Assembly (NCBI RefSeq): GCF_030503875.2 | Contig: NZ_CP129968.2 | Location: 1,178,001 to 1,242,000 of the forward strand | DNA length: 64,000 nt | Origin: Marivirga arenosa | GTDB lineage: Bacteria; Bacteroidota; Bacteroidia; Cytophagales; Cyclobacteriaceae | Direction of reading: 5' to 3' | Shown: positions 1 through 64,000 of the stretch, one piece after another | Numbering within the stretch: the first letter of the stretch is position 1 | Layout: each line of letters starts with the position of its first letter | The notes under the pieces: generated by a model | What the model was told of the DNA's origin: nothing | What the model saw: only the letters and a program-made list of their open reading frames with translations | Database searches by the model: none | Made by a program: the position numbers and the translations under genes

Positions 1-2102
1 GACTAACACGTAATATAGGTATCGCTGCTCACATCGATGCCGGAAAAACTACTACTACTGAAAGGATTTTATACTATACTGGTGTAAGTCACAAAATTGG
101 TGAGGTTCATGATGGTGCTGCCACTATGGACTGGATGGAACAAGAGCAGGAAAGAGGTATTACTATTACTTCAGCTGCAACTACTGTGTTCTGGCCATAC
201 AAGGGTGAAGAATACCATATCAATATCATTGATACTCCAGGTCACGTTGACTTTACTGTAGAGGTAAACAGATCTTTAAGAGTATTAGACGGTTTAGTTT
301 TCTTATTCAGTGCTGTTGATGGTGTTGAACCTCAGTCAGAAACTAACTGGAGACTAGCAGATAACTATAAAGTATCAAGAATCGGTTTCGTTAACAAAAT
401 GGACCGTGATGGTGCAGACTTCCTAAATGTTTGTCGTCAGGTAAAAGAAATGTTAGGGACTAAGTCAGTTCCTTTACAGTTACCAATTGGTGCAGAAGGA
501 AACTTCAAAGGCGTTGTCGACTTAGTTGAAATGAAAGCTTTCGTTTGGAACGAGGAAGATAACGGAATGACTTGGGAAGAGGTTGAAATACCTGCCGATA
601 TGCAAGATGAGGTAAACGAATACCGTGAACACTTGTTAGAATCAGTAGCAGAGTATGATGAGTCTCTAATGGAGAAATACTTTGATGATCCTGAATCTAT
701 TACAAGAGATGAGGTAATTGCTGCATTGAGAGCTGCAACCTTAGATCTTGCATTTGTTCCAATGATGTGTGGATCAGCATTTAAAAATAAAGGAGTTCAG
801 ACTTTATTGAACTATGTAATGGAATTATTACCTTCTCCATTAGATAGAGATAATATTGTAGGTACAAATCCTGATACTGAAGAGCCTACAAGTAGAAAGC
901 CAACTGCAGAAGATCCATTTTCTGCATTAGCATTCAAAATTGCTACTGATCCATTCGTAGGTCGTTTATGTTTCGTAAGATCATATTCTGGTACTTTAGA
1001 ATCAGGTTCTTATGTATTCAATACTAGAACGAATAAAAAAGAAAGAATTTCTAGAATCTTCCAAATGCATGCAAATAAGCAGAACCAAATTGAAAAGCTT
1101 CATGCTGGTGATATTGCTGCAGTGGTTGGTTTTAAAGATATAAAAACAGGAGATACTCTTTGTAACGAGAATCACAAGATTGTTCTTGAATCAATGGTCT
1201 TCCCAGATCCAGTTATTGGTTATGCAATTGAGCCTAAAACTCAGGCAGATGTTGATAAGATGGGTATGGCTATCGCTAAATTAGTGGAAGAAGATCCTAC
1301 GCTTCAAGTCAATACTGATGAGGAAACAGGTCAGACTATCCTTAGAGGTATGGGTGAGTTACACTTGGATATCATCATGGATCGTCTAAGAAGAGAATTC
1401 AAGGTTGATGTTAACCAAGGTGCTCCTCAGGTAGCATATAAAGAAGCTATCACAACTTTAGTTGATCACAAAGAGGTTTATAAAAAGCAGTCTGGTGGTA
1501 AAGGTAAATTTGCGGACATCGTTTTCAAATTATCTCCTGCTGAGGAAAATGAAAAGGGTGAAATCGAACCAGGTTTACAATTTGATAACAAAATTACTGG
1601 TGGTGTTATTCCAAAAGAATTTATACCAGCAATCCAGAAAGGTTTCACTGAGGCAATGTCTAATGGTCCTTTAGCTGGTTATCCAATTGAGGCTATGAAA
1701 GTTGAGCTTTATCATGGTAGTTTCCACGATGTCGATTCTGATGCTCTTTCTTTCGAATTAGCTGCAAGAATAGGTTTCAAAGAAGCTGCTAAGAAAGCAG
1801 GTCCTCAATTACTTGAGCCAGTAATGAAAGTTGAGGTTACAACACCAGATGAATATACTGGTCCTGTAACTGGTGACTTGAATAAGAGAAGAGGTTTAAT
1901 GAAAGGTATGGATCCTAAAGGCGCTGCACAAATTATCAGAGCAGATGTTCCTTTATCAGAGTTGTTTGGTTATGTGACTGACTTAAGAACGATCACGTCC
2001 GGTAGAGCAACAGCTTCATTGACTTTCTCACACTATGACCCAGTACCTCAAAATATTGCTGAAGAAGTAATTGCAAAATCTAAAGGGGAGACTGTTAAAT
2101 AA
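1..2102 (+). CDS. fusA: Elongation factor G (5' end missing)
   Basis: Translational GTPase that moves tRNA and mRNA through the ribosome after peptide transfer. The reading frame is already open at position 3, and the first visible residues contain the P-loop AHIDAGKTT, so only about the first half-dozen codons lie outside the window. [11 protein letters not shown] (switch I), DTPGHVDF (G3) and NKMD (G4) follow, then the usual domains II to V to the stop at 2100. About 699 codons are visible, which fits full-length bacterial EF-G. rpsJ begins 8 bases downstream, so both are probably the end of a str-type operon whose rpsL and rpsG would lie upstream (inference). Confidence 0.98.
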
Positions 2103-2110
2103 TAGGAATT

Positions 2111-2416
2111 ATGAATCAGAAAATAAGAATAAAGTTAAAATCATACGATCACAATTTAGTTGACAAGTCTTCTGATAAAATTGTGAGAGCTGTAAAGACA
2201 ACTGGTGCAGTAGTAAGTGGTCCAATACCTCTTCCTACAGAAAAAGAGATTTTTACAGTATTGCGTTCTCCGCACGTAAACAAGAAGTCACGTGAGCAAT
2301 ATCAATTATGTACTTTCAAGAGATTAGTTGATATTTATTCAAACAGCGCAAAAACAGTTGATGCTTTAATGAAACTAGAACTTCCTAGTGGAGTTGATGT
2401 AGAGATTAAAGTATAA
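2111..2416 (+). CDS. rpsJ: 30S ribosomal protein S10
   Basis: Small-subunit head protein, also NusE in antitermination complexes. The 101 residues ([20 protein letters not shown]...) are a full-length S10. It sits 8 bases behind fusA and is followed by a strong terminator, so here S10 is transcribed with the str genes rather than heading the S10 operon. Confidence 0.98.
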
Positions 2417-2436
2417 TATAACAATTTTAAAATAGA

Positions 2437-2477
2437 GAAAAACCAATGATCTGTATATCATTGGTTTTTCTTTTTTA
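2437..2477 (+). terminator. Rho-independent terminator after rpsJ
   Basis: A perfect 14-bp inverted repeat (2437-2450 with 2457-2470, 6-nt loop) is followed by a T-rich run. It separates fusA-rpsJ from the rplC operon. Confidence 0.9.
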
Positions 2478-2505
2478 TAATTTTGTATTTTTTAATGTTG
2501 TAAGT

Positions 2506-2535
2506 TTTGTAGCTTATAATATTTTACTAACTTTG
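2506..2535 (+). promoter_or_regulatory. Bacteroidota-type promoter for the rplC operon
   Basis: TTTG at 2506-2509 and TAACTTTG at 2528-2535 match the -33 TTTG and -7 TAnnTTTG elements of Bacteroidota, with 18 nt between them. It lies just after the rpsJ terminator. The start site would leave a leader of about 50 nt before rplC. Confidence 0.8.
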
Positions 2536-2595
2536 CAGTCCTTTCGGGAAAAGCTACGGTTAAACCCGTTTAAAGGTTGTTAATCATAATTAATA

Positions 2596-3234
2596 ATGTC
2601 TGGAATAATAGGAAAAAAAATCGGAATGACTAGTATCTACGGTGTCGATGGACGAAATGTCGCATGCACGGTGATAGAGGCTGGTCCTTGTGTGGTTACA
2701 CAAGTAAAAAAAGAGGAAACCGATGGTTATTCTGCTATTCAGTTGGGCTATGAAGAGCGCAAGGAAAAGAATACACCAAATGCATTGAAAGGGCATTTCA
2801 AAAATGCTCAAACAACACCTAAAAAGAAACTCGTTGAGTTCCGTGAATACGAAGGCGAAGAAGCTTTTGTTGAGAACTACAGTTTAGGACAAACTGTAAC
2901 AATTGGCGATGTATTCGAAGAAGGTGATTTTGTTGATGTTGCAGGTTCATCTAAAGGTAAAGGATTCCAAGGTGTTGTAAAACGTCATGGTTTCGGTGGA
3001 GTTGGTCAAGCAACTCATGGTCAGCACAACAGACAGAGGGCACCAGGTTCAATTGGTGGTGCTTCTTATCCGGCAAGAGTATTTCCGGGTATGAGAATGG
3101 CTGGTAGAACTGGAGGTAATAGAGTGAAAAACACTAACCTTAAGGTTTTAAAATTGATCCCTGAGAAAAACTTATTATTAGTAAGTGGCTCAGTACCGGG
3201 TGCTAAAAATTCATTTGTAATAATAGAGAAATAA
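2596..3234 (+). CDS. rplC: 50S ribosomal protein L3
   Basis: Primary 23S rRNA-binding protein reaching toward the peptidyl-transferase centre. The 212 residues begin [15 protein letters not shown] and carry the conserved central loop [21 protein letters not shown]. It is the first gene behind the promoter at 2506-2535 and is 2 bases from rplD. Confidence 0.98.
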
Positions 3235-3236
3235 AG

Positions 3237-3863
3237 ATGGAGCTTTCAATTATAAAACATACAGGCGAAGACACCGGAAGAAAAATTTCTTTATCGGATG
3301 CCATCTTTGATATAGAGCCTAATGATCACGCTATCTACTTAGACGTGAAACAAAAAATGGCTAATGCGAGACAAGGAACGCATAAATCGAAAGAAAGAGC
3401 GGAAATTTCTGGTTCTACTAGAAAAATTAAGAAGCAAAAAGGTACTGGTACAGCTCGTGCTGGTAGTATCAAATCACCTATATTCAAAGGCGGTGGTAGA
3501 GTTTTCGGTCCAAGACCAAAAGACTACAGCTTTAAATTGAATAAGAAGTTAAAGTCATTAGCAAGAAAGTCAGCATTGACTTATAAAGCTAAAGATCAAA
3601 TGATATCAGTATTAGAAGGTTTTACTTTCAATGAAATTAAAACTAAGCACTATACTGAAATGTTAAGCAAGTTGTCTTTAGGAGATAAAAAGACACTTTT
3701 AGTTCTTCCAGAATCTGATAAGAACATTGTCTTATCTGGAAGAAATGTAAAGAACGCACAGGTAACTACAGTTGATTCATTAAATACATATGATGTACTT
3801 CATGCTGATCAGTTGCTTTTCGTTGAAGGTTCTATAGAGAAAATTGAAAACTTATTTAAGTAA
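3237..3863 (+). CDS. rplD: 50S ribosomal protein L4
   Basis: Large-subunit protein with a loop lining the exit tunnel; in Escherichia coli it also represses its own operon. The 208 residues contain the tunnel-loop region [13 protein letters not shown] and [10 protein letters not shown]. It lies between rplC and rplW in the standard order. Whether autogenous control exists here cannot be read from the leader. Confidence 0.97.
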
Positions 3864-3868
3864 AAGAT

Positions 3869-4156
3869 ATGAGCGTTTTAATTAAACCACTTGTAACGGA
3901 AAAAGTCTCAGACCTCAACGAAAAAGGTAAATATGGATTTGTTGTAGATGTTAATGCTAACAAAATCCAAATTAAAGCTGAGGTTGAAAAAACGTACGGT
4001 GTAAATGTTGAGAGTATCAACACTATGAGATATTTGGGTAAACAAAAATCTCGATACACCAAGTCTAGGATCTTAACTGGAAGAAAACCTAGTTTCAAAA
4101 AAGCAATTGTAACTGTAGCAGAAGGAGAGGTAATCGATTTCTACAGCGAAATTTAA
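3869..4156 (+). CDS. rplW: 50S ribosomal protein L23
   Basis: Exit-site protein where trigger factor and SRP dock. The 95 residues begin MSVLIKPLVTEKVSDLNEKGKY, the typical L23 start, and include the RNA-binding loop after LGKQKSRYTKSR. It lies 5 bases after rplD. Confidence 0.97.
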   Translation: MSVLIKPLVTEKVSDLNEKGKYGFVVDVNANKIQIKAEVEKTYGVNVESINTMRYLGKQKSRYTKSRILTGRKPSFKKAIVTVAEGEVIDFYSEI

Positions 4157-4167
4157 TGATCTGAAAA

Positions 4168-4989
<822 letters not shown>

Positions 4990-4992
4990 TAG

Positions 4993-5271
4993 ATGGCTAG
5001 ATCATTAAAAAAAGGACCTTATATCGACTTTCGTCTTGAAAAGAAAGTTGATAATATGAATGAATCCGGTAAGAAATCGGTTATCAAAACTTGGTCAAGA
5101 AGATCTATGATTTCTCCTGATTTTGTTGGTCATACTTTTGCAGTACACAATGGGAATAAATTTATCCCTGTTTATGTAACTGAAAACATGGTAGGACATA
5201 AGTTAGGTGAGTTTTCTCCTACTAGAAACTTCAGGGGTCATATAAATAAAAAAGATAAAGGTAAGAGATAA
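4993..5271 (+). CDS. rpsS: 30S ribosomal protein S19
   Basis: Small-subunit head protein near the A site. The 92 residues begin [13 protein letters not shown] and contain the conserved [16 protein letters not shown]. Its stop codon overlaps the rplV start by one base (TAATG), suggesting translational coupling. Confidence 0.98.
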
Positions 5272-5657
5272 TGGAAGCAATAGCTAAATTAAATAACGTA
5301 CCTACATCTCCTCGCAAAATGAGGATGGTAGTGGATCTTATCAGAGGTGAAAAAGTAAATCGTGCATTAAACATATTAAAGTTTGAATCTAAGCATGGTG
5401 CTGCTAGAGTAGAAAAATTATTGCTTTCTGCAATTGCCAACTGGCAACAGGCAAATCCAGATACTGATCTTGAAGATGCTGACTTAATCGTTAAGTCTGT
5501 TAAAGTGGATAGTGGAAGGATTTTAAAAAGATTAAGACCCGCTCCTCAAGGTAGAGCTCACAGAATTAGAAAAAGGTCTAACCATGTAACTTTGATTGTT
5601 GACAGTGCTGCGGATGAAGCGGTATTGGCTGAAACTGATAACGCTGAAAATAAATAA
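5271..5657 (+). CDS. rplV: 50S ribosomal protein L22
   Basis: Lines the exit tunnel with L4. The 128 residues contain [14 protein letters not shown] at the N-terminus and the hairpin [18 protein letters not shown] short acidic tail (about the last 12 residues) extends past the usual end. Confidence 0.97.
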
Positions 5658-5659
5658 CA

Positions 5660-6391
5660 ATGGGACAGAAAGTTAATCCAATAGGTTTTCGTTTAGGTGT
5701 CGTTCGTGGTTGGGAATCCAACTGGTACGGAGGAAAAGGTTTGTCTTTTTCTGAAAAACTAATAGAGGATCAAAAAATAAGAGAATATATATTAGCTCGT
5801 ATTCCTAAAGGTGGAATATCTAAAATTGTTATCGAAAGAACTTTAAAGAGAATTACTTTAACTGTTCACACTGCTAGACCTGGTGTTGTTATCGGTAAAG
5901 GTGGTAGTGAAGTAGATAAATTGAAGGAAGAGCTTAAAAAATTAACTGGTAAAGACGTTCAGATCAACATTTTTGAGATCAAACGTCCTGAATTAGACGC
6001 TAAATTAATTGGTGAGTCTATCGGACAGCAGTTAAAAGCTAGAATCTCTTATAGAAGAGCAATGAAACAAGCTATTGCTTCTGCTATGAGAGTAGGTGCT
6101 CAGGGTATTAAAATTAAAGTTTCTGGTCGTTTAGGCGGAGCGGAAATGGCACGTACCGAAATGTATAAAGAGGGAAGAATTCCTTTGCATACATTGAGAG
6201 CGGATATTGACTATGAAACAACACATGCTCACACCATTTATGGTACAATTGGTGTGAAAGTATGGGTATTCAAAGGTGAAGTATTCGGCAAGAGAGACTT
6301 GTCGTTAAACGTTGGGGCGAGCCAATCAGGAAAAGGTAGTGGCCCGGCTAATAATAGAAGAAGTGAACGTCCTAAAAGAAAGCGTAAATAA
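5660..6391 (+). CDS. rpsC: 30S ribosomal protein S3
   Basis: mRNA-entry protein with an N-terminal KH domain; the GxxG loop is visible in [13 protein letters not shown]. The 243 residues begin [13 protein letters not shown] and end in a basic tail. A 30-nt gap separates it from rplP, the widest within this part of the cluster. Confidence 0.98.
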
Positions 6392-6421
6392 TCGCTTTCT
6401 TTGGTAAAAGATTTTTAAAAA

Positions 6422-6853
6422 ATGTTACAGCCAAAAAGAACAAAATTTAGGAAAAAGCAAAAAGGTAGAGTAAAAGGGATTGCTCAAAGAGGGCATAATA
6501 TCGCTTTTGGTAGTTTTGCTTTAAAGTCACTGGAGCCGGGTTGGATTACCAGTAGACAGATAGAAGCCGCAAGGATTGCTATGACAAGAGCAATGAAAAG
6601 ACAGGGTCAAGTTTGGATCAGAATATTTCCAGACAAGCCTATAACCAAAAAGCCTGCAGAGGTTAGGATGGGTAAAGGTAAAGGTGCTCCAGAATACTGG
6701 GTAGCAACTGTTAAACCTGGAACAATTATGTTTGAAGCAGGTGGTGTAACAATGGATTTAGCCAAAGAAGCTTTAAGATTGGCTGCACAAAAGTTACCTG
6801 TTAAAACTAAGTTTTCTGTTAGAAGGGATTACGCTGAAAACCCAATATTATAA
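6422..6853 (+). CDS. rplP: 50S ribosomal protein L16
   Basis: Organises the A-site region of 23S rRNA. The 143 residues begin [16 protein letters not shown] and contain [15 protein letters not shown]. It shares one base with the start of rpmC. Confidence 0.98.
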
Positions 6854-7047
6854 TGAAAAACGCAGATATTAAGAAATTATCCATTGACGAGCTCAATGAG
6901 AATATAAAAGTTGAAGGACAAAAACTTCATAAGTTGAAGTTTGCACATGCTATCTCTCCTATAGAGAATCCTATGCAAATAAGAGATACTCGTAAGAATA
7001 TTGCTCGTTTGCAGACTGAACTAAGAAGTAAAGTACTTGCTAAATAA
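6853..7047 (+). CDS. rpmC: 50S ribosomal protein L29
   Basis: Small helical protein at the exit site beside L23. It is 64 residues, and [22 protein letters not shown] matches the family core. The start overlaps the end of rplP by one base. Confidence 0.96.
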
Positions 7048-7055
7048 TTGCTAAG

Positions 7056-7310
7056 ATGGAAAGAAACCTTAGAAAGGAAAGAGTAGGGTTAGTTGTTAGT
7101 AACAAAATGGATAAGTCCATTACCGTTTCTGTTGAAAGAAAGGTTAAACACCCTATATATGGTAAATTCGTGAAGAAAAATACCAAATTCATGGCTCATG
7201 ATGAGTCTAACGATTGTACAATTGGCGATACTGTCAGAATACAAGAAACTAGACCAATGAGTAAGAATAAAAAATGGAGATTAGTAGAAATTGTAGAAAG
7301 AGCTAAATAA
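7056..7310 (+). CDS. rpsQ: 30S ribosomal protein S17
   Basis: Primary 16S rRNA-binding protein. The 84 residues contain [21 protein letters not shown] and the family C-terminus [20 protein letters not shown]. It is 2 bases from rplN. Confidence 0.97.
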
Positions 7311-7312
7311 CC

Positions 7313-7681
7313 ATGATACAACAAGAGTCAAGATTAAGTGTAGCGGATAATAGTGGTGCCAAAGAGGTATTGTGTATCCGTGTATTGGGTGGTACTAAAA
7401 AGAGGTATGCTTCCATTGGTGATAAAGTGATTGTTACTGTAAAGTCTGCTCTTTCTTCAAGTAATTTGAAAAAAGGTACCGTTTCTAGAGCTGTGATCGT
7501 ACGCACTAAGAAAGAGGTGAGAAGAAAAGATGGTTCTTATATTCGCTTTGAAGATAATGCAGCAGTATTATTGAACCCTAATGATGAGCCAAGAGGTACT
7601 CGTATTTTCGGACCTGTTGCTAGAGAATTGCGTGAAAAGCAATTCATGAAAATTGTTTCTTTAGCACCTGAAGTATTATAA
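7313..7681 (+). CDS. rplN: 50S ribosomal protein L14
   Basis: Interface protein contacting 16S rRNA. The 122 residues begin [19 protein letters not shown], the exact family start, and end [12 protein letters not shown]. It is the first gene of what is the spc operon in enterobacteria; no break is seen before it here. Confidence 0.98.
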
Positions 7682-7684
7682 ATT

Positions 7685-8032
7685 ATGGAAAGGAGAAAAA
7701 ACAAACAAAAGAAATTTCATATCCGTAAGGGTGACACTGTAAAAGTTATTGCTGGTAATTCTAAAGGCAAAACTGGAAAAGTGTTAGAAATGTTAGGTGA
7801 CAAAGATAGAGCTATCGTTGAGGGAGCTAATGTTGTAACTAAACACAACAAGCCATCTGCGAATAGTCCTCAAGGAGGTATCGATAAGGTAGAAGCGCCA
7901 ATTCATTTAAGTAACTTAATGTTAGTAGATCCTGCAACAGGTGATGCTACCAGAGTTGGACGTAAGCTCGATGAAAACGGTAAATTGCAAAGATATTCAA
8001 AAAAAACGGGGGAGGTAATCAAAAATGGCTAA
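7685..8032 (+). CDS. rplX: 50S ribosomal protein L24
   Basis: Assembly-initiator protein with a KOW motif ([23 protein letters not shown]). It is 115 residues and overlaps the start of rplE by 8 bases. Confidence 0.97.
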
Positions 8033-8582
8033 TCCAAGAATAAAAGATTTATACCTGGGTGAAATAATTCCCGCTTTGAAAGAAAAGTTTCAGTACAGCT
8101 CTGCGATGGAAGTTCCTAAGCTTACAAAAATCGTTATCAATAAAGGTATCGGTGCTGCTACTGCTGATAAGAAATTAGTTGACACTGGTGTAGAAGAGTT
8201 AACAATGATTTCTGGTCAAAAAGCTGTAGCAACGTATGCAAAGAATTCAATCTCTAACTTTAAGTTAAGAGAAGGGATGCCTATCGGAGCAAAAGTAACA
8301 CTAAGAGGAGAAAGAATGTATGAGTTTTTGGATAGATTATTATCTGTTTCATTACCTCGTGTACGTGATTTCCAAGGTGTTAAAGATAAAGGCTTTGACG
8401 GAAGAGGTAATTATACTCTTGGTGTTAAAGAACAAATAATTTTCCCAGAAATTAGTATTGATAAAGTAACTACTATTTCTGGTATGGACATTACATTTGT
8501 AACCACTTCCAAAACGGACGAAGAGAGCTATGAATTATTAAAAGCTTTCGGAATGCCTTTTGCTAGTAAAAACAATAAATAA
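8025..8582 (+). CDS. rplE: 50S ribosomal protein L5
   Basis: Binds 5S rRNA and contacts P-site tRNA. The 185 residues contain the family motif [10 protein letters not shown] and end near MPFASKNNK. Start chosen at the ATG inside the end of rplX, which gives the usual [14 protein letters not shown] N-terminus. Confidence 0.97.
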
Positions 8583-8583
8583 T

Positions 8584-8853
8584 ATGGCTAGAAAAGCAGT
8601 AATTGCCAGAGAAAGAAAAAGAGAAAGACTAGTTGCTAAATATGCAGACAAGAGAGCTGAGTTAAAAGCTAATGGCGACTATGAAGCTTTAGATAAATTA
8701 CCAAAAAACGCTTCTCCTGTAAGATTGCACAATAGATGTAAATTAACAGGTCGTCCGAAAGGATATATGCGTAAATTTGGAATCTCTAGGGTAACCTTCC
8801 GTGAAATGGCTTCACAAGGTAAAATACCAGGAGTAACCAAAGCGAGCTGGTGA
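8584..8853 (+). CDS. rpsN: 30S ribosomal protein S14 (zinc-independent form)
   Basis: Small-subunit head protein. The start is placed at the ATG giving [13 protein letters not shown] (89 residues); an upstream in-frame codon would add 8 residues unlike the family and overlap rplE. It is the long form, and only one cysteine (NRCKLTGRP) is present, so it lacks the four-cysteine zinc site of the short S14. It is followed by a gap with a second promoter. Confidence 0.97.
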
Positions 8854-8867
8854 TTTTTAAATTTTTA

Positions 8868-8898
8868 TTTTTATAAACAAATTAATTTCTTAACTTTG
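8868..8898 (+). promoter_or_regulatory. Probable internal promoter before rpsH
   Basis: TAACTTTG at 8891-8898 is an exact TAnnTTTG -7 element in the 91-nt gap between rpsN and rpsH. A T-rich stretch stands where the -33 TTTG is expected, so the upstream element is weak. The sequence downstream resembles the rplC leader. Confidence 0.6.
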
Positions 8899-8944
8899 CA
8901 CGCCTGTTTCGGCAGAGCAATTTGAAATTATAATTAATTAAGAG

Positions 8945-9343
8945 ATGGTAACTGATCCAATAGCTGATTTTCTTACAAGGGTTCGTAATGCTATAAAAGC
9001 AAATCACCGAATCGTAGAAGTACCTGCTTCGAATTTAAAGAAGAGTATTACAAAGGTACTTCATGAAAAAGGTTATATCCTAAATTATAAATTTGAGGAA
9101 AATAACTCACAAGGTAATATTAAAATTGCTTTGAAATATGATCCTGAAACAAAAACTCCAGCTATTTCTAATTTGGAGAGAGTTTCAAAACCAGGGTTAA
9201 GAAAATACTCTGATGCTGAAAATCTTCCAAGAGTATTAAATGGTTTGGGTGTTGCAATTATGTCAACATCTAAAGGAGTGATCACTGACAAAGAGGCACG
9301 TTCTCTTAATGTTGGTGGGGAAGTATTATGCTACGTATATTAA
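8945..9343 (+). CDS. rpsH: 30S ribosomal protein S8
   Basis: Central-domain 16S rRNA-binding protein; in Escherichia coli it represses the spc operon. The 132 residues begin [16 protein letters not shown] and end GGEVLCYVY. First gene after the probable promoter at 8868-8898. Confidence 0.98.
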
Positions 9344-9352
9344 AGAATAGAA

Positions 9353-9907
9353 ATGTCACGAATAGGTAAAAGTCTTATAAAACTACCTCAAGATGTAACT
9401 CTTGAAATTGCTAAGGATAACTTAGTAACAGTAAAGGGTTCCAAGGGTACTTTAACACAGCAAGTTGATCCAGCTATATCTGTGGAGAATAATGATGGAG
9501 TAGTGAAGCTAGAAAGAGCTACGGAATCTAAGAGACATAAAGCGATGCATGGATTGTATAGAGCTTTATTGAATAACATGGTTACCGGAGTTTCAGAGGG
9601 GTACAAAAAGCAGTTAGAGCTAGTTGGGGTAGGTTATAAAGCTACAGTACAAGGGAATGTATTAGAGTTAAACGTAGGTTACTCTCACAGTATATTTTTA
9701 GGTTTACCTGAAGAGGTGAAAGCTTCTGCTGAAACGGTTAAGGGTCAAAATCCTATCGTTACTCTAGAAAGTTTTGATAAGCAATTAATTGGTCAAGTAG
9801 CCGCTAAAATTAAGTCCTTACGTACTGTTGAACCGTACAAAGGTAAAGGAATTAGATTTGTTGGTGAACAAGTTAGACGTAAAGCAGGTAAAACTGCCGC
9901 TAAATAA
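9353..9907 (+). CDS. rplF: 50S ribosomal protein L6
   Basis: Binds near the sarcin-ricin loop. The 184 residues begin MSRIGKSLIKLP and end with the conserved EPYKGKGIRFVGEQVRRKAGK. Standard order and length. Confidence 0.98.
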   Translation: MSRIGKSLIKLPQDVTLEIAKDNLVTVKGSKGTLTQQVDPAISVENNDGVVKLERATESKRHKAMHGLYRALLNNMVTGVSEGYKKQLELVGVGYKATVQGNVLELNVGYSHSIFLGLPEEVKASAETVKGQNPIVTLESFDKQLIGQVAAKIKSLRTVEPYKGKGIRFVGEQVRRKAGKTAAK

Positions 9908-9916
9908 TATTAAAAA

Positions 9917-10267
9917 ATGGCTATTAGTAAACAAAATAGACGAGCTCGAATTAAAAAAGGTATCCGTAGAAAGATCTCTGGTACTGCTGAAACACCTCGT
10001 TTGTCGGTATTTAAAAGTAACCGTGCCATTTATGCACAAGTTATTGACGACTTAAAAGGTCATACATTAGCAGCTGCCAACTCATTAGAATTGGGCGCTA
10101 AAAGTAATGCTGATATCGATACTTCTGCAAAAGTAGGAGAAGCTATTGCTAAAAGGGCTAAAGAAGCCGGTATTGAAACAATAGTTTTTGATAGAGGTGG
10201 ATATAGATTTCACGGTAGAGTAAAAGCATTGGCAGACGGTGCTCGTAAAGGTGGCTTAAAATTCTAA
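9917..10267 (+). CDS. rplR: 50S ribosomal protein L18
   Basis: 5S rRNA-binding protein. The 116 residues contain the basic N-terminus and end [23 protein letters not shown], typical of L18. Confidence 0.97.
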
Positions 10268-10271
10268 AAAT

Positions 10272-10790
10272 ATGTCTCAGAGTAATATAAAATCTGTTAG
10301 AGCAAGCGAAATCGAACTGAAGGAAAAGGTAGTAGCTATCAAAAGGGTAGCTAAGGTTGTAAAAGGTGGTAGAAGATTCAGCTTCTCGGCAATTGTTGTT
10401 GTAGGTGATGGTAATGGTGTTGTGGGTTACGGATTAGGTAAAGCTAATGAAGTAACTGATGCAATTACTAAAGGAATTGATGATGCGAAGAAAAATTTGG
10501 TTAAAGTTCCAATTTTAAAAGGAACTGTACCTCACGAGCAAATAGGTAAATATAGTGGTGGTTTTGTTTTAATTAAACCTGCTTCACAGGGTACTGGAGT
10601 AATTGCAGGTGGTGCAATGCGTGCTGTATTTGAAAGTGCTGGTGTTCATAATGTTCTAGCAAAATCTAAAGGTTCTTCTAACCCACACAACGTAGTTAAG
10701 GCTACTTTCGATGCTCTTCTTAAATTAAGAGATCCTTATACTGTAGCTAAAGATAGAGGAATTGCACTTTCTAATGTATTTAATGGTTAA
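10272..10790 (+). CDS. rpsE: 30S ribosomal protein S5
   Basis: Decoding-fidelity protein. The 172 residues contain the double-stranded RNA-binding part ([19 protein letters not shown]) and [19 protein letters not shown]. Four bases follow rplR. Confidence 0.98.
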
Positions 10791-10795
10791 TTACG

Positions 10796-10978
10796 ATGGC
10801 TAAGAAAATTCAAGTAACACAAATAAGAAGTGTAATAGGTAGACCTAAAAATCAGAAGCTTACAATAGAAGCTTTAGGTTTAGGGAGAATTAATAAAACA
10901 GTGACAAAAGAATCAACTCCTCAAATAGAAGGTATGTTGAAGAAAGTTGCTCACTTAGTTAATGTAACTGAAGGATAA
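10796..10978 (+). CDS. rpmD: 50S ribosomal protein L30
   Basis: Small 60-residue large-subunit protein; [20 protein letters not shown] matches the family. It ends one base before the rplO start. Confidence 0.96.
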
Positions 10979-10979
10979 G

Positions 10980-11426
10980 ATGAAATTACATACATTAAAA
11001 CCAGCAGAAGGTTCTATAAAAACTAGAAAGCGTATTGGTAGAGGTCAGGGCTCTGGTGCTGCCGGTACTGCGGGAAGAGGTCATAAAGGAGCTAAATCAA
11101 GAAGTGGTTATTCTCAGAAACAAGGTTTTGAGGGTGGTCAAATGCCATTGCAAAGAAGAGTTCCTAAGTTTGGTTTCAATAACATCAACAGAGTTAGCTA
11201 CAAAGCTATCAATTTAAGTGATCTACAAACTCTACAAGAGAAGTATAGTGTCGACACTATAGATGTTGAATTATTGAAAAGCAAAGGACTTGTTGCTAAA
11301 AATGACTTGGTTAAAATTTTAGGAAACGGAACCTTAAAGGCTAAATTAAATGTAACTGCTAATGCATTCTCTAAGACTGCGTTAGAGGCAATTGAGAAGG
11401 CTGGAGGAACTGCATCAAAAATATAA
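10980..11426 (+). CDS. rplO: 50S ribosomal protein L15
   Basis: Late-assembly large-subunit protein. The 148 residues show the basic glycine-rich N-terminal half (GRGQGSGAAGTAGRGHKG) and the globular C-terminal half. It is one base from secY. Confidence 0.97.
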   Translation: MKLHTLKPAEGSIKTRKRIGRGQGSGAAGTAGRGHKGAKSRSGYSQKQGFEGGQMPLQRRVPKFGFNNINRVSYKAINLSDLQTLQEKYSVDTIDVELLKSKGLVAKNDLVKILGNGTLKAKLNVTANAFSKTALEAIEKAGGTASKI

Positions 11427-11427
11427 T

Positions 11428-12747
11428 ATGAATCGTTTTTTTTCTACCATAAAGAATATTTTCTCCATTGAGGAGCTTAGAGATAGGATTTTAAATACCA
11501 TTGGTTTTTTAATTATCTTTCGTTTAGGCTCTTTTGTGGTTTTACCTGGAGTAGATCCATCAAAATTATCAGGTGATGCTCAAGGTATATTTGGCTTATT
11601 AGACACTATCTTAGGTGGAGCATTCTCTAATGCATCCATTTTTGCGTTAGGTATTATGCCTTACATTTCTGCCAGTATTGTTATACAGTTATTAACAGTT
11701 GCTGTGCCTTACTTCCAAAAGATGCAGAAAGAAGGTGAGTCAGGTAGAAAGAAAATTACACAAATAACTAGGGTGTTGACTATCGCTATCACTTTTGTTC
11801 AAGGTGTTAGTTATGTTGCGGGTACTATTCCTACCGAAGCAATTATGATGAGTCAAACCTTCTTCACAATTACATCAGTTATTGTGCTTACATCAGGTAC
11901 TATTTTCTGTATGTGGTTAGGTGAAAAAATTACTGATAAAGGAATTGGTAATGGTATTTCAATGTTGATTATGATTGGTATCATATCACGTTTTCCTGGT
12001 TCAATTGTTGCTGAAGCAATTTCTTTGGGAATGAGCGGATTATTATTCTTCATTCTTGAGATTGTAGCTTTATTCTTTGTGGTAATGGTAACTGTAATGT
12101 TAGTCCAAGCTACAAGGAGAATACCAGTTCAGTATGCTAAACAAGTTGTAGGAGGTAGAGTTTATGGTGGGCAACGACAGTATATTCCGCTTAAAGTTAA
12201 TGCTTCTGGTGTAATGCCAATTATCTTTGCTCAGTCTTTAATGTTTTTACCAGCTTTGTTGGCAAATCTGTGGTCTGAAAATAGTGACACAGCAGCTTAT
12301 ATAGGAAATGTTTTCTCTGATTTTCAGAGTTGGCAGTATAACCTAACATTTGCATTATTAATTATAATTTTTACTTTCTTATATACTGCAATTACTATTA
12401 ATCCTAGTCAAATTGCAGATGATATGAAAAGAAATGGAGGTTTTGTTCCGGGTATAAAACCAGGTAAAGAAACTTCAGATTTTATAGATAATATTTTAAC
12501 AAAAATTACTTTACCAGGATCTATCTATCTAGCACTTATCGCAATTTTACCTGCTTTTGTTGCTAGAGCTGGTGTCGGTACTCAATTTTCTCAATTCTTC
12601 GGAGGTACATCTCTTATCATTATGGTAGGGGTTATTTTGGATACATTACAGCAAATTGAGAGTTACTTATTGATGCGTCATTACGAAGGAATGATGAAAT
12701 CAGGTAAAGTAAAAGGAAGTTCATCACAAAGAACAGCGGTAGCTTAA
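11428..12747 (+). CDS. secY: Preprotein translocase subunit SecY
   Basis: Channel subunit of the Sec translocon in the inner membrane. The start is the ATG giving [20 protein letters not shown] (439 residues); the in-frame extension upstream overlaps rplO and is not family-like. Hydrophobic segments alternate as expected for ten membrane helices, and [15 protein letters not shown] plus the IAFFAI-type C-terminal region are recognisable. Embedding in the ribosomal operon is the conserved bacterial arrangement. Confidence 0.98.
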
Positions 12748-12757
12748 TTTAATAATT

Positions 12758-12976
12758 ATGGCAAAACAAAGTTCAATAGAGCAAGATGGAACAATAACAG
12801 AGGCATTATCAAATGCTATGTTTCGTGTTGAATTAAGTAATGGTCATGAAGTGATTGCTCACATATCTGGTAAGATGAGAATGAACTACATTAAGATTCT
12901 TCCAGGTGATAAAGTGAAGTTAGAAATGTCACCTTATGATTTAAGTAAAGGTAGAATAGTATACAGGTACAAATAA
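12758..12976 (+). CDS. infA: Translation initiation factor IF-1
   Basis: OB-fold factor occupying the A site during initiation. The 72 residues ([19 protein letters not shown]...) match full-length IF-1, with [20 protein letters not shown] as the core. Ten bases follow secY. Confidence 0.98.
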
Positions 12977-12983
12977 AAAGATT

Positions 12984-13100
12984 ATGAAAGTTAAAGCTTC
13001 AATCAAAAAGAGAAGTGCTGATTGCAAAGTTGTCCGTAGAAACGGTAAGCTTTATGTAATCAACAAAAAGAATCCACGTTTCAAACAAAGACAAGGGTAA
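12984..13100 (+). CDS. rpmJ: 50S ribosomal protein L36 (zinc-independent form)
   Basis: A 38-residue protein starting [17 protein letters not shown] and ending NPRFKQRQG. It lies between infA and rpsM, where rpmJ is expected, 7 bases after infA and 2 bases before rpsM. Of the zinc ligands of classical L36 (Cys11, Cys14, Cys27, His33) only Cys14 remains; the others are Ser, Asn and Phe, so this is the form that does not bind zinc. Confidence 0.97.
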
Positions 13101-13102
13101 TT

Positions 13103-13480
13103 ATGGCAAGAGTTTCCGGAGTAGATATTCCTGATAATAAAAGGGGAGTTATATCATTGACCTACATATTTGGTCTTGGTAGAAGTTCAGCTGCTAAAGT
13201 TTTAGAAATAGCTGGCGTAGATGCTGATAAAAAAGTAAGTGATTGGACTGATGATGAAGCGAATGCAATTCGTTCAGCAATCAGTGAAAATTTCAAAACC
13301 GAAGGTGTTTTGAAGTCAGAGGTTCAGATGAGCATCAAAAGATTGTTAGATATCGGATGTTACAGAGGTTTACGTCACAGAAAAGGGCTTCCATTAAGAG
13401 GGCAGAGAACAAAAAATAACTCTCGTACTCGTAAAGGGAAAAGGAAGACTATTGCAAATAAAAAGAAAGCTACTAAGTAA
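13103..13480 (+). CDS. rpsM: 30S ribosomal protein S13
   Basis: Head protein bridging to the large subunit. The 125 residues begin [15 protein letters not shown] and contain [19 protein letters not shown]. It heads the alpha-operon part of the cluster with no visible break before it. Confidence 0.98.
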
Positions 13481-13490
13481 TCAATAGATC

Positions 13491-13883
13491 ATGGCTCAGA
13501 AGAGAAAAGATAAAGCTAAAAAAAGAGTAGTTAATGTTGAAGCTATTGGACAAGCTCACATTAAAGCTTCATTCAATAATATTATTATTTCATTGACTAA
13601 CTCTACAGGTCAAGTTATTTCTTGGGCTTCTGCCGGTAAAATGGGATTCAAAGGTTCTAAAAAGAACACTCCATACGCTGGTCAGGTTGCAGCTCAAGAT
13701 GCAGCACAAACTGCTTATGACCTAGGTCTTAGAAAAGTTGAAGTATATGTAAAAGGGCCTGGTGCAGGAAGAGATTCTGCTATCAGAACTATACAAAATA
13801 CAGGTATTGAAGTAACGGTGATTAAGGATGTTACTCCATTACCACATAATGGATGTCGTCCACCTAAAAGACGTAGGGTTTAA
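13491..13883 (+). CDS. rpsK: 30S ribosomal protein S11
   Basis: Platform protein near the mRNA exit. The 130 residues contain [19 protein letters not shown] and end [16 protein letters not shown], the family end. Confidence 0.98.
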
Positions 13884-13908
13884 TTCATCGCTTAAGTAAT
13901 TAAAGAAA

Positions 13909-14514
13909 ATGGCAAGATATAAAGGACCAAAATCCAAAATTGCAAGAAGGTTTAACGAACCAATTTTTGGTGCAAGTAAAGCATTATCAAAAAAGGCATA
14001 TCCTCCTGGTCAGCATGGTAGAGGAAGACGTAGAAAGCAGTCTGAATATGCTGTACAGTTAATGGAAAAGCAAAAGGCTAAATACACTTACGGTGTTTTA
14101 GAAAAACAATTTGCTAATTTATTCGATAAGGCTTCCAGAAAGAAAGGTATTACTGGTGAAGTATTACTTCAATTATTGGAAAGCAGATTGGATAATGTTG
14201 TTTATAGATTAGGAATTGCTCCTACTAGAAGAGCAGCAAGACAGTTGGTAGGTCATAAACATATTTTAGTAAACGGAGAGATTTTAAATATTCCTTCGTA
14301 TCAGGTAAAAGAAGGTGATGTAATTGGAGTTAGAGAGAAATCTAAATCTCTTGAGGCTGTTACTGATAGTCTTTCTGCTAATACAGTTTCTAAATATTCT
14401 TGGTTAGAATTTGATAAATCTTCAATGTCAGGAAAGTTTGTTAACACTCCTCAAAGAGAAGATATACCTGAGAATATCAATGAGCAACTAATTGTCGAGT
14501 TGTACTCAAAATAA
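13909..14514 (+). CDS. rpsD: 30S ribosomal protein S4
   Basis: Assembly-initiator protein with an S4 RNA-binding domain ([20 protein letters not shown]). It is 201 residues. The N-terminus carries no zinc-type four-cysteine cluster, so this is the zinc-free form. Confidence 0.98.
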
Positions 14515-14541
14515 AAAGTTAATTTAAAGAAATTTAATAAT

Positions 14542-15531
14542 ATGTCCATTTTAGCATTCCAAATGCCTGAAAAGGTTGCAATGGAAAAAGCAGATGATTT
14601 TCACGGGCTTTTTACATTCAAACCATTAGAAAAAGGATATGGTGTTACTGTAGGTAATGCCTTAAGAAGAATTCTGTTATCTTCCTTAGAAGGTTATGCT
14701 ATCACAGGAATTAAAATTCCTGGTGTTCTGCATGAGTTTTCTTCAATCGAAGGTGTGGTTGAAGATGTTTCTGAAATCATCCTAAATCTTAAAATGGTAA
14801 GATTTAAAAAGGTTGCTGAAACTGCAGATAACAAAATCAATATTTCTCTTAAGAATGTTAAGGAATTCAAGGCAGGTGACATTAACAAATTCACTTCTGC
14901 ATTTGAAATCTTAAATCCTGAATTATTGATTTGCCATATGGACGAATCAGTAAACTTTGAGATAGAATTAACTATCGAAAAGGGAAGAGGATATGTTTCT
15001 TCTGAAGATAACAAAGTGGTTGATCAGGCTACGGATTATATTTCTATTGACTCAATTTTTACTCCTATAAAAAACGTTAAGTATAGCGTTGAGAACACAA
15101 GGGTAGAACAGAAAACTGATTATGAGCAATTAGTTTTAGATATTGAGACTGATGGAAGTATCCATCCTGAAGTGGCATTAAAAGGTGCTGCTAATATTTT
15201 GATTAAACACTTTATGTTGTTCTCTGATCAAAATATGGTATTGGATGCTGGTGGATCTGATGAGCCAGAAGCTGTAGATGAGGAAATGCTACATATGCGT
15301 AAATTACTCAAAACAGCTCTTAATGACTTAGATCTATCTGTTAGAGCATATAATTGCTTGAAAGCTGCTGATGTTAAATCTTTAGGAGACTTAGTAGCTT
15401 TAGAAATTTCTGATATGATGAAATTCAGAAATTTCGGTAAGAAATCATTAGCTGAATTAGAGCAATTGGTAGCTGATAAAGGTTTAACCTTTGGAATGGA
15501 TTTATCCAAATACAAACTTGACGAAGAATAA
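14542..15531 (+). CDS. rpoA: RNA polymerase alpha subunit
   Basis: Scaffold for RNA polymerase assembly and target of activators. The 329 residues show the N-terminal dimerisation domain ([20 protein letters not shown]) and the C-terminal DNA-contact domain ([20 protein letters not shown] then [14 protein letters not shown]). Between rpsD and rplQ, the conserved position. Confidence 0.98.
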
Positions 15532-15536
15532 GGACA

Positions 15537-16157
15537 ATGAGACACGGTAAGAAATTTAATCATTTAAGTAGAACTGCTTCCCACAGAAATGCGATGTTAT
15601 CTAACATGGCAGGTTCTTTAATCCTTTCTAAAAGGATTACTACTACTGTAGCAAAAGCTAAAGCTTTAAGGAAGTATGTTGAGCCTTTATTGACAAAGTC
15701 AAAAGAGGATACTACACATAATAGAAGAGTTGTTTTTTCTTCTTTAAAAAATAAAGAAGTATTAAAAGAACTTTTTGATGAAGTAGCTACTAAAATTGCT
15801 AACAGACCAGGTGGCTATACTAGAATTATTAAATTAGGTTCTAGACTTGGTGATGATGCAGAGATGGCTTTAATTGAGTTAGTAGATTACAATGAAAATC
15901 TACTTGGTGGTTCTGATAAGAAGGAAGCTAAGAAAACTACTAGAAGAAGTAGAAGAGGTGGTGGATCAAAATCAGCATCAGCTAGTACTGAATCTAAAGC
16001 TACTGAAGCAAAAGAAACTAAAGAAGAAGCTCCTAAAAAAGAAGCTAAGAAAGAGGAAGCTCCTAAGGCTGCAGCTAAAAAAGAGGAAGCTCCAAAAGCT
16101 GAAAAGAAAGAGGCTAAATCTGAAGATAAAAAAGAGGACAAAAAAGGAGATGAATAA
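15537..16157 (+). CDS. rplQ: 50S ribosomal protein L17 with long charged tail
   Basis: Large-subunit protein at the exit-tunnel surface. The first about 120 residues ([21 protein letters not shown]...) are standard L17. After residue about 130 comes a tail of about 75 residues made almost only of Lys, Glu, Ala, Ser and Pro with repeated [12 protein letters not shown] units. Longer tails on L17 are seen in Bacteroidota; this one is expected to be disordered. A terminator follows. Confidence 0.95.
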
Positions 16158-16180
16158 TCTTTCTGTCTATAGAAATAATA

Positions 16181-16216
16181 AAAGGGATTGGATATTTATT
16201 CAATCCCTTTTTTTTA
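16181..16216 (+). terminator. Terminator of the ribosomal super-operon
   Basis: A perfect 10-bp stem (16181-16190 with 16201-16210) with a 10-nt loop runs into eight T. It lies 23 bases after the rplQ stop. Confidence 0.88.
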
Positions 16217-16279
16217 TTTATTTTTGTCTCGATCATTTGAAAGAACTCCAAATCATTATCAATTTCAGAAAAGTATCTG

Positions 16280-18656
<2,377 letters not shown>

Positions 18657-18676
18657 ATTACATTTATTATAAAATT

Positions 18677-18709
18677 AGGCTATTGGTATTAAACCAGTAG
18701 CCTTTTTTA
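18677..18709 (+). terminator. Terminator after eno
   Basis: A 10-bp stem with one G-T pair (18677-18686 with 18694-18703), 7-nt loop, then six T. Confidence 0.82.
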
Positions 18710-18754
18710 TTTTAGGCCAATTCATAAATTTGTATTACTTTTAATTATACTTTA

Positions 18755-19054
18755 ATGCAACTAATGGATCGAATTCCAAAAATATTCAAAAATTTCTACT
18801 TTATAGCAGGAGCAGTTTTCCTGATCTGGATGTTATTTATTGATGGGAATGATTTAATTTCTCAATGGAGGTTATCATCAAAATACAATGATTTATTAAA
18901 GGAAAAGGCTTATTATCAAGAAAAGATCAAGGAAGTAGAGGTAGATCGAGAAGGTTTGATGAGCGATGATGAATTATTAGAGAAATTTGCTCGAGAAAGG
19001 TATCTTATGAAAAAAGAATCTGAAGACCTTTTCGTTATAGTTGAAAAAGAATAA
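18755..19054 (+). CDS. DivIC/FtsB-like septum formation protein
   Basis: A 99-residue bitopic membrane protein: short basic N-terminus, one membrane segment at about residues 13-30 (FYFIAGAVFLIWMLFI), then a coiled coil (KYNDLLKEKAYYQEKIKEVEVDREG) and an ELLEKFARERYLMKKESEDLFVI tail. This is the DivIC/FtsB layout, a scaffold of the divisome with FtsL and FtsQ. ATG codons at 18755 and 18764 are both possible starts. It is followed after 2 bases by a secreted protein gene. Confidence 0.85.
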   Translation: MQLMDRIPKIFKNFYFIAGAVFLIWMLFIDGNDLISQWRLSSKYNDLLKEKAYYQEKIKEVEVDREGLMSDDELLEKFARERYLMKKESEDLFVIVEKE

Positions 19055-19056
19055 AG

Positions 19057-19614
19057 TTGAAAAAGTTATATCTATCCATTCTCATCATATTTACGTTTCT
19101 TTTTGTTGGAACTCAATATGGTCATGCTCAAAAATATGTAGATGAAAACTCTAGTTTTTTTGATCGCTTGTATTTTGGAGGGAACTTTGGTATACAGCTT
19201 GGAAGCTTTACTCATATTGAAGCCTCACCAATTGCGGGCTATATGGTGAATCAAGATTTATCTTTTGGTGCTGGGGTAATCTATCAATATTTTAGAATAA
19301 AGGGGACCACTCAAGTTGGGAATTATGAAACCAATATTTATGGCGGTAAATTATTTGGAAGATATAATATTTCCAGTCAATTTTTTGGCTACTCAGAATA
19401 TGAAAACATCAATTTAGATGTAATTCTCAATACTCCAACCGGTTATGAATTAGGAAGAGCCTGGGTTCCGGCTTTTTTTATAGGAGGAGGCTATTTTCAA
19501 CCAATAGGAAACAGAGCAGGGTTTACAGTAATGGCCTTATATAATCTACTACATAATCCTTTAAGATCACCTTATAATTCTCCTTTTGTATTCAGAGTAG
19601 GTTTTACTATTTGA
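19057..19614 (+). CDS. Putative outer-membrane beta-barrel protein
   Basis: A 185-residue protein with a clear signal peptide ending GHAQ (about residue 25). The rest alternates aromatic and glycine residues as in small outer-membrane barrels and ends ...FVFRVGFTI with a C-terminal hydrophobic strand. The start is a TTG two bases after the previous stop; no ATG gives the signal peptide. It overlaps the convergent dehydrogenase gene by 8 bases. Family not identified with certainty. Confidence 0.7.
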   Translation: MKKLYLSILIIFTFLFVGTQYGHAQKYVDENSSFFDRLYFGGNFGIQLGSFTHIEASPIAGYMVNQDLSFGAGVIYQYFRIKGTTQVGNYETNIYGGKLFGRYNISSQFFGYSEYENINLDVILNTPTGYELGRAWVPAFFIGGGYFQPIGNRAGFTVMALYNLLHNPLRSPYNSPFVFRVGFTI

Positions 19615-20695
19615 AATACTGATCAAAATCCAATTCAAATTTTTTCCCAATAGTACTTAAATCCTTTACTACGGGCTTTAATAAAGGTATTCCTTCAGCT
19701 TTTCTAAGTTCACTCATTTCCCTTTCAGGATCACCAGGAATTAAAACTTTATCGTTTTCATCAGTAGTTTCTGAAGCTCTGAAAGTTTTAATCCAATTAT
19801 CCATATGAGATTTAAAATCAGATGCAGGTCTAAATGCATCAATACGCATCGCTCCTAAGAAATGACCTAAGCCTTCTCCTACAGGATTTTCCTTTAATGG
19901 AAGAAAGCTAACAAATGGAGGAGCCCATGGGCCATAATTAGCGCCTGATAGTACGGCTGAAAATATATCTACTATAGAACCCAAGATATAACCTTTATGT
20001 CCTGAATGTTCTCTAGACCCTCCAAGAGGTAACATACTTCCACCTTTTTTTAAAGCATCAACATCCGTAGTGCCTTTACCGTCTGCATCTTGAACCCAAC
20101 CCAGAGGTGCAGATTCATTTTTTCTTTTTAATACCTCTAATTTACCATTAGCTACGGTGGTAGTTGCGAAATCAGCTACATAAGGTGGTTGCTTCTCAGT
20201 AGGAATAGCAATTGAAATGGGGTTAGTTCCTAATAATCTCTCTTTTGAAAAAGTTGGTGATACTAAAGGACTCGCATTGGTCATCGACCAGCCAATCATA
20301 TCTTTTTCTAAAGCCATCATACTGTGATGCCCCGCTATACCATAATGATTTGAATTTTTAACCGAAACCCAGCCTGTACCTACCTTTTCTGCCTTTTCCA
20401 TTGCTATTCGCATTGCAAAAGGAGCTACCACTAATCCTAATCCCTTATCACCATCGATAGTAGCAGTACTAGGAGTCTCGTGTATGATCTTAATTTCAGG
20501 TTTAGCATTTATTCTACCTTCTTCCCAAAGCCTGATGTAACCATGTAATCTTGCTACACCATGAGAATCAACTCCTCTTAAGTCAGCATTTACTAGAACT
20601 TCAGCCGCTTCGGTTGCTTGAGAATCAGGACAGCCCATTTTAATGAATACATCATTTACGAAATTTTGTAAAGCTTTATAATTGTAGGTACTCAT
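19607..20695 (-). CDS. Ldh-family malate/L-lactate (2-hydroxyacid) dehydrogenase
   Basis: NAD(P)-dependent oxidoreductase of the Ldh_2 (YlbC/ComC) family, unrelated to classical LDH. The 362 residues show DLRGVDSHGVARL near residue 35, SNHYGIAGHHSMMAL around residue 110 and ATTTVANGKLEV, all family landmarks. Substrate specificity within the family (malate, lactate, sulfolactate, ureidoglycolate) cannot be read from sequence. Its start overlaps the upstream phosphatase stop by one base, so the two form an operon. Confidence 0.88.
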   Translation of the reverse strand: MSTYNYKALQNFVNDVFIKMGCPDSQATEAAEVLVNADLRGVDSHGVARLHGYIRLWEEGRINAKPEIKIIHETPSTATIDGDKGLGLVVAPFAMRIAMEKAEKVGTGWVSVKNSNHYGIAGHHSMMALEKDMIGWSMTNASPLVSPTFSKERLLGTNPISIAIPTEKQPPYVADFATTTVANGKLEVLKRKNESAPLGWVQDADGKGTTDVDALKKGGSMLPLGGSREHSGHKGYILGSIVDIFSAVLSGANYGPWAPPFVSFLPLKENPVGEGLGHFLGAMRIDAFRPASDFKSHMDNWIKTFRASETTDENDKVLIPGDPEREMSELRKAEGIPLLKPVVKDLSTIGKKFELDFDQYFK

Positions 20696-21630
20696 TAAGA
20701 TATATTTAAATCATTTGAGATGATAGCATCAAGTAATCCTTCTTTAAGAGCATAGGTAGATACCTTGATATTAATAAAATCATTATTTTCTATTAAAAAC
20801 TGAATGAGGCAAACAGCAACTACTATCATATCCACGCGCATTTCAATCATGCCTGGTATTTTCATTCTTTCGTCTCTATTTTTATGAATAATTTCATTGT
20901 AGATCCTATCGAAATCCTCAAGTGGAAGAGAGAAAGAATTTTCATCAGGTTTTGTTATATTTTTTTCCTGATAATCTATATCTATTAAAGTATCGAAGGT
21001 GCCAGAAGAGCCAATAAGATGGTGAGGCTGATAGATGTCCATTTTCATTTTGAGCTCAGCTAATTCGGCTCTTAAAAAATCGTCTAATTTTTCAATGTCT
21101 CTAGGTTGAATGGGGTCATGTTTATGGAATTTATCTAGTAATCTCTGAGCCCCAATTTCAAAACTTTTCATCCAATAGACTTCTGTTTGATCACAAATAA
21201 TGAATTCAACGCTTCCACCACCAATATCCATGATTAAGGCTGGCTCAGGACCTATTTCAAGTGCCTTTTTCACTCCTTGATGAATAAACTTTGCTTCCTC
21301 CAGCCCTGAGATTAATTGAACCGAAATACCAGTTTCGTCATAAATATGTTGGATTACTTCCTTGCCATTAGAGGCATTTCGCATTGCGGAAGTAGCGCTA
21401 GCGAAAACATTGCTGACATTTTCTTCTTTTAGCTTATGGCTAAAATACTTCATGGTATCAATAGCACGTTCTTCTGCGGCTTTACTAATATTCCCTTTGC
21501 TGATTCCTCCTTCACCTAATTTTACAGCAATTTTTTCTTTGAAAAGAATAGTCTCCTTTCCATCATTCACCTCAACTATCAGTAAGTGGAAGGTATTTGT
21601 ACCTAAATCTATAATGGCTATTTTATCCAT
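20695..21630 (-). CDS. Ppx/GppA family exopolyphosphatase
   Basis: Hydrolyses polyphosphate ends or pppGpp. The 311 residues have the ASKHA-type phosphate-binding loops IIDLGTNTFHLLI at the N-terminus and MDIGGGSVEFII around residue 145, with ATSAMRNASN between. The short single-domain form lacks the HD-like C-terminal part of the long Ppx. The dehydrogenase follows with a one-base overlap. Confidence 0.9.
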   Translation of the reverse strand: MDKIAIIDLGTNTFHLLIVEVNDGKETILFKEKIAVKLGEGGISKGNISKAAEERAIDTMKYFSHKLKEENVSNVFASATSAMRNASNGKEVIQHIYDETGISVQLISGLEEAKFIHQGVKKALEIGPEPALIMDIGGGSVEFIICDQTEVYWMKSFEIGAQRLLDKFHKHDPIQPRDIEKLDDFLRAELAELKMKMDIYQPHHLIGSSGTFDTLIDIDYQEKNITKPDENSFSLPLEDFDRIYNEIIHKNRDERMKIPGMIEMRVDMIVVAVCLIQFLIENNDFINIKVSTYALKEGLLDAIISNDLNIS

Positions 21631-21809
21631 ATTTATAATGCCTGCCTATAAAACAATGCGCAATATACTACTTAGAATGCAATTGGCAATTGCATTATTT
21701 GTCGGCCTTATTGAATCTTTTAGGTAGAATGAAAACCTTATAGATGCTTTCTCGCTTATTTAGAAATTGTTTTCCTATTTTTAGACTATTTAAAGTGACT
21801 ATTCTCTAT

Positions 21810-24377
21810 ATGCGTCAATTGTATATTTTTCTCTATACACTGTTTTTTAGCTTTTTAATCACAGGCTGTGCTTATAAGGTACTAAATGCTGATAAATTTT
21901 TAGAGGAAGAGAAAATGGCAAAAGCGAAAGCTCGAATTGATAAAGCATATGATAAAAATAATTCTGATCCTACCACTCATTATATGTTGGCTAAATATTT
22001 TAGCCATCCCATATGGAACTTAGAAGCTATCGATTCTGCACATTATCATATTAATGTGGCAACTGATTCATTCCCTAATCTCAATATTAAGAAGAAAGAG
22101 ACTTTAGCTAAGAAAGATTTTGATAGTCTTGCAATCGTAAATCTTGGAAAAAGAATAGACTCTTTAGCCTTTGAAAAGGCGGATTCAATTTATACTGAGG
22201 AATCGTTTAATCATTATTTAAAGGATTATCGTTATCTGCTTTTTGAAGAAGAAGCGACAAAGCTCAGAAATCAGATTGCCTATGATAATGCGATTGCTCA
22301 AAATACACCTCAAGCAGTTAGTGAATTTTTTAAGAAATATCCTAATGCTACACAGGCTCAAAAAGCAAGAGATGTTTTCGAAACGCTTTATTATGAGAAA
22401 AAAACTAAGCTGCAACGCCTTAATGATTATATAGAATATGTTGAAGAAAGACCTCAAACTGAATTTGCTGAGGATGCAGTTTTTCAGATTCTTAATATTA
22501 TGAGTGCCGGGGCGGATAAGTCAGATTATCAAAAATTTATAAGCCAATATTCGAATTTTGAAGCTGCAGACCTGGCGTTGTCAATTTTGAATGGTTTAAA
22601 TTATTCAGAGAATTCATCTGAGATTTTAACACATAAAAAAGACAGTCTTTACTACCTTTTTGATCTAAAAAAGGAAGAATTATTACCTTTTTATTTTTCA
22701 GAGATAATGCCAGATTCCTGTTTTATTATTCAAAGACCCTTTGTTTTGACAGGAAATGAAGATTCTATTTTTGCTTATTTAAAGAATGGCGAAAAGTTAA
22801 GCGATAAAAATATAGTTGCAATTAAGGATTTTAATAATGGCTTTTTTGAAATAGAAGATGCTACTAATCGAAATTGGATTGAGCATTATTCTAATAAAGA
22901 TCAATTAAACTATGAAAGCTTAGATTTTCAAAAATTAGATGATTTCCATTTTGCAAAAAAGGTGAATTCAGGCTGGCAATTAACTTCAGTAATGAATGAG
23001 GATATTTTAAAAAAACCAGTTGATAGTATATGGATAGAAGGAGAGCTATTTTTTCTTAAAAAGGGTAATGATTTGGGTATTGCTTCTAGAACTGAATTCA
23101 AGAAAATCTCAAAATCAGATTTTAAAAATTTTAGCTATTTATATGATGATTATGAATGGATAAATGACGAATATTTAAGATTATATTCCAATGAATTTGA
23201 AACCATACTCAATAAGGAGGCGGAAGTTATTTTCCCTGTTGAAAGAGCTGAAGTCATCAAGTTTAAGGATTACTGGATAAAAAACAAGGAGGGGAATATC
23301 ATAATCTTAGATGCAAATCTCAATAGTTTTTTTGAAAATTCATTTCAAGATTTTAAGGAAAAAGATGGTGTTTTAGCGCTTAAAAAAGATAGAGGCTGGG
23401 CTGTTTTTCAAAATGGATTGCAATCCTATCCTCAATTTGAATATGACTCAATTCGCATATTTAATAGTTGGCTTACTTATGCAACGAAAGATTCTGCTCA
23501 ATATTTATTATTTCAATCAGGTAGAAAAGTTCAACTAGCTGAAAAAGAACAATTTAAACTGTTAATGAATTATAATATTGAATTGTCACCAGAATCTAAT
23601 AATATCCGTTTTGTGGAGCTTATCAATGAAAAGGCTTACACTCGCCTCTTTAATGGTTTTGGGAGAAAGATTAAAGAAGGGCAAGATTTGGATAATAATG
23701 TTTTAACCGATCACCTGGTTCAAATCCAAAAAGGGAAAGAGAAAATATTAATTGATTCAGCTGCTAATACTATTGCCGTGGGAAAAGTAAATGCTTTTGG
23801 AGCTTATCACAATGGCTTAATTCCATTCCTTAGAGATAAAAAATTTGGAGCTGTATCAGTTGATAGCTTAAAAGTGATCCCGCCTCATTCTCAATCCAAA
23901 TTGGAAGTGTACGTTAAAGATTCTTTATACATTTTTAAAGAGGAGGGTTTATTCGGAATCAGTAATCAAAATGGAGAAACCGTTTTAAATCCAGATTTTG
24001 AGGCTATTGAGTATTTGAATGATTCGGTGGCGATAGTTCAGGAAGAGGGTGAAATTGGTATTATTAATATTTTCCAAAATGAGTATTTATTAGATGAGAT
24101 TGATATTTGGAAAAAGGTTGAGTTTGAAAATCAAGCTTTTTATATCGTTAGACAATCAACAGGTTATGGTGTTCTCAATCAAAAAGCGGAAAAGATTATT
24201 CCTTTTATTTTTAATGAATTAAATCCATATAATAGCAAAGGAGAATTATTCTGGATAGCAGAAAGACGCTTATCTGAAATAAACTATATTGTTATTGCTT
24301 ATTTTGACAAAGAGGGTAAAGTACTTTTTAAAGAAGGTTTAAACTTTGATGATTATCTTGAAACGGCATGTGATTGA
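21810..24377 (+). CDS. WG-repeat lipoprotein
   Basis: A large surface or periplasmic lipoprotein of 855 residues. The start is placed at the ATG giving MRQLYIFLYTLFFSFLITGC; the lipobox cysteine is residue 20. A longer in-frame start at 21744 would add 22 residues without signal logic. Residues about 30-280 are helical and TPR-like. From about residue 540 on, WG-type repeats appear (DRGWAVFQNGLQ, DKKFGAVSVDS, EEGLFGISNQNGETVL, TGYGVLNQKAEKII), which form beta-rich repeats. Ligand unknown; no neighbouring gene suggests a role. Confidence 0.75.
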   Translation: MRQLYIFLYTLFFSFLITGCAYKVLNADKFLEEEKMAKAKARIDKAYDKNNSDPTTHYMLAKYFSHPIWNLEAIDSAHYHINVATDSFPNLNIKKKETLAKKDFDSLAIVNLGKRIDSLAFEKADSIYTEESFNHYLKDYRYLLFEEEATKLRNQIAYDNAIAQNTPQAVSEFFKKYPNATQAQKARDVFETLYYEKKTKLQRLNDYIEYVEERPQTEFAEDAVFQILNIMSAGADKSDYQKFISQYSNFEAADLALSILNGLNYSENSSEILTHKKDSLYYLFDLKKEELLPFYFSEIMPDSCFIIQRPFVLTGNEDSIFAYLKNGEKLSDKNIVAIKDFNNGFFEIEDATNRNWIEHYSNKDQLNYESLDFQKLDDFHFAKKVNSGWQLTSVMNEDILKKPVDSIWIEGELFFLKKGNDLGIASRTEFKKISKSDFKNFSYLYDDYEWINDEYLRLYSNEFETILNKEAEVIFPVERAEVIKFKDYWIKNKEGNIIILDANLNSFFENSFQDFKEKDGVLALKKDRGWAVFQNGLQSYPQFEYDSIRIFNSWLTYATKDSAQYLLFQSGRKVQLAEKEQFKLLMNYNIELSPESNNIRFVELINEKAYTRLFNGFGRKIKEGQDLDNNVLTDHLVQIQKGKEKILIDSAANTIAVGKVNAFGAYHNGLIPFLRDKKFGAVSVDSLKVIPPHSQSKLEVYVKDSLYIFKEEGLFGISNQNGETVLNPDFEAIEYLNDSVAIVQEEGEIGIINIFQNEYLLDEIDIWKKVEFENQAFYIVRQSTGYGVLNQKAEKIIPFIFNELNPYNSKGELFWIAERRLSEINYIVIAYFDKEGKVLFKEGLNFDDYLETACD

Positions 24378-24500
24378 TTATACAATAATGAAATGCACTC
24401 CTAATATTTCTTGTTTTAAACCCTAACATACACTTAACTTTAAAAACTATTAAAAATAAGCTTTAACTATTATTTTAGCGAAAAATTATAATATAACTCT

Positions 24501-26147
24501 ATGTATAAATATTTCAATCTTTTGGTAGTGTTGTTTTTTATCAATGCATGTCAACCAATTGAACAAAAAGAGAACAAAGAATTGAAGAAACCTAAACTGG
24601 TTGTAGGAATAGTAATTGACCAGTTAAGACATGATTATTTTGAACGCTATGCCGAAAATTTTGGTGAAGAGGGTTTCAAACGATTGATCTCGGAAGGTTT
24701 TTATAATCATAATACCCATTATAACTACATTCCAACCTTTACAGGGCCTGGTCATGCCTCCATTTATACTGGAACGACTCCTGCAACCCATGGTATAATT
24801 GCCAATAATTGGTATGAAAAGAATCTTAAAACATCTGTTTATTGTGCTGAGGATACTTCTGTTTACACAATAGGTTCACCGTCAGATGCAGGTGAAATGT
24901 CTCCTCATAGAATGTTAAGTTCTACAATTACAGATGAAATTGGTTTGGCTACGAATTTCAAATCAAAAGTGATCGGAATATCTATTAAAGATAGAGGTTC
25001 GATTTTACCAGCAGGTCATAATCCAACAGGTGCTTACTGGTATGATAAAAGTACCGGAGATTTCATTACAAGCTCTTATTATGAAAAGGAGGAATTACCA
25101 CAATGGTTACAAGATTTCAATTCAAGAAAACTAGCTGATCAATATCTGAATAAAAGCTGGGAGCTTTCAATGCCTTTAGATGAATATACACAATCATCTC
25201 CCGATGATATGCCTTATGAAATGAAGGTTAGAGGAAAAGAAAAGGCTGTATTTCCATATAATTTAAAAGAACTTAGAAAGGAAAATGGGAATTTCGCTTT
25301 GTTGCCAAATACAGCATATGGAAATTCAATTTTAGCTGATTTAGCTATTTCAGCAATAGAAGGCGAAGAGATGGGTAAAGATGAAATTACGGATTTCATG
25401 GCCTTGAGCTTTTCCTCTACAGATTATATCGGTCATGGATTTGGTCCCCGCTCAGTTGAAGTACAGGATACCTATATCAAATTAGATCAGGAAATTGCTC
25501 GCTTATTTAAGGCTTTAGATGAAAAAGTAGGAAAGGGAAATTATTTAATCTTTGTAACGGCTGATCATGGTTGTGCAGAAGTACCAGAATATTTACAATC
25601 TAAAAAAATTCCTGCAGATCATTATGACGATGATTTATATGTGAAACAAATGAGCGAAGCATTGCAAGCTAGATATGGGCAAGGAGACTGGATAGAAGAT
25701 TTTTCTAATGAACAATTTTTCCTGAATCATCAGTTGATTGAAGATCAAAAATTAGATTTAAATTCAGTTAGGGAATTTGTGACCTATGAAGCATTAAAAT
25801 TAGATGGAGTTGCAGAGGCGTATTCAGCAACGGATATGCAAAAACAAGAGTATACTAAGCATAGAGCAGCAGCCTTACAAATGGGCTATAACTTCAAACG
25901 TTCAGGCGATGTATTATTAATACTTCAGCCTGGGTGGTTTTATCAAACAAGTGCTGCTACTACACACGGAACGGGATATGCCTATGATACCCACGTTCCT
26001 TTAATTTGGTATGGAAGTGGAATAGATAAAGGAGTATCCTACAAAAGACAAAATATAGATGATATTGCTGTTACTTTAGCTCATATATTAGGTACTAATT
26101 TACCGAATGGAGCTACTGGTGAACCGATACAAGAAGTATTAAACTAA
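24501..26147 (+). CDS. pafA: PafA-like alkaline phosphatase lipoprotein
   Basis: Periplasmic phosphomonoesterase of the alkaline phosphatase superfamily. The 548 residues begin with a lipoprotein signal (lipobox cysteine 17). VIDQLRHDY holds the first metal aspartate (Asp40), FTGPGHASIYTG the likely nucleophile Thr81, ANNWY the Asn, and IKDRGSILPAGH the Lys163/Arg165 pair that distinguishes PafA-type monoesterases from diesterases. TADHGC and HGTGYAYDTHVPL carry later metal ligands. A terminator follows. The call as PafA rests on the Lys/Arg pair and length. Confidence 0.88.
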   Translation: MYKYFNLLVVLFFINACQPIEQKENKELKKPKLVVGIVIDQLRHDYFERYAENFGEEGFKRLISEGFYNHNTHYNYIPTFTGPGHASIYTGTTPATHGIIANNWYEKNLKTSVYCAEDTSVYTIGSPSDAGEMSPHRMLSSTITDEIGLATNFKSKVIGISIKDRGSILPAGHNPTGAYWYDKSTGDFITSSYYEKEELPQWLQDFNSRKLADQYLNKSWELSMPLDEYTQSSPDDMPYEMKVRGKEKAVFPYNLKELRKENGNFALLPNTAYGNSILADLAISAIEGEEMGKDEITDFMALSFSSTDYIGHGFGPRSVEVQDTYIKLDQEIARLFKALDEKVGKGNYLIFVTADHGCAEVPEYLQSKKIPADHYDDDLYVKQMSEALQARYGQGDWIEDFSNEQFFLNHQLIEDQKLDLNSVREFVTYEALKLDGVAEAYSATDMQKQEYTKHRAAALQMGYNFKRSGDVLLILQPGWFYQTSAATTHGTGYAYDTHVPLIWYGSGIDKGVSYKRQNIDDIAVTLAHILGTNLPNGATGEPIQEVLN

Positions 26148-26171
26148 TTACTAGTCAATTATTCCCATTTT

Positions 26172-26206
26172 AAAAGGCGTTAAACAAAGTTTAACGCCTT
26201 TTTTAT
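26172..26206 (+). terminator. Terminator after the alkaline phosphatase gene
   Basis: A perfect 14-bp stem (26172-26185 with 26189-26202), 3-nt loop, and T-run. The remaining bases to 26460 are AT-rich with no further element I can name. Confidence 0.9.
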
Positions 26207-26460
26207 TTACTAACAGCCATTGCTTTTTTATATGATATTTCTAAGAAGTGTTGTTATTCTAAAAATTATTTAAATGTTTTAAGAATAATCATTCTGAACT
26301 TGATAAAAATTACGTTATATTAATAAAAAATATGAATCATCCTATAAGGTGAAATAGACATCAGCTTAATTTTTTACTATAAAGTATGTAAGGTGTGCAT
26401 TCTTTTAAATAAGAATTGGATTTGACTATCATATTAAAATGTGATAGTAGCAACAATATA

Positions 26461-28521
26461 ATGAAGAACAGAGATTTACATACCAGCATTAGGACTATTG
26501 ATGAGAAGCTCAATAAAGCTAGTCAGCAGCTAGCAGAAACTCAATCTGAATTAAAAGAAATAACAGATAAATACCGAACGCTTTTTGAAAATTTGGGTGA
26601 TGAGGTTCATCTATGGAAGGTAATTAGGGATGAGAATGACGAAATAGAAACTTGGGTTTTGGATGATGCAAATCCAGCCGCTTTGAAGGCTTGGGGTAAA
26701 ACAAAAGAAGAGGTGGTGGGTAAGCTAGCTAATGAAATATTCGGATATGATGCCACCTCTCAATTCTTGCCCATTATAAAGCAAATTTTTCAAAATCGGG
26801 AAACATACAAATGGGAAGAGTACTTTCCACCGACTAATCAATATTTGAGCATGAATACTATTCCTTTGGGTGAGTATTTTATATCAACAGGAGAAGATAT
26901 CACGGAAAGAAAATTGGCTGAGGAGGCTTTAATAAAAAGTGAACAGAAATACCGTAACATAGCTGATAATTTACCTGGAGTAGTATTGAGATATAAACTA
27001 AATTCCGATGGTACAGACGAATTAGAATTTGTTAGTAAAGGGATTTATGATTTATATGAAATAACTCAAGAGCAGGCCTTAGAAAATAATCAATTGCTAT
27101 GGGATAGAGTTCATGAGGATGATAGACAAGCTTACATTGACTCTATACGTGAATCCGCAAAAAATCTATCCCACTGGTCATTTGAACACAGAATTCAATT
27201 AGCAGATGGAAGAATTAAATGGGTACACTTAAATGGCATTCCTACGCGACAAAAAGGAGGTAGTATCATTTGGGATTCTGTTGGTTTGGATATAACGGAA
27301 AATAAAAATTCGAAGGAACAACTAGAGCTGCTAAATAATACTTTAGAAAAAAGAGTAGAGGAAAGAACTAGGGAAATTTTAAAAATGTCTGAAGAACTTG
27401 AGCTTTACAGGCTAGCAGCTGAGCATTCTAAGTCAGGCGTTTGGTATTATGATTTAATAAAAAATGAGCTGAAGTGGGATGATATCATGTATCAATTATA
27501 TGGCATCAATAAAGATGATTTTAATGGTGCTTTTGATGCTTGGGAGAAAAGTTTACATCCAGAGGATAAGCAACGATCGGTAGATGAATTAAATGAAGCC
27601 ATCAACGGTAAAAAGCCATTCGATACATTATTTCGAATTGTTCAATCAAAAACAGGTAAAATATCTCATATAAGAGCCAAAGGGAAAACCGAATTTGATC
27701 AAAATGGTAAAGCTGTAGCCGTTTATGGTACAAATTGGGATGTGAGTAGAGAAATGCTACTTTCAGATGAAAGAAAAAGGGCTTTAGATGAATTAAGAGA
27801 AATGCAATCTCAATTAGTATTGTCAGAAAAAATGGCATCTATTGGTGTTTTAACGGCAGGTGTTGCTCATGAAATTAATAATCCTCTTAACTATATAGTA
27901 GGAGGATATCTGGCCATTGATAAACATCTAAAGAATGGGAAAAACCCAGACCAAAATGAGATTACACAATATCTTGAATGGATTAAAAAAGGAGCCGATA
28001 GAGCTACTGGTATAGTTAAAAGTTTGAATTTATTAAGTAGAAATAGTGAAAGTAAAAATGAGGAATGCGAAATCAATACAATAATTGAGGATTGTATTTT
28101 AGTTTTACATCATAAGCACAAAGACCATATAAAAATCACGAAAGATTTTGAGCAGCCAGAGTTGATTGTGTATGGGAATAATGGAAAACTACATCAAGTG
28201 GTATTAAACATATTATCAAATGCGATCGATTCTATCACCAATTATGGAGAGTTACGCATTCAAACCAAATCATTAAAAAACCAAATACAGATTAAAGTTA
28301 GTGATAACGGATGTGGAATTGCTAAAGAAAATTATAAGAAAATAACAGATCCATTTTTCACAACTAAGCCTCCAGGTAAAGGAACCGGACTTGGGTTATC
28401 CATTTGTAAATCGATAATAAATGAACATAATGGCGATTTAAGTTTTGAATCAGAATTAAATAAAGGAACAATTTTTACCATTAGCTTCCCAAAAGGAAAA
28501 CGGAATGAACGCAAAGCCTAA
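26461..28521 (+). CDS. PAS-domain sensor histidine kinase
   Basis: Soluble-looking sensor kinase of 686 residues with no membrane segment. A short coiled coil leads into three PAS-type domains (roughly residues 40-155, 160-280 and 300-430; the second is followed by a coiled coil LEKRVEERTREI). The H-box is VAHEINNPLNY with His470, then the N-box NILSNAIDS (Asn587), DNGCGI and GKGTGLGLSI. The start is ATG at 26461; a TTG start 45 bases upstream is less likely. The receiver gene overlaps its 3' end by 17 bases, so the pair is one two-component unit. Signal unknown. Confidence 0.93.
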   Translation: MKNRDLHTSIRTIDEKLNKASQQLAETQSELKEITDKYRTLFENLGDEVHLWKVIRDENDEIETWVLDDANPAALKAWGKTKEEVVGKLANEIFGYDATSQFLPIIKQIFQNRETYKWEEYFPPTNQYLSMNTIPLGEYFISTGEDITERKLAEEALIKSEQKYRNIADNLPGVVLRYKLNSDGTDELEFVSKGIYDLYEITQEQALENNQLLWDRVHEDDRQAYIDSIRESAKNLSHWSFEHRIQLADGRIKWVHLNGIPTRQKGGSIIWDSVGLDITENKNSKEQLELLNNTLEKRVEERTREILKMSEELELYRLAAEHSKSGVWYYDLIKNELKWDDIMYQLYGINKDDFNGAFDAWEKSLHPEDKQRSVDELNEAINGKKPFDTLFRIVQSKTGKISHIRAKGKTEFDQNGKAVAVYGTNWDVSREMLLSDERKRALDELREMQSQLVLSEKMASIGVLTAGVAHEINNPLNYIVGGYLAIDKHLKNGKNPDQNEITQYLEWIKKGADRATGIVKSLNLLSRNSESKNEECEINTIIEDCILVLHHKHKDHIKITKDFEQPELIVYGNNGKLHQVVLNILSNAIDSITNYGELRIQTKSLKNQIQIKVSDNGCGIAKENYKKITDPFFTTKPPGKGTGLGLSICKSIINEHNGDLSFESELNKGTIFTISFPKGKRNERKA

Positions 28522-28867
28522 AGTATTATACGTAGATGATGAAGAGTTGAATCTCTTGATTTTCGAAAAATTATTAGAAGATGATTATGAAGTGATTAAG
28601 GCTGAAAGTGGTGAAGAAGCACTTGAGATATTAGAGAAACAATCCGATATTGTTAATATCATTACAGATTTGAATATGCCTTTAATGTCAGGCTTAGAAT
28701 TCATTAATGAGGCTAAATCTAGATTTGAAAATAAAAAGTATTATGTGCTTACAGGCTATGCCATCAATGATGAAATGCAAGAAGCTTTAGATTCTAAACT
28801 AATTATTCAATTCTGGACTAAACCTGCTGAGTTTGATAAGATAGATAAAGCGCTTAAAGAAAACTGA
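28505..28867 (+). CDS. Stand-alone response-regulator receiver protein
   Basis: A 120-residue CheY-like protein. Acidic pocket Asp11/Asp12, phospho-acceptor Asp55 in ITDLNMPLMSG, Thr83 and Lys106 (WTKP) are all present. There is no output domain, so it must signal by protein contact or act as a phosphate sink. It overlaps the histidine kinase gene by 17 bases, implying they are partners. Confidence 0.92.
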   Translation: MNAKPKVLYVDDEELNLLIFEKLLEDDYEVIKAESGEEALEILEKQSDIVNIITDLNMPLMSGLEFINEAKSRFENKKYYVLTGYAINDEMQEALDSKLIIQFWTKPAEFDKIDKALKEN

Positions 28868-28870
28868 AAT

Positions 28871-30052
28871 TTAAAAGCGCTCTAAAATTGATACTGCATT
28901 GGAGGTTCCAGAACCTCCAATATTAACAACCATTCCACTGGCTTTATTATTTAACTGAATCCCATAGGCTTCCTGCATCAATTGCTTGTATATATAAGCG
29001 TGCATGGAAACTCCTGTGGCTCCGATTGGATGACCTTTAGCTTTTAAACCACCAGATAAATTGATAGGTAATGAACCATCTCTAAAAACCGTTCCATTTT
29101 CTAAAGCTTCAAATTCTTTTCCGGGTGAGGTGATTCCCATAGCGCTGTATAAGAGTAATTCAGTGATGGTAAAGCAGTCATGAATTTCAGCCATGTCAAT
29201 ATCTGTAATATCCATTTTAGCTTCTTTCAATGTCTTTTCAACCGCATAGGCCGCACCCTCTAAAAAATAATCGGATTTATGTTTTCCAAAACTATCAAGG
29301 TAGTCACCCGCACTGTAAAAGCTTTTGATATTAACTCCAGCATTTTTTCTTAAGGATTGATCTTCCAATATCAGTGCTGCAGCGCCATCCGAAACCAAAG
29401 AGCAATCATGCAATCGCAACGGGGCATAAATTACAGGATTCTTCTCATCTGGGAGGGCCAGTATTTCATCAGCAGTTTTAGCTTTTTGTAATTGTGCTAA
29501 TGGATTTTCAGTGGCATTTGAATAAGCTTTTGCAGAAATTTTAGCGAGCTGAGCTCTCAATTGCTCTTCAGAAAATTGATATTTTTTTATCCAACCTTTA
29601 GCTAAATCAGCAAACATACAAGGAGCTGTAACCTTCTTATTTCCTTCTTCTGGCCAATAGGTAGCCATGGCTAATGCCTCAGTGATCCCTTTTAAATCTA
29701 ATGAAGTCATTTTTTCCAAACCCACAACCATCACACGCTTCATCATGCCTGATTTGATGGCCATAATAGCCATATGGATTGCAGAAGAACCAGATGAACA
29801 TGCAGTTTCAGTTCTGTACATGGGTTTGTGTCGTAGTTCAGAAAGTATATTAACAGCATATGGGGCTATATTTTCTTGATGATTAAAAGCACCACCACTA
29901 TAATTGCCAACAAAAACACCATCAATTTCAGAGGCTTCCATTTTAGCATCTTTTAATACCCCTAAAGCCGCTTTTTCATACAAAGAATAGAGCGTGTCAT
30001 CTTCTAATTTTCCAAATTGAGAATGATAGGCACCTACTATATTTACACTCAT
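28871..30052 (-). CDS. Thiolase-family acyltransferase (SCP2-type)
   Basis: A 393-residue thiolase fold enzyme. Nucleophile Cys85 is in TETACSSGS, and HDCFTITE and GGLKAKGHPIGATG carry the catalytic histidines. This pattern fits the SCP2/acetyl-CoA acetyltransferase branch rather than FadA. It faces the receiver gene tail to tail, 3 bases apart. Substrate unknown. Confidence 0.88.
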   Translation of the reverse strand: MSVNIVGAYHSQFGKLEDDTLYSLYEKAALGVLKDAKMEASEIDGVFVGNYSGGAFNHQENIAPYAVNILSELRHKPMYRTETACSSGSSAIHMAIMAIKSGMMKRVMVVGLEKMTSLDLKGITEALAMATYWPEEGNKKVTAPCMFADLAKGWIKKYQFSEEQLRAQLAKISAKAYSNATENPLAQLQKAKTADEILALPDEKNPVIYAPLRLHDCSLVSDGAAALILEDQSLRKNAGVNIKSFYSAGDYLDSFGKHKSDYFLEGAAYAVEKTLKEAKMDITDIDMAEIHDCFTITELLLYSAMGITSPGKEFEALENGTVFRDGSLPINLSGGLKAKGHPIGATGVSMHAYIYKQLMQEAYGIQLNNKASGMVVNIGGSGTSNAVSILERF

Positions 30053-30289
30053 ACTTTTAATTTTTTAATTCCTTTGAAAGTTAATAAGAATTGCTTGAAA
30101 TTGTAGTGAATGTATAGATTCTAGTGAACAGAATATGAATATTAGAAAAAATCCATCTTACTCGGTATTTAAAAATCATGAATAGAGTTAAGAAAATTGA
30201 TTTGCAAGCTTATTAAAGTTGGTAATAAATTTTTAAACCTTTTTCTTTAAAATCTATTATTACACCTTGAATCAACTAATCAAATCAAA

Positions 30290-30874
30290 ATGAAAAGAAT
30301 TATAATTTTAACATTGGCTGTATTAGCATGCTTTACCTTTGGTATTAATGCTCAAGCACAAGAATTTCCGGAATTAGATAAAAGCCCAATGGATATGGCT
30401 TATTATCCTTCAAGAGTTGCATTTAGAGCTTTTGCTAAAACTGATGAGGAAAAAAATGCTAAACCTCTTATTAGAGTAACCTATTCAAGACCTAAAGCTG
30501 ATGGTAGAGCTGTTTTTACGGAATTAGAAAAGCCGGGAAATATCTGGAGAGTTGGTGCTAATGAGTCTACTGAAGTGATGTTTTTTGAAGATGTAACGAT
30601 TGATGGTAAAAAAGTAAAAGCAGGACGTTACACTATATACATCAAATTAGGAGAGGAAAACTGGGAAGTACACTTTAGTACTGATACAGACGGTTGGGGG
30701 CATTATGCTTTCAAACCAGAAGAAAGCACGGTTGCTAAAATTACGGTACCAACTGAAGAAACTGAAAGCACAGTAGAATACATGAGTATCATGTTTGAGG
30801 AGGCTGATCCAGGAGCACATATGATTATCGCTTGGGACGATACTATGGCAAGAGTGCCAATCGGTTTGAAATAA
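30290..30874 (+). CDS. DUF2911 secreted protein
   Basis: A 194-residue exported protein with a signal peptide ending NAQAQ (about residue 24). The rest (RVTYSRPKADGRAVFTELEK, IWRVGANESTEVMFFEDV, KVKAGRYTIYI) is the DUF2911 pattern common in Bacteroidota; its biochemical role is not known. It stands alone, with its own terminator. Confidence 0.85.
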   Translation: MKRIIILTLAVLACFTFGINAQAQEFPELDKSPMDMAYYPSRVAFRAFAKTDEEKNAKPLIRVTYSRPKADGRAVFTELEKPGNIWRVGANESTEVMFFEDVTIDGKKVKAGRYTIYIKLGEENWEVHFSTDTDGWGHYAFKPEESTVAKITVPTEETESTVEYMSIMFEEADPGAHMIIAWDDTMARVPIGLK

Positions 30875-30903
30875 GCATTTTTATATTTAAAATAAATAGT
30901 ATG

Positions 30904-30937
30904 AAAGCATGGGGTATACAAACCATGCTTTTTTCTT
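30904..30937 (+). terminator. Terminator after the DUF2911 gene
   Basis: A 9-bp perfect stem (30904-30912 with 30923-30931) followed by T-rich sequence. Confidence 0.75.
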
Positions 30938-31005
30938 TTTACATCCTTACTTAGATCTGAAAATGAAATATTAATCTTATATATTTAAGTTCAGAACTTT
31001 TTAAG

Positions 31006-32115
31006 ATGATCGATACCTCCCTTAATACATCTAATTTCTACTTTTTAGTAACTGTAATACAAGGCATAGTATTATCAGGATTGATTGTTTTTCAAAAGCC
31101 GTATAAGAGACCCAATTTATACTTTGGAATTTTATTGTTTCTATTCTCTTCCACAATTCTTCATATCGTATTAGAGGGTTCAATCTCTGGCTTTAATCGG
31201 ATTTTTCCATTCCCTATGGAATTTTCAATGGCTTACGGACCTTTAGCCTATCTGCATATATTGCATATCAAAAACCCTTTAAGAGCCTTCAAGGCTAAAG
31301 ATTTACTTCATTTTGTCCCTTGTTTAATTTTTGAAGGGCTCTTTTTTTATTTCTTCTTTCGCTATTTAGGAGCTAATCCAGACTGGACGAATTCACATTC
31401 TAATACGGTTATATTCATTACTATGACTTTAGCTTTACTAGGAAATCTGCACTTATTAATTTATACCCTATTAATATTTAAAGAATCTAAGGCTACTCGC
31501 TTTTTATTAAAGGATTTTGTTAAAGTTCAAAAATGGCTAAAGTATCTTATTATATCTTGGGGAATCTTATTTACTGCCATCATTATTGCCATTACAGCTT
31601 CCATTTTATTTGTAGATATTATAAGAGGCTATACACAATATATTTTTATTCCCCTAGGTATCATCTTTACTGCTTTTATTTATGGTTTAGGCTATATGTA
31701 TTTGTTGAAATATTCTGGCGCCTTAAAACAATATATGGATAAAGCAGCCAAGTTCAGTTTTACACAGGAAGAACTTGAAAAGAGGCAATTACAATTGATT
31801 AAAACTGTGAAATGTGAGGAGCTTTACAAAGATCCTAAGTTAAGCATTGCTAAACTTGCAGGGCATGTAGGCTGGCCGATTAATGATTTGTCCCAAATCT
31901 TAAATGAAGTAATGGATACCAATTTCAATGATTTTATTAATCATTACAGAGTACTAGCTTTCAAGGAAAGTATATTGACAGATGAAGCTAAAAAATATTC
32001 CATTGTAGGCTTGAGTCAAAAGGTAGGTTTTAGTTCTAAAGCCTCGTTTTATAGAGTTTTCAAAAAAGAGACAGGTTTAACCCCTTCAGAATTTATGGAA
32101 AATGAAGGTTTATGA
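31006..32115 (+). CDS. AraC-type regulator with N-terminal membrane sensor
   Basis: A 369-residue protein with about seven hydrophobic helices in residues 10-235 (FLVTVIQGIVLSGLIVF, LYFGILLFLFSSTILHIVL, and so on) and an AraC DNA-binding domain at the C-terminus (SIAKLAGHVGWPINDLSQIL, then GLSQKVGFSSKASFYRVFKKETGLTPSEF). This membrane-anchored layout is common in Bacteroidota. The S41 peptidase gene downstream is a possible target, but there is no direct evidence. Confidence 0.9.
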   Translation: MIDTSLNTSNFYFLVTVIQGIVLSGLIVFQKPYKRPNLYFGILLFLFSSTILHIVLEGSISGFNRIFPFPMEFSMAYGPLAYLHILHIKNPLRAFKAKDLLHFVPCLIFEGLFFYFFFRYLGANPDWTNSHSNTVIFITMTLALLGNLHLLIYTLLIFKESKATRFLLKDFVKVQKWLKYLIISWGILFTAIIIAITASILFVDIIRGYTQYIFIPLGIIFTAFIYGLGYMYLLKYSGALKQYMDKAAKFSFTQEELEKRQLQLIKTVKCEELYKDPKLSIAKLAGHVGWPINDLSQILNEVMDTNFNDFINHYRVLAFKESILTDEAKKYSIVGLSQKVGFSSKASFYRVFKKETGLTPSEFMENEGL

Positions 32116-32193
32116 GTCTTAAATAGTCATATGAGACTTTAAGGACTGTCTTTTAAATTGAGAATACTTTAGAATTGCAGAAAAAATTAACAG

Positions 32194-33582
32194 ATGAAAA
32201 CAATTTCAATTTTCAGCTTACTGGTATTCATTAACTTAAATTTATTCAGTCAAAATGAAAAGTATTACTCAAATGAAGAGATTAAATCTGATTTAGACTT
32301 TTTATTCAAAGCCCTAAAAGAAACTCATTATAATCCAAATGAATTTATTAAACCAGAAGCCTTTGATTCAATTTATCATCAATTAAAATATGATATAAAA
32401 GAGGATTCATTAAGTATCCTAGAGATAATTAATCGCTTCCAATTCTTAACATCTGCAGTTCAAAACGGGCATACTGCAATAGAATTTCCAATACCGCAAT
32501 ATCTTGAATATGCCAAAGGGGGTGGAACTGTTTTGCCTATAGAAATTGCGTTTCAAGATCAAAGGCCATTAATACGGAAAAATTGGTCTGACATGAATAT
32601 TGAAATAGGATCAGAATTGGTAGGTATAAATGGTAAAAAGATAGAAGAAATATTAGAAAAAATATACCCTCATATTTCTGCAGAATCTAAATACTTTAAG
32701 CAGGCTAAACTTGAGCTTTTCTCCCTGCCAAGATACTATTGGCAAATTTACGGTAAAGTTGATGAATTTAGCATTGAAATCAAGTATGAAGGCCAACTTA
32801 AAACCCACAAAGTAAAAGCAATTAATGCCATCGAGGATTACGAAATGAAGCGTAATCCAATAATAGACGGGGAAAGATTTTTTAAATTTTATGATTATGC
32901 AGCTTATTTAAAACCTGGAAACTTTGATGGAGAATTATCAAAATTCAAAGCTTTTATTGATTCTGCTTTTTTAGAAATAAACAAGGCCAATAAACCTAAT
33001 ATAATTATAGATTTTCGAAATAATGCAGGCGGTAATGACTCTCATTCTGATTATTTGGTTTCCTACATAGCTGATGAAGATTTTAAATGGAATTCCAGCT
33101 TTAGCTTAAAAAGCAGCCAGATACTAAAGGATTATATATTAGAGAATCAGGATACTTCTACTTCTAAATTTTATAAAAGCGTTTTTGATCATGAAAATGG
33201 TAGTATATATGAATACCAATTTGATTCTTATAAAACACAAGAAATTGAAAAACGATATAAGGGAAATGTATATCTTCTAGTGAATCGACAGTCACATTCA
33301 CAATCAACAGTTGCTGCTGCTCAGATACAAGATTATGGTTGGGCCACTATTGTGGGTGAGGAGACCGCAGAATACCCTACTTTATATGCTTCAATATTTC
33401 CTTTTACATTACCTAATACTGGCATTACAGTAAATATATCAAAAGGCAAAATCGTAAGGGTGAACGGCTCCGAAAAGCACGAAGGAGTTATGCCTGATAT
33501 CCGTATAAAAGATTATCTATTAGACGAGCATGATGAAATATTACTAGAGCTGCTTAAAAGATTTAAGCATTCTAATAAGTGA
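32194..33582 (+). CDS. S41-family peptidase
   Basis: An exported 462-residue protein; the signal peptide ends near LFSQ (residue 20). VDEFSIEIKYEGQ and PNIIIDFRNNAGGNDS match the S41 core, and NRQSHSQSTVAAAQIQDYGWATIVGEETA lies where the catalytic Ser and the GExT motif of tail-specific proteases occur. No clear PDZ domain, so it belongs to the PDZ-poor branch. Exact nucleophile among the serines of SHSQS is uncertain. Confidence 0.85.
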   Translation: MKTISIFSLLVFINLNLFSQNEKYYSNEEIKSDLDFLFKALKETHYNPNEFIKPEAFDSIYHQLKYDIKEDSLSILEIINRFQFLTSAVQNGHTAIEFPIPQYLEYAKGGGTVLPIEIAFQDQRPLIRKNWSDMNIEIGSELVGINGKKIEEILEKIYPHISAESKYFKQAKLELFSLPRYYWQIYGKVDEFSIEIKYEGQLKTHKVKAINAIEDYEMKRNPIIDGERFFKFYDYAAYLKPGNFDGELSKFKAFIDSAFLEINKANKPNIIIDFRNNAGGNDSHSDYLVSYIADEDFKWNSSFSLKSSQILKDYILENQDTSTSKFYKSVFDHENGSIYEYQFDSYKTQEIEKRYKGNVYLLVNRQSHSQSTVAAAQIQDYGWATIVGEETAEYPTLYASIFPFTLPNTGITVNISKGKIVRVNGSEKHEGVMPDIRIKDYLLDEHDEILLELLKRFKHSNK

Positions 33583-33672
33583 AATATAGAAGCTATAAAA
33601 CAACACTTATTCCGCAAATCCATTGTCCCACAATAATCGTATTTTGTTTAATATTGTAAAATAAAATTTGTT

Positions 33673-33689
33673 ATTTTGTTAAACAAAAT
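33673..33689. promoter_or_regulatory. Palindrome upstream of the GAF gene
   Basis: ATTTTGTT-A-AACAAAAT is a perfect inverted repeat with 8-bp arms. Further TTTTGTTTAA copies lie at about 33642 and 33716, so the 90 bases before the gene contain three related sites. A DNA-binding site is possible; AT-richness makes chance occurrence plausible. Confidence 0.4.
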
Positions 33690-33749
33690 TATTACATTTA
33701 GTACAAATCAACCTGTTTTTGTTTAAATAAATGACTGTGGGGCTTAAAG

Positions 33750-34943
33750 ATGGAAAGAATTGATATACTAGGATACAGGCCAGATCGGCATAAAGTGTTT
33801 ACGAAAGAATTATTATCTCAGACAGATGATAAAGTTCTTCACAATATTGTTAAAAAAGCAGCTGAAGAATTATCCAGCCCTATGGCTATGATTAATATCG
33901 TTTTAGATCATATCCAATTATTTAAATCTTCATTCGGATTACCTGCTACACTTGAAGCAGCGGGAGGAACCCATAGAGATGTTTCCTTTTGTCAATATGT
34001 TGTAAAGAATGATCAGTATTTCAAGGTATCTGATGCCAAGCATAATAAAGAGGTGCCTCAACAATTAGTATCCGAATACGGGATTAGTTCTTACTTGGGA
34101 GTTCCTATTTATATAGATGAAGTTGTAATTGGTTCACTTTGCGTTTTAGATACTAAAAGTCGCGAGTTTACTAAAAACGACATTAAAGTTTTAGAGAAAT
34201 TAGCAAAGCTGGTTAATAGACGATTGAAATCCATTACTGAAAAGCGTAACCAAAATCGTTTAGAGATTACAGAAAGTGCTTTACTACCAGGAATAAGAGA
34301 ATTAATTGAAACACTAAAACCGATTCAAGATTCAATTTATAAAGGCTATGCTAATGCCTCCGCGGTTAGCTCTTATATGAATTGCTCCAAATATCTATTA
34401 TTTAATAATCATTTATTTGATGAAACACCACGTTTAAATTTTGAAGCAGCACAAGAAGCTAATAGTCAAAATATAGATATGTTGGCAAACATTGAAATGG
34501 CTCTTGCAGATGTGACAGATTGTGTGAATGCACTTAAAAATTTAACGCTTAATACAGCGTATTCCCATCTATCAGAAATCATAATAAGCGCACAAGATTT
34601 ATCCAGAAATAGCACCAAAGCGGTAGGAGGATTCGGTATTCCTGATTTTCCTTCAGACCCTCTGATTTATACTAAAAACAATATTGCAGTAGCTATAGTA
34701 ACCAATTGCATTTTAGCGATTACCAATGAATTGATAAATAGAAATGCTAAAGATGGTATTTTAATACAGATTGTAGAGGGAGATTCGAATAATATGCTGA
34801 TACAAATGTCATCCCAAAATTTAGATGCAGTTGCCTATCAAAAAATTCATGATAGTCTGACTATTCTATTAAACAGTGAGCCACATGTTTCATTAACCGC
34901 AGATGAAAAAGGAATTTGCTTGTCTTTTAATATTGTGGTTTGA
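33750..34943 (+). CDS. GAF-domain protein
   Basis: A 397-residue protein. Residues about 20-165 form a GAF domain (SFGLPATLEAAGGTHRDVSFCQYVV, YLGVPIYIDEVVIGSLCVLD). The remaining about 230 residues are helical and end in a beta-like segment reminiscent of a degenerate kinase dimerisation and ATPase region, but no N, G1 or G2 box is present. A small-molecule or light-sensing adaptor is plausible; no partner gene is adjacent. Confidence 0.8.
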   Translation: MERIDILGYRPDRHKVFTKELLSQTDDKVLHNIVKKAAEELSSPMAMINIVLDHIQLFKSSFGLPATLEAAGGTHRDVSFCQYVVKNDQYFKVSDAKHNKEVPQQLVSEYGISSYLGVPIYIDEVVIGSLCVLDTKSREFTKNDIKVLEKLAKLVNRRLKSITEKRNQNRLEITESALLPGIRELIETLKPIQDSIYKGYANASAVSSYMNCSKYLLFNNHLFDETPRLNFEAAQEANSQNIDMLANIEMALADVTDCVNALKNLTLNTAYSHLSEIIISAQDLSRNSTKAVGGFGIPDFPSDPLIYTKNNIAVAIVTNCILAITNELINRNAKDGILIQIVEGDSNNMLIQMSSQNLDAVAYQKIHDSLTILLNSEPHVSLTADEKGICLSFNIVV

Positions 34944-34953
34944 ACTAAAAAGT

Positions 34954-35730
34954 TTAATAGTCTTCAAATTTAACACTTACCATACTATTATACTCCATTC
35001 CTAATAGCTCAGCAGCATTGCCTTCTTTAATTCCAATCTCCAATACTCCCTGATCATTAAATATGGCAAAAGCTTCTCCCCCCTGGCTTTCATGATAGTG
35101 TTTTTGAACACCTGTCAGTGAATAGTTTCTGAATTTGATCTGTACACTTTTGCCTTTACTTAGGATGTCATAATCATACTGCATGATATCCGTAATCAAA
35201 TTCCCATAATCATCAATATGCACCACATGTCCTTGTATGATTTCTCGAGTAGCTTTTACTTTTGGAATGATAAACTTTTTGAATTTTTCTGCTGCTAAGG
35301 CAGAGCCTAATGCAGTAATATTTTGCGCTTTTAAGAGTTTAGCAGCCCCAGGAGCCAAAACATCTTTTGCTAGAAAATTTCCTTTTAATTCTGTATCAAT
35401 TTTTACGATCTGATCGGGATCTTTTTCTCTTAACAAGCTCAATATTCCATTATTACTGGCTAGGAAATAATGTCCTTTAATTTCAGCGGCAATAATATCT
35501 TCATTTGCTTCTGAAAGTGAATTGACAGCTACTATATGTACACTTCCCTCAGGGAATTCTTGATAAACTGATTTTAAAACATGGGCAGCGTGAATGATAT
35601 CATGCTTAGTGATGTTATGAGTTATGTCAACCACTTGAAGATTAGCATCTTCACTCAGTATTTTGGCTTTCACCGCTGCCACATAATGGTCGCGCCAACC
35701 GAAATCTGATAGAAAAGTGATCAAAGGCAT
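34954..35730 (-). CDS. S-adenosylmethionine hydrolase / hydroxide adenosyltransferase (DUF62)
   Basis: Related to SAM-dependent chlorinase and fluorinase; most members split SAM to adenosine and methionine. The 258 residues begin ITFLSDFGWRDHYVAAVKA, with VDITHNITKHDI and FLASNNGILSLL, all family landmarks. The usual VDPGVG-type loop is replaced by VAVNSLSEANED, so activity could differ. It converges with the GAF gene and diverges from phoH. Confidence 0.85.
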   Translation of the reverse strand: MPLITFLSDFGWRDHYVAAVKAKILSEDANLQVVDITHNITKHDIIHAAHVLKSVYQEFPEGSVHIVAVNSLSEANEDIIAAEIKGHYFLASNNGILSLLREKDPDQIVKIDTELKGNFLAKDVLAPGAAKLLKAQNITALGSALAAEKFKKFIIPKVKATREIIQGHVVHIDDYGNLITDIMQYDYDILSKGKSVQIKFRNYSLTGVQKHYHESQGGEAFAIFNDQGVLEIGIKEGNAAELLGMEYNSMVSVKFEDY

Positions 35731-35822
35731 ACAAAAAATTGAATTATTGTTAAATTTGTTAAAAACAAAACTACAGAAAATTTAGTACTAACACATTGAG
35801 ACATCATAAATAAGAAAATCAT

Positions 35823-36794
35823 TTGGTAGAAAAAGTTATCACCTTGGAAAATGTATCCCTTGTGGATTTTTTAGGAGTAGAAAATCGTAATATCAACGAG
35901 TTATCCTCTGCTTTTCCTAAATCAAAAATTATCTCTAGGGGAAATGAAATAAGAATACAAGGAAGCACACCTGAAATTATTCGAATCAATCAAATTGTGC
36001 ATTCTCTAGTAACTCATTATCATAAGTTTGGAAAAATTACGGAGGAAAGTGTAAAAACGTATTTAAACGAGGAATACGAAGAAAGCAAAAAGAAACTAGA
36101 TGGTAATGCGGATGAAACTTTAGTATTCGGAACTAAAGGATATGCCATAAAAGCTAAAACTCCGAATCAAATCAAATTGGTAGAGGCTGTAAGAAAAAAT
36201 GATTTGGTTTTCGCAATTGGGCCGGCCGGTACTGGAAAAACCTATGTATCTGTAGCAATGGCTGTGCAAGCCCTTAAAAACAAGGAAGTTCGTAAAATTA
36301 TTATCACTAGACCTGCGGTTGAAGCAGGAGAAAATTTAGGTTTCCTTCCTGGAGATTTAAAAGAAAAAATTGATCCTTATTTAAGACCAATTTATGATGC
36401 ATTAGATGATATGGTGCCTGCGGAAAAGCTAAAATATTATCAAGAAAACAGAGTGATAGAAATTGCTCCTTTAGCTTATATGAGAGGGCGAACACTTCAT
36501 AATGCCTTTATATTATTGGATGAGGCCCAGAATACGACCCCAATGCAAATTAAAATGTTCCTAACCAGAATGGGGCCGCATTCTAAAGCGATCATTACGG
36601 GTGATATGAGCCAGGTTGACTTGCCCAAGAAGCAAAAGTCAGGATTGATAGAGTCAACTCAAATCTTAAAAGATATTAAAGGGATAGGAATAGTGAATTT
36701 AAAAGGTGAAGATGTAGTTCGCCACCGATTGGTGAAACACATAATCGAAGCCTATGATAAAAATGATGCTAAAGTTCAAAAAGAAGAAAAATGA
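35823..36794 (+). CDS. phoH: PhoH-family ATPase
   Basis: A 323-residue cytosolic ATPase with an N-terminal KH-like part (residues 1-95) and a P-loop domain: GPAGTGKT Walker A at about residue 138 and FILLDEAQNT Walker B. The family is linked to RNA metabolism and often sits by ybeY. The start is a TTG: no upstream ATG exists and the family N-terminus fits. It overlaps the GNAT gene by 4 bases. Confidence 0.93.
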   Translation: MVEKVITLENVSLVDFLGVENRNINELSSAFPKSKIISRGNEIRIQGSTPEIIRINQIVHSLVTHYHKFGKITEESVKTYLNEEYEESKKKLDGNADETLVFGTKGYAIKAKTPNQIKLVEAVRKNDLVFAIGPAGTGKTYVSVAMAVQALKNKEVRKIIITRPAVEAGENLGFLPGDLKEKIDPYLRPIYDALDDMVPAEKLKYYQENRVIEIAPLAYMRGRTLHNAFILLDEAQNTTPMQIKMFLTRMGPHSKAIITGDMSQVDLPKKQKSGLIESTQILKDIKGIGIVNLKGEDVVRHRLVKHIIEAYDKNDAKVQKEEK

Positions 36795-37231
36795 TTTCGG
36801 TACGAGTTGTAGATAATCAGGAAGATCTTAAGAAAATATTCTCAATCAGAGAAAAAGTATTTGTTGAGGAACAAAATGTAGCTCGTGAAGAGGAATATGA
36901 TGAATTCGAAGATATATCAACCCATTTTATTGCGGAAGATGAATTGGGTAACGCATGCGGTACTGCCCGTTGGAGATTCACAGATAATGGAATGAAATTA
37001 GAACGATTTGCTGTACTAAAATCCCATAGAGGAAAAGGAGTAGGGCAGGCATTGGTACAGGCCGTAATTGATGATATCCGAGCTAATCCAAAGTCAGAGG
37101 GTAAGAAGCTTTATATGCATGCTCAGCTCCCTGCTGTTAGCTTATATGAGCGATTTGGTTTCAAAAAAGTTGGAGATCAATTCGAGGAATGTAATATCAT
37201 GCACTATCAGATGGAGATGATGAATAGCTGA
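36791..37231 (+). CDS. GNAT-family N-acetyltransferase
   Basis: A 146-residue acetyltransferase with the CoA-binding loop SHRGKGVGQALV and LYERFGFKKVG. The start overlaps phoH by 4 bases (ATGA), so it is co-expressed with it. EEQNVAREEEYDEFE at the N-terminus resembles the ElaA-like branch. Substrate unknown. Confidence 0.9.
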   Translation: MISVRVVDNQEDLKKIFSIREKVFVEEQNVAREEEYDEFEDISTHFIAEDELGNACGTARWRFTDNGMKLERFAVLKSHRGKGVGQALVQAVIDDIRANPKSEGKKLYMHAQLPAVSLYERFGFKKVGDQFEECNIMHYQMEMMNS

Positions 37232-37309
37232 ACCAAATGGTAATTCATCTCTTATTCTAAGTCAAATCAGACAAAATTTCTACACAAAAGTAATTTATCG
37301 GGAGAAACA

Positions 37310-37368
37310 AAACGCAATTAAGTTGCGTTTATTTTTAATCTTTTTATATTTGCAATTGAGTTGCGTTA
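37310..37368 (+). promoter_or_regulatory. Double-operator promoter upstream of the MerC-like gene
   Basis: The first palindrome is AAACGCAA-N5-TTGCGTTT (37310-37330), perfect over 8-bp arms. The second is TGCAA-N5-TTGCG (37351-37365), imperfect. TATATTTG at 37345-37352 is an exact -7 element, and the TTG at 37323-37325 is 19 nt upstream as a -33. The operators therefore cover both promoter elements, the layout of a repressor. The same layout recurs at 40438-40495. A Fur/Zur-type regulator is my inference from the genes controlled. Confidence 0.8.
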
Positions 37369-37396
37369 GTAGTCATCAATTATTCAATTGGTAAAG

Positions 37397-37813
37397 ATGA
37401 ATAGATTAAATGTTAGTTCAAATAAAATACCGCTCGATGCAATCGGCATGATGGCTTCTATATTATGCGCCATTCATTGTGCAGCATTGCCAGTGTTGTT
37501 AAGCCTTTCAACTTTGGCAAGCCTGCACTTTTTAGCTAATCCTTGGATAGAATATTCAATCATTTTCTTCAGTTTATTATTAGCATTAGTTTCTTTTCTG
37601 CCTGCTTTTAAAAGACATCATTCGAATTTTTTACCCTTAATACTATTGGGATTGGGCTTTATATTGATTGGGATGGGTCAATCTGGATTAATAGAGGTAA
37701 ATGAAGTTGTACTTACAGTCAGCGGTGCATTTTTAATTGCGATAGCCCATATAGTCAACTGGATTATGGTAGTCAAAACAAGAAAAGCATTTTTGATGGC
37801 AGAAACAATTTAA
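37397..37813 (+). CDS. MerC-like metal transport membrane protein
   Basis: A 138-residue inner-membrane protein with about four hydrophobic segments. ILCAIHCAALPVLLSL carries the CxxHC metal motif of MerC-domain proteins; here it is unlikely to concern mercury because no mer genes are near. The start is the ATG giving MNRLNVSSNK; a TTG 9 bases upstream is also in frame. It is first in the metal cluster, directly under the double operator. Likely moves zinc or a similar ion (inference). Confidence 0.85.
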   Translation: MNRLNVSSNKIPLDAIGMMASILCAIHCAALPVLLSLSTLASLHFLANPWIEYSIIFFSLLLALVSFLPAFKRHHSNFLPLILLGLGFILIGMGQSGLIEVNEVVLTVSGAFLIAIAHIVNWIMVVKTRKAFLMAETI

Positions 37814-37814
37814 A

Positions 37815-38039
37815 GTGACAGAAATCATCAACTTTTTAAAAAGGCAAATTTATAGAGTAGATTCGAAAAACATCACAAATGGAAACTGGAACGCTATTCG
37901 ACAAACGAAGCCCTTTGATGTAGCCTTTTTAAAAGGAGAAAACCTTTTATACCCAAATGGTAAAGGCATTGTGCATAGATCACCTCCAATTGAAGAAAGT
38001 GAAGAAAAGAGAATCTTATTAAGAATAGATGAAAGATAA
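37815..38039 (+). CDS. Small DUF1826-like protein
   Basis: A 74-residue product starting at a GTG one base after the MerC stop. The segment VAFLKGENLLYPNGKGIVHRSPP followed by a Leu-rich strand resembles the C-terminal end of DUF1826 proteins, which occur beside Zur-regulated genes; this comparison is from memory. Only the end of that domain is present, so it may be a natural short form or a remnant. Tight linkage to merC and the operators argues for a real gene. Confidence 0.55.
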   Translation: MTEIINFLKRQIYRVDSKNITNGNWNAIRQTKPFDVAFLKGENLLYPNGKGIVHRSPPIEESEEKRILLRIDER

Positions 38040-38064
38040 TTCCTGAATAGTAAAATAAGACTAA

Positions 38065-38088
38065 TATTTTTGCAAATATGTTGCGTTT
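38065..38088 (+). promoter_or_regulatory. Operator and -7 element over the TonB-receptor start codon
   Basis: TGCAA-ATATG-TTGCG (38071-38085) is the same palindrome with N5 spacer as at the other two sites, and its spacer contains the start codon. TATTTTTG at 38065-38072 fits TAnnTTTG. No convincing -33 element is seen. Confidence 0.6.
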
Positions 38089-40435
38089 ACTGATTATTAC
38101 GTTTTTATTTTTCTCTCATTTTTTTGTTCTAGCTCAAAAATTTGAAGGAAATGTTGTGGGCACAGACGGCCAGCCATTAGAGGCTGTATTACTTACTTTC
38201 CACCCAATGAAAGTTCGTACTACCACGGATATTGAGGGTAAGTTTGCTATCAACATCGACAAACAGCAAAAAGTGGAATCAATTGAAATCAATCATGTAA
38301 CGCATATTCCACAAATCATTCCTATTTCAGAATTTAAGAACCTAAATGACATCAAAATTGTATGCCATGAGGATGTCCAGACCTTGTTTGAAGTTAAGGT
38401 TGTTTCCGACAATATTTTATCGAGAGTAATCGATAAAACCCAGCCGGTTCAAATGGTGGATAAGGATTTTATTGAGCGAAATAGTAGTGGTACATTTTCT
38501 GGTGCACTCGCTGCTTTGCCTGGGGTCAATACCATTAATGTTGGTGTGGGAATAGCTAAACCTATGATTAGAGGGATGAGTTTCAACCGAATTATGGTAA
38601 ATAATAGGGGAATTAAACAAGAAGGACAACAGTGGGGTGCTGATCATGGGCTCGAGATTGATCCATTCGATGTTGATCAGGTGGAAGTCATAAAGGGGCC
38701 TGGATCTCTGCTTTTTGGGCCAGATGGAATGGGCGGTGTGATTAACATCAAGGAGAATAATATACCCTTGCAGGACGGAAATACTATTGAGTATTTATCT
38801 TCCTACCAAACCAATAATCACGCTTTTTCAAATTCCTTGGAATTTAAGGGTAAGAAAAGGGCGCTCTTTTACAGTGCCCGAATGACCCATCAGGATTTCG
38901 GAGACTATTCTGTGCCGGCTGATGATTTTACCTATGCAGGATTTGAGCTTCCAATTGAGGAAAATAGACTGAAAAATACTGCGGGTAATGAATTACATTT
39001 GAGCGCTTTAATTGGTTTAAAATACCAGAATTTTAAGAGCAGCTTGAGGTTTACAAGCTTTAATCAAGAAGCTGGAATCTTTACAGGGGCTATAGGGCTT
39101 CCTCGCAGTTATAATTTAAGGCATAACGGTGATTTTAGAAATGTGGATTTACCCAAGCAACGAAATCAGCATCATATGCTTATTAGTAACTCTTACTGGC
39201 GTTTTGGAAATCAAAAATTCGAGCTGGATTTAGGGTATCAGCGGAATAATAGAAATGAATTATCGTTTCCGGGCGCTCATGGAATCGCACCAGAATATGC
39301 CAATTCAAATTTGGCTTTGGGTCTACATTTAAATACTTATACCGCCAACCTTAGATACGAATTTAATCCTAATCCAAATCATCAAATATTAATGGGCGGG
39401 CAGTTCCAATGGATGGAAAATCAAAGAGATGGTTTTGAGTTTTTATTGCCCGACTATACGAGTTCGCAATTAGGCTTTTATCATTACCAGCTTTTTGATA
39501 TGAAAGATCAATTTATTTTAAATGGGGGAATACGATATGATCGAGCTAGTCATCAAATCAATCAGCATTTACAACCCGTTTTTGATAGAGGAACGCTACA
39601 GCCGACCGGGGAAATGATGGAAAGAACGCCAGCTTTCGATCGCTATTTTGAAAATTTTAGTGGAGGATTAGGCGTGACGTATATGGCTACTAAGCAGGAT
39701 CACATAAAATTTAATTTAGGCAATAGTTTTCGCTATCCCACTGCTATAGAGCTTTCCAGTAATGGCGTTCATCATGGGAATTTCAGACATGAATTGGGAG
39801 ATCGTGATCTTGATATAGAAAATGGCTATCAAGCAGATATAAATTACATCCATCAGTCTGAACAATTGTTCCTGGAGATTTCTGCTTTTTACGCCTATTA
39901 TAATGATTATATATATTTAGCGCCCACGGGAAACTTTTCATTCCTAGCATCAGGGGGGACTATGTGGCAGTACCGTCAGGATGACGCGCTATTCAATGGT
40001 TTTGAAATTAGTACATCCTACCAACCGGTTTTCTATTTTAAGAACGAAACAGTAATTGAATTTGTGCAAAATCTGAATTTGAATAGCAGATTAGCCCTGC
40101 CCTTAACACCACCTCCATCAATTGTTAATACTTTTGAATTTGAAAATTTTGTATCTGAAGGATATCGATTAAAGGAGGAATACCTTTTCATTTCCGGAAG
40201 GTATAATTTTGCTCAAAATAGAACAGATCGAAACGAGAGACCAACATTCGATAGTTTTATATTAAACTTTGGAGCGGGTGCTCACACATTGTTTTTCAAT
40301 CAAGAATTTGATTTTAAATTTTCTGTGAATAACGCACTCAATACCTTCTATTTTAATCACATCAGCCGATATCGATTAATAAATTTACCCGAGCAAGGCA
40401 GGAATTTTACCTTTTCTGTAAAAATAACAATTTAA
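38078..40435 (+). CDS. TonB-dependent outer-membrane receptor
   Basis: A 785-residue receptor. Signal peptide to about residue 19 (FFVLAQ), a carboxypeptidase-regulatory-like domain at about 20-105 (FEGNVVGTDGQPLEAVLLTF), plug at about 115-225 (VEVIKGPGSLLFGPDGMGGVINI), then the barrel ending NFTFSVKITI. No ATG other than 38078 gives the signal peptide. Position between metal genes under matching operators indicates uptake of zinc or a metal complex (inference); no siderophore genes are present. Confidence 0.93.
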   Translation: MLRLLIITFLFFSHFFVLAQKFEGNVVGTDGQPLEAVLLTFHPMKVRTTTDIEGKFAINIDKQQKVESIEINHVTHIPQIIPISEFKNLNDIKIVCHEDVQTLFEVKVVSDNILSRVIDKTQPVQMVDKDFIERNSSGTFSGALAALPGVNTINVGVGIAKPMIRGMSFNRIMVNNRGIKQEGQQWGADHGLEIDPFDVDQVEVIKGPGSLLFGPDGMGGVINIKENNIPLQDGNTIEYLSSYQTNNHAFSNSLEFKGKKRALFYSARMTHQDFGDYSVPADDFTYAGFELPIEENRLKNTAGNELHLSALIGLKYQNFKSSLRFTSFNQEAGIFTGAIGLPRSYNLRHNGDFRNVDLPKQRNQHHMLISNSYWRFGNQKFELDLGYQRNNRNELSFPGAHGIAPEYANSNLALGLHLNTYTANLRYEFNPNPNHQILMGGQFQWMENQRDGFEFLLPDYTSSQLGFYHYQLFDMKDQFILNGGIRYDRASHQINQHLQPVFDRGTLQPTGEMMERTPAFDRYFENFSGGLGVTYMATKQDHIKFNLGNSFRYPTAIELSSNGVHHGNFRHELGDRDLDIENGYQADINYIHQSEQLFLEISAFYAYYNDYIYLAPTGNFSFLASGGTMWQYRQDDALFNGFEISTSYQPVFYFKNETVIEFVQNLNLNSRLALPLTPPPSIVNTFEFENFVSEGYRLKEEYLFISGRYNFAQNRTDRNERPTFDSFILNFGAGAHTLFFNQEFDFKFSVNNALNTFYFNHISRYRLINLPEQGRNFTFSVKITI

Positions 40436-40437
40436 TT

Positions 40438-40495
40438 AACGCAAACTACTTGCGTTTGTAGTTTGCGGATGTATATTTGCAATTATGTTGCATTA
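40438..40495 (+). promoter_or_regulatory. Second double-operator promoter, upstream of the DUF4625 gene
   Basis: AACGCAA-N5-TTGCGTT (40438-40456) is a perfect 7-bp-arm palindrome, and TGCAA-N5-TTGCA lies at 40478-40492. TATATTTG at 40472-40479 is an exact -7 element, with TTG at 40450-40452 19 nt upstream. Centre-to-centre distance of the two palindromes is 38 bp, the same as at 37310-37368. A further inverted repeat, CGCAAACTAC / GTAGTTTGCG (40440-40449 and 40458-40467), overlaps it. Confidence 0.8.
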
Positions 40496-40510
40496 GTAAT
40501 ATTGTTGCAA

Positions 40511-41404
40511 ATGAAAAGAAGACTTTACCTTTCATTACCAATTCTGCTGATATTCAATTTTGCTTGTTTAGAAGAAGCGGAGGATATACAGTTTGATGAA
40601 CCACAGATCAATCCTTTAGAAGGCCTGCAAAGTATTTCACCCCAATACTTCAAGATTGTAAGACCGGATGAGAACGAGATACCCTTAGCCTTTTCAGTTC
40701 AAGATGATTCAGGGATCGAAGAAATTAAAATTGAATCTCATTCAGGCTTTGATGGGCACACACATGGTAGATTGGCCTTTGCTAACAATTTTCTATTGTT
40801 CAATTACTTTCATGTCATCGAAGCATCCGAATTAGAAGATCCTACATTTTTTTCCACAATTGAAGATGATAATTTAACGATCTACTTGGATGAAAGACAT
40901 GATGGATTAGGTGAGGATGATAACATTTTGGCTGGCCCCTATCACTTTTCCATTACAGCTACTGATGTGGATGGAAATGAAACCAGTTACAGAGAGAATA
41001 CGACTTATCATACCGTCATTTATATTCAAAGACCCTACGCGCCACAAATAGAAATCAACTCAGACGATTTATCCAGGGGCGAAATAAGAGGTAGAATATT
41101 TAGGAATACAGCCCATGAATTGTCTTCTGACATAGGGTTTCTTTGGTTGTTTATTGAGAAAAAAGATCCCGAAAAGCCTAATCAGGAAGGCGAAATTATG
41201 GAAGAGTGGATTTGGGGTGAAGCTAATTGGCCACATCAATTTAGAGAAAATAGCGGGAAAGCCCTTCCTAGCTCTCAGGAAATCGATATCAAAAGCTTAA
41301 TCGAAAGTGAAAATATATCTTTCGATTTAGCCGAGGATGAAAGAATGGTCTTCTGGATAGAAGACGCTAACGGAAATATAACTGTAGAATACATTGATAA
41401 CTAA
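40511..41404 (+). CDS. DUF4625-like lipoprotein
   Basis: A 297-residue lipoprotein; the start is the ATG giving MKRRLYLSLPILLIFNFAC, lipobox cysteine 19. An upstream in-frame codon at 40463 would begin inside the operator. The body (PLAFSVQDDSGIEEIKIE, FDGHTHGRLAF, YHFSITATDVDGNETSY) has immunoglobulin-like strands and a short His-rich loop and fits DUF4625 as I know it. Located between the receptor and the His-rich propeller, so probably a surface metal-binding partner. Confidence 0.7.
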   Translation: MKRRLYLSLPILLIFNFACLEEAEDIQFDEPQINPLEGLQSISPQYFKIVRPDENEIPLAFSVQDDSGIEEIKIESHSGFDGHTHGRLAFANNFLLFNYFHVIEASELEDPTFFSTIEDDNLTIYLDERHDGLGEDDNILAGPYHFSITATDVDGNETSYRENTTYHTVIYIQRPYAPQIEINSDDLSRGEIRGRIFRNTAHELSSDIGFLWLFIEKKDPEKPNQEGEIMEEWIWGEANWPHQFRENSGKALPSSQEIDIKSLIESENISFDLAEDERMVFWIEDANGNITVEYIDN

Positions 41405-41418
41405 TAAATTTAATTGTA

Positions 41419-42729
41419 ATGAAAACAACTTTGATTAAAATTTGGAGCCTGATCTTTTTGATTGCTTTATTTTCTGCTTGTAATGATGATATAGATGATG
41501 TAGCTGATGATTTGGAATCTTTTGAAGAAATGGAAAGCTCTTGGGTAAGATTGTCATTGATGGATCAAAATGGAATTGATGTTATGCAACCCAATAATAG
41601 ACAAATTCATGCAAGAGTTGAAGGGAACTTAGTTGAAGGAGCAAGATACTATACCAGTAATTCGGGAAGATATCTAATTGCAATTGATAGAGCGGGCGGT
41701 GCAGTGAAATTCTTTGATTCTGGTGTAGAATTTCATATTGATCATGGTCACGAACATACACCAAAATGGTTAGATTTAGAAGTTAATACTTTATTGCCAA
41801 CCCACTTCGGAAGCTCATTAGGTCATATGGTGATATTTAATGATGGTGATGGCTCCATTACCCATATAAATGAGGCTCAATTAGAGATTCCTACCTACTC
41901 ACCCGTTACTTATTCTTTTGAAAATACGGTTGCACATCATGGAGCTGGTTTTAGGTTAGAAAATGGTCAGTTTGTTACAACTTTCAAAAATAATAATGAG
42001 CCTGGCGGATTGCCTCAAATGGTGAAATTTGTTGAAAGTAATGGAAATGTAATAGACGATAATGGTGGAGTAGAAGTGGGAGCTATCCATGGAGATGCTT
42101 CTAATGGACATCACGGTATATTTGGAAGTACAGATGGAGTTATTTTAGTGAATGATGAAGGGGAAATTAGTTTAATTGAGAACACTGGCGACTTAAATTC
42201 AGAATCAGGCAACTGGTTAGGGACTTTAAAAGGACATGATAATTCAAAGATGTTTTTTGCACGATCTAGAAATGTAGGAGCTTTTATGATCGATCCTGAA
42301 AATAAATCTATGACTCAAATTTATGCAGGTTCCGATGTAGTGGGAGATATGTTTAGCTTTGATGGGAAGTATTATATTTTACATACTGCAGATAATATGT
42401 TGAGAGTATTTGATGCGCATGATGGAGTTGAAATTGCCAGCAGAATGGTAGAAATGGCAGATATTCCTGAAGCTGAAGGTCACGATCATAGATCAGCTTT
42501 ATCAGAAATTGAAATTTTAAGAAAAATGGACGATCCTGATCCGGTTTTAGTTTGTTCCGATAAATTCTTATACGTTTTGTCTACTAATAGAACTCAAATC
42601 AAAGTTTTAGAAATTGACGATTTACATCACGTAGAAACAATTGAATTAGATAATGCAGTTGAAAGTATGATGAAAAATGGGTTTTCATTAGAAGGTGATG
42701 ATGATCATGATCACGATCACGATCATTGA
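41419..42729 (+). CDS. His-rich AztD-like metal-binding lipoprotein
   Basis: A 436-residue protein with lipobox cysteine 21 (LFSAC). The body reads as beta-propeller blades (SGRYLIAIDRAGGAVKFFD, GSTDGVILVNDEGEISLIE). A histidine cluster HIDHGHEH lies at residues 106-113, with more pairs at 173-174 and 231-232, and the last ten residues alternate Asp and His. Layout matches AztD, a periplasmic zinc chaperone of alphaproteobacterial Azt systems; that comparison is inference. Starts 14 bases after the DUF4625 gene, so it is in the same transcript. Confidence 0.75.
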   Translation: MKTTLIKIWSLIFLIALFSACNDDIDDVADDLESFEEMESSWVRLSLMDQNGIDVMQPNNRQIHARVEGNLVEGARYYTSNSGRYLIAIDRAGGAVKFFDSGVEFHIDHGHEHTPKWLDLEVNTLLPTHFGSSLGHMVIFNDGDGSITHINEAQLEIPTYSPVTYSFENTVAHHGAGFRLENGQFVTTFKNNNEPGGLPQMVKFVESNGNVIDDNGGVEVGAIHGDASNGHHGIFGSTDGVILVNDEGEISLIENTGDLNSESGNWLGTLKGHDNSKMFFARSRNVGAFMIDPENKSMTQIYAGSDVVGDMFSFDGKYYILHTADNMLRVFDAHDGVEIASRMVEMADIPEAEGHDHRSALSEIEILRKMDDPDPVLVCSDKFLYVLSTNRTQIKVLEIDDLHHVETIELDNAVESMMKNGFSLEGDDDHDHDHDH

Positions 42730-42797
42730 AAATTGCTTTAATAGTTTCGGTAAATGAATTGGGGATTAGGCTCCCCATTCATTTGAATTAAAATACT

Positions 42798-42888
42798 AAG
42801 GGAGTGTAAACAAGGTAAAATTTTAGTGATTAAGCTTGGTCCAGTCATATTATTAGATTTTGGTTAGTTAGCTGGTAATCACTCCCTT
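42798..42888. terminator. Complex hairpin between the metal cluster and the DUF6249 gene
   Basis: AAGGGAGTG (42798-42806) pairs with CACTCCCTT (42880-42888), and the T-run after it fits a + strand terminator. Inside, GTGATTA (42826-42832) pairs with TAATCAC (42876-42882), sharing CAC with the outer arm, and CCAG/CTGG pairs lie further in. The two pairings compete. Confidence 0.55.
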
Positions 42889-42893
42889 TTTTT

Positions 42894-43259
42894 CTATTTC
42901 TCTTCATCTTTTTTATCCATCCAACGAAGGCTAAGAAATGAGCTAACCAGGCCAATTCCGCCAAAGATGAAGATGCCTGATACATATAGGACTTCATTAT
43001 TATTTTTCATGTCAAGCGCATTATCAAGTATAACGGCAAAGACAATCCCTAAACCAATACCGATAGCCATCATTCCTATAACTAAGGCAATAGCATAGAC
43101 CGGATGTCTCTTTCTTTGCACTTTAGGTGCCTGAAATAATGAGGCATCAGCGCCAGCTTCAATTAAGGCTAGCCTTTCTTTATTTCGAGTGTAAAAGAAA
43201 TAGTAGCTAATACCGAAGATTGTAGCGAAAAGGGATATAAATACGATTACTGCTTCCAT
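42894..43259 (-). CDS. DUF6249-like membrane protein
   Basis: A 121-residue inner-membrane protein with an N-terminal helix (VIVFISLFATIFGISYYFF), a cytoplasmic loop (RNKERLALIEAGADASLF, the family signature) and two further helices. Its promoter at 43300-43326 matches the ECF sigma gene promoter, so it is probably a target of that sigma factor. Function unknown. Confidence 0.8.
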   Translation of the reverse strand: MEAVIVFISLFATIFGISYYFFYTRNKERLALIEAGADASLFQAPKVQRKRHPVYAIALVIGMMAIGIGLGIVFAVILDNALDMKNNNEVLYVSGIFIFGGIGLVSSFLSLRWMDKKDEEK

Positions 43260-43299
43260 GATTAATGTTTGTTTGTTTTAAAATTGATTTATGCCCTTT

Positions 43300-43326
43300 G
43301 GACAAGCGAAACTTTAAACTGGTTAC
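43300..43326 (-). promoter_or_regulatory. ECF-type promoter of the DUF6249 gene
   Basis: Read on the minus strand: GTAACC (43326-43321), 14 nt, CTTGTCC (43306-43300). The same two elements with the same spacing stand before the ECF sigma gene. Leader to the start codon is about 35 nt. Confidence 0.7.
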
Positions 43327-43411
43327 AGCTTTTCTAAAATATTTTTAATTGCAGCTTCTTATAATTAATAGAAACCTGTCGGATTTGGATAGGTATTCGA
43401 GTTATCAAAAA

Positions 43412-43488
43412 AACTAGCCCATTCAAAGGAGGAATACATCAGAGTATGCATGATCAAGCTATCCCCTTGAGGGGATTATAGGGGTGTG
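43412..43488. repeat. Partial copy of the G/C-rich hairpin repeat (module A)
   Basis: Contains CTAGCCC, AAAGGAGGAAT and TCCCCTTGAGGGGATTATAGGGGTGT, the right part of module A, with the left end decayed. A fragment of palindrome B lies just upstream at about 43374. Confidence 0.7.
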
Positions 43489-43570
43489 AATTAAGAAAAG
43501 TATCATGTAATAAGTATCAAGTTTTAATTAATTGGTTTCATGTAGTAAGTAATTAGTAATTAGTAATGAT

Positions 43571-43857
43571 AAACCTGTCAGGTTTCCAGAATTTAAAATC
43601 CAATAGGTAATTTTCATTATAGTATAGATCTCACTAAAACTTGACAGGTTTTATAAAAGTAGACCATCGAACCGGGATGGAAGGGTGAAAATGCGGGCCA
43701 GAGTTGGCCTTGTGCATGGAAGCATATTGCTTGTCTGAATATTGGCTGATCACTTTGATTTTTTCTAATGTTAACATCCCCCTAGCCCCCTTCAAAGGGG
43801 GAGTCTCCAAAGCATTCATTATCAAATTATTTCCTTGAGGGGATTATGGGGGTGTGA
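43571..43857. repeat. Composite repeat, modules B-B'-C-A
   Basis: B (AAACCTGTCAGGTTT, 43571-43585), its inverted partner near 43637-43653, module C (43694-43752, GGGCCAGAGTTGGCC then GCATATTGCTTGTC) and module A (43773-43857, CCCCCTAGCCCCCTTC then a second hairpin). The region 43260-43997 holds nothing else except the two promoters. Confidence 0.85.
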
Positions 43858-43948
43858 AAGTAGTAAGTATTAAGTTATAAGTTTTAGGTAATAGGTTTTG
43901 TTTAAAACTTACCAATTCATTATTCTTTTAAAAAATCCGTAAATTTCT

Positions 43949-43975
43949 GTAACCATACTTTGATTAGGCTTGTCC
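43949..43975 (+). promoter_or_regulatory. ECF-type promoter of the sigma factor gene
   Basis: GTAACC (43949-43954), 14 nt, CTTGTCC (43969-43975). Matching elements on the opposite strand drive the DUF6249 gene, so this is probably an autoregulated promoter. The predicted start near 43982 supports the TTG start at 43998. Confidence 0.7.
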
Positions 43976-43997
43976 AAACCATATCAAAACTTAAAAA

Positions 43998-44570
43998 TTG
44001 GAAGAAAAGCATCTGAACAATATTATCGAAGAAGTAAAGCGAGGGAATTACCATGCTTTTAATGCTATTATTGTTGCGCATGAAGTTCAGGCCTATAATC
44101 TGGCTTTTCGTATCGTGAAGAATAGGGAGGATGCTGAAGAAATAGCTCAGGATAGTTTTGTAAAAGCGTATAAAAGAATCAAATCATTTAAGGGAGATTC
44201 AAAGTTTAGTACCTGGCTGTATCGTATTGTTTATAATAATAGTATTAATAAATTAAGAGCAAATAAAAGGTTTAAGCTTAATGATGAAATAGAGGATGAT
44301 CAAATTGGAACTTCAGTTTCCGATCATAGCATGCAGAATTTACTGGATCAGGAAAGAAAAGACTTCATAAAGCAAGCGTTGAACAAATTGAATCCTCAGG
44401 AAAGTACTTTAATCACATTGTATTATCAAAATGAATGTGATTTAAAGGAGATAGAAGAAATAACAGGTGTGAATAAGAATAATTTAAAAGTGCAATTACA
44501 CCGAGCGCGTAAAAGATTAGAGCAGCATTTAAAACAAATGCTTCCAAATGAATTAGAAAGCATAAGATGA
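43998..44570 (+). CDS. ECF-family RNA polymerase sigma factor
   Basis: A 190-residue group IV sigma factor. Region 2 (NREDAEEIAQDSFVKAYKRIKSFKGDSKFSTWLYRI, about residues 41-75) and region 4 (LNPQESTLITLYYQNECDLKEIEEITGVNKNNLKVQLHRARKRLEQ, about 133-178) are clear. It starts with TTG; no upstream ATG exists in frame. The next gene overlaps it by 4 bases and encodes a small membrane protein likely to be its anti-sigma partner. Confidence 0.93.
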   Translation: MEEKHLNNIIEEVKRGNYHAFNAIIVAHEVQAYNLAFRIVKNREDAEEIAQDSFVKAYKRIKSFKGDSKFSTWLYRIVYNNSINKLRANKRFKLNDEIEDDQIGTSVSDHSMQNLLDQERKDFIKQALNKLNPQESTLITLYYQNECDLKEIEEITGVNKNNLKVQLHRARKRLEQHLKQMLPNELESIR

Positions 44571-44929
44571 TGGAAGAGCAAGAATTTAAAGATTTATTGA
44601 ATGATAATGTAGAAGGCCCTTCATATGGTTTTTCTACTAAAACCATGCGTAAAATTGAAGCCTATGAAGCATCCAAGCCAAGTTTTGTAAGGAGCGGAAG
44701 TAGGTCAATTATTGCTTATATAATTCCAATAGTGTTTTTGGTTTTAATCATTACCACCCTATTTATAAATGATTCTAGCTTGATTAATTTCAATATTAGC
44801 TTACCAGATTTTAAAACTGTTTGGTTAAAAGTGAATTTACATATTAGTTGGATACTGGGTTCTATAGGATTAACTGCCGGCTTCTGGGCCTGGATTTGGT
44901 GGGAGAAAAAGAATTTCAGGTTTAGATAG
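44567..44929 (+). CDS. Putative anti-sigma membrane protein
   Basis: A 120-residue product: an N-terminal cytoplasmic part of about 48 residues, a membrane helix (IIAYIIPIVFLVLIITTLFI) and a second hydrophobic segment near the C-terminus (ILGSIGLTAGFWAWIWW). Overlap by 4 bases with the sigma gene (ATGATGG) and this layout suggest an anti-sigma factor. No zinc-type anti-sigma motif is seen. Confidence 0.7.
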   Translation: MMEEQEFKDLLNDNVEGPSYGFSTKTMRKIEAYEASKPSFVRSGSRSIIAYIIPIVFLVLIITTLFINDSSLINFNISLPDFKTVWLKVNLHISWILGSIGLTAGFWAWIWWEKKNFRFR

Positions 44930-44935
44930 AATTAA

Positions 44936-45018
44936 ACATCCCCCTAGCCCCCTTCAAAGGGGGAGTCTCCAAAGCTTGCATTATCAATATATCCCCTTGA
45001 GAGGATTTTAGGGGTGTG
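44936..45018. repeat. Module A hairpin repeat
   Basis: CATCCCCCTAGCCCCCTTC, AAAGGGGGAGTCTCC and CCCCTTGAGAGGATTTTAGGGGTGT. The outer ends CATCCCCCTA and TAGGGGTGT are near-complementary, so the unit can form one long hairpin containing two smaller ones. Confidence 0.85.
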
Positions 45019-45056
45019 AAAGTAGTAAGTATTAATTTGTAAGTTTTAGGTAATAG

Positions 45057-45357
45057 AAAACCTGTCAGGTTTCGAGAACAATTATTCATCTAATATTAGA
45101 TTTTATCAATTAAAATAGCCAGCAAAAACCTGACAGCTTTCAGATAGTAATTAAATGAGAATAACAAAAATTCGGGCCAGAGATGGCCTTGTGCATGGAA
45201 GCATATTGCTTGTCCGACAACTGGCTGATCACTTTGATTTTTTATAATGTTAACATCCCCCTAGCCCCCTTCAAAGGGGGAGTCTCCAAAGCATGTATTA
45301 TCAGGCTATCCCCTTGAGGGGATTATAGGGGTGTCAAATTCTAAACCTGACAGGTTT
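45057..45357. repeat. Composite repeat B-B'-C-A plus an extra B
   Basis: B at 45057-45072, partner at 45125-45140, module C at 45171-45232, module A at 45252-45335 and a lone AAACCTGACAGGTTT at 45343-45357. Module order is the same as at 43571. The gap 44930-45379 contains no gene. Confidence 0.85.
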
Positions 45358-45379
45358 TGATCAAAAGGAGGATGAGGTT

Positions 45380-46546
45380 TTACTCCTCCTTCTTCTCTAG
45401 AATAGTCTCTAAATAATGCTCTTCCACTCCAAATTCTTGCTTTAAACCTTCAATTTTGGCGTTAATGGCTTCCATGTTTGGACTTTTGCTCGCTTTGCTG
45501 CCGACTAGCATTACATTTTTACGCGTATGCTCATTAGAGATAAACTCAAATACTTTGGTGTTATATTGATTTTTCTCTAAAAGTAAAGCACGTATGGTAT
45601 CGGTAACCATCTCAAACTGACGCTCTTTAAAAATACCAAACTTCAAGATAGGATTTTCCTGAGTGGTTCCTTTTACGCTTTGCCTAACCTGCTTATGGCA
45701 GCATGGTGCACAAATAATAAGAGATGATTTAGAAACTAAGCCTTTATAAATCGCATCATCAGTGGCCGTATCGCAAGCGTGTAATGCTATCAGAATATCA
45801 ATTTGATCCTTATCGTAATTTTCAATCCTTTCAGAAACGAAGGATAAGTTTTCATACCCACACTTATTGGCTACATCATTACAATAGTTAACCAGTTCCT
45901 CTCTTAGCTCAATTCCTGTAACTTTTACGTCTAAGTTTTTAGTATTGTATAGATAATCATAAAGCGCAAAGGTTAAATACCCTTTGCCCGAGCCCATATC
46001 TACTATATTCACTTGCTTAGGTAGATCAGTAGATTTGATGAGCCCATCAATGATCTCCAGGTATTTGTTAATCTGCTTAAACTTATCCGCCATCTTTGGG
46101 ATCAATTTTCCCTGCTTATCTTTTATTCCTAAATGAACTAAGAATTCACTTTCTTCAGCACGTTTCACTTTTTGTTTATCGTGATGCTCAGGAAGCTTAT
46201 TGCTGAAGGTAGGAGGGGTATTCGTTATCGTAGCTTTTCCCTTTTTATTAATCCGAAGGGCTACATCTTTCTCTAGCGTAAATAAAGTCGCGATGCGGAA
46301 AGCATCTTGCAACAATTTTTCTAGTTCCTGAATAGCTTCTTTAGCAGTATAGTTTTTTACCTGATCGTTGGTTTTGTAGCGATAGGTAAAAGAGAGGAGC
46401 TTCTCATTTTTAATTTCTACTTCACGTAGATATACATTCGCTAAGTCTGCTGACTTCCGAATGGGTTTACTTAAAGTAAGTTTTACAAATAAATCCTCTT
46501 TTAAGGATTTTTCCATTTCCTGAAAAAACTGCTGCATCTCCTTCAT
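45380..46546 (-). CDS. SAM-dependent methyltransferase (Methyltransf_32-like)
   Basis: A 388-residue enzyme. Residues about 170-340 are a class I methyltransferase: DMGSGKGYLTFALYDYL (SAM-binding loop), GIELREEL, ALHACDTATDDAI and the PCCHKQ motif found in GSTCD-related methyltransferases. The N-terminal 160 residues are specific to this family. Target unknown, possibly RNA. It is isolated on the minus strand and bounded by repeats on both sides. Confidence 0.88.
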   Translation of the reverse strand: MKEMQQFFQEMEKSLKEDLFVKLTLSKPIRKSADLANVYLREVEIKNEKLLSFTYRYKTNDQVKNYTAKEAIQELEKLLQDAFRIATLFTLEKDVALRINKKGKATITNTPPTFSNKLPEHHDKQKVKRAEESEFLVHLGIKDKQGKLIPKMADKFKQINKYLEIIDGLIKSTDLPKQVNIVDMGSGKGYLTFALYDYLYNTKNLDVKVTGIELREELVNYCNDVANKCGYENLSFVSERIENYDKDQIDILIALHACDTATDDAIYKGLVSKSSLIICAPCCHKQVRQSVKGTTQENPILKFGIFKERQFEMVTDTIRALLLEKNQYNTKVFEFISNEHTRKNVMLVGSKASKSPNMEAINAKIEGLKQEFGVEEHYLETILEKKEE

Positions 46547-46694
46547 CTTAAATACAAAGCTACAAATGGTGATAATAAAAAGCTATGCCTTGGACAGGTT
46601 TTGATAGAAGTAAAGGTAAAATGTGAAAGTTGTAAGCTAAATAAGTTGTAAGTAATAAGTAATAGGTTTTTTCTATTCGATTCTTTAAAAATAT

Positions 46695-46783
46695 AACATC
46701 CCCCTAGCCCCCTTCGAAGGGGGAATCTCAAAAGCATGCATTATCAATCTATCTTATCCCCTTGAGGGGATTATTGGGGTGTC
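46695..46783. repeat. Module A hairpin repeat
   Basis: CCCCCTAGCCCCCTTCGAAGGGGG with the second hairpin CCCCTTGAGGGGATTATTGGGGTGT. Contains a 5-nt insertion (ATCTT) relative to other copies. Confidence 0.85.
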
Positions 46784-47085
46784 TTGTATTAGAAAGTTAA
46801 AGCTGATAAAACCTGTCAGGTTTCCAGTACTTAGAATTTGCAAAAAATAGTTTCTTTATGAGCTATATTTTATCAAAACCTGACAGGTTTCAGATAGTAA
46901 TTAAATGAGAATGACAAAAATTCGGGCCAGAGATGGCCTTGTGCATGGAAGCATATTGCTTGTCCGAAAAATGGCTGATTATGCTGATTTTTTCTAATGT
47001 TAACAACTTCCTAGCCTCCTTCAAAGGGGGAACCTCCAAAGCCTGCATCATCAAGCTATCCCCTTGAGGGGATTATAGGGGTGTC
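46784..47085. repeat. Tandem composite repeat, copy 1 (B-B'-C-A)
   Basis: B at 46808-46823, B' at 46875-46890, C at 46921-46980 and A at 47002-47085. Nearly identical to the next unit, offset 302 bp. The whole gap 46547-47458 consists of these repeats plus a terminator. Confidence 0.88.
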
Positions 47086-47390
47086 TTGTATTAGGAAATT
47101 AAAGCTGATAAAACCTGTCAGGTTTCTAATACTTAGAATTTGCAAAAAAATAATTTCTTTATGAGCTATATTTTATTAAAACCTGACAGGTTTCAGATAG
47201 TAATTAAATGAGAATAACAAAAATTCGGGCCAGTGTTGGCCTTGTGCATGGAAGCATATTGCTTGTCCGACAACTGGCTGATCATTTTAATTTTTTCTAG
47301 TGTTAACATCCCCCTAACCCCCTTCGAAGGGGGAACATTTCCTAGCCTGCATCATCAAGCTATCCCCTTGAGGGGATTATAGGGGCGTTG
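47086..47390. repeat. Tandem composite repeat, copy 2 (B-B'-C-A)
   Basis: B at 47110-47125, B' at 47178-47193, C at 47224-47284 and A at 47304-47390. Last copy of the array; the A module has a short replacement after GGGGGAAC. Confidence 0.88.
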
Positions 47391-47404
47391 TTATTTTTCC
47401 ATGC

Positions 47405-47434
47405 AAAAAAAAGCAGACTTTTCAGTCTGCTTTT
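47405..47434 (-). terminator. Terminator of the NTF2-like gene
   Basis: AAAAGCAGACT / AGTCTGCTTTT (47409-47419 with 47424-47434), 4-nt loop. On the minus strand it runs into a T-run formed by the A-run at 47405-47412. Confidence 0.85.
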
Positions 47435-47458
47435 GATGTTCCCTTTTGAAAACTAATA

Positions 47459-47809
47459 TTATTGATAGTAGAATCTTTCGTGAACGATCTGACCGTTTTC
47501 CCACTTCTGAACGCCTACTTGTTCCATGTTTACTCTGTTACCATCTTTGAATGTAACATCCATAGTAGTTTCATGCATTACGATACCTGCTTCTTCATTA
47601 GAAGTAATCGCTTTCACTTCCATTCCGTGGAATTCTTCGATCATTCCTAAGAATTCTTCTTCGTGCTTTCTGCATTCTGCTTTCCCAGTCCAAGTACCTC
47701 TTGGCTCAGTGATTACCACTGGCTCACCGTAATACTTGTCGAATGCGTCTAATAATTTTCCTTCGCCTATCATCTTATAGATGTCTTCGCATTTTTCTCT
47801 TAATGTCAT
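47459..47809 (-). CDS. NTF2-like / SnoaL-like protein
   Basis: A 116-residue cone-shaped-fold protein: MTLREKCEDIYKMIGEGKLLDAFDKYYGEPVVITEPRG, then GKAECRKHEEEFLGMIEEFHGMEV and the strands ending GQIVHERFYYQ. The start is the inner ATG; an in-frame ATG 42 bases upstream adds a non-family stretch that overlaps a palindrome. Ligand or reaction unknown. Confidence 0.82.
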   Translation of the reverse strand: MTLREKCEDIYKMIGEGKLLDAFDKYYGEPVVITEPRGTWTGKAECRKHEEEFLGMIEEFHGMEVKAITSNEEAGIVMHETTMDVTFKDGNRVNMEQVGVQKWENGQIVHERFYYQ

Positions 47810-47834
47810 AATAGTAGTGTTTGTTAAAAAATTA

Positions 47835-47848
47835 TATGTATATACATA
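47835..47848. promoter_or_regulatory. 14-bp perfect palindrome in the divergent gap
   Basis: TATGTATATACATA lies between the NTF2-like gene and the divergent GNAT gene. It could be a regulator site for either; being made of TA and GT steps it may also be chance. Confidence 0.3.
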
Positions 47849-47943
47849 CAATATTGAAAAAGGTTTGAAAATAGTTTAAATATTTAATCAATATTAATGT
47901 AGATTAATACTTCACTATTGAGCATTGCCTCATAATTATAATA

Positions 47944-48396
47944 ATGATGAATATAAGGCCTTATCAGTCAGCTTATTTTCAAAAAGTACTAGCGCTATTT
48001 GATCTTAATACACCCCAATATTTTGCTGAAAGTGAAAAAGCAGATTTGGAAGAATATTTACAGCAAAAACGGGAAGATTATTTTGTGGTGGAGGAAAATG
48101 GAGAATTTATAGGGGCAGGAGGAATTAATTACGATCCTGATCGAGCAGTAATTTCTTGGGATTTTATTCATCCTGAATGGCAAGGAAAAGGAATTGGAAG
48201 AAGATTAATGGATTTTAGATTAGCTTATATTCGATCGCAAAAGCAATATGAAAAAGTGATAGTAAGAACCTCTCAATTGGCCTCCGGCTATTACGAAAAA
48301 ATGGGCTTCAATCTACTGGAAGTAAAAAAAGATTTTTGGGCTGAAGGCTTTGATTTATATTTTATGGAGCAGACCATTTCAGCAGGATCATATTAA
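47944..48396 (+). CDS. GNAT-family N-acetyltransferase
   Basis: A 150-residue acetyltransferase. HPEWQGKGIGRRLM is the acetyl-CoA loop, and ASGYYEKMGFNLLEVKKDFW the C-terminal part. ATG codons at 47944 and 47947 are both possible. Substrate unknown; it stands alone. Confidence 0.88.
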   Translation: MMNIRPYQSAYFQKVLALFDLNTPQYFAESEKADLEEYLQQKREDYFVVEENGEFIGAGGINYDPDRAVISWDFIHPEWQGKGIGRRLMDFRLAYIRSQKQYEKVIVRTSQLASGYYEKMGFNLLEVKKDFWAEGFDLYFMEQTISAGSY

Positions 48397-48536
48397 TTAC
48401 CCGCTTTTTTCGATAAACACCTAAAGTTTTAGGATGTATTTCAAATAAAATCCTATACATTTATAGTTCATCAAAAACCAAAACCCAAAGTCGAATTTCA
48501 AATTAATTTTCTGAGGGTTTGTTAAAAAATTATAGT

Positions 48537-48608
48537 CTGTATAAAGTAAGTTTAGTTATTTTAAATACAGAATGTTAGATATAAGACACGCTAATGTGCT
48601 TTATACAG
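48537..48608 (+). promoter_or_regulatory. Inverted repeat upstream of the kinase gene
   Basis: CTGTATAAAG (48537-48546) and CTTTATACAG (48599-48608) are perfect inverted copies separated by 52 nt, ending 25 bases before the kinase start. They could bind a dimeric regulator or form an RNA stem in the leader. Confidence 0.45.
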
Positions 48609-48633
48609 TTTTTGGGCTGCATAAAAAAAGAAT

Positions 48634-49722
48634 ATGAGTACAAATCAAGATAACGCTGCACAGTCATTAGTTGGGAAAAAACTCAAAAACGGTTGGACAG
48701 TTTCAAAAAAAATTGAACCGAAAGAAGGATCAACAGGAGGGTTCTTTAGTGTTTGCTATGTAGTTACTCGCGGTGATGAAGAAGCATTTCTTAAAGCTCT
48801 AAATTTTCAGGCGTTCTTTCAAATGTTTAGAGGTCGACCAATTGTAGAGATAATAAATGAGCAAACCAATGCCTATCAATTTGAAAGGGATTTACTTCTG
48901 AGATGTAAAAACAATAAGCTATCTAAAGTTTCCATGGTTATTGATGAAGGAGAAGAAGTTCTAGAGGGATTTACAATACCAAATGTTCCTTACCTCATTT
49001 TTGAAATGTCTGATGGCGATGTTAGATCACATATGAATTTTAGTAAGGATGTAGAAATCGCTTGGAAATTGCAATCGCTTCATAATGTAGCTGTTGGTCT
49101 AAAACAACTGCATGGTGTTGAAATTGGGCATCAGGATTTGAAGCCATCAAATGTTCTTCTATATCAAGATGGAGTCGTTTCAAAAGTCGGTGACTTGGGC
49201 AGATCACTTTGTGCTGAAATAGAAGCTCCACATGAAAATGGAGGAGACTTCCCAGGTGATCTAAACTATGCACCAACAGAGTTTCTTTATAGATACATCG
49301 ACCCTGATTGGAATTTTAGAGTTCGATCTACCGACATGTATTTATTTGGGAGCCTTATAGTCTTCTATTTCTCAGGAGCTAATATGACTGCTTTAATTGG
49401 TAAAAATCTCGATCCACAATTCAAATGGACACAATGGCGAGGGAAATTCGAAGGAGTTCATGATTATTTAGTTGATGCATTTTACAAAGCAATTAAAGAA
49501 TTCAAATCATCAATAAGCGACAAAGAACTTAGTGACGAGCTTTCTAAAATTATAGAATATTGTTGTTTTCCTATACCTGATAGAAGAGGTCATCCAAAAG
49601 CAATTGAACTATCATTAAATAGAGATGGCAGCAGAAACCTAAACTCAAATCAATTTGATTTTCAGCGAATTGTCTCAAAGTTTGATGTTTTATATAGAAT
49701 GGCTAATTACAAGTTCAAATAA
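48634..49722 (+). CDS. Eukaryotic-like protein kinase domain protein
   Basis: A 362-residue soluble kinase-fold protein without membrane segments. Glycine-rich loop KEGSTGGFFSVCYVV at about residues 30-44, Lys54 in AFLKAL, Glu84, catalytic loop HQDLKPSN (Asp168, Asn173), metal aspartate in GDLGR (Asp187), APTE (residues 213-216) and Asp234 in STDMYLFG. HRD is HQD and DFG is DLG, but all catalytic residues remain, so it is probably active. It precedes a TPR protein by 5 bases, forming a two-gene unit. Confidence 0.88.
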   Translation: MSTNQDNAAQSLVGKKLKNGWTVSKKIEPKEGSTGGFFSVCYVVTRGDEEAFLKALNFQAFFQMFRGRPIVEIINEQTNAYQFERDLLLRCKNNKLSKVSMVIDEGEEVLEGFTIPNVPYLIFEMSDGDVRSHMNFSKDVEIAWKLQSLHNVAVGLKQLHGVEIGHQDLKPSNVLLYQDGVVSKVGDLGRSLCAEIEAPHENGGDFPGDLNYAPTEFLYRYIDPDWNFRVRSTDMYLFGSLIVFYFSGANMTALIGKNLDPQFKWTQWRGKFEGVHDYLVDAFYKAIKEFKSSISDKELSDELSKIIEYCCFPIPDRRGHPKAIELSLNRDGSRNLNSNQFDFQRIVSKFDVLYRMANYKFK

Positions 49723-49727
49723 ATTAT

Positions 49728-51293
49728 ATGGCCGTTATCTATGAAATAAAAGAAAGGAGAGTTATTCCAAATTGGAGAGACTTCAAACGAACTCTTCAAT
49801 TAGGTGAATTAAGCCAATCAAATAAATCGGCTGAGCCAATCATTTTGAACATTGATCGCTCAATTGAAGATTGGAAACAGGGTAAAAACATTGGAACTGC
49901 TGCAGATTTAATCAATTCAGCTTTTGTTTCAGGCATCCAAAATTTCGAAGTAAAACAAGCCATTGAATTCATAAAATCTGATCAACAAAAAGCTTCATCT
50001 AGTCTTTTGGATTTAATTAAACTTATTGAATTAGACTCGCCAACGCCTGCTGTTATATCGAACAATTCACTTTTAGAAATTGATGTTGACACTGTAAATG
50101 AATTTCAAGCATTTATTAATAACAAGTCATTTCATAAAGTAATAAATAAGACTAAAAATCGCACAAAAAACGAACTTAGAAATCCTATAATTTGGGTTGA
50201 ATTAGCAAGACTATATACAATGAGAGGGCACGAACATAAAGCCGAAAACGCCATTCTTACTGCTCTTCATCTCGCTCCTAATAATAGATTCGTTCTTAGG
50301 TCAGCTACAAGATTTTTTATTCATCAAGAAAAATTTGACCAAGCTCTTTTTTATCTCAGAAAAGCTGAAGGATTAAAAGATGACCCTTGGCTAATTTCTG
50401 CACACATTGCCACTTCCTCTATAATGGGAAGGTTTTCTCCATTGATTAAAGAAGGTAAAAGATTGCTTGATTCTAATAATTTCTCAGATTACGAACTTAC
50501 CGAACTTTCAAGTTCTCTTGGTACACTAGAATTTAAAGATGGTTCATTCAAAAAGGCAAAAGGTTTTTTTGAGAAATCTATGAAAATGCCGAATGATAAT
50601 AGCTTAGCTCAACTTGAATGGGTTTCAAAAGATGAGCAAAGATTTCAAATTAATCCTTTTCAGTTTGATAAGGTAATTAACCCTTTCGAAGCTAGGGCTC
50701 TCGAATTATATGAAAGAGGTAATTGGAAAGATGCATTTTACAATTCCATTAAATGGTTTTTGGATATGCCTTTTTCCAAACGTCCAGCCTTACTTGGCTC
50801 ATACATTGCAGGTTCCCTACTAAAAGATAAAAACGCGGCAATTATTTTGTGTCAAGTTGGACTACAAGCAAACCCTTATGATCCGACATTACTTAATAAC
50901 ATGGTCTATAATCTAGCTACTTCTGACAATCAACAGATGCTAGATACGTATGTACGTCAAATGATGGAAATTGATATTAAAGGCCTTCCAAATGAGAGCA
51001 AAATAACTTTCCAAGCAACTTTGGGTCTTGTTTCTCTAAAAAGAGGAGACACTGAGTTAGGAATGAAAATGTATAAAGTTGCCATTCAAAACGCAACCAA
51101 TATTAGAAATGATTACTTAAAGAATTTGGCGATAGCAAACTTTGCAATGGAGCTTATTAATCTGAATTCTCCAGAACAAACGACATATGTAGACTTGGTA
51201 AAAAATATGAGAATTTCAGAAAAACATAAGGACTTGCTACAACTTCAAAGTGAAATCTTAGAAAAAATAAAAACGCAGCCCAACACGAGCTAA
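49728..51293 (+). CDS. TPR-repeat protein partner of the kinase
   Basis: A 521-residue helical-repeat protein. TPR-like pairs are seen at about residues 150-215 (NPIIWVELARLYTMRGHEHKAENAILTALHLAPNN), 245-290 (LGTLEFKDGSFKKAKGFFEKSMKMP) and 370-470 (CQVGLQANPYDPTLLNNMVYNLAT, LGLVSLKRGDTELGMKMYKVAI). No enzymatic motif. Five bases from the kinase gene, so it is likely its regulator, substrate or scaffold. The first about 100 residues are unlike TPR and not recognised. Confidence 0.78.
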   Translation: MAVIYEIKERRVIPNWRDFKRTLQLGELSQSNKSAEPIILNIDRSIEDWKQGKNIGTAADLINSAFVSGIQNFEVKQAIEFIKSDQQKASSSLLDLIKLIELDSPTPAVISNNSLLEIDVDTVNEFQAFINNKSFHKVINKTKNRTKNELRNPIIWVELARLYTMRGHEHKAENAILTALHLAPNNRFVLRSATRFFIHQEKFDQALFYLRKAEGLKDDPWLISAHIATSSIMGRFSPLIKEGKRLLDSNNFSDYELTELSSSLGTLEFKDGSFKKAKGFFEKSMKMPNDNSLAQLEWVSKDEQRFQINPFQFDKVINPFEARALELYERGNWKDAFYNSIKWFLDMPFSKRPALLGSYIAGSLLKDKNAAIILCQVGLQANPYDPTLLNNMVYNLATSDNQQMLDTYVRQMMEIDIKGLPNESKITFQATLGLVSLKRGDTELGMKMYKVAIQNATNIRNDYLKNLAIANFAMELINLNSPEQTTYVDLVKNMRISEKHKDLLQLQSEILEKIKTQPNTS

Positions 51294-51361
51294 AAAACAT
51301 GCCCTTCTGGAAACTTTTCCTAGCCAGGCGTTATAAAAATCATAAAAAGTAATTATATCCC

Positions 51362-51562
51362 CGCTGGCGCATGCGTGTCGCTTGTGCCTCTATACTAACA
51401 TCTTTTTTTGCTGAAAAATAATATGCGCATGGCCATTTCACAGAAAAAAATTATGCGCAGTTCGAATTTTTCATTCACGCATAACGGATTTTCCTGCTGT
51501 GTATGTATGCGTACCACAAAACAACTAAGCATATTGCGTGATGGAAATGCAGTACGCATAAG
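51362..51562. repeat. Diverged long repeat, copy R1
   Basis: Contains GGCGCATGCGTGTCGCTTGTGCC, ATGCGCAGTTCGAATTTT, CACGCATAAC and GCGTGATGGAAATGCAGTACGCATAA in order. The same elements in the same order occur at 57635-57929. A 70-codon open frame across it has no coding character. Confidence 0.75.
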
Positions 51563-51620
51563 AATGTGCCCATTTTCGCTATTCTCTGAATCCTTATGTA
51601 TTATGCAAATAAGATTTTAA

Positions 51621-51850
51621 GCCTGGTTCTCGATATATTTTACTTGGTTTTAAGAAAATCCGATTGGTCTACAATCAAGAAAATCCTGAGAAGTGGGAAT
51701 CGATTCCGTATTTAGATTGGAGATATTGCCACTCATTTTGGTAGTGGTGGGTATTATAATGCTGACCTTAGGTCTTTTAGGCTATTTGGATATTATAGAA
51801 TTAAACTTATCAATAATTCAATAAAATACTATAACCGCTTCCTTTTAAGA
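51621..51850 (+). pseudogene. Possible decayed coding remnant
   Basis: No intact gene. One frame near 51650 reads LVYNQENPEKWESIPYLDW and stops; a second frame near 51735 reads HFGSGGYYNADLRSFRLFGYY to a stop. Frame changes between protein-like stretches suggest a broken gene, but the family is not recognised. Confidence 0.3.
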
Positions 51851-51887
51851 AAAATAAAAAAGTCAATCTGGTTGCCCAAATTGACTT
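51851..51887 (-). terminator. Terminator of the secreted Cys-rich protein gene
   Basis: AAGTCAAT (51860-51867) pairs with ATTGACTT (51880-51887), with inner pairs in the loop. On the minus strand it runs into a T-rich tract (the A-run at 51851-51860). Confidence 0.75.
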
Positions 51888-51894
51888 AAGAACT

Positions 51895-52479
51895 TTAGAT
51901 GCAGTTACCATTGGCATCCATTATGCATGGTGGATTTGGATTTGTCGGATCATTTGGCTCAATTGGAATTTCTGGGTCTCTTCCTGGAAGACCACCTCCA
52001 GAGTAATTCCCATCATCATGATAGCAATTTCTAACATTATTTGTAGTAGATCGCCATGAGCAAGCAGATGAACTCGAACCGTTAACATTAGCAATTGTAA
52101 TGGTTACATCACCATATCGTTCACTCGCAATTTGAAATACGTCTTGATTGTTTGATACGGTTGCTCCCGCTGGAATGGTGACATAAGCAGCATCGATTAT
52201 GGTACTACCTTTGCTTAGCATTAATTCAATGGTTCGATTATAATTTACTGCTCCATTGTATCCTGCTGTAACTGCAACTGTGTATCGTGTACCACTAACC
52301 GCCTGGCCGGCAGAACCACTTCCATAGCAATTACCACCGGGCACAATTTGTGGCGTTAAGTAACAGTTGTTCCAGTCAGTATCTTTTTCAGGATAATTTT
52401 CTACACTGGCATTGTCGTTTGAGTTAGCAAACAAAAAGATGTTCGCAAACATCAAAAAAATAAAATTTAATTTGATCAT
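51895..52479 (-). CDS. Secreted protein with Pro-rich tail, unknown
   Basis: A 194-residue product with a signal peptide (FIFLMFANIFLFANS). The mature part is rich in Gly, Ser, Thr and Asn, has six or more cysteines (NNCYLTP, GGNCYGS, SACSWRS, RNCYHDD, PPCIMD, GNCI), and ends with a proline-rich stretch PEIPIEPNDPTNPNPPC. I do not recognise the family; a small immunoglobulin-like or adhesin-type surface protein is possible. Confidence 0.6.
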   Translation of the reverse strand: MIKLNFIFLMFANIFLFANSNDNASVENYPEKDTDWNNCYLTPQIVPGGNCYGSGSAGQAVSGTRYTVAVTAGYNGAVNYNRTIELMLSKGSTIIDAAYVTIPAGATVSNNQDVFQIASERYGDVTITIANVNGSSSSACSWRSTTNNVRNCYHDDGNYSGGGLPGRDPEIPIEPNDPTNPNPPCIMDANGNCI

Positions 52480-52712
52480 AACTTTTAAGGGTTTGGTTTA
52501 AAATATTCATAAGTAACTACGGATGTATGAATTTGTTTAAGGGGGGCACTTATTTCTTTTCAGATCTACTGGGTTTAGCTATCTATGAACATAAAGTAAA
52601 GATATTTATTCCGTTCAAGAATATAATTGCTATTTTGCGAAGAATTTAAATCCAATCTGATACCGCATTTTTTAGATCCTATAAAGAACCCTAGAAAAAT
52701 TCAACCAAGAAT

Positions 52713-54059
52713 ATGAGATCCCTTTTAATTTATGTTTTTATAATCATCGCGAACCTATATTTGGCGCAAGGGCAGGATTTACGGTATTTACATTTTTCTG
52801 ATAGTATCATTAGCCAGATAAATAATCAACACAGCGAGCGATTAAATAATTATAAACTACAGAATGGTGATATTTCTCTTTATGAGAAGATATACGAGCG
52901 TAGAAAAGAGAATCTCGAAAAGGCCTTTAGTGATAGCTTATTTGTCTATGATAAATTAATTTATGAAGGCATAGACCACTGCCTTCAAAAAATTAGCACA
53001 TCCAACGAAGCAATTCAAGAAGAGAACTATACGATTCTCGTAAGTAATTCTCCCATTGCGAACGCCTATTCTATAGGAGGAGGAACTATTATTCTAAATC
53101 TTGGCATTCTTAGAAAAATCAGAACTCAAGGCGAGCTGGCTTTTATTATTGCGCACGAAATCGGGCATGACTACAAACAGGACGTTGATATATCCGCCTA
53201 TCGAAACTTAGAACGATTGGATTCAGAAGAGTTTGAAGATGCCATTGATCGTATTGATAAAGAGAAATACAATAGAAGAGCACAGCTGGAGACTTTTTTT
53301 AAAAGGCTGTATTTAACAGAAATGAAATTTAGCCGCCAGCAAGAAATCAGGGCGGACTCACTGGCCTTGAAGTTCATCCTCAATGCCAATTATGACTATA
53401 GGTACTCAATTAGTACTCTAAATTTATTAGATTCCATTGATTTCTATACTTTTCCTGCGATTGATTATTCCAATACCTTGGGATTTGAAGATTACCCCTT
53501 TAAGGAGAAATGGATTATAGATAAAAGCGATCTGTTTTCTATGGCTGCTGAATCGCCTGATGAAGATACTAAAGCTTTAAAGTCTCACCCAGATGTAGAA
53601 GAAAGAATTGCTCGTTTAAAGCTTATCACTGAAGTAAAAGCAGATACAACTACTGAATTTTTCAATCCAAGAAAGCTTCCAGCTCTTAAATCAGGTGTTG
53701 ACCTCGATTTAGCATTTATAGATAGTTGGGAAGCTCAAAATAATTATGGGAGAGCTTTATTTTTTTCATTAAAGCAATTAGAAGCACAAGCAGACAATAA
53801 GCAGTTGTTGAGGAGAATTAGTAAGCTGTTTGATAAGATTTACGAAGCTCAAAACTCTCATGAGCTAAGCAGATATGTAGAATCTCCTGGCCCTTATCAA
53901 GAAGCCACCTATAAGGAGTTTATAACTTTTTTGAGTAGAATCAGACTTTCAGAATTGGAAATGCTTATCTATCATTTTCATTTGAAAAATAGCGGTTTAC
54001 TGGGGCAGGATGAAGATTTCTTAGATACATTAAATAAATACAAACTAAAAATTCGATAA
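52713..54059 (+). CDS. M48-family metallopeptidase, exported
   Basis: A 448-residue zinc peptidase with a signal peptide ending LAQGQ. The zinc motif HEIGH (His148, Glu149, His152) is in AFIIAHEIGHDYKQD, and QEIRADSLALKFI near residue 215 supplies the third ligand. No membrane helices follow, so it is of the soluble, BepA/LoiP-like M48 branch. The C-terminal about 110 residues are helical. The next gene starts 24 bases downstream. Confidence 0.88.
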   Translation: MRSLLIYVFIIIANLYLAQGQDLRYLHFSDSIISQINNQHSERLNNYKLQNGDISLYEKIYERRKENLEKAFSDSLFVYDKLIYEGIDHCLQKISTSNEAIQEENYTILVSNSPIANAYSIGGGTIILNLGILRKIRTQGELAFIIAHEIGHDYKQDVDISAYRNLERLDSEEFEDAIDRIDKEKYNRRAQLETFFKRLYLTEMKFSRQQEIRADSLALKFILNANYDYRYSISTLNLLDSIDFYTFPAIDYSNTLGFEDYPFKEKWIIDKSDLFSMAAESPDEDTKALKSHPDVEERIARLKLITEVKADTTTEFFNPRKLPALKSGVDLDLAFIDSWEAQNNYGRALFFSLKQLEAQADNKQLLRRISKLFDKIYEAQNSHELSRYVESPGPYQEATYKEFITFLSRIRLSELEMLIYHFHLKNSGLLGQDEDFLDTLNKYKLKIR

Positions 54060-54083
54060 TCAATTTTAACAAAACTAGAAAAC

Positions 54084-55589
54084 ATGAAAATTAGATTTTA
54101 CGCATTACTGTGCTTCTTAATCATTGCTATCAGCGCAAAAGCGCAAGAGAAGAAAATCCAAAATATAGTAGAAGTAGAATTAAGAAATGCAGGCTCTATT
54201 ATTAACGATGAAATTGTAGTGGGGCATTACCTGTTTTACAAAACCGACAGAATAAATAGAAAAACTTACAACTATGAATTGCAGATACTAGATCAAAATC
54301 TGAATGAAGTAGGTAAACATACGGTTGAAAGTTCAAAGCATCTCTTTCTAATGGATGCTGTATATAACGGCCAGTCACTTATGCTGAAGCTTTATGATTA
54401 TAAAGAGGATAAAGTGATGTTGCAACAGTTAGATAATTCAGCTAAGCTATTAAGTACAGAAGTTCGAGAAGTCGGTAAAATTGAAAAGGCCCAATTCCGC
54501 CAGATGCAGAGCAGCAAAGCTGCTCAGGCAATCTTTTTATTTCCTTTGAAAGATTTTGGTTTTGCGGACTTCAGAACTCTGAAAAATAAAAACTATGGAT
54601 ATAGTATAGATTTTTATTCATCTGAAGGGGGCGAAAATTGGAATTACAGCAGTGATCCTAAACTGAAAACTCATGTTTTCCCAACCATGCTTTATGGCGA
54701 TAAAGATATCATGATGAACCTTATCATGGAAAAGGATGGCCTTTTAAGCAAAGATTTCGATTTAAATTTAATGGTTCTTGACTCTAAGACGGGAATGCCA
54801 TTATTTGAAAAATCCTTAGATGACGATAAGTATAAATTATCCCCAATTAATGGCTTTAAAGTAGATGATAGCGGTGAATTTTATCTTTTAGGGTATTACT
54901 ATGACAAAGAAAGTAATATCATAACTAGCGAGAGTCTAGGGCTATTTAAGTATAAAATCAATAATTCTGGCGATATAATAAGCAAGGATTATATCTCATG
55001 GACTGAAGATGCTGGTAAGTATTTAAAAGTTGACGAAAAGGGAGAGTTTGAAGATTTTGGATATGTTTTTTTTCATGACTTTGTAGAAGACAATATGGGC
55101 AACTTTTACGCCATAGGGGAACAATATGACAAAGAATTTAAAGGGCTTGGGTTTGATATAGTAGTTAAAGATATGATGATATTCAAGTTTGATAAAGAGT
55201 TTAAATTGACCAACATAGAAACCATCGAAAAAACAGAAAACAACATATCTGTACCGAATGCAGCATTTTTTAGTCCTCAAATGTTGGCAATGATTGTGAA
55301 AGCCCTAAATGGTTATGACTATGAATTTATGACTAGTAGTATGGAAAAAGATGTCATCAGTATTGGGTACCAAGACTACTTGGAAATAAAGAAGGAATCA
55401 GATAAATATGTTTTTGGGAATGTTTTTATCGCGGATGGTAAAATCTCCACTGATACTATCGACTTAATGGAAGTAAAGGAAGAAAAGAGGTTTAAAGTCT
55501 TACCTTCTGAAGCTGGATATATTGTGGTTTTAGAGTATGATGAAAAAGAAAAAGCACTCACAATAGAAAAAGTAAAACTAAATTACTAA
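54084..55589 (+). CDS. Exported protein, DUF6770-like
   Basis: A 501-residue protein with a signal peptide ending ISAKAQ (about residue 21). The body (GHYLFYKTDRINRKTYNYEL, QILDQNLNEVGKH, FLLGYYYDKESNI) shows beta strands typical of a propeller-like secreted protein, and the opening resembles DUF6770 of Bacteroidota from memory. Function unknown. Likely co-transcribed with the M48 peptidase. Confidence 0.65.
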   Translation: MKIRFYALLCFLIIAISAKAQEKKIQNIVEVELRNAGSIINDEIVVGHYLFYKTDRINRKTYNYELQILDQNLNEVGKHTVESSKHLFLMDAVYNGQSLMLKLYDYKEDKVMLQQLDNSAKLLSTEVREVGKIEKAQFRQMQSSKAAQAIFLFPLKDFGFADFRTLKNKNYGYSIDFYSSEGGENWNYSSDPKLKTHVFPTMLYGDKDIMMNLIMEKDGLLSKDFDLNLMVLDSKTGMPLFEKSLDDDKYKLSPINGFKVDDSGEFYLLGYYYDKESNIITSESLGLFKYKINNSGDIISKDYISWTEDAGKYLKVDEKGEFEDFGYVFFHDFVEDNMGNFYAIGEQYDKEFKGLGFDIVVKDMMIFKFDKEFKLTNIETIEKTENNISVPNAAFFSPQMLAMIVKALNGYDYEFMTSSMEKDVISIGYQDYLEIKKESDKYVFGNVFIADGKISTDTIDLMEVKEEKRFKVLPSEAGYIVVLEYDEKEKALTIEKVKLNY

Positions 55590-55594
55590 TCCCC

Positions 55595-55625
55595 AAAAGG
55601 CTGCTGTAAAAAGCAGCCTTTTTTG
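55595..55625 (+). terminator. Terminator after the DUF6770-like gene
   Basis: An 11-bp stem (55595-55605 with 55612-55622), 6-nt loop, T-run. Confidence 0.88.
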
Positions 55626-55816
55626 TTCTATATATCATCAAGAGGGTTTTTAGATTTTTGTATCTAAAAAAAGGTATTCTTAATAATTTACCTTGCTGAA
55701 AAAAGACCTTAAAGCCGTTAATGCCTTTTTGATATTAGCTCATTTTCCTATCTCCTAAATAATAGTTTTCCCTTTCATTCAAACTAAATATTAAATAGAA
55801 GTTAATATCTTTCGGG

Positions 55817-56101
55817 ATGAACTATCGACTTTTGTATTTAATAAGTATTCTTATCTTTTTTTCTGCATGTCAAAGTCCGCAAGAAGAATATGTATGTACT
55901 CCCTGTAATTTAGAATGTGATCAATTGAGCTTTGCCAAAGCAGGCGATTGTCCCCACTGTAATATGAAGCTTATCAAGAAGTCTGAGCTTGAATCGCTTC
56001 AGAATTTAGTACTCAATCAGGTGAAAATTGAAAATGGAAAAGGAGCTTTTTTAATTGATGGGGGCTACCACCAAGGCCGGCAAATCATAGTTCATTATTA
56101 A
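55817..56101 (+). pseudogene. Heavy-metal-binding-domain lipoprotein, probably truncated hydrolase
   Basis: A 94-residue lipoprotein (lipobox FFSAC, cysteine 18). Residues 25-53 form a heavy-metal-binding domain (YVCTPCNLEC and GDCPHCNMKLIKK). The end, KGAFLIDGGYHQGRQIIVHY, resembles the opening of hydrolase domains that normally follow this motif. After the TAA the same frame continues KAEEFNQFPKY before stopping, so a premature stop in a longer gene is likely. The signal peptide resembles that of the hydrolase at 59770. Could also be a functional short protein. Confidence 0.55.
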
Positions 56102-56305
56102 AAAGCAGAAGAATTTAATCAATTTCCAAAGTATTGATAGTGGTATATGGGACGGTTCCTAACTTTTCAATTAATATTTTCCGTGCTAATCAATTTTCCG
56201 ATCTCTTCTGTGACCGTCCTTCTACATATCTAATAAATGGTACATCCACTTTATTCTACTTCCATAATTTGCATTATATTTCTGACACTATTTTAAAACA
56301 AGTCA

Positions 56306-57454
56306 TTATCTGTCTAATTTAAAAATTTGATTTGTTGAAGAGTTTAATCCAACATACAAATCACCGTCATACGTAAATGCAGTATAAAAATCAGAGGAGG
56401 TAGGAATCGGAACTGACCTTTTTTCAAAAATTTTATTACAAGACATGTTAATTACAAAAGTATTATAATTTATTTGTAATCCTGTACCAGAAGAGTTGCC
56501 CCAAGCCTCCCCCAAAAAGCCCTCTGATGAGGAAAAAGAATGAAATCCAAAGTAATAATACTCTGAACTTAAGTACTCAATAAATTCATTTTCATTATTA
56601 TTATACTTGTAGAGGACTTTTGAGCTATTTGAAAATCCTGCATATAGTGTTTCATCTATCACAAACAAGCGTGGTGATTGACCTATATTTGGTTGATTTC
56701 CAAGAATTAATCGCCAAGAATCTTCTGCTTTTGAGTATGCCCAAAGTTGAGATTCATCATTGTTATTTCCAACTAATGCAAATATTTCTTCATTTACTGA
56801 AGCCAATGTATAATAAGCTGTTCGATTGGGAATAGAAGCTAACTCAACCCAGCTATCTGTTTCCGGTGAATATTTGTAAAAATCATTTGTGGTATTTATA
56901 ACATATCCTTCAGTATTATTAACAGCAGTTGATGATGTCACGCCACTGTCAAAATCAGATAATTGCGTCCATTCCGAAGTTTCAAGATTTAATTTCCAAA
57001 AATCAGATAAACTACCATCTCCACCAAAATACAAAAATTTGTCAATAACAAATGATAAAGCCGAATTTCGTGGTTCTCCCGGGAAATCAGAATTCACAAG
57101 TGACCAATTTCCTAAGCCTTCAACATAAATAGTTTTTGGGTATACATATTCAATTTCATTATCTGTTGATTTTAAAATCAAGTTATATTCACCAGTTGCT
57201 ATACTTAGCGGAATCTTAAAGGAATTGCTGTCAGGACTACTAAATAAGACTCTAATAGTTTCTGATCCAATTTTTATTTCGTCAATGACATCGAGATCAG
57301 TTCCTCCCAATTTAACTTCCTCCTGAATGCCAAAGCATGTATCATTAATGTAAGTAATTTTAGGATTGAAAATTTCTTCCTCTGAATTATCTGTATTGCA
57401 TGAAAAATTGATGACATTTAGTAACAGAAGAAGTAAGTAATTTATTTTTTTCAT
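56306..57454 (-). CDS. Kelch-like beta-propeller lipoprotein
   Basis: A 382-residue lipoprotein with lipobox cysteine 19 (INFSC). Residues about 30-115 look like an IPT/TIG-type immunoglobulin fold. From about residue 125 kelch-type blades follow (FLYFGGDGSLSDFWKLNLETSEWTQL, DFYKYSPETDSWVELASIP, SQLWAYSKAEDSWRL). Probably a surface protein; no partner gene is adjacent. Confidence 0.75.
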   Translation of the reverse strand: MKKINYLLLLLLNVINFSCNTDNSEEEIFNPKITYINDTCFGIQEEVKLGGTDLDVIDEIKIGSETIRVLFSSPDSNSFKIPLSIATGEYNLILKSTDNEIEYVYPKTIYVEGLGNWSLVNSDFPGEPRNSALSFVIDKFLYFGGDGSLSDFWKLNLETSEWTQLSDFDSGVTSSTAVNNTEGYVINTTNDFYKYSPETDSWVELASIPNRTAYYTLASVNEEIFALVGNNNDESQLWAYSKAEDSWRLILGNQPNIGQSPRLFVIDETLYAGFSNSSKVLYKYNNNENEFIEYLSSEYYYFGFHSFSSSEGFLGEAWGNSSGTGLQINYNTFVINMSCNKIFEKRSVPIPTSSDFYTAFTYDGDLYVGLNSSTNQIFKLDR

Positions 57455-57634
57455 TTTCTAGGATATATTTTTTTAATTCAAATCTACAGTTTTCAAATTG
57501 TTTTTCTACTACTATGAAAGATTTTCTGGTGTAGATATTATTTCATTCTAATTTGTAAAGATGCTGTTAAATAATTTAAGTAAGTCTTGAGAAATCAACT
57601 ATAAAGAGAATCGTATATCAAATTGCTAATGTTT

Positions 57635-57929
57635 GCGCATGCGTTTGGCTTGTGCCTTTTAAAAAAGCTTTTAGAAGCAGAAAATATGGTTATATCTACT
57701 TTAAAAAAGAAAGTATGTGCAGTACAAAACAGCTACACATAAATAGAAAATGATCAGTTCACTAGAAGCTAATATCTTACGGTATGAACTATCGATCCTT
57801 CCTTTATATCTCCCGTTCCCAGCATGCTCTGCATGGTGGTATTTAAACATGCGCACTTCAAATTTTAAATCACGCATAACACTTTTTTTTATTGCGCATA
57901 TAGCGTGATGGAAAAGCAGTACGCATAAT
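57635..57929. repeat. Diverged long repeat, copy R2
   Basis: GCGCATGCGTTTGGCTTGTGCC, ATGCGCACTTCAAATTTT, CACGCATAAC and GCGTGATGGAAAAGCAGTACG match R1 at 51362-51562 in order, with about 90 extra bases in the middle. The rest of 57455-58194 has no gene; a further half-match CTTGTGCGTGATGG lies at about 58139. Confidence 0.7.
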
Positions 57930-58194
57930 ATAGCTAGTTCCCTCCGTGCTCTAAATACTAGGGTTTAATTTGAAGAGAACTTTTGATTAGCCCTGTTTGA
58001 TAGTAGGTTTTTGCTATTAATTAATAAAAACAACAACCATCAGTTACAATAGTATAGCAAATTTTACATCAGCACAATTAATTTCTACTATCATAAGACT
58101 TGCATGGTCAATGGCACCCATACTGACTATAAGTGACCCTTGTGCGTGATGGGTTGGCACTGTAATTGATATCAATCTTAAAAACCAAAAACTC

Positions 58195-59562
58195 ATGAAC
58201 CAACGATTAATCCCCATTCTCCTCTTAATAAATATATTAAGCGTTTCACTTCATGCTCAGGATATCGAAACACAGGAAATTGAAAACTTTCTGAAGAAGG
58301 AATACGCAGAAAACAGCCCAGGAGCAGTAGTTCTGATAGCGAAAAAAGATCAAATAATCTTCAAAAGGGCATTTGGCCTCTCAGATATCAAAAAAAGAAA
58401 GCCTATCAAAACCGATATGATTTTCCAGATAGGATCTATGGCGAAGCAATTTACCTCAGCTGCGCTACTTCAGTTAGTAGATGAGGGAAAAGTTGCTCTT
58501 GATGATCCTATTCAAAAATATGTTGAATACTTCCCGATCAAAGAATTTCCTATTACCCTCCATCACCTTCTTTCTCAGACATCGGGAATTCCAGAATTTT
58601 TTGACATTGATGAAGAAGAGATGCATCTGCTTTCACAAGGACATACACCCGAACAACTAATTTCATATTATAAAAACCAGCCTTTGGAATTCGAGCCAGG
58701 TACCAAATTCCAATACAGCAATTCCAATTATCCTCTACTGGGAGTGGTTATAGAACGAGTTTCGGGGATCTCACTCAAGGAATATATGAGGATAAATCTT
58801 TTCGAACCTTTGAAGATGAGTTCAACTAGCTTATGGTATAATAATGAAATGAAAAGGAAAAGAATTGCAAAAGGATATAGAATATATGAGGGAGAGTTAA
58901 TTTCTTCACCCAAAATTGTAGGGTCTGTCCCTTATGCAGCAGGAGCCATTGTTTCTACGGTAGATGATTTATGGATATGGAATCAGGAATTAAAAAACAG
59001 GACAGTCCTAACTGATTTTGTGGTTGATAATCTGATTACTGAAAAAAGGACAACATCAGGAGCCGGAACCGGATACGGCTATGGTTTTTTTATTAAAAAT
59101 CTTTTAGAGCTAAAAACCATTCAGCACGGAGGAAATATGTACGGCTTTACAAGCTATGGTCTTTACCTACCTTCTGAAGATCTGTTTGTTTGCGTTTTAG
59201 CCAATAAATCACTGGAAAGAACCGAAGAAGTGGCTAACTATCTAGCTAGTGTTATTCTAAAAAATCCTTTGGAGATTGAAGATAGGAGTCAGTTGGAGTA
59301 TGACAAATACCAGGAGTATTTTGGTACATACCAATTAGAGGGCGAGTCGAAACTAATTGAAATTTTTATGGTATATGATGTTCTAGTTCTAGATTTTCCT
59401 GAGGCAAGAGGAACTGGAACTAAACTGATGATAACAGAGGCAGACAAAATGGAATCAAAAGCGGTAAATGTTAAGATTCAATTCACCAGGAATGATAAAG
59501 GTGATATCATTGGGTTTACTGCTGAACAAAATGGCGAAACTGAATGGAAAAAGATAAAATAG
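58195..59562 (+). CDS. Serine hydrolase (class C beta-lactamase-like)
   Basis: An exported 455-residue enzyme; signal peptide ends LHAQ. The SxxK motif is SMAK (Ser81, Lys84), the second motif YSN is in KFQYSNSNYPLLG, and HGG in IQHGGNMYGF replaces the KTG motif. This is the D-alanyl-carboxypeptidase/esterase type rather than a drug-resistance enzyme. A C-terminal domain of about 90 residues follows. Confidence 0.9.
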   Translation: MNQRLIPILLLINILSVSLHAQDIETQEIENFLKKEYAENSPGAVVLIAKKDQIIFKRAFGLSDIKKRKPIKTDMIFQIGSMAKQFTSAALLQLVDEGKVALDDPIQKYVEYFPIKEFPITLHHLLSQTSGIPEFFDIDEEEMHLLSQGHTPEQLISYYKNQPLEFEPGTKFQYSNSNYPLLGVVIERVSGISLKEYMRINLFEPLKMSSTSLWYNNEMKRKRIAKGYRIYEGELISSPKIVGSVPYAAGAIVSTVDDLWIWNQELKNRTVLTDFVVDNLITEKRTTSGAGTGYGYGFFIKNLLELKTIQHGGNMYGFTSYGLYLPSEDLFVCVLANKSLERTEEVANYLASVILKNPLEIEDRSQLEYDKYQEYFGTYQLEGESKLIEIFMVYDVLVLDFPEARGTGTKLMITEADKMESKAVNVKIQFTRNDKGDIIGFTAEQNGETEWKKIK

Positions 59563-59769
59563 GATGAATGCACCATAAATGAAATAGTACCTATCTCATA
59601 TCTAAACTGATTTACTGGTTGAGGTTCAGGTCTCCACAGGAGCGCCTTGCGAAGCATAACGCGTTCGTTTTTCTCTCGTAAATCAACCCTCCTGTTACCG
59701 CCATGTTCTACATACTGGTTTTTCATAATTAAATTAGCTAATATTATGAAGATGCTGATATTTTTGAAT

Positions 59770-60681
59770 ATGAACTACCGCTCATTTTATTTTATAAGCT
59801 TTATTATCCTATTTATTTCCTGCCAAACTAAGCCTCAAGAGGATAGTAAATTTCAAGAAATAATAGAAGAAGGTTATGAATTAGTTATTCCTAATGAGCC
59901 CATAAAAGGAGTTGTGGTTTTATTTGGAGGCTATCCAGAACAAGCATCTGATATTAAACGAGAATTCGATATTTTAGAAAAAGCAATCGAAAATGATGTT
60001 GCAATTCTATATTCTAACTTCAATCAGAAAATCTGGTTGAAACAGCTGGAAATTGAAACTTTAGCGTTTGAAATTAAACAAGCTTTAGAAAACTATAAGC
60101 TTCCTAGGGACAATCTACACATCGGAGGTTTTTCAAGTGGAGGGAATGTGGCAGTCCTCTTATCCAATTACTTAGCGGGCAATGCTCAAATTGGAATAAT
60201 GCCAAGGGGTGTTTTCTTGGTGGACTCACCGATAAATTTAAAAGCATTGTATGATAATGCTGAGCTCAACATTAAGCGTGATTTTTCAGAGGTTTCCGTT
60301 GAAGAGGCGAACTGGTTGCTGCAAAAGTTTGAAAACACTTTAGGGAATCCAGAAGATAGCGTGGCTAAGTTCGAACAATATTCTGTCTATACTTTACAAA
60401 ATCAAAATGTATCAAATCTGAGAAATCTGAAAAATACGAAAATAAGACTTTATACAGAGCCAGATTCGTTATGGTGGAAAGAAAATAGACAAACTGATTT
60501 TGTAAACACTAATGCCTATCAAATTCAAGAATTAGCCAAAGTTTTAAATCAAAACGAGTTTGAAAAGGTGGAATATTTACCCTCTCATCAAAAAGGCTAC
60601 AGATCAAATGGTAATCGCCATCCCCATAGTTGGTCCATCATAAATCAGAATGATTTATTGGATTGGATGTTAGATCCTTAA
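59770..60681 (+). CDS. Alpha/beta hydrolase lipoprotein
   Basis: A 303-residue protein; the start chosen is the ATG giving MNYRSFYFISFIILFISC (lipobox cysteine 18). Longer in-frame starts exist upstream to 59647. GGFSSGGNVAV is the nucleophile elbow, and HPHSW near the C-terminus supplies a histidine. Probably an exported esterase. The signal peptide resembles that of 55817. Confidence 0.75.
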   Translation: MNYRSFYFISFIILFISCQTKPQEDSKFQEIIEEGYELVIPNEPIKGVVVLFGGYPEQASDIKREFDILEKAIENDVAILYSNFNQKIWLKQLEIETLAFEIKQALENYKLPRDNLHIGGFSSGGNVAVLLSNYLAGNAQIGIMPRGVFLVDSPINLKALYDNAELNIKRDFSEVSVEEANWLLQKFENTLGNPEDSVAKFEQYSVYTLQNQNVSNLRNLKNTKIRLYTEPDSLWWKENRQTDFVNTNAYQIQELAKVLNQNEFEKVEYLPSHQKGYRSNGNRHPHSWSIINQNDLLDWMLDP

Positions 60682-60725
60682 AATTTATCTCTTTAATCAT
60701 TATATCTTTTTGAATTTTATAAAAG

Positions 60726-60747
60726 TATTTAGATATTTATCTAAATA
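60726..60747. promoter_or_regulatory. Operator palindrome of the SdpR-like regulator
   Basis: TATTTAGATA-TT-TATCTAAATA is a perfect inverted repeat with 10-bp arms, ending 9 bases before the regulator start. Its place matches autorepression by an ArsR-family dimer. Confidence 0.75.
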
Positions 60748-60756
60748 ACTAAATAA

Positions 60757-61011
60757 ATGAATTCAATCTTTAAAGCCCTGAATGATGAAACCAGGCGGGA
60801 AATTATCGAATTGCTGAAAGATCAGGATTTGAATGCCGGTCAGATAGCGGATAAATTTAATATGAGCAAACCTAGTATTTCCCATCATCTGGATATTCTC
60901 AAAAGGGCCGATTTAATTAGCAGTGAAAAGAAAGGCCAGTTTGTGGAATATTCATTGAATACCACCATACTGGAAGATTTATTAAACTGGATCATGACCT
61001 TAAAAAAATAA
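60757..61011 (+). CDS. ArsR-family (SdpR-like) transcriptional repressor
   Basis: An 84-residue winged-helix protein: FKALNDETRREIIELLKDQDLNAGQIADKF and MSKPSISHHLDILKRADLISSEKKGQFVEYSL. It lacks a metal-binding cysteine motif, as in SdpR. It is 3 bases from an SdpI-family gene, the same pairing as sdpRI in Bacillus subtilis. The upstream palindrome suggests self-repression. Confidence 0.88.
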   Translation: MNSIFKALNDETRREIIELLKDQDLNAGQIADKFNMSKPSISHHLDILKRADLISSEKKGQFVEYSLNTTILEDLLNWIMTLKK

Positions 61012-61014
61012 ATA

Positions 61015-61659
61015 ATGAAGCTTAAAAAAGAACTACCCCTGATTGCGATTGTATTATTGCCTTTTGTCTATTTGGCCTACGTTTGGAATGATTTACCGAA
61101 TAAAGTTCCACTACACTGGAATTTACAAGGAGAGGTTGATCGTTACGGTGAGAAAACTGAATTAATTTTAGCAGTTTTTGTACTCCCAGTTTTGGTTTAT
61201 GTATTACTCTTAATTGTTCCGAAAATTGACCCCAAGAATAAACTTCATCAAATGGGGAATAAATATGATAACATTCGGTTTTTGTTAATCACTTTTATTT
61301 CGGCCATAACTATTTTTATTATTTATTCTGCCAACAATCAGTCTGTTGCCAATCCAAACTATATTGTGCTCCTAGTGGGAGTATTGTATCTCATTTTAGG
61401 AAACTACTTCAAAACGATCAAAGCAAATTATTTTATTGGAATTAGAACTCCATGGACACTCGAAAGTGAAGAGGTATGGAAAGCCACCCATAAACTGGCA
61501 GGTATATTATGGTTAATAGGAGGCATTGCTGTAGTGTTGTCCAGTTTGATTTTTGAAAAGCAAATCAATTTTATGGTGTTTATTTCAATCACTGCGGTCA
61601 TTAGCCTGGTGCCCATCATTTATTCTTATATGACTTTCCAAAAATTAAAAATCAATTAA
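61015..61659 (+). CDS. SdpI-family membrane protein
   Basis: A 214-residue membrane protein with about six hydrophobic segments. The N-terminal half is a DUF1648 domain (YLAYVWNDLPNKVPLHWNLQG), and the second half the SdpI domain (KANYFIGIRTPWTLESEEVWKATHKLAG). In Bacillus SdpI gives immunity to the SdpC toxin and senses it; no sdpC-like gene is seen here, so the ligand may be different. Confidence 0.9.
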   Translation: MKLKKELPLIAIVLLPFVYLAYVWNDLPNKVPLHWNLQGEVDRYGEKTELILAVFVLPVLVYVLLLIVPKIDPKNKLHQMGNKYDNIRFLLITFISAITIFIIYSANNQSVANPNYIVLLVGVLYLILGNYFKTIKANYFIGIRTPWTLESEEVWKATHKLAGILWLIGGIAVVLSSLIFEKQINFMVFISITAVISLVPIIYSYMTFQKLKIN

Positions 61660-61660
61660 A

Positions 61661-62740
61661 ATGAAAAAATATTTCATATTCTTAGTTTCGGCATTATTAG
61701 TCAGCATAGAGGCGTATAGTCAAGTAAATCGACCTCAAGAACCTAAACCACCCTTCGACTACACTATAAAAGAAGTGACTTTCAAGAATGAAACAGAGGG
61801 TATCTCTTTAGCCGGCACCTTGACCTATCCGGCCAAGGGTTCCAAGTTCCCTGCTGTGATTTTGATTAGCGGAAGTGGTCCTCAGGACAGAAATTCAGAA
61901 ATTATGAATCACAAGCCCTTTTTAGTCATAGCGGATCATTTGACCAAAAATGGGATAGCCGTGCTTCGAGTAGATGATAGAGGAACAGCTGAATCAGGAG
62001 GAAATTATAATGAAAGTGGACTTAATGATTTTGTAGCGGATACTAAAAGTGCTTTGGAATTTCTGAAAGGCCATAAAAAGATTAACAGGAAACAAATTGG
62101 ATTGATAGGGCATAGTTTAGGAGGAAATATAGCGCCAATTGTAGCAACCGAAAGAGAAAGTGATGTTGCATTTATTGTATTATTAGCAGGCTCTGGTATC
62201 AGGGGAGATGAATTAATGCTTTTGCAGAAAGCGACCATTGAACGAAAAATGGGTGTGCCGGAAGCAGCAGTAATGCAGGCTCAGAATAATATGAAGGGAG
62301 CTTACGATATTATATTAAATTCAGCTGCTGAGCCGGATGAGATACAAATAGAGTTAAAAAAGTATTTCACGGATAAATTTGGAGGTATGATTCCTGAAAA
62401 GCAAGTAGAAGCAATTGCAAAGCAAATGACAATGCCCTGGTTTTCAGATTTTGTAAAATTTGATCCTGAAGAAATCCTTGAAAAGGTAAAATGTCCTGTT
62501 TTAGCTTTAAATGGAGCAAATGATCTTCAAGTACCTTCTAAGGAGAATTTAGCAGCAATAAATAAGGCTTTAGAAGCAGGAGCTAATAAAGATTACCAAA
62601 CCCAAGAGTTAGAAGGCTTAAATCACCTATTTCAAGAAAGTGAGACTGGTTTGCCTAATGAGTATGCTTCAATAGAACAAACTTTTTCTCCACTAGCTTT
62701 AGACATCATTACTGAATGGATAAATGAGAGAACCCAATAA
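61661..62740 (+). CDS. Exported alpha/beta hydrolase
   Basis: A 359-residue secreted hydrolase; signal peptide ends EAYSQ. The fold shows AVILISGSGPQDRN, nucleophile elbow LIGHSLGGNIAP, acid ALNGANDLQVP and GLNHLFQ with the catalytic His. Resembles S9-type/dienelactone-like hydrolases. It follows the SdpI gene by one base, so it belongs to the operon. Confidence 0.9.
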   Translation: MKKYFIFLVSALLVSIEAYSQVNRPQEPKPPFDYTIKEVTFKNETEGISLAGTLTYPAKGSKFPAVILISGSGPQDRNSEIMNHKPFLVIADHLTKNGIAVLRVDDRGTAESGGNYNESGLNDFVADTKSALEFLKGHKKINRKQIGLIGHSLGGNIAPIVATERESDVAFIVLLAGSGIRGDELMLLQKATIERKMGVPEAAVMQAQNNMKGAYDIILNSAAEPDEIQIELKKYFTDKFGGMIPEKQVEAIAKQMTMPWFSDFVKFDPEEILEKVKCPVLALNGANDLQVPSKENLAAINKALEAGANKDYQTQELEGLNHLFQESETGLPNEYASIEQTFSPLALDIITEWINERTQ

Positions 62741-62748
62741 TGAAAATT

Positions 62749-62790
62749 CGAAAATAAAATCTGTCCCTTAAGATTTTATTTTCGAGTTTT
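62749..62790. terminator. Bidirectional terminator
   Basis: A 14-bp perfect stem (62749-62762 with 62771-62784) with an 8-nt loop; the + strand ends in T-run GAGTTTTT. It overlaps the stop of the convergent hydrolase, so it can serve both transcripts. Confidence 0.8.
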
Positions 62791-63664
62791 TCAACCATTC
62801 CAAAACCTCTTTAAAATGATCATTTTTAGCATCAGGATGGGTTAGTAAATTAATATGATCATAATCGTGTTGATAGCCTTGCTTTTTGCCAATTACTTTG
62901 AAAACAAAGTTCTCTTGATCTCCGATTTCATTTAATAATCGCTTGCAGTCTACCGGATGACCAATTTCAGTATCATTTGAACCTGTTATGGATAAAATAG
63001 GGGGAATGTTTTTGCTTTGTAGTGCAGCTGCATAATCAAAACCATCTCGATGATCTTTCCAATCTTTGGAACGAACCCATTTGTTCACTTCCAAGAAATA
63101 GTCCTTTGCTTCATCAGCACTTCCTATTTTATATTTTCTAGCTGGTAAATAACCTTTTGTTTTGGCAAGGAATGTGCAAAAGCCAAACCAAATTACGTTT
63201 ACGATCCACCATTTTTTCAGACTTTTCACTCTTATGTCTCTTTTACTACCAAAGAAGACTAATGATTTAAGATCTTCTAAATCATTTTTTGCTAAATAGG
63301 CCATAAGATGAACTCCACCCCAACTATGCGAAATTAAATGATGGGGACCCTGTCCTTTTGTTCTATTAATTTCTTCAATGAAATCAGGTATGTCTTCCTC
63401 AAAAGCAGATGCATGACCAAAATTATGGTTGGCACTTGGATGAGGCGTACTTTTTCCTCTTCCTCTGAGATCAGCTACGAAAACATCAAAACCATTTTCT
63501 GCTAGAAAAGGAGCCAATCCTTTTCCTGATTTGGAATAGAATATTTTGCCATCCTCTATGCTGCCATGGATTAACAATATAGAGGGGGCATTTTCCTGTT
63601 TCCAGAATCTTTTGAGGTGAAGCTTATAGTGCTCTTTGTTAATGAATAGACTTTCTGATTGCAT
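62768..63664 (-). CDS. Alpha/beta hydrolase
   Basis: A 298-residue cytosolic hydrolase. The start is the ATG giving MQSESLFINKEHYKLHLKRF; ten more residues upstream are possible but look unrelated. ILLIHGSIEDGKIF holds the oxyanion region, ISHSWGGVHLMAY the nucleophile, and GYQHDYDHINLL the C-terminal histidine region. Substrate unknown. Confidence 0.85.
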   Translation of the reverse strand: MQSESLFINKEHYKLHLKRFWKQENAPSILLIHGSIEDGKIFYSKSGKGLAPFLAENGFDVFVADLRGRGKSTPHPSANHNFGHASAFEEDIPDFIEEINRTKGQGPHHLISHSWGGVHLMAYLAKNDLEDLKSLVFFGSKRDIRVKSLKKWWIVNVIWFGFCTFLAKTKGYLPARKYKIGSADEAKDYFLEVNKWVRSKDWKDHRDGFDYAAALQSKNIPPILSITGSNDTEIGHPVDCKRLLNEIGDQENFVFKVIGKKQGYQHDYDHINLLTHPDAKNDHFKEVLEWLKNSKIKS

Positions 63665-63740
63665 GCCTGAAATTATATAAAAAATAGTAGGCATGCATAA
63701 TAAATTATGAATTTATTTCTTACACCAGGAACGTTCTTTC

Positions 63741-63817
63741 CGTCATTGCGAAGGAGGTACGACTAAGGCAATATAATTAAACAAGAGTCAAGATTCCTGA
63801 TCAAGTCAGGAATGACG
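63741..63817. repeat. Palindromic intergenic repeat with ends CGTCATT / AATGACG
   Basis: CGTCATTGCGAAGGAGGTACG at the left, ATTCCTGA-N5-TCAGGAAT (63793-63813) and AATGACG at the right. The ends are perfect inverted copies. A related GAAGCAATCTT stands at 63990-64000. The rest of 63665-64000 is AT-rich with no gene. Confidence 0.65.
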
Positions 63818-64000
63818 CTATGAAAAAGCTTTTTGAGAATTAGCTATTGAAGGGATTGCAAGGCTGCTCTCACAACTACGATTTTTAGTAACTATTTTAT
63901 TTGATCACTTTAGTAAGTATGATAAATGTAGAACAAGTTTAATTTTCTAAAAGGCTAGTAATTACCATCATTACAAATCCCTTTAGGGTGAAGCAATCTT

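Follow-up and report, generated by a model that had tools for sequence, protein, structure and literature searches.

Two operons of a putative zinc-starvation (Zur) regulon in Marivirga arenosa, with proposed repression and a predicted leaderless tonB mRNA

We studied a 64-kb stretch of the Marivirga arenosa genome (the window, hereafter), in which two operons very probably belong to a regulon for zinc starvation (Zur), with proposed repression and a predicted leaderless tonB mRNA. The palindrome GCAA-N5-TTGC, found ahead of these genes, is probably read by a zinc-sensing repressor. In the mechanism that we propose, zinc-loaded Zur dimers would occupy every palindrome and keep RNA polymerase from the -33 and -7 promoter elements and, where an ATG lies inside the palindrome, from the transcription start and the start codon too. 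When zinc is scarce, Zur would let go of the DNA, and the cell would make MerC, the TonB receptor, DUF4625 and the AztD-like protein; the last two, both lipoproteins, would capture zinc and hand it over. With this reading, a group of marine Bacteroidota gains a zinc box and regulon open to testing, and functions can be suggested for proteins annotated as hypothetical, WD40 repeat or DUF4625. A search of open-licence papers returned no described Zur box for this group; the available text of two reviews (PMC6103462 and PMC8000910) contains no word beginning with Bacteroid, and in the available part of the Riemerella ZntR paper (PMC11960050) the Zur passages concern other bacteria or references.

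The palindrome occurs five times in the window, at the places claimed in an earlier note on this DNA (exact matches at 37314-37326, 37352-37364, 38072-38084, 40441-40453 and 40479-40491), all of them inside 3.2 kb. At least five occurrences anywhere in the window were obtained in 2 of 100 dinucleotide shuffles and in 5 of 400 order-1 Markov windows, none of the 400 had five within 3.2 kb, and only one had a pair within 60 bp. The promoter-linked form TAnnTTTGCAAN5TTGC occurs three times in the positive strand of the real window (37345, 38065 and 40472), versus any occurrence in 1 of 400 Markov windows. The window palindrome has a 7-1-7 geometry, which is that of Fur-family boxes. A fuller form, TGCAACNNNGTTGCA, is frequent in relatives and absent from this genome, and the arms of operator 1 are identical in another genome of the same genus (G004). 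The features of the region are the following:

37310..37330, no strand: operator 1 of the merC module, palindrome AAACGCAA-N5-TTGCGTTT over the -33 region
37345..37352, + strand: merC -7 promoter element, TATATTTG
37350..37366, no strand: operator 2 of the merC module, TTGCAA-N5-TTGCGT, 38 bp after operator 1
37397..37813, + strand: merC-like membrane protein, 138 aa (Pfam MerC, 7.1e-24)
37815..38039, + strand: 74-aa protein (Pfam PF08856, DUF1826, 5.7e-13)
38065..38072, + strand: -7 element of the tonB promoter, TATTTTTG, missed in the earlier note
38070..38086, no strand: operator 3, TTGCAA-ATATG-TTGCGT, with the tonB start codon (38078-38080) inside
38078..40435, + strand: TonB-dependent receptor, ZnuD/heme-receptor-like, predicted leaderless
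40439..40455, no strand: operator 4, second module, ACGCAA-N5-TTGCGT over the -33 region
40472..40479, + strand: -7 element of the DUF4625/AztD-like operon, TATATTTG
40477..40493, no strand: operator 5, TTGCAA-TTATG-TTGCAT, 38 bp after operator 4
40511..41404, + strand: DUF4625 lipoprotein, candidate zinc binder
41419..42729, + strand: AztD-like beta-propeller lipoprotein with a His-rich C-terminus

Two pairs of palindromes, centred at 37320/37358 and 40447/40485, are exactly 38 bp apart, and in both modules 19 nt separate a TTG from the TAnnTTTG box, which the downstream palindrome of each pair overlaps; these coordinates agree with the paired arrangement over -33 and -7 elements reported earlier. 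The third palindrome (38071-38085) likewise overlaps a TAnnTTTG box (38065-38072), so that the window has three promoters. The earlier two-promoter description was right about both paired promoters and overlooked that of tonB, as well as the ATG enclosed by the operator and the resemblance of the propeller to AztD (see below). The cooperative binding on the same DNA face, or looping, that had been predicted from the 38-bp spacing was unsupported: 38/10.5 gives about 3.6 helical turns, and a simple loop needs more than 38 bp. We rejected that prediction on these geometric grounds, and also because placing one palindrome on each of the two promoter elements (TTG, 19 nt, TAnnTTTG) accounts for the spacing. 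Other spacings (28, 36, 39 and more) were also found, and the 14 modules collected by searching the 38-bp form show its recurrence, not the absence of other forms. A caution about explaining the spacing by the two promoter elements is that in F. johnsoniae the -7 box stands out far more clearly than a -33 motif does (PMC6847099, in the text available). No TTG was found at the -33 place of the tonB promoter.

Regarding the genes behind the operators, the 74-aa protein covers only the last 51 DUF1826 positions (profile 152-202 of 202). His-rich loops were observed by eye in MerC proteins. The window TonB receptor matched the NCBIfam models ZnuD (1.6e-29) and TonB-hemin (5.2e-29) almost equally, far below the ZnuD cut-off (103 vs 950 bits). 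Its best solved-structure match was the outer-membrane zinc receptor ZnuD (PDB, 2.2e-12); unlike full ZnuD, the match comprises the plug part only (residues 132-232). For a second TonB receptor, located outside the window, heme-receptor models scored better than ZnuD. The DUF4625 lipoprotein presented a conserved His cluster (H77, H83, H85 and H145), and a search for structural relatives with its model (pLDDT 87.7) gave none that was informative.

The last protein, with its His-rich C-terminal tail, has the AztD-type propeller fold. AztD is the zinc metallochaperone of the AztABCD system, and aztD is under Zur control in P. denitrificans (PMC6689063). The site 1 ligands of P. denitrificans AztD (His124, His167 and His218) have counterparts in H129, H173/H174 and H224, positions at which all 37 aligned sequences have His. 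At site 2 (His99, His102, Asp104 and His408) the HxxH is kept in 35 of the 37, with two gaps; at the Asp position 30 sequences have His, 5 have Asp and 2 have a gap. The cysteines of the AztD disulfide (Cys214-Cys231) had no equivalent, as no Cys occurs at window-protein positions 214-241 in any of the 37 sequences; we therefore call the protein, which scores below the NCBIfam AztD cut-off (76 vs 400 bits), AztD-like. Relative to AztD as described in the available part of PMC6689063, the fold, the site-1 His positions and the site-2 HxxH are shared; unlike AztD, the window protein is a lipoprotein whose gene adjoins those of DUF4625 and the TonB receptor, it is without the disulfide cysteines, its site-2 Asp is mostly His in the alignment, and no aztABC or other ABC transporter was found among the seven proteins scanned from 36791 to 43259.

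In agreement with the earlier note, no Fur-family gene lies in the window; the three of this genome are elsewhere. A genome scan revealed the palindrome on the promoter of the second TonB receptor, close before a predicted operon with a ZIP transporter, and before the most Zur-like Fur gene (C1:774135); none was found within 400 bp upstream of the two other Fur genes. The C1:774135 product belongs to the Fur family by sequence (Pfam FUR, 53 bits vs a cut-off of 23.1). Zur is its best NCBIfam model (1.2e-11), yet with 44.6 bits versus an equivalog cut-off of 167, and for this reason it is named Zur-like; its best two PDB matches are nearly tied, one being E. coli Zur (6.4e-08) and the other a Fur (8.1e-08). 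Its two CxxC pairs (C109, C112, C145 and C148) are invariant across eight sequences (alignment A3), the two other Fur proteins of the genome included; since a structural zinc site of two CxxC pairs is a common Fur-family feature, they are not Zur-specific. The motif YAMC aligned with YVLC of E. coli Zur, the Cys of which we take to be Cys88, a zinc ligand, and this Cys is absent in the two other Fur proteins. The zinc acquisition regulon under a Zur-like Fur-family repressor, postulated in the earlier note, is well supported, not proven. Palindromes with one mismatch are common by chance (23 places in this genome vs 11 in the control). Among the five exact promoter-palindromes of the genome, one (C1:1003433) precedes a gene without a Pfam match; this locus, C1:2469928 and C1:377483, the last of which has its palindrome inside an ORF, are uncertain or doubtful regulon members.

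With the palindrome recurring before further metal genes of this genome and also in related genomes, the genomic check proposed in the earlier note came out in favour of the regulon. Pairs were found in 56 of 148 genomes of the family (within Cytophagales) versus 1 for the reversed control, and promoter-palindromes without flank requirements in 95 of 148, with a sizeable control of 17. Behind promoter-linked palindromes, 35 of 47 proteins were TonB, MerC or DUF4625. These 47 (26 from loci chosen for an ATG in the palindrome and 21 from the others, some genomes contributing twice) were drawn from 53 loci after dropping L179, L192, L212 and L216, with no ORF behind the site, and L185 and L214, where the site was judged to be inside an ORF; L173, L182 and L195, flagged as inside-ORF, were kept, since by eye the flagged frame seemed either spurious or an extended version of the gene itself. 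Among the 24 loci L198-L221, the site lay inside a long ORF at three (L212, L214 and L216), and five others (L199, L208, L211, L213 and L220) precede genes of non-zinc type according to Pfam or inspection by eye. Upstream of Zur homologues, the N5 gap was present at 9 of 30 loci and every other gap of 1-11 at 0-4. Some observations in relatives tell against the Zur reading: only one of 22 remoter Zur homologues examined had the palindrome within 400 bp upstream, the Fur-family genes adjoining the AztD-like locus in G028 and G051 encode proteins only 29-31% identical to the proposed Zur, and Fur was the best model for that of G028. We rejected the idea that the palindrome serves the whole phylum Bacteroidota; its strict promoter form occurred in 10 of 198 phylum genomes (control, 2), so it is lineage-bound. 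Outside the family, by eye, one match precedes a MerC-like protein, two precede small His-containing proteins, and others neither.

The palindromes could instead be read by a Fur-family or other repressor sensing iron, heme, manganese or nickel, with the genes importing that metal or heme. The heme-receptor models that fit the TonB receptors about as well as ZnuD or better, the Zur assignment as a best match under its cut-off, and the opposite-strand ABC transporter genes downstream of the Zur-like gene, which include a Peripla_BP_2 protein (a class often associated with siderophores, heme or B12), point in that direction. We regard it as unlikely given the AztD fold, in which the zinc-ligand positions are retained, the ZIP transporters behind the same box, the COG0523-type GTPases adjoining AztD-like genes in G028 and, by eye, G051, and the His-rich loops of the MerC proteins.

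In the window's two modules the upstream operators have perfect ACGCAA...TTGCGT arms and the downstream ones begin with TTGCAA, which, with three Fur-family genes in the genome, might suggest that two Fur proteins compete for the sites and give an iron and a zinc response, with one operator of the 38-bp pair each. This seems very improbable, as pair members look alike by eye in relatives and the other two Fur genes carry no nearby palindrome. Finally, since TTG and TTTG are promoter elements, their overlap with the GCAA/TTGC arms is partly expected; that the palindromes are just ordinary repeats or part of a sigma-factor recognition site, with no regulator, is nevertheless hardly credible against the reversed-pattern controls, the constancy of the N5 gap ahead of Zur homologues and the marked skew in the kinds of gene that follow the palindromes.

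Returning to the Zur regulon, the tonB ATG (38078) sits within the third palindrome, and in many relatives the palindrome likewise encloses the start codon of the gene behind it. At 21 of 36 sites an ATG embedded in the palindrome begins an ORF, versus an average of 0.66 in shuffles. We relied on this count and its control rather than on the start-distance histogram because the latter mixes 29 loci chosen for a palindrome ATG with 24 whose genomes' first listed site has none. From the -7 box geometry and ORF use, the tonB mRNA is predicted to be leaderless, beginning 0-1 nt before the AUG, and the fused operator, -7 box and AUG would be a new element predicted to give leaderless mRNA. The ATG within operator 5 opens MLH* only; this frame (40485) was rejected as a conserved minor ORF, being a consequence of the operator consensus. 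Somewhat better than even, in our estimate, are the chances of a broader proposal: one composite element of ~20 bp (TAnnTTTGCAAnnATGTTGC) in this Cytophagales family would combine the -7 box, the putative Zur operator, the transcription start and the start codon, forcing a Met-Leu-(Gln/His/Arg) protein start; placed in many genera at merC and at genes for TonB receptors, it would let zinc starvation release leaderless mRNAs for zinc uptake, and the lipoproteins DUF4625 and AztD-like propeller would work as a pair that captures zinc and supplies it to the TonB receptor. If so, repressor binding and ribosome entry would be written in the same bases, a natural case of operator, promoter and start codon as one element, useful for the study of leaderless translation in bacteria without Shine-Dalgarno sequences.

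The Zur regulon of Caulobacter crescentus (PMC4176598) shares with the putative one a Fur-family repressor, an inverted repeat and TonB-dependent zinc receptors. The sites listed in the available part of that paper resemble TGTTA...TAACA, whereas here they are TGCAA...TTGCA, and the box described here is, in addition, fused with the TAnnTTTG promoter and in many cases includes the start codon. The E. coli Zur-DNA complex (PMC4219657, in the text available) has a zinc-type repressor over core promoter elements and two dimers bound cooperatively per operator, as predicted here; in E. coli both dimers sit on a single site, where they overlap on neighbouring faces, whereas here they would occupy separate palindromes 38 bp apart. 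Leaderless mRNAs are rare in Bacteroidota, with 5.5% in F. psychrophilum (PMC9723704, available part), and leaders under 10 nt are ~3.7% in B. thetaiotaomicron (PMC7366714, likewise); the mRNAs predicted here would share with them the AUG at the 5' end, but would be tied to one operator.

All five GCAA-N5-TTGC palindromes of the 64-kb window, considered here as putative Zur operators, were located within 37314-40491. The stretch and the third palindrome are as follows:

C1:1178001-1242000, the window, part of the 4.05-Mb genome
38071-38085, third palindrome, overlapping a TAnnTTTG box at 38065-38072

Two palindrome pairs had a centre-to-centre distance of exactly 38 bp; in both, a TAnnTTTG box ends on the G of the downstream palindrome, and the upstream palindrome contributes a TTG 19 nt ahead of the box. 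The window scan bore out the five palindromes and two exact 38-bp pairs of an earlier note, whose two promoters are both present but not alone: a third promoter-palindrome (TAnnTTTGCAAN5TTGC) exists at 38065-38085, with no TTG found at its -33 place. Of 400 Markov windows, none contained five palindromes within 3.2 kb; any + strand promoter-palindrome appeared in one, as compared with three in the real window.

The own genome has five exact promoter-palindromes: the three in the window, one at C1:1003433 before a gene with no Pfam match, and one at a second TonB receptor (C1:159498; 25% identical to the window receptor), whose ATG is inside the palindrome at the same position as in the window tonB. 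Recurrence before other metal genes, a check proposed in the earlier note, was found, as the palindrome precedes this receptor, an ApbE-methyltransferase-ZIP gene row (C1:3813582; ZIP 1.4e-21) and a Zur-like Fur-family gene (C1:774135), ending 23 bp ahead of its start. These matches must be weighed against the chance background of the one-mismatch search (23 places versus 11 for the reversed control). An exact CGCAAN5TTGCG is also present at C1:2469928-2469946, followed ~370 bp downstream by a gene resembling, by eye, ExbB/TolQ, possibly an energy partner of the TonB receptors. Acidic lipoproteins of ~190 aa with no Pfam match, one after the second TonB receptor (locus L067, 6882-7448) and one directly behind a promoter-palindrome (L198), may be further zinc-capture lipoproteins.

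Among the three Fur-family genes of this genome, the palindrome-bearing one alone has Zur as best NCBIfam model; that of the other two is Fur, and no palindrome was found within 400 bp upstream of them. Zur homologues matched in 47 of 59 genomes. In the 30 loci counted, the palindrome was upstream of all eight close homologues (67-100% identity, own included) and of one of 22 remoter ones; other gap lengths from 1 to 11 each appeared in 0-4 of the 30.

Across the family, palindrome pairs within N10-40 occurred in 56 of 148 genomes versus one in the reversed control, so that the palindrome does recur in related genomes, as the earlier note had asked. The promoter-palindrome was found in 95 of 148 (control 17) and TGCAACNNNGTTGCA in 58 of 98 (control 3). 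The distance was exactly 38 bp in 15 of 40 distinct pairs, taken from examined loci mostly retrieved by the pair search itself, and in 13 of the 22 with TAnnTTTG on one member. In the examined loci, promoter-palindromes were followed by 47 proteins, 26 at loci selected because the palindrome contains an ATG and 21 at loci lacking that ATG; they comprised 17 TonB plug, 14 MerC, four DUF4625 and one ZIP protein, the remainder including evident chance matches. Proteins of ~150 aa with a secretion-like start recurred behind the promoter-palindrome in L177, L178, L219 and L221; those of L177 and L219 had no Pfam or NCBIfam match.

The AztD-like gene was present in eight of 98 relatives searched, own genome counted. 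Six of nine such genes in other genomes had the N5 palindrome at most 250 bp upstream; one other gap length was seen, in one locus. The palindrome is ahead of the gene pair in G017 and at the ORF start of the second copy in G028; none was found at the G046 locus. A COG0523 GTPase adjoins the gene in G028 and, by eye, in G051, and both have Fur-family genes beside it. In Algoriphagus locisalis a Fur-family gene adjoins two palindromes 38 bp apart, and three GCAAN5TTGC overlap head to tail in 11-bp steps before the AztD-like gene (L108, 9902-9936). The window lipoproteins at 41419-42729 and 40511-41404 have acidic residues directly after the lipobox Cys (CNDDIDD, CLEEAED), stretches that resemble the export signal of Bacteroidota surface lipoproteins.

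Of the 148 genomes, 32 contain TAnnTTTGCAAnnATGTTGC, against 0 for the control. The ATG of this element opens an ORF of 80 aa or more at 21 of the 36 listed sites, three of the 36 in the own genome; shuffling the following bases in 200 runs gave a mean of 0.66 and a maximum of 3. By eye, 12 of the 21 ORFs are MerC-like and seven encode TonB receptors; in several, what resembles a signal peptide starts exactly at the embedded ATG. Since TAnnTTTG is reported at -12 to -5 in Flavobacterium (PMC9723704, PMC6847099) and the A of this ATG is 6 nt after the G of the box, the A would be at +1 or +2 and the mRNAs are predicted to be leaderless. Leaderless mRNAs are given as 5.5% in F. psychrophilum (PMC9723704), and leaders below 10 nt as ~3.7% in B. 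thetaiotaomicron (PMC7366714). L201 is an exception, with ACG at the ATG place ahead of a MerC gene; the window merC has no ATG in the palindrome and starts 45 nt after the G.

Beyond the sequence, position, recurrence, conservation and gene content of the palindromes, which are directly observed, we propose that zinc-loaded Zur would repress by covering the -33 and -7 elements, +1 and, if the operator contains it, the AUG. The two promoter elements account for the 38-bp spacing. The earlier note had taken it to predict cooperative same-face binding or looping. The same-face reading is not supported: at 10.5 bp per turn 38 bp makes 3.6 turns, so two dimers would not share one side. In E. coli, two Zur dimers are described overlapping on one site (PMC4219657), whereas here two palindromes lie 38 bp apart. 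A Zur regulon as such is of an already known kind, and Zur-linked DUF1826 and COG0523 genes are published for other bacteria (PMC5786701, PMC2770081). The open-licence PMC papers searched described neither the box nor its merging with the promoter and the start codon, nor the DUF4625, AztD-like and TonB set.

Within the species, the AztD-like protein of the window has a counterpart with 99% identity in Marivirga arenosa NZ_CP129970.2, and the merC-tonB part of the locus is present in G381. The same-genus genome G004 carries a merC gene in the corresponding position, together with the 38-bp module; identity is 31/31 positions over arms and promoter, versus 7/16 in the spacer and 6/10 in the cores. 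G004 has no AztD-like gene, and its gene after merC resembles the one directly 3' of a GNAT gene in three other Marivirga (G001, G005 and G008); from this, the tonB, DUF4625 and AztD-like genes appear to form a cassette added behind merC. For the DUF1826 family, a link to Zur is reported from bacteria other than this one (PMC5786701); the window encodes at 37815-38039 a stand-alone 74-aa protein corresponding to the C-terminal quarter of DUF1826 only.
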